A stretch of 14,330 bases of DNA, taken from an uncultured Mycoplasmatota bacterium (GTDB lineage Bacteria; Bacillota_I; Bacilli_A; RF39; UBA660). A model generated the notes under the pieces. It did no database searches and was not told the origin of the DNA. It was given only the letters and a program-made list of their open reading frames with translations. Positions within the stretch are counted from its first letter, which is position 1. Each line of letters starts with the position of its first letter. Of the stretch, positions 1 to 14,330 are shown piece after piece. Position numbers and translations under genes: made by a program. The stretch lies in NCBI GenBank assembly GCA_947643295.1, contig CANRVM010000018.1, positions 1 to 14,330 on the forward strand. The letters run 5' to 3'.

Positions 1-49
1 CTATTCTTACTATTAGTATATCGAATAGTTTGTGTATTTCAAAATATTA

Positions 50-79
50 TTGACTTTTTTCTTGCGATTGCCCTAGAAT
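50..79 (+). promoter_or_regulatory. Putative sigma-A promoter of a non-coding unit
   Basis: The -35 box TTGACT (50-55) lies 18 bases before the -10 box TAGAAT (74-79). Transcription would begin near 86. No ORF with a ribosome site follows before the terminator at 169-205. A second possible pair, TTGACA (94-99) and TAAACT (117-122) with a 17-base spacer, lies just downstream. In an AT-rich genome such matches also occur by chance, so confidence is moderate. Confidence 0.4.
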
Positions 80-85
80 TATAAC

Positions 86-205
86 TTAACTAGTTGACAG
101 AATCATTAATATTTGTTAAACTTATATTGATTGGTATTTAAGAAACTTACGAAGCCTTAAGTCAATTTACCTAATTTCTTTTTTAGAAATTGGGTATTTT
201 TAATT
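86..205 (+). ncRNA. Candidate small RNA or decayed leader, about 120 nt
   Basis: The stretch is bounded by a plausible promoter (50-79) and a clear intrinsic terminator (169-205), with no open frame of useful length between them. It could be an independent small RNA, or what remains of a leader or gene whose coding part has been lost, as the next 2.4 kb is full of broken genes. I recognise no known riboswitch or RNA family in it. The call rests only on the boundary signals. Confidence 0.3.
169..205 (+). terminator. Intrinsic terminator
   Basis: The arms 169-179 (ACCTAATTTCT) and 185-195 (AGAAATTGGGT) pair over 11 positions with one G-U, closing a five-base T loop. The run ATTTTTA follows at once. 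The orientation fits the plus strand. Confidence 0.7.
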
Positions 206-505
206 AGCCTAGTATGGTATAATTAATTTGGATGTAGAATGATTCTTCATTTAAGTTGAATTTATATATAAGCCTCTCAAACAAGGTAGTGGCACAAGCT
301 GCTATCAAAGAAGGAATGAATAACTAATCTTATTTAGATAGCTTATAAACTCAATTACAATAGGGATTTTAAGTAAAATACTACATTAATCCAAATTGAG
401 TAAAAAAATATATATGTATAAAGAATTATATAAATTAGGCTAAGATATGATTGTCTTGTCCTTGAGAATTTTAGAAAAAAGCAGATAAGAAAAAAATATA
501 ATTTC
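206..505. other. 300-base stretch without a supported gene
   Basis: No ORF with a ribosome site was found. An extended -10 like element (TGG then TATAAT at 218-223) has no good -35. A short inverted repeat, GCTATC (301-306) and GATAGC (337-342), lies downstream of it. One frame between about 255 and 314 is open for 19 codons and looks protein-like (it includes VVAQAAIKEGMNN before a stop), which could be a gene remnant, but it is too short to identify. Confidence 0.4.
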
Positions 506-992
506 ATGTTAGATAATTTAATTGAATTGGCAGGACTTTATCAAACATTATTCAAAATAATGATGATAAAAAGGATATAGTAGTTTTCTTTGATGCAGCA
601 AGAAAGTATGTTTCAGAATATTGGTCGGTAGTAAACATACTAAACAAATATGTTAAAACAATTATTAAATGATGACAATGAGAGTTATGATAAATCCATA
701 ACTTGGCAAAAAAGAAAAATAGATGTAAAAAAAAACATACTAGATGATTGGAAGTTTATATATTCAGTTCGTAATGTAATAGAACATCCAGAAAACTTTT
801 CTTAAGAAAAATGAATTATATGTAAAAATACCTAAGATTTTTCTTAACAATACAGAATATGGTTTATTAGAATGATGCGAAAAGTCACTTCAATGTGTTT
901 TTATTCTTTCAAGGACAATTATTTCAGCAACATTTTTATATAGTAATATGTTATTTGTTTTACAGATGAAAATAGTAAAAAATAATGATTGA
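506..992 (+). pseudogene. Decayed gene with HEPN-like R-x4-H motif
   Basis: Protein-like sequence continues through this stretch only by changing frame at least three times and crossing an in-frame TGA. The pieces start with MLDNLIELAGLYQ at 506, pass through VVFFDAARKYVSEYW and MLKQLLNDDNESYDK, and reach SVRNVIEHPENF near 765-800. They go on with LKKNELYVKIPKIFL and a Cys/Leu-rich helical tail ending at 992. RNVIEH fits the R-x4-6-H signature of HEPN ribonuclease-type domains, and the surrounding helices suit that all-alpha fold. HEPN proteins are common in defence and toxin-antitoxin loci, and a likely type III toxin follows directly. The motif is short and the gene is broken, so the family is only a suggestion; that a broken gene lies here is better supported. 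Confidence 0.5.
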
Positions 993-1047
993 TTCCAAAA
1001 AGAATAATATTATAAAATACGGGAATATATTAATAATGGATATACTA

Positions 1048-1076
1048 ATGACATTTTCAGAAAAATGTAGTATATT
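1048..1076 (+). promoter_or_regulatory. Promoter of the putative antitoxin RNA
   Basis: The -35 box ATGACA (1048-1053, five of six to consensus) is exactly 17 bases from the -10 box TATATT (1071-1076, five of six). The start would be near 1083, about 75 bases before the terminator at 1159-1187. This is the usual layout of a type III antitoxin RNA gene: promoter, repeats, terminator, toxin. Confidence 0.55.
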
Positions 1077-1082
1077 TACATT

Positions 1083-1187
1083 GCACTTATAAGTGGGAAA
1101 ATGTTTTTCGCTTTCAGGTGGTGTGACTAATAAATGATCCTGGTTGAAAATGTAGAATAACTCTGTCGTAAGATGGAGTTTTCTTTT
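1083..1187 (+). ncRNA. Putative type III antitoxin RNA (ToxI/CptI-like)
   Basis: The stretch lies between a good promoter and an intrinsic terminator directly in front of a ToxN/AbiQ-like toxin gene, which is where type III systems encode their RNA antitoxin. Those antitoxins consist of direct repeats of about 35-50 nt, which the toxin, an endoribonuclease, cuts into pseudoknot units that bind and block it. Here a degenerate repeat is visible: GAAAATGT at 1097-1104 and again at 1146-1153, 49 bases apart, with a related AAAATGTAG copy at 1062 inside the promoter. A CAGG/CCTG pairing (1115-1118 with 1139-1142), extended outside by TTTC/GAAA, could form one hairpin of a unit. Perfect tandem repeats are absent, so the repeat part is weak and the position is the stronger argument. 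Confidence 0.5.
1159..1187 (+). terminator. Terminator between antitoxin RNA and toxin
   Basis: The arms AACTCTGTC (1159-1167) and GATGGAGTT (1172-1180) pair over nine positions with two G-U pairs around a GTAA loop, and TTCTTTT follows. In type III toxin-antitoxin loci such a leaky terminator sits between repeat RNA and toxin and sets their ratio. Here it lies 38 bases before the toxin start. Confidence 0.7.
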
Positions 1188-1224
1188 ACTTTATGGTATT
1201 ATATTATTTATGGAGTTGATGCAC

Positions 1225-1691
1225 ATGGAAATTAAAACTGGATATTTATACCATATAAAAGATGAATATTTCGATATTGCAAATGATGAAAATCTAATGC
1301 AAAATCATGAAAAAGGAAAGAAGCGACCAACTTACTTTACTGTTAAAGATAAAGATATATTATGGTTTATCCCTATAAGTTCTAAAGTCGATAAATATCA
1401 AAAAATAATTGATAAAAAATAGAAAAATATGGTTTTTGTAATACAATCATAATTAGAAAAATCGCAGATGAAAAAGCTGCAATATTACTTCAAAATGCGT
1501 TTCCACCATTAGAAAAATATATAGATCATGTGCATACAGTAGATGGTGTTCCATTAAAAATTCCAACTGATTTACAAAATGAAATAAAAAGCTTATTTAA
1601 AAATATGTTGGGTTTAAGAAAAAGAGGAACAAATTTATTTTTTACTGATATAGATAGTTTAAAACAAAAAATGTTAGAAGAAATAAAATAA
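1225..1691 (+). pseudogene. Frameshifted type III toxin, ToxN/AbiQ superfamily (CptN-like)
   Basis: The first part, MEIKTGYLYHIKDEYF onward, is open to a TAG at 1420-1422. The protein resumes in the -1 frame from 1419 as IEKYGFCNTIIIRK and runs about 90 more codons to a TAA at 1689-1691. One more A in the A6 run at 1414-1419 would give one continuous protein of about 155 residues, the usual size of ToxN-family endoribonucleases. From memory, recognisable family features are the N-terminal TGYLYHIKDEYF, then RPTYFTVKDKDILWFIPISS, then LLQNAFPPLEKYIDH and a C-terminal NLFFTDID. The start at 1225 is chosen because GGAG (1212-1215) lies nine bases upstream; a frame start at 1210 has no ribosome site. 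The upstream RNA and terminator support a type III system. The missing base may be real inactivation, a switch by slippage, or a base-calling error. Confidence 0.7.
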
Positions 1692-1715
1692 GTAATGAAA
1701 TATAATTCATTCCAA

Positions 1716-1750
1716 GCCTAATTTTCTTTTTGAGTAATCAGGCCCTTTTT
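1716..1750 (+). terminator. Terminator after the toxin
   Basis: GCCTAATT (1716-1723) pairs with AATCAGGC (1736-1743) with one internal mismatch, across a loop of about 12 bases. CCTTTTT follows. It lies 25 bases beyond the toxin stop and closes the locus. Confidence 0.55.
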
Positions 1751-1885
1751 CGAAAAAATAAGATTATTGTAATGAGAAAATGGATTATACTTATTTAAAA
1801 TCTAAAATAACAGCTGAATAAAAATCACTATTCTAGTAAGATATGTAATTACTTAGAGATAGTTTTATTGTTAATATATTGAGTA

Positions 1886-2537
1886 ATGAAAAAGGAAGGA
1901 CTAGGTAGTGAAAGTTTCTCGTACAAAATGAAAGCTTCTATCAGTTCTAGAAATACTATTTTTCAAAATTCAAAAGAGTTAACTACTTTTGATTATCATT
2001 TATATAAATATAGAAAGCACTTTTTCGTTTTTGCTGAAGATGCTAAAAACTATTTAGAAACAAGATATCGGTATTATAAAAATTGGTACTCTATTGGAGA
2101 ATTTGAAATTTCTGATGAAATTTTAATTGAACATAGTGGTCTTGGTGTTGATTATAAAAAAAAGAAATTTCCCCTTATTAGAAATTGCTATTCCATATGG
2201 TAATATGAAAAAATTAAGTGATATCTTAACTACAGAAGAAAAAGAAGAATTCAAAAGAACATTCTATCAAGGTAATTAAGAGGTAGCAGAAGTATTTTTT
2301 GACGCATATTATAGAATTTGTGATTTAGATTATACGAGTAATCTATATGAATGTAATAATCTAAAAATAGAAGAAAAATGCAGAGATTGTTATAAACTAC
2401 ATCAAAAATTATGGTTTGATTTTGTCACAGCATACTGTACTAAATTAGAGTACTGTAATCAAAGAATCTATACTGTGTCGAAACCAGATTTAGTAAAAAG
2501 AGAAAAAATACTTAAAAAGTGTAATTTAATCAAATAA
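1886..2537 (+). pseudogene. Broken gene of unknown family
   Basis: An open frame from 1886 is protein-like (for example TTFDYHLYKYRKHFFVFAED and YYKNWYSIGEFEISDEIL). It leaves frame at an A8 run (2156-2163). Removing one A lets it continue as FPLLEIAIPYGNMKKLSDIL, through a TAA at 2277-2279, then EVAEVFFDAYYRICDLDY and on to a TAA at 2535-2537. The product would be about 215 residues, rich in aromatic residues and with several Cys near the end. No ribosome site precedes 1886, and related codons may lie upstream (MDYTYLKSKITAE at 1780-1821 before a stop), so the 5' end is probably damaged as well. I do not recognise the family. At least one indel and one nonsense codon make real decay more likely than a single sequencing error. 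Confidence 0.55.
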
Positions 2538-2572
2538 AACAATAGAACAGGAAATAAAAATGAAAATAGAAA

Positions 2573-2623
2573 AAGACTTCTGATATCATTTACAGAATTC
2601 CTGTATACATTTTCAGTAGTCTT
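2573..2623 (-). terminator. Terminator of the dCTP deaminase-like gene
   Basis: AAGACTTCTGA (2573-2583) pairs with TCAGTAGTCTT (2613-2623) with one mismatch, and a nested ACAG/CTGT hairpin (2592-2595 with 2601-2604) extends the structure inward. Read on the minus strand it is followed by TTTTTCTATTTT, a good U tract. The plus-strand side is less T-rich, but the element may also end transcripts of the broken gene before it. Confidence 0.65.
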
Positions 2624-2668
2624 GTTATTTTCTTATAGTTATTTTCATCGAATTTGATACTTCTTTTC

Positions 2669-3475
2669 CTAATTTTCTTTCTTTTTTGTATAATCAATTG
2701 TTAGACTATCGACGATTTCAAATCGATGAGTTTGCTTTAATTTGTTATCTTTTTTATTTTTATCTATTTTATCAAAAAACATACTAGCAGGTCTTGTCCA
2801 TATATTAGAATCAGTACGATTATATAACGTTTTATAGATAATCATATATTCTTTTGTTTCTGAATTTAGACAGATATCTTCAATATAATAATAATTTCCT
2901 TTATAGTGCCTTACCACTTTCCCAATTAAATCAGCATATATTTTAGAACCATAGGTTCCATCTTCCTTGTAATATACAGGAGTTTTTTCATTATAATAAA
3001 GCAAATCATCACTAATTTCAGAATCAAGATATTCAAAAACAACTTGACCTAAACGCATGTTAGGAAGGAAAAGATAAGTATTCGGAGAATGGTTCGTAAG
3101 AGTTATATTTAAATTGCCTTTATATCCAGGATTTAAATGTTGAAAGGCTAAATTTAACCCTAATCGATTAAAAGAAGTTCTTCCTCTAATATGAGCACAA
3201 ATATTATTTGGCATCTGAAACCTATCTATAATAGGAACTAAAATAGTTTCTTGTGGTTTTAATTGATAACCATCTTTTATATTTACTTTGGTATACAAGT
3301 CTTCTAATTCTTCCATATCAGTAAAACAAATAAGTTTCTTTTTTTCTTTGAATTTTAAAATATAGTCAGCACCTGTAATATCATAAGAAGCTCCACGTAT
3401 ATTTTCTTTGATTACATTTTCGATTAATATTTTTTTATTTGTAAGTTCTTTTATTTTATTGCCGTTTACTACCAT
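2669..3475 (-). CDS. dCTP deaminase-fold protein fused to DUF1653
   Basis: Residues 1-180 follow the dCTP deaminase/dUTPase beta fold: GASYDI (28-33), the phosphate-binding stretch GRTSFNRLGL (98-107), HLNPGYKGNL (113-122), PNMRLGQVVFEYL (138-150) and the C-terminal arm motif DGTYGSKI (172-179). In this superfamily the enzymes deaminate dCTP or hydrolyse dUTP to supply dUMP and keep uracil out of DNA. Residues 185-254 form a second domain matching DUF1653 (GKVVRHYKGNYYYIED, then SETKEYMIIYKTLY and WTRPASMFF). The Asp used in dUTP hydrolysis is replaced by Asn115 and the Glu used in dCTP deamination (Glu138 in the E. coli enzyme) by Thr125, so ordinary catalysis is doubtful. It may bind nucleotides or act as a regulator. 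No signal peptide or membrane segment is seen. It is a single gene with its own promoter and terminator, divergent from the kinase operon. Confidence 0.8.
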   Translation of the reverse strand: MVVNGNKIKELTNKKILIENVIKENIRGASYDITGADYILKFKEKKKLICFTDMEELEDLYTKVNIKDGYQLKPQETILVPIIDRFQMPNNICAHIRGRTSFNRLGLNLAFQHLNPGYKGNLNITLTNHSPNTYLFLPNMRLGQVVFEYLDSEISDDLLYYNEKTPVYYKEDGTYGSKIYADLIGKVVRHYKGNYYYIEDICLNSETKEYMIIYKTLYNRTDSNIWTRPASMFFDKIDKNKKDNKLKQTHRFEIVDSLTIDYTKKKEN

Positions 3476-3498
3476 AGATTATTACCATCCTTTTCTTT

Positions 3499-3528
3499 AT
3501 TCTATCACAAATAATAGGAATTAGTAAA
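3499..3528 (-). promoter_or_regulatory. Promoter of the dCTP deaminase-like gene
   Basis: On the minus strand, TTTACT (3523-3528) is followed 18 bases later by TAGAAT (3499-3504), preceded by TGA, which makes an extended -10. The start codon at 3475 lies about 24 bases downstream, with AGGA as a likely ribosome site. The stretch TTTGTGATA around the -10 is shared with the promoter of the glycosyltransferase at 6219-7181. Confidence 0.55.
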
Positions 3529-3584
3529 TGAGAAGACGAAAAAAGCAAAAAAGTAGCTTTGTAGAAAAACAGAATAATTTTTCT

Positions 3585-3613
3585 TTGGTAGATTTCTAAT
3601 AACATGATATACT
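3585..3613 (+). promoter_or_regulatory. Promoter of the kinase-Smr-glycosyltransferase operon
   Basis: The -35 box TTGGTA (3585-3590) stands 17 bases before the -10 box TATACT (3608-3613), which is preceded by TGA and so is an extended -10. Transcription would start near 3620, almost at the ribosome site AGGTGAT (3620-3626), so the leader is very short. Confidence 0.6.
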
Positions 3614-3631
3614 ATTAGTAGGTGATAGAAT

Positions 3632-4537
3632 ATGAAATACGTTTGTGTTGGGCATGCAACCTATGATACCACATTGCCAGTAAATGGATACCCAAAAGAA
3701 AATATAAAATATCGAATCAAGGAAAAAAAAGAATGTGGAGGGGGACCTGCCTCTAATTCTGCTTATTTACTTGCCAAATGGGGATGTGATACTTCTTTTG
3801 TTGGTGTCATTGGTAATGATTATTACGGTCAATGTATTGTAAGAGAGTTAAACCATATGGGAGTAAATACAGAATATTTAGAAAAAAATTCAGAGATTGC
3901 AACAGATAGTAGCTATATTATTTGTAATATGGAAAATGGAAGTAGAACCATATTAACTTCTAAGAGTGCGAAAATAGCCAAACTTTCCAATCCTGTAGAG
4001 ATTAGAAATGCGGATTATCTATTAGTCGATGGAGAACATTATGAAACTGCAAAAGAAGTATTAGAAAATAATAAGAATGCGATTAGTGTAATCGATGCTG
4101 GAAGATGTAGTGAAGAAGTAATCTCTTTAGGAAAAATGGCTACCTATTTCATCTGTTCTAAGGATTTTGCGGAAGAATTTACCAAAATAAAAATAGACTC
4201 TTCTAATATAAATACTTTGATAAGAGCTTATGAAATATTAAAAGCCACTTTTAAAGGAGTTGTTATTATTACACTAGAAGCAGAAGGAAGTTTTACCAAA
4301 ACAGATACTTATCACATTATTCCTAGTATCAAAGTAAAAGCTATTGATTCTACTGGTGCTGGAGATATCTTTCATGCTGCATTCCTATATTTTATATCTC
4401 ACAACAACTCTCTTGAGAAAGCGATTCAGATGGCATCGATTACTTCGGCTATTTCAGTTACTAGAGTAGGGAGTAGATACGCCATACCAGAACTTAAAGA
4501 AGTCTTAGAGAGATTTAATGAGGATGATGTTATATAG
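3632..4537 (+). CDS. PfkB-family sugar kinase
   Basis: This cytoplasmic enzyme should transfer phosphate from ATP to a sugar or nucleoside hydroxyl, as ribokinase and fructokinase do. Its 301 residues match the family length. The N-terminal glycine-rich motif GGGPASNSA (36-44) closes over the substrate. The C-terminal signature DSTGAGDIFHAAF begins at Asp239; Asp245 in GAGD is the expected catalytic base and the glycines form the anion hole. A substrate-side Asp is present in YDTTLPV (11-17). The ribosome site AGGTGAT lies six bases before ATG. The stop overlaps the start region of the Smr gene, so the two are probably translationally coupled. The exact sugar cannot be told from the sequence; the neighbouring glycosyltransferases suggest nothing firm. 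Confidence 0.88.
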   Translation: MKYVCVGHATYDTTLPVNGYPKENIKYRIKEKKECGGGPASNSAYLLAKWGCDTSFVGVIGNDYYGQCIVRELNHMGVNTEYLEKNSEIATDSSYIICNMENGSRTILTSKSAKIAKLSNPVEIRNADYLLVDGEHYETAKEVLENNKNAISVIDAGRCSEEVISLGKMATYFICSKDFAEEFTKIKIDSSNINTLIRAYEILKATFKGVVIITLEAEGSFTKTDTYHIIPSIKVKAIDSTGAGDIFHAAFLYFISHNNSLEKAIQMASITSAISVTRVGSRYAIPELKEVLERFNEDDVI

Positions 4538-4778
4538 TAAAATGAAAAGTCTTGATCTTCATGGAATAGACCGAGATTATGCCAAAATATTAGTAAAAGA
4601 CTTCGTTGAAGATTCTAAAATAATGAAAGAAGAATATATATTAATTATTCATGGTATTGGCAAAGGAATTGTAAAAAAAGCAGTCTATGAAGAGCTAAAA
4701 AGAAATCCTTTAGTAAAGGAATATAAACAGGACAATTTTAATCCAGGATGTACGATAGTAAGAATTAAGATTAATTAG
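4518..4778 (+). CDS. Stand-alone Smr domain protein
   Basis: The 86-residue protein is little more than one Smr (small MutS-related) domain: LDLHG at 12-16 and HGIGKG at 45-50 are its two signature motifs, followed by the C-terminal NPGCTIVRI strand. Smr domains cut or bind branched or structured nucleic acid, and similar C-terminal domains occur in MutS2, which acts in recombination control and ribosome rescue. The gene overlaps the kinase stop (4535-4537) and its own stop is eight bases before the next ATG. The start is uncertain: ATGs at 4518, 4524, 4527 and 4542 are all in frame, the purine-rich GAGAG (4509-4513) supports the first ones, and the domain itself begins just after 4542. Confidence 0.82.
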   Translation: MRMMLYSKMKSLDLHGIDRDYAKILVKDFVEDSKIMKEEYILIIHGIGKGIVKKAVYEELKRNPLVKEYKQDNFNPGCTIVRIKIN

Positions 4779-4786
4779 GAGTGTTT

Positions 4787-6109
4787 ATGAAGAATAAAAG
4801 AAAAAAATTAAATAAAACTTCAACGAATTCACATATAAATTGTATATATATAGGAATTCTTTTTTTCTTTGTAGTATTATCTGTTTTTGTAAGTATCCAT
4901 CATGAACCTTGGGCAGATGAAGCAAATCCATGGTTAATAGCAAAAGGAGTCTCTGTATTAGACCTTTTTACAACCTATCTTCACTCGGAAGGACATCCTG
5001 CTCTTTGGTATCTAGTAATAAAAATATTTCAATGGTTTGGTTTAAAATACACGTATTTTTTTATCATTCCTATTTTCTTCTCTACTTTAGGCGTTGCTGT
5101 TTTCCTATTTAAATCTAATTTTAAAATTTACTTAAAAATATTATTTCCATTTACTTATTTTATATTCTATCAATACACAATTGTCGCTAGAGGTTATTGC
5201 TTAATTCTTTTACTCCTTTCCCTCATTGCGTGGATTTATCCAAAAAGAGAAGAACAATGTCTTACCTTTTCCTTTTTATTAATTCTACTATTAAGTCTTG
5301 AGTCCTATACTTATTTATTAAGTGGTTCTCTTTTTCTACTTTATCTTTACGATTACTATAAGTTAAAAAAAGAGGGGAAGAAGAACAAAAAGTATCGAAA
5401 CTGTTTAATTCTGTTATTCTTTTCCTTTTTCATAACTGCCATTTATGTATTCCCATCTTCTACTTATTCTTTGCCTCATCAAGGTTCTCTTTATTCTTTA
5501 TCTGATTCCTTCTTTACGAGTTTTCATAGTAGTAAGCTTATCAAATATTTTTCTACCATCTTTTTACTATTTCTTTTCTATTTTATCTATCAAAAACAAG
5601 GAACAAAAAGGAAAAAAATAGAGATTCTCTTATTACTACTGCCAATAATAGCCTTTTTTCTTCTTAAATATCATAATCTATGGCATTTAGGAATTATTTT
5701 GGAAGCCTTTCTTTTTTGTTTATGGATTCATCATTTGGAAAATAATAAAACATTTAATATGTTACTGCTTATTACTTTTTTAGTTCAAATTTCTTGGAGC
5801 ATCTCTTCTATCCATTATGATATCAAAAATAACTATAGTAGTGGAAGTGATGTCGCTAATTTCATAAAACAATACGACTACCAAAATATGGATATCTATG
5901 GAATGAGTTATTACGATGTAGTTGTTAATCCCTATTTTTCTAAAAATATTTATAAAAACTGGGAACAAAAATATTCTTTCTTCTATCTAGATTATAAAAA
6001 TAAATTCTATCAAAAAAAAATTGATGAAAATTTCATTCAAAAAGAAAAACCAGATATGATTGTGAATTCTACTATAATAAATATATCTTTAAAGGATACA
6101 CTTATGTAG
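4787..6109 (+). CDS. GT-C-like membrane glycosyltransferase, 3' end out of frame
   Basis: The protein is polytopic, with about ten hydrophobic segments (the first at residues 18-37). Just after the first it has HEPWADEANPW, with Asp44-Glu45, then SEGHPALWYL (67-76). A DE pair in the first extracytoplasmic loop followed by GHP is the pattern of GT-C enzymes (PMT/ArnT-like families), which move sugars from polyprenyl-phosphate donors to acceptors outside the membrane. The soluble tail (about 360-441) is Tyr-rich and typical of such proteins. The start is ATG 4787 because AGGAG (4777-4781) lies five bases upstream; an in-frame GTG at 4781 falls inside that site. The frame ends at TAG 6107, but matching sequence continues in the -1 frame to 6198, so one base is missing around 6068-6090. 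The core and catalytic loop are unaffected. Confidence 0.72.
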   Translation: MKNKRKKLNKTSTNSHINCIYIGILFFFVVLSVFVSIHHEPWADEANPWLIAKGVSVLDLFTTYLHSEGHPALWYLVIKIFQWFGLKYTYFFIIPIFFSTLGVAVFLFKSNFKIYLKILFPFTYFIFYQYTIVARGYCLILLLLSLIAWIYPKREEQCLTFSFLLILLLSLESYTYLLSGSLFLLYLYDYYKLKKEGKKNKKYRNCLILLFFSFFITAIYVFPSSTYSLPHQGSLYSLSDSFFTSFHSSKLIKYFSTIFLLFLFYFIYQKQGTKRKKIEILLLLLPIIAFFLLKYHNLWHLGIILEAFLFCLWIHHLENNKTFNMLLLITFLVQISWSISSIHYDIKNNYSSGSDVANFIKQYDYQNMDIYGMSYYDVVVNPYFSKNIYKNWEQKYSFFYLDYKNKFYQKKIDENFIQKEKPDMIVNSTIINISLKDTLM

Positions 6110-6198
6110 AAAATCAAAAATATGAAAATCAAGAAATCGTTGTTTATGTACGAAAAGAAAAAGATAAAATAAAGAATGCTAATACACATAAAAAGTAA
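6091..6198 (+). other. Displaced C-terminal codons of the GT-C gene
   Basis: In the -1 frame the stretch reads KGYTYVENQKYENQEIVVYV and continues with a basic tail to a TAA at 6196-6198. It looks like the natural last beta strands of the preceding glycosyltransferase, whose own frame stops at 6109 in the middle. It has no ribosome site or start codon of its own. It therefore marks a single-base deletion, true or technical, rather than a separate gene. Confidence 0.6.
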
Positions 6199-6230
6199 GA
6201 AAAAATCAAATTATCTTCTTACTTTTTCTT
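6190..6230. terminator. Bidirectional terminator between convergent genes
   Basis: A perfect 12-base inverted repeat, AAAAAGTAAGAA (6190-6201) and TTCTTACTTTTT (6216-6227), closes a 14-base loop. Each strand reads into a T run at its end. It overlaps the tails of both convergent glycosyltransferase genes and serves both. Confidence 0.8.
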
Positions 6231-7181
6231 TTCTAATAAATTTTCGCTAATGATATACCTTGGTCTTCCTTTTACTTCTTGATATATCTTTCCTATATAC
6301 TCACCAATCATACCTAAAGAAGCCATTTGGATACCTGCAATTAACCAGATGGAACAAACGATAAATGTCCAACCAGTTACCGTATTACCTGTTAACTTTC
6401 TAATTAAAGAATAAATAATAACCACAATACTAATCATAAAAATTAAAATTCCTAATATCAATATCATGCGAATGGGTTTAATACTAAAGGAAGTAATACC
6501 ATTCCATGCAAAATTTATCATCTTTTGTAAAGGATATTTACTAACACCAGCTAATCTTTTTTTTCTCTCATAATAAACAATATCTTGTTGGTAACCAATA
6601 AGAGGAAAAATCCCTCTTAAAAATAAGTTGACTTCATGAAAATTAGATAACTCTTCTAAAACCTTTTTACTAGTCAATCTAAAATCCGCATGATTAGATA
6701 TGATATCTGCCCCCATAAATCTCATAAGACGGTAAAAAAGATGAGCCGTTCCTTTTTTGAAAAGGCGATCTTTCTTTCTTTTGGAACGAACCCCATAAAC
6801 AATATCACAACCTTGATGATATTTTATAATCATAGAATCAATAACGTCAATATCATCTTGTAAGTCTGCATCCATACTAATTACAACATCTGCATATTTT
6901 AAAGAAGTCATTAACCCACCGAATAAAGCATTTTGATGTCCCATATTTCTAGAAAGAGAAATTCCTGTAAACTGTTTTTCTTTTTTGGAAATAGATTTTA
7001 TTATCTCCCAAGTATTATCTTTTGAACCATCATTTACATACATAACTTTACTTTTTCTACTAATAAGGTCCTTTTTAATCAAATTATCAATCTTTTTCTT
7101 TAATTCTTGTGTTGTATTTTCAATTACTTCTTCTTCATTATAACAAGGAATTACGATATATAAAATTGGTTTTGTTCTCAT
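6219..7181 (-). CDS. GT2 polyprenyl-phosphate glycosyltransferase (GtrB/DPM1-like)
   Basis: The enzyme should transfer a sugar from a nucleotide-sugar to undecaprenyl phosphate on the inner face of the membrane, making a lipid-linked donor. The GT-A catalytic domain shows PCYNEEE (12-18), VNDGSKDNT (49-57), SRNMGHQNAL (77-86) and DADLQDD (104-110), the metal-binding signature of this subfamily. Two C-terminal membrane segments lie near 240-261 and 273-297, and the end GMIGEYIGKIYQEVKGRP is the usual tail of GtrB-type proteins. Its 320 residues match the family. The ribosome site is AGGA, seven bases upstream. It is convergent with the GT-C gene, which would be a natural user of its product. 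The sugar is not predictable here, and no GtrA-type flippase gene is present in the window. Confidence 0.88.
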   Translation of the reverse strand: MRTKPILYIVIPCYNEEEVIENTTQELKKKIDNLIKKDLISRKSKVMYVNDGSKDNTWEIIKSISKKEKQFTGISLSRNMGHQNALFGGLMTSLKYADVVISMDADLQDDIDVIDSMIIKYHQGCDIVYGVRSKRKKDRLFKKGTAHLFYRLMRFMGADIISNHADFRLTSKKVLEELSNFHEVNLFLRGIFPLIGYQQDIVYYERKKRLAGVSKYPLQKMINFAWNGITSFSIKPIRMILILGILIFMISIVVIIYSLIRKLTGNTVTGWTFIVCSIWLIAGIQMASLGMIGEYIGKIYQEVKGRPRYIISENLLEKKK

Positions 7182-7216
7182 TTTAATCCTGCTTTCTTTT
7201 TTATATATTTTCTTCT

Positions 7217-7245
7217 ATTGTATCACAAATTGCTCTTTTTCTATT
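7217..7245 (-). promoter_or_regulatory. Promoter of the GT2 gene (extended -10)
   Basis: On the minus strand TACAAT (7217-7222) is preceded by TGA, an extended -10; the -35 position (AATAGA, 7240-7245) is poor. TTTGTGATA before the -10 is identical to the corresponding part of the promoter at 3499-3528. The start codon lies about 35 bases downstream. Confidence 0.45.
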
Positions 7246-7271
7246 AGAAAAAAAGAACTAAAAAATCTATT

Positions 7272-7300
7272 TTGGTTAGACACTATTCTAATAATATGAT
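7272..7300 (+). promoter_or_regulatory. Promoter of leader ORF and amidohydrolase gene
   Basis: TTGGTT (7272-7277) and TATGAT (7295-7300) are 17 bases apart. The start would be near 7307, ten bases before GAGGTGAT, the ribosome site of the small ORF at 7330. There is no terminator before the amidohydrolase gene, so this promoter probably serves both. Confidence 0.55.
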
Positions 7301-7329
7301 AAGATAAAAACATTACGAGGTGATTTTTA

Positions 7330-7383
7330 ATGAGAAAGTGTAGAATTCTTTTATTTCATTGTCTTAGATTTGGATTACTTTAG
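7330..7383 (+). CDS. 17-residue leader ORF
   Basis: A good ribosome site (GAGGTGAT, 7317-7324) precedes ATG by five bases, and the frame reads MRKCRILLFHCLRFGLL before TAG. It sits directly after a promoter and about 20 bases before a second strong Shine-Dalgarno. It could be a leader peptide that controls the following gene, or the 5' remnant of a broken gene. No ladder of repeated codons typical of amino acid attenuation is seen (Leu is frequent, five of 17). I do not recognise it. Confidence 0.35.
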   Translation: MRKCRILLFHCLRFGLL

Positions 7384-7400
7384 TATCATTAAAAAAAGAT

Positions 7401-7408
7401 AGGAGGAG
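7401..7408 (+). promoter_or_regulatory. Strong Shine-Dalgarno without a start codon
   Basis: AGGAGGAG is the best anti-16S match in this region, but no ATG, GTG or TTG in any frame follows at a normal distance. The downstream amidohydrolase frame is open from 7403 and its codons before ATG 7481 look like coding sequence (for example KKLRIYNKIFLENDKNG). An ATA codon in that frame at 7427 lies 18 bases away. The original start may have been lost by mutation. Confidence 0.5.
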
Positions 7409-7480
7409 AAAAAAGCAAATACATTAATAAAAAAGTTAAGAATTTATAATAAAATATTTTTAGAAAATGATAAGAATGGG

Positions 7481-8104
7481 ATGAAAATAAATGGTTGTGA
7501 TTATTTATTAAAAAGAGGAGAAATTCCTATTCTAATATCAGCACCTCATGCTGTAAAACAAGTAAGAGAAGAAAAAATAAAGGCTAATGATTATTTAACA
7601 GGGCCTCTTGCTATCTATATAGCAAATAGATGTCATTGTTCTTATCTTGTTAGATGTTATAATAATAATGATGATCCTAATTTTCCAATAGGGAAGACGC
7701 TACCATCTATCAATTCTTCTTACTTAAAGATATTAACAGATTTTATTCGTAAGTACCCACAATATCTTGTCATTGATTTACATGGATGTAGAAATAGTAG
7801 AAAATGTGACTGTAGTATTTGGTCTAGAGATACAAAGCCATGTGACAATCAGATTCTTACTATTTTTGAAAATCAACTAGAAAAGCACTCCCTCTCAGTG
7901 GATATGGGAAGTGAATTTTTGGGAGGACAAGTTACAAGACAATGTAGCAAGATTACAAATGCTTTTCAATTAGAAGTAAAGAAAAGAATTAGAAGTCTTA
8001 AAGAAGAAGATATTTTGTTATTAGAAGCATTTACTGTTTCTATGGAGCAAGCAATTATGGATTCTAATCACTATTACAAAGCTTATCAAAAAAGAAAAAA
8101 GTGA
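7481..8104 (+). CDS. N-formylglutamate amidohydrolase-family protein
   Basis: The family consists of zinc-dependent hydrolases; the named activity cleaves formate from N-formylglutamate in histidine breakdown, but many Gram-positive members have unknown amide substrates. Visible motifs are SAPHA (20-24), DLHGCRNS (99-106), with His as a likely metal ligand, GGQVTRQ (148-154) and AFQLEV (161-166), in the family order. Cys residues are numerous (nine in 207), including a CDC pair. No histidine-utilisation genes are nearby, so a role in histidine breakdown is not supported. ATG 7481 has only a weak purine-rich site; the reading frame is open back to 7403 and starts beside AGGAGGAG (7401-7408), so the native protein may be about 26 residues longer with an altered start. 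TGA ends the gene. Confidence 0.75.
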   Translation: MKINGCDYLLKRGEIPILISAPHAVKQVREEKIKANDYLTGPLAIYIANRCHCSYLVRCYNNNDDPNFPIGKTLPSINSSYLKILTDFIRKYPQYLVIDLHGCRNSRKCDCSIWSRDTKPCDNQILTIFENQLEKHSLSVDMGSEFLGGQVTRQCSKITNAFQLEVKKRIRSLKEEDILLLEAFTVSMEQAIMDSNHYYKAYQKRKK

Positions 8105-8129
8105 CCAAAAAAAGTTAAACTAAGGAGCC

Positions 8130-8160
8130 ATATTCTATAATTTATTAGAGTATACTTTTT
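8130..8160 (+). terminator. AU-rich terminator after the amidohydrolase gene
   Basis: ATATTCTA (8130-8137) and TAGAGTAT (8146-8153) pair over eight positions with one G-U and an eight-base loop, followed by ACTTTTTT. The stem is weak because it has one G-C pair only. Confidence 0.45.
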
Positions 8161-8177
8161 TATCTAACAGATTTTAT

Positions 8178-8206
8178 TTGACTTTTTCCTTTTTTTATGT
8201 TACTAT
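8178..8206 (+). promoter_or_regulatory. Promoter of the two-gene membrane protein operon
   Basis: TTGACT (8178-8183) is 17 bases before TACTAT (8201-8206), which is preceded by TGT and is therefore an extended -10. The start would be near 8213, and a very strong ribosome site, AGGGGGGAG (8220-8228), comes at once. Confidence 0.6.
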
Positions 8207-8232
8207 ATATGGCAACTTAAGGGGGGAGTCTA

Positions 8233-9720
8233 ATGAAAGATAATAATCAATATACTTATGATGAATATGATGATGACTATTATTACGATGAAGAGGAAAT
8301 AGACGAAGAAGAATATGCAAATTATCAAGAAGAAGATTATGAATATGATGATGACTATGATGACGAATATGACGATGATAATCAAAAATTTGATATAAAA
8401 AATCTTTTTAATCGAAATAAATTACTTACTATTTTCCTAGTTGTGGTAGCAGTTACATTACTTATCTTTACTGGAAACCGTATTTTATCAAACAATCATA
8501 AAGAAGAGAAGAAATCAAATATTGTAGTTAAGAACAAAGAAGTAGAAAGTAATATGGAAAAAGACATTGAAAGTATTAAAGAGAAAATGTTAAATTACTA
8601 TAATAGTGATAATGTTCCAAAAGAGATTGATGATGAGAATTCTTTAACATTAAAAGAATTAAAAGAAAAAAACATAGTTGATAAACTTTCTATTGATAAT
8701 TATGATTTAGAAAAATCTTATGTTAAAATTACAAAAGAAGAAGATAGTTATAAACTAGATATTTATTTAAATAATAATAAATATTCAAAATCTAAAACTT
8801 TTGAAGTCAATCATTATGATTATTGTACAAATAGTTTTCTATGTATCAGAAATGATAAATTAAAAGATAGTATTAAGCCTTCTGATAAAGAAATATCAGA
8901 AAAAGAGAATAAAGAGGAAGAAAAAGAAAGTACTAGTAAAGATGATAATAAAGAAAATAGTAAAACTTATGTATATAAGTATGTAAAGAGGAATGGTGGA
9001 AAGCTATCTAATTGGTCTTTATGGACAAATTATCAAAGAACAGATTGTAATACAACAAGTACTACTTGTGAGCCAAATGATACCAATTGTTTAAAAGAAG
9101 TAAAATTATTTCAAAGAAAAGAGAGAATTGGTAGTTATCCTAAAGTTTATCGAACAACAAAAAGTGCATTAGTAGCAGGAACAACAGAAACTAAAAAAGC
9201 TTGTAGTACTGCAGATTATGTTAAAATTAATGGCAATTATTATCAAATTCCATTAAATAGTAATTACCAAAGTATCATAGGAATTACCTCAAATACAAAA
9301 TCTACTCGTGGTAGTTGGGTATATCATGGTAGAAGAGTTTATCAAACACCTCCAGCAGATAGTATTAATACAAAATATATTTATGTTGGATTTGATGATT
9401 CTAATTGTGGAGATACTTGTAGTAATTTACCAAATTATATTTATGATGTATATACTTTTAATAAAAGTATGTCAAGAGTTAGTAGTACAGCAACAGGTTG
9501 TAAGAGTACAGTAAGTAAACAAATACCAAGTTATTCAATTTTATCTACTACAGTTTCCATCACAAGAGATGAAGGAATATATGGTACTGTATGTTATGCT
9601 AGTAGTAGAACAAGAAAGATAGAGGCTTCATCCAACAGTGATGTGAAATGGAGTAGTTATAATAATAAAGAATTATTAAATAATGGATATCAATATACCG
9701 GAGAAAAAAAAGAAAAATAA
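8233..9720 (+). CDS. Single-pass membrane protein, acidic N-terminus, Cys-rich outer domain
   Basis: I do not recognise the family. Residues 1-53 are almost only Asp, Glu and Tyr (for example DDDYYYDEEEIDEEE). A short basic stretch (FNRNK, 59-63) and one membrane segment (64-81, LLTIFLVVVAVTLLIF) follow, so by the positive-inside rule the acidic tail is cytoplasmic and residues 85-495 are outside. A Lys/Glu linker (about 205-245) precedes a Cys-rich domain with about nine Cys. Its opening LSNWSLWTNY (W261, W264) and later KVYRTTK recall the layered Trp-Arg pattern of thrombospondin type 1 repeats, a resemblance only. An earlier CTNSFLC pair lies near 197-203. The stop is 13 bases before the next ATG, so it is in an operon with the 973-residue protein, which has the same topology and similar acidic stretches. 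A cell-surface or envelope role is inferred. Confidence 0.7.
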   Translation: MKDNNQYTYDEYDDDYYYDEEEIDEEEYANYQEEDYEYDDDYDDEYDDDNQKFDIKNLFNRNKLLTIFLVVVAVTLLIFTGNRILSNNHKEEKKSNIVVKNKEVESNMEKDIESIKEKMLNYYNSDNVPKEIDDENSLTLKELKEKNIVDKLSIDNYDLEKSYVKITKEEDSYKLDIYLNNNKYSKSKTFEVNHYDYCTNSFLCIRNDKLKDSIKPSDKEISEKENKEEEKESTSKDDNKENSKTYVYKYVKRNGGKLSNWSLWTNYQRTDCNTTSTTCEPNDTNCLKEVKLFQRKERIGSYPKVYRTTKSALVAGTTETKKACSTADYVKINGNYYQIPLNSNYQSIIGITSNTKSTRGSWVYHGRRVYQTPPADSINTKYIYVGFDDSNCGDTCSNLPNYIYDVYTFNKSMSRVSSTATGCKSTVSKQIPSYSILSTTVSITRDEGIYGTVCYASSRTRKIEASSNSDVKWSSYNNKELLNNGYQYTGEKKEK

Positions 9721-9733
9721 GGAGTGAGAAAGA

Positions 9734-12655
9734 ATGGAAAGAATGGAAAAAATCGAGAAACTAATTTGGAATGTATTAGATAATGAGGAACAGGCAGATT
9801 TACACATATATTATGCAGATGGCAGTAACCTTACTTATCATTTCCCAGAAGAGAAAAAGTTTGTTCAAAATATTATGAAAGATGCTTTTTCACAGTATAA
9901 TGTTAAAAATGTAGACGAATTACAAGAACTTAATATTTTAAATCGAACAGCACCTGATAACTTTGAAGAAACAGAAAAAGAAGTTTTAGAAGTAATAGAT
10001 TACAAAAAATTATATGAACAGTTAGGAGAAGCAGATTCCATAATTGAAGATATGAATGACACCTTTGATGATGAGGAAGAAGTAGAAAATACTAGTAGCC
10101 TCCCTACTATTACTGCAGAAGATGCTGATTTTGATGAATATGAAGATGGGGATACAAATAACCGTTTTGATGATGAGGAAAGAGGCTCATCTGTAGTTGA
10201 AGATTTTAATCAAGAAATTAAAGAGTATCTAGATGAGGAAGGTTTTCTAAAAGTAAACTTTCTAGTAGCGAGCCCGAATAAATTTTGCTTTTTCTGTGAA
10301 GAGGACAAGGTGTTAGAGTATAATTATGAAGATCTCATAAATGATGATGATATGCTTGCAGAAGCAAGGTGGTATTTTTTACGATTAGCTCAACAACAGG
10401 GAATCCGATTTGATGAAGAGAATATTACTTGTTTCGAAGATTATCTTATTGGTAAACCAAATGAAATCATAGAGGAATTAGAATCAAAAAATCTCCTAGT
10501 TGCTTACCCTAATGATGAATTTGAAAGGTTATATGAACATATGGAAATTGTGAATTCTAAAATGAATGGAACATACCAAGATGATTCTGATAAAGATACA
10601 AAAGACCCATGGAAGGCTCTTCTTGATACTTTTAACCAAAATATCGCAGAAGGTAAAAAGTTCTATACAGAAGCAGAAAAGAAGGCTATCAATGAATGTA
10701 AAGTAGCTTATATAAAAGCAATGACAAAGTATCAACGTGCACTTGACAAAGCAAATGAGAAATATAACAAAAAAATAGATAATGCAAAAAATGAGAAAGC
10801 TATTCAAAGAGCAGGAGACGATTACGATATAGCACGCCATAATGCATACTATGATTATGAAAAATCCTATGAAAAAGCAATAAATAAGCTTGATAAGAAG
10901 TTCTCAAAAGCAGAAAGAAATCAAACAAAATGGAATGAAAAGGCACTAGAAAAACAAATGTTAGCTAGCATGTCAAGAAAAGAAAAACACCAATATAAAC
11001 GGGGAAAAAGAAAAGATGCCACTAAAAATTTCTTAGGAAAAATACCTATTGTTAGAAAAATAGTTCAAAAGGATAGTTCAAACAAAAAGAAAAAAGGTGG
11101 TATCTTACGTAGAGCAGCTAAGTACCTGTTCATTACTATTACTACGATAGTAATTGGTTTCTGTGCATTCTTTTCCAAAGAATCGAATTCATTCAAAGGT
11201 CTATTTAACCAAAATAAAAACACTTTAGAAAATCAAACCAATCATTCAAATAATAACAAGAATCATACTAAGAATAAAAATCATACTAAAAAATATAAAA
11301 ATATAAAAGATGCATTATCTCATGCTAATATCAATGATTCTAAAAAACATGTCTTTAGTGGAGTATCTGGATTCTTAAGAAATTATAATACTGCTATTGC
11401 CAAAGAAAACTCAAAAGGAAAAACAAAATTAGCTCATACATGGAATGAAGTGTTTGCTTTCTATCTTGGTGTTAATAATATTAGTCAAGAAAAGATTAAT
11501 AATATCTTAGATTCTTATAATTTTAAGGCAAATCAATTTCTTCAAGCTTTCAAAAAAGGAATTCAACAAGATGTTCAAGCATATATTGTTAGCAAAACAG
11601 AAATCAATAAAGACCATTTAATAGAAGGAAGTAAAGGACAAATGTTCCTTACAAACTACGAAAAACAGTTAACAAAACTAAAATCTCTAAAAGATAATAG
11701 TAACATTACTAGAGAATATGTTGCTAATCAATTCTATGAAATGGTTAGAAAAGATTATTTATCAAAAAATTCAGAAATGAAAGCCTATAAAGCAGCTGCA
11801 CTTCCAATTATTAAAGCAATGAATATCTTAACAGAAGACCTTCATTTTGAAAACAAATTAAGTCTTGATGAGAGGAAAGAAATTAATCGTAAAGTCTATG
11901 AAAATGTAGAAAAACGCTTCCAATCTTATGAGAATAAATTAGCAGCTCATATTGCAGCAAATGGACTTACTACTGATGATGAACTTTCTTATGAGGAATT
12001 AAGAGATTTAGTAATTAATGGATTAAAAGCAAACAATAATTACAATGTAATTGCTAAAAAGCGTGATATTACAAATCAGAAAAATTATAAGGTAACAATT
12101 AAGAAGATGAAGCCTACTGTAGTTGAAAATCATACAAATCAATCATCAGAAAACAAACAACAAGAAACTACGAAAAAACAATCAAAATATAAAGTTACCG
12201 TTAAAAGTAATAGAAAAAGCTCAAAATTATATACTGCAAAAGAATCGAAAGATATAATTAGCCCTATCGAAGGAGATTACTATGATTTTGATGAGGAGGA
12301 TACCATTGTTCGTCCATCTATAGATAATGATCAATTTAATCGTGATCATTTCAATCATGATGATATTAACTTTGATAATGTAGGTTCTGATGATAATATA
12401 ATAGATAATGGAACAATCGATGACTCTTATCAAGATGATAATGGTAATCTGGATAATACAGTAAAAGATCCTACTACTGACTCAACAGGAGCAGTTAATA
12501 ATGATACAGCACTTCCAGATCCAAATGTTCCTAATAGCGAGCAAACAGTTAGTGGAAATCATGATATGAATGAGGTAGTTGCCGAGCAAATCGTTGATGA
12601 TATGGCCAATAACCCATCATCATCAGATTCCATAAAAGTATTTTTTAAGAAGTAA
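9734..12655 (+). CDS. Very large single-pass membrane protein of unknown function
   Basis: Not recognised. The 973 residues fall into blocks: an N-terminal part (1-110), an acidic linker (about 112-160, FDDEEEVEN and FDEYEDGD), a second globular part (about 165-280), a Lys/Ala-rich helical, probably coiled-coil stretch (about 294-420), a very basic stretch (420-462, KRGKRKD and SNKKKKGG), one membrane segment (464-480, YLFITITTIVIGFCAFF), an Asn/Lys/His-rich linker with NHTKNKNHTK, a helical outer domain (about 520-780), a Thr/Ser/Lys linker with twin motifs NYKVTIKK and KYKVTVKS, and an Asp/Asn-rich tail. The basic flank puts the first half inside the cell. The ribosome site GGAG (9721-9724) lies nine bases before ATG. 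It follows the 495-residue membrane protein within 13 bases, so both probably work in one envelope-spanning assembly; that is inference. Confidence 0.7.
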   Translation: MERMEKIEKLIWNVLDNEEQADLHIYYADGSNLTYHFPEEKKFVQNIMKDAFSQYNVKNVDELQELNILNRTAPDNFEETEKEVLEVIDYKKLYEQLGEADSIIEDMNDTFDDEEEVENTSSLPTITAEDADFDEYEDGDTNNRFDDEERGSSVVEDFNQEIKEYLDEEGFLKVNFLVASPNKFCFFCEEDKVLEYNYEDLINDDDMLAEARWYFLRLAQQQGIRFDEENITCFEDYLIGKPNEIIEELESKNLLVAYPNDEFERLYEHMEIVNSKMNGTYQDDSDKDTKDPWKALLDTFNQNIAEGKKFYTEAEKKAINECKVAYIKAMTKYQRALDKANEKYNKKIDNAKNEKAIQRAGDDYDIARHNAYYDYEKSYEKAINKLDKKFSKAERNQTKWNEKALEKQMLASMSRKEKHQYKRGKRKDATKNFLGKIPIVRKIVQKDSSNKKKKGGILRRAAKYLFITITTIVIGFCAFFSKESNSFKGLFNQNKNTLENQTNHSNNNKNHTKNKNHTKKYKNIKDALSHANINDSKKHVFSGVSGFLRNYNTAIAKENSKGKTKLAHTWNEVFAFYLGVNNISQEKINNILDSYNFKANQFLQAFKKGIQQDVQAYIVSKTEINKDHLIEGSKGQMFLTNYEKQLTKLKSLKDNSNITREYVANQFYEMVRKDYLSKNSEMKAYKAAALPIIKAMNILTEDLHFENKLSLDERKEINRKVYENVEKRFQSYENKLAAHIAANGLTTDDELSYEELRDLVINGLKANNNYNVIAKKRDITNQKNYKVTIKKMKPTVVENHTNQSSENKQQETTKKQSKYKVTVKSNRKSSKLYTAKESKDIISPIEGDYYDFDEEDTIVRPSIDNDQFNRDHFNHDDINFDNVGSDDNIIDNGTIDDSYQDDNGNLDNTVKDPTTDSTGAVNNDTALPDPNVPNSEQTVSGNHDMNEVVAEQIVDDMANNPSSSDSIKVFFKK

Positions 12656-12657
12656 AA

Positions 12658-12686
12658 TTGACAATTTGATGAATTTATGCTATAAT
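12658..12686 (+). promoter_or_regulatory. Perfect consensus sigma-A promoter
   Basis: TTGACA (12658-12663) and TATAAT (12681-12686) match consensus at every base with the ideal 17-base spacer, and TGC before the -10 adds the extended element. It begins two bases after the stop of the preceding gene. Such a promoter should be strong and unregulated unless a repressor covers it. The leader of about 44 bases contains two GGGGG tracts, the second being the ribosome site. Confidence 0.85.
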
Positions 12687-12736
12687 ATGTATGTTTTACT
12701 TGGGGGATTATATAGTATTTTAAGGGGGTTGAATAC

Positions 12737-13159
12737 ATGACGATTAATTCTTATATATTTGAATATTTAGATGAAAATGATTTTAGAAAAAAAGAAAGAT
12801 CTGTTAGAAAGTATAATATGTTAGCTTATAAGAAATTAACATTTAATTATTATCCAGAACTTAGAAAGGGGAACTTTCTTGGAGAGGAAGTAGCAAAAGA
12901 TGAGAAAAAACATACCGTATCTTATGAATTAAAACTTCCAACGGATGAAATGTTTACGAAAGTACATGGAGAAATTAGACTACATTATACTGCTTATCTA
13001 GATAAAAAAGTAATACTACTTACTAACATTACTCCAGAAGGAATTCTAAACGAAGGACATCGTGCAGAACTTTCTACTTATAAAGGGGTTATGGTATCTA
13101 AAACCAATCCTGAAAAAGATATGTTTAAAATCAATTTACTAAATATGTTAGATAAATAA
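12737..13159 (+). CDS. Conserved-looking small cytoplasmic protein, unknown
   Basis: The 140-residue product has no signal peptide, membrane segment or motif that I recognise. It is mixed charged and probably alpha/beta: an N-terminal helix rich in Lys and Arg (15-35), then strands such as HTVSYELKLP, EIRLHYTAYL and KKVILLTNITPEGIL, and a C-terminal FKINLLNMLDK. AGGGGG (12722-12728) precedes ATG by about eight bases. It stands alone between the strongest promoter of the window and a strong terminator, so it should be abundant. Its place before yebC may reflect only local order, since yebC has its own promoter. That it is a real gene is well supported by these signals; its function is open. 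Confidence 0.75.
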   Translation: MTINSYIFEYLDENDFRKKERSVRKYNMLAYKKLTFNYYPELRKGNFLGEEVAKDEKKHTVSYELKLPTDEMFTKVHGEIRLHYTAYLDKKVILLTNITPEGILNEGHRAELSTYKGVMVSKTNPEKDMFKINLLNMLDK

Positions 13160-13165
13160 AAGTGT

Positions 13166-13208
13166 AAAAGCCTTTAGAAAAGATAATATCTTAATAAGGG
13201 CTTTTTTT
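13166..13208 (+). terminator. Strong intrinsic terminator
   Basis: AAAAGCCTTTA (13166-13176) pairs with TAAGGGCTTTT over 11 positions with one G-U. A second helix, AAGAT/ATCTT, extends the stem inside, and a T7 run ends it. It separates the orphan gene from yebC. Confidence 0.85.
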
Positions 13209-13228
13209 ATACCTACTGGGATTACAGA

Positions 13229-13257
13229 TTTACAAGAAATTCAATCAGTGCTATAAT
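13229..13257 (+). promoter_or_regulatory. yebC promoter
   Basis: TTTACA (13229-13234) is 17 bases before TATAAT (13252-13257), which is preceded by TGC. The start near 13264 leaves a leader of about 24 bases containing the ribosome site AGGAG (13276-13280). Confidence 0.75.
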
Positions 13258-13287
13258 AACAGTAGAAAATGTGAGAGGAGAATTGAT

Positions 13288-14007
13288 ATGAGTGGACATT
13301 CTAAATGGGCAACGATCCATCGAAAAAAAGGATTAATTGATGCTGCTAGAGGAAAAGTATTTCAAAAATTAGCAAAAGAAATTTTTGTAGCTGCAAAGTC
13401 GGGTACACCTGACGTAGAACAAAATGCATCTTTACGTATGGTAGTGGAAAAAGCAAAAGCTGCGAATATGCCAAAAGACAATATTCAAAAAGCAATCGAT
13501 AAAGCAAAAGGAGCAGGAGATGCAGAGCATTATGATCAAATAAGATATGAGGGATATGGACCTTGTGGTGTAGCAGTTATTGTGGATTGCCTTACGGATA
13601 ATAAAAACAGAACAGCCTCTTTTGTTAGAAGTACCTTTACGAAAAAAGGTGGTAATTTAGGAACAGATGGCTCTGTTAGTTATATGTTTGAAAGAAAAGG
13701 ATCTATTGTCATTCCAAACACATATCCAGAAGATGATATCATGTTAGTAAGCCTAGATAATGGAGCATTAGATGTCGTAAACGATGGAGAAAATTATATG
13801 ATTACAACGGGTCCTGCTGATATGCTAAAGGTAAAAGATGCTCTTTCTGAAATGGGAGTAGATACCTTTTTAGAAAGCGAAGTTACCTATCTTCCTAATA
13901 TGGAAGTAGAGGTAGATGAAGAACACAAAGAAAAAGTATTACAATTAATAGAACAACTAGAAGATATCGATGATGTTCAAAGTGTTTATTTTAACATGAA
14001 AGATTAA
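13288..14007 (+). CDS. yebC: YebC/PmpR/TACO1-family protein
   Basis: The 239 residues match the family in length and along the whole sequence: the invariant start MSGHSKWATIHRKK, RGKVFQKLAKEI, ANMPKDNIQKAIDKA, the YEGYGPCGVAVIV loop, TDNKNRTASFVRSTFTKKGG and LGTDGSVSYMF. Members are cytoplasmic. They were long described as DNA-binding regulators (PmpR in Pseudomonas), while the mitochondrial TACO1 and recent bacterial work point to a role in translation, including difficult polyproline stretches. The sequence does not decide between these roles. The protein has no unusual insertion or loss. It has its own promoter and terminator, so it is a one-gene unit. AGGAG lies seven bases before ATG. 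Confidence 0.95.
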   Translation: MSGHSKWATIHRKKGLIDAARGKVFQKLAKEIFVAAKSGTPDVEQNASLRMVVEKAKAANMPKDNIQKAIDKAKGAGDAEHYDQIRYEGYGPCGVAVIVDCLTDNKNRTASFVRSTFTKKGGNLGTDGSVSYMFERKGSIVIPNTYPEDDIMLVSLDNGALDVVNDGENYMITTGPADMLKVKDALSEMGVDTFLESEVTYLPNMEVEVDEEHKEKVLQLIEQLEDIDDVQSVYFNMKD

Positions 14008-14030
14008 AATATCTATTGAAGATATTTTTT
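14006..14030 (+). terminator. yebC terminator
   Basis: A perfect nine-base stem, AAAATATCT (14006-14014) with AGATATTTT (14020-14028), a five-base loop and a continuing T run. The first arm overlaps the yebC stop codon. Confidence 0.75.
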
Positions 14031-14070
14031 TTATTTGGTATACTTAAGATACAAAATAGGAGAGATTAAG

Positions 14071-14236
14071 ATGGGAAGACAAAGAAAAACTCTTAGAAAT
14101 AAGAGAAAAATAATAAAAGCATGGATATGCTGAACTATCTTTGGATATGGTAGTTGTATCTCTCATCATATAACATTTTTGTGAGGCGATACCATTGACA
14201 AAAAAAGAGTTAAAAAGTATAGAAACACCTTTTTAA
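14071..14236 (+). pseudogene. Possible broken small gene
   Basis: A good ribosome site (AGGAGAG, 14058-14064) precedes ATG 14071 and a basic start MGRQRKTLRNKRKIIK that hits TGA after 20 codons. In the adjacent frame protein-like sequence follows (HGYAELSLDMVVVSLII, TAA, then HFCEAIPLTKKELKSIETPF) to TAA 14234-14236. One indel and one stop codon would join these into a protein of about 54 residues. The family is not recognised. Alternatively the first part is a true 20-residue peptide and the rest is noise; a TTGACA at 14195-14200 with TATAGA 17 bases later could even be a promoter. Confidence 0.3.
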
Positions 14237-14242
14237 ACTCCT

Positions 14243-14330
14243 TTAAATTTCTTCTTTAGCTTCCTGTTTTTTCCCCACAATCTGTTCATATTGCTCTTGT
14301 GTGATTTTTCCTAATGCAACATATCTTCGC
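14243..14330 (-). CDS. 3' end of a minus-strand gene, cut by the window edge
   Basis: On the minus strand an open frame enters from the right edge and reads RRYVALGKITQEQYEQIVG, then a Lys/Glu tail to a TAA at 14243-14245. GKIT-EQY-IVG resembles the end of short XkdX-type phage proteins or SHOCT-like tails, but 29 residues are too few to decide. It is convergent with the small broken gene before it, without an obvious terminator between them. Confidence 0.45.
   Translation of the reverse strand, partial: RRYVALGKITQEQYEQIVGKKQEAKEEI

Follow-up and report, generated by a model that had tools for sequence, protein, structure and literature searches.

The window analysed here, a stretch of 14,330 nucleotides from an uncultured Mycoplasmatota bacterium, carries at 1048-1691 what is very probably (we put the probability at roughly 0.93) a degenerate type III toxin-antitoxin locus of the CptIN family, in which a frameshifted cptN follows an RNA that reads as an ordinary CptI unit, the remainder of an array that once had two. 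That the locus is a decayed CptIN is well supported, and as such it is ordinary in kind; the surprise is the wider story of the antitoxin, in which the number of units is tied to the living toxin and CptI pairs stand alone near phage tRNA genes.

Anatomy of the locus

The antitoxin RNA is preceded by a sigma-70-type promoter (ATGACA-17-TATATT, agreeing with the consensus at 10 of 12 bases) at 1048..1076 on the forward strand, which carries all the features of the locus. The count of promoter-like sites was not clearly greater than chance (4 found vs. a mean of 2.1 in shuffles), and the relatives had TTGACA-17-TATATT, or a site near it, at the same position wherever enough upstream DNA was visible. 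The promoter is followed by a small 5' leader hairpin, read by eye (CACU/AGUG, loop UAUA; 1084..1095), and the relatives showed, also by eye, a hairpin of different letters at the leader position. At 1097..1153 lies one CptI antitoxin unit, boundary repeats included: the two copies of GAAAATGT, at 1097-1104 and 1146-1153, are spaced by exactly 49 bases and turned out to be CptI unit-boundary sequences enclosing one whole pseudoknot unit recognized by our model R2. An intrinsic terminator, placed as in CptIN loci between the antitoxin and the toxin gene, lies at 1159..1190, with a stem of 9 pairs (1159-1180) running into a T-rich tail (1 found vs. a mean of 0.0 in shuffles). From the positions of promoter and terminator, an antitoxin RNA of ~100 nt is predicted. 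Intact relatives showed the same order of promoter, RNA, terminator, and toxin, and the promoter, the repeats 49 bases apart, the terminator, and the type III arrangement proposed in the first-pass annotation were all borne out. In type III loci, some transcripts pass the terminator into the toxin gene.

The toxin gene consists of two pieces in different frames, with a net -1 shift between ~1415 and 1422, and the intact reading frame of a CptIN toxin is missing. The N-terminal piece (1210..1422) covers positions 1-65 and the C-terminal piece (1416..1691, searched from 1452) positions 65-154 of the 154-position CptN profile built from relatives, so that the frameshift-split protein noticed earlier spans the whole profile. 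Searched separately, both pieces matched NCBIfam NF047359 (CptIN; E 7e-22 for the N-terminal piece and 2e-14 for the C-terminal one) and the solved CptN structure 4rmo (E 4.8e-8 and 4.5e-5), in agreement with the CptN-like toxin suggested at first. The NF047359 scores are 77.8 and 53.9 bits; each piece alone stays under the 90 bits curated as the cut-off for the whole protein, as expected for half proteins. At E up to 1, neither Pfam nor PADLOC nor NCBIfam gave a ToxN- or TenpN-type match for either piece, although all three libraries contain ToxN and TenpN models, and membership in ToxIN or TenpIN was rejected on this ground; the sole Pfam rows for the first piece were two zinc fingers under the cut-off (E 0.028 and 0.21). 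With ToxIN/AbiQ and TenpIN the locus shares its general architecture and class of mechanism. The family was reportedly defined by Blower 2012 in NAR.

A single shift adjoining an A-run could be an error of sequencing or assembly, in which case the locus would be a working CptIN with one unit. We consider this very improbable: breaks are also apparent in the longest frames at ~480-960 and 1886-2540, in contrast to the long, clean frames of 2669-14007, a pattern that makes regional decay likelier than a sequencing error, and none of the 115 intact toxins described below clearly has one unit. The degenerate locus thus appears to sit in a decaying stretch, and its toxicity has presumably been lost.

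The neighborhood held further features. The apparently broken gene at 480-960, beside the dead CptIN, has an RNVIEH motif that we take to be HEPN-like (its piece 650-805 had no match in Pfam), and the longest frame of another apparently broken gene, at 1886-2540, had no match in NCBIfam or Pfam. On the reverse strand, 2669-3475 encodes a dCTP deaminase-like protein that continues for ~90 residues past the matched domain. A conserved small-RNA-like element at 138-205 (TTTAAGAAACTTACGAAGCCTTAAGTCAA.. and then a terminator-like hairpin), for which no Rfam family reached the gathering score, recurs in L028, L091/L145, L131, L264/L286, and L270, all CptIN or CptI loci.

The CptI unit and the number of units

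Model R2 was built from 48 diverse units (alignment A2) of loci with intact toxins, with the window excluded. Its match at 1098-1149 (62.7 bits, E 5e-16) identifies a CptI unit upstream of the toxin, folding as an H-type pseudoknot with S1 UCGC/GUGA and S2 UCAGG/CCUGG; one G-U pair per stem reflects two stem changes toward G-U. The units of A2 share this form, with S1 close to UCGC/GCGA, an S2 of 5 bp, and L2 close to UAAUAAAUNAU. For the RNA of the locus, Rfam returned no family at the gathering score, and the rows below it were at chance level. The divergent, little-repeated antitoxin of the first-pass annotation thus gave way to an ordinary CptI unit in an array that has lost one of two; that the RNA "outlived its toxin" holds for its sequence only, in that the unit persists beside the broken cptN.

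The pseudoknot in the 48 units is supported by covariation. All five S2 pairs showed changes on both sides, double-change cells numbered 91 (shuffles gave 28.0, and slid controls no more than 22), and the covariation score was 0.507 vs. 0.212 shuffled. The number of pairs with a double change (7 vs. 6.1; 145 of 500 shuffles as high) and that of further pair types (17 vs. 15.5; 102 of 500) were not above the shuffles. The share of paired cells in A2 is biased, since the units were preselected by a first regex count that required pairing and served only for choosing the model units.

With the C-terminal piece as query, genome contigs yielded 54 loci with identity of up to 91%. These relatives are assigned to uncultured Bacilli, Tenericutes, and Erysipelotrichaceae; an origin in animal guts is suggested by isolate names such as Lapin, Goat, and Water_deer. 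Among 385 genomes of the order of genome G005, 114 had a CptN match, 96 of them exceeding the family cut-off. We analysed 120 CptN regions, the first 40 of which had been picked for a broken, partial, or odd match, so that the share of broken genes in the set is not a natural frequency. R2 undercounts units, because its adjacent 52-nt matches overlap at a period of ~49-51 nt; for counting we therefore used a 42-column profile of the unit core that relies on sequence alone (in L120 this profile scored no unit, and R2 saw a weak one of 34.7 bits). The count dropped 56 duplicates, 21 placements with <200 nt upstream, one cut by a contig end, and two second fragments.

The number of units turned out to differ sharply between intact and broken toxins. 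Among 115 intact toxins, 113 had two units, one had four (L210), and one had a single unit by the profile (L215), for which a pairing scan revealed a second, divergent pseudoknot. Among 32 broken toxins, two units were retained in 18, one in 10 (the window included), and none in 4, while three further toxins with an N-terminal shift alone had two units each. For one vs. two or more units, the difference between intact and broken toxins gave a Fisher p of 1.8e-7, which ignores kinship. The relatives thus form a natural experiment, in which the unit number is two while CptN lives and variable after its death: the array appears to be held at two beside a living toxin (113 of 115 intact vs. 18 of 32 broken) and may shrink once the toxin is dead, although contraction is not a necessary outcome, as the 18 broken loci with two units show. 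The locus itself has one unit where its clade has a tandem array of two.

The manner of the loss can be read from the junction, where the flank of unit 1 (GAAAATG) runs straight into the unit 2 body, as recombination between units would produce. The unit remaining in L053 and L131 is likewise chimeric, with S2 unpaired; L131, one of the ten broken loci with one unit, was classed as broken on account of an internal stop, and its sequence ends shortly after the toxin pieces.

The intact toxins had upstream a leader hairpin and usually two units of ~49-51 nt. In the working form suggested by these relatives, one promoter would give an RNA with the leader hairpin and the two pseudoknot units, followed by the terminator and cptN, and CptN, an endoribonuclease, would cleave this RNA into units and be inhibited by them. 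Such cutting and inhibition by RNA units are known for type III systems and for CptIN of Eubacterium rectale. We infer the following order of events at the locus: cptN was frameshifted, the constraint on the unit number would have been relaxed with the death of the toxin, and recombination between the two units would have reduced the array to one.

The structure 4RMO is that of CptIN of Eubacterium rectale (Rao et al. 2015, PMC4627078). As given in the accessible parts of that paper, it has the same toxin family and the same order of RNA units and toxin; its unit is also an H-pseudoknot with a long A-rich L2, but of 45 nt compared with ~49 nt here, and its two genetic repeats resemble the array of the relatives rather than the single unit of the locus. 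The toxin is broken here, and the letters of S1 and S2 differ. A leader hairpin was seen in our loci, while the words hairpin, stem-loop, and leader are absent from the text of PMC4627078. The 2:2 CptIN complex described there matches the two units found with a living CptN and, by analogy, offers a possible reason for them. ToxI-type arrays, according to excerpts of a review (PMC5086642), have 2.8-5.5 repeats of 34-36 nt.

The reverse order, in which the loss of a unit freed the toxin and thereby selected for the frameshift, was also considered. It would account for the lack of single-unit intact toxins apart from L215 (by the profile, and itself with a second, divergent pseudoknot), and, in the excerpts of the same review (PMC5086642), AbiQ clones with 0.8 repeat were inviable. 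We nevertheless regard it as unlikely, since 18 of the 32 broken toxins retain two units, so that toxins evidently break without contraction, and since one CptI repeat was sufficient under overexpression, and fully antitoxic, in the E. rectale system, as stated in the accessible parts of PMC4627078. Death of the toxin before contraction is thus the order that we prefer.

Other arrangements were seen among the relatives. The four units of L210 are arranged as two pairs beside an intact CptN, the sole such array among the 115. Tandem pairs of CptIN loci occur in L008, L015, L020, and L218; the unit sequences differ between the tandem copies in L008, L020, and L218, and the second copy in L015 consists of one unit and a broken toxin.

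Toxin-free CptI arrays on chromosomes

Matches to R2 (E up to 1e-4) were found in 142 of the 385 genomes of the order; CptI alone was present in 35 genomes, CptN alone in 7, and both in 107. From 68 loci we read 61 distinct arrays, taken from the best-scoring rows and from chosen genomes and hence not a random sample. A CptN trace lay within 1 kb downstream in 4 of these arrays, 12 had <900 nt of downstream sequence, and 45 had at least 900 nt and no CptN trace. Counted by hand, the 45 toxin-free arrays comprised 27 with two units, 16 with one, and 2 with more; one of the 45, L255, lies directly behind another CptN. Natural toxin-free CptI arrays were the subject of none of the matches listed in a search of the titles and abstract beginnings of open-access literature.

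The array lay in 11 loci behind a gene resembling that for the pyruvate, phosphate dikinase of L263 (ppdK; NCBIfam, E 3e-214), and the same site also hosts intact and broken CptIN. A PPDK tree with 31 ends (19 intact, 7 solo, and 5 broken, two genomes being represented twice) was weakly supported, with 15 of 28 branches open; the intact, broken, and toxin-free states were mixed on it, and the solo state required 6 changes vs. a shuffled mean of 6.4, i.e., it did not cluster. This scatter suggests that the toxin may have been lost repeatedly at the ppdK site, and it gives no support to a long persistence of solo arrays. A comparison of flanks in nine pairs, made to assess selection on solo arrays, gave a striking contrast in some pairs but is confounded by toxin-bearing copies and recombination. 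The solo arrays of L263 and L265, for instance, are identical at 91 of 92 positions, with 917 of 1297 (71%) identical in the upstream DNA, mostly ppdK, but this is no proof of selection, because toxin-bearing copies have the same array type; in L278 and L280 the downstream DNA is near-identical and the upstream DNA 87% identical.

These arrays bear on whether the one-unit RNA of the locus might still be expressed and kept as an anti-addiction antidote against CptN of other loci or of incoming elements. The RNA retains its promoter, leader, pseudoknot, and terminator beside the broken toxin, CptI without CptN is common (the 35 genomes above), the arrays of L263 and L265 are far more alike than their upstream DNA, and in the E. 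rectale system one CptI unit was enough for full antitoxic activity (PMC4627078, accessible parts). Against this, the same array type occurs with an intact toxin at the same site, so that the identity of L263 and L265 may predate the loss of the toxin, and solo arrays are unclustered on the ppdK tree. The unit of the locus has its two changes toward G-U, and the chimeric units of L053 and L131 leave S2 unpaired. Compared with the nearest intact unit, changed pairs were kept or broken in a ratio of 43/14 in intact loci, 7/5 in broken loci with two units, and 6/3 in those with one, numbers too few to indicate constraint. Finally, the parts of PMC4627078 that were accessible report no cross-protection by CptI RNAs among three CptIN systems. 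A retained antidote therefore seems rather doubtful to us, and a leftover unit beside a dead toxin remains the preferred reading.

CptI units and similar pseudoknots in phages

Pattern scans of viral contigs, one of which gave no matches, set a lower bound on the units present. Units beside a CptN match were found in at least seven loci among the matches listed (L289, L293, L295, L296, L316, L319, and L434), L293 and L296 being identical around the array, and L292 had one unit with pieces of CptN. With the L316 toxin as query, four plasmids (of Megamonas, Planococcus, Oscillibacter, and Virgibacillus) and no named phage were matched at E up to 1e-4.

Three contigs, representing two sequences (L290/L291 and L294), carry a CptI pair near tRNA genes without CptN: an hmmsearch with a 240-sequence profile found none at E up to 1 in the 3.6, 12.8, and 5.6 kb examined in L290, L291, and L294, respectively. 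The 3.6 kb of L290, from a 128-kb contig, recur without a difference within L291 (53-kb contig); the two units of this sequence are 50 nt apart, with 4-5 tRNA genes in the sequence examined. L294 (61-kb contig) has two units 48 nt apart and 14 tRNA genes. S1 and S2 are complete in all these units, with one G-U in S2 of L294 unit 1. R2 recognized complete type III antitoxin units in both sequences (33.8 bits, E 1e-7, and 25.0 bits, E 6e-5, in L290/L291; 55.7 bits, E 3e-14, for L294 unit 1), while L294 unit 2 was not listed and was seen by pairing alone. In the part compared, unit 1 of L290 differs from unit 1 of the CptN locus L289 only by a swapped outer S1 pair. A search of 50,697 named phage records for the L290 and L294 arrays found nothing, and CptI pairs in phage tRNA clusters were not the subject of any match listed among open-access titles and abstract beginnings. 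An Rfam search of the phage pseudoknots and arrays of 10 loci returned no family for them, the rows obtained being 43 tRNAs and one "drum" RNA; the latter adjoins the phage CptI pair at L290:1539-1654 on the reverse strand, near the same tRNA genes.

L304 (two units), L305, L307, L309, L311, L320, and L484 matched R2 less well (E 2e-5 to 2e-2), with no CptN beside them in the sequence examined; L308 equals L305 around the unit. L448 (R2 E 0.13), L405, and L322 (not listed by R2) lack model support as CptI. Rejected were L297-L301, where the pattern is present and a CptI-like pseudoknot is missing (L300 shows a weak chance fold only). A local-shuffle control found a perfect 5-bp S2 at 9 of 20 distinct GTCGCT sites vs. 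0.5 expected, 4 of the 9 lying in toxin-bearing arrays or in the truncated L306, whose array equals that of L319, and at 2 of 9 CTCGCT sites vs. 0.1; broad TCGCT, which includes both, gave 17 of 110 vs. 3.0, CCGCT 5 of 113 vs. 2.6, and ACGCT 3 of 107 vs. 2.0. The control thus supports the GTCGC family of viral matches but not the CCGC and ACGC families. Phage-type genes lie near some of the units, 8 of 10 neighboring proteins tested having a match, among them an exonuclease (L294), terminase-like proteins (L304 and L305), a helicase (L307), an integrase (L320), and a polymerase or reverse-transcriptase-like protein (L291).

A decoy-antitoxin role of the phage CptI pairs is plausible. Type III antitoxin mimicry by a phage has a precedent in the pseudo-ToxI of PhiTE, likewise a toxin-free, phage-borne antitoxin-like RNA; in the parts of PMC3475682 that were available, it is of ToxI type, has 1.5 repeats in the wild type, forms no complete pseudoknot, and gains function by expansion. 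In contrast, the pairs of L290/L291 and L294 are of CptI type, have two complete units, and lie near tRNA genes. Phage tRNAs themselves have been proposed or shown to evade host defences (PMC10264068 and PMC11555353, partial texts).

One match of the viral scan, L323, is the Pseudomonas phage PAK_P1. A 501-base query around its unit matched 165 phage records (158 of Pseudomonas, 6 of Acinetobacter, and 1 of Pectobacterium) and a 141-base query 150, 121 of them at ≥80% coverage, counts that concern the query and not the unit itself. The pseudoknot was present in all 14 regions read (Pakpunavirus, Otagovirus, and two P. putida phages), with tRNA-Trp annotated directly behind it in 8 and another gene following in 2 (L458 and L464). 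In 11 distinct rows, 99 of 99 cells were paired and 18 were double-change cells (6.6 shuffled, at most 6 slid); these rows are few and related, and their double-change pairs (4 vs. 3.3) and further pair types (5 vs. 6.6) were not above the shuffles. The L2 loop (~UAAUAARUG) and the stem order resemble CptI. R2 gave 14.3 bits (E 0.1) for PAK_P1, did not list L451 and L456 at E up to 10, and matched nothing at the pseudoknot site of PAK_P3. No Pseudomonas CptN was found in the two collections searched (named phages and plasmids), where the L316 toxin finds no named phage and only the four other plasmids, so that a CptN target in Pseudomonas would be conjectural. By analogy, these pseudoknots perhaps work like CptI without being members of it.

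A broader reading can be offered tentatively, at somewhat less than even odds: the phage CptI pairs would be decoys against host CptN, the Pseudomonas pseudoknot would act likewise against some type III toxin, and the solo and decayed loci would be the host counterpart. It draws on the stand-alone pairs near phage tRNA genes, which would join two differently lettered units on one RNA, and on the similar, conserved Pseudomonas phage pseudoknot in three genera (Pakpunavirus, Otagovirus, and Nankokuvirus). Should the phage pairs work in this way, antitoxin mimicry by RNA would amount to a natural counter-defence of CptI type among phage tRNA genes.

The third genus is represented by PAK_P3, where GTCGC-GGGTC-GCGAC-GACCC was read by eye directly behind tRNA-Gln. 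A small RNA between tRNAs, sRNA2, is described for this related Pseudomonas phage in the available parts of PMC4933390; it is annotated at L690 8345-8478, whereas the pseudoknot, at L690:8608-8639 (PAK_P3 86607-86638), falls outside it, unannotated, between tRNA-Gln and a terminator-like hairpin.
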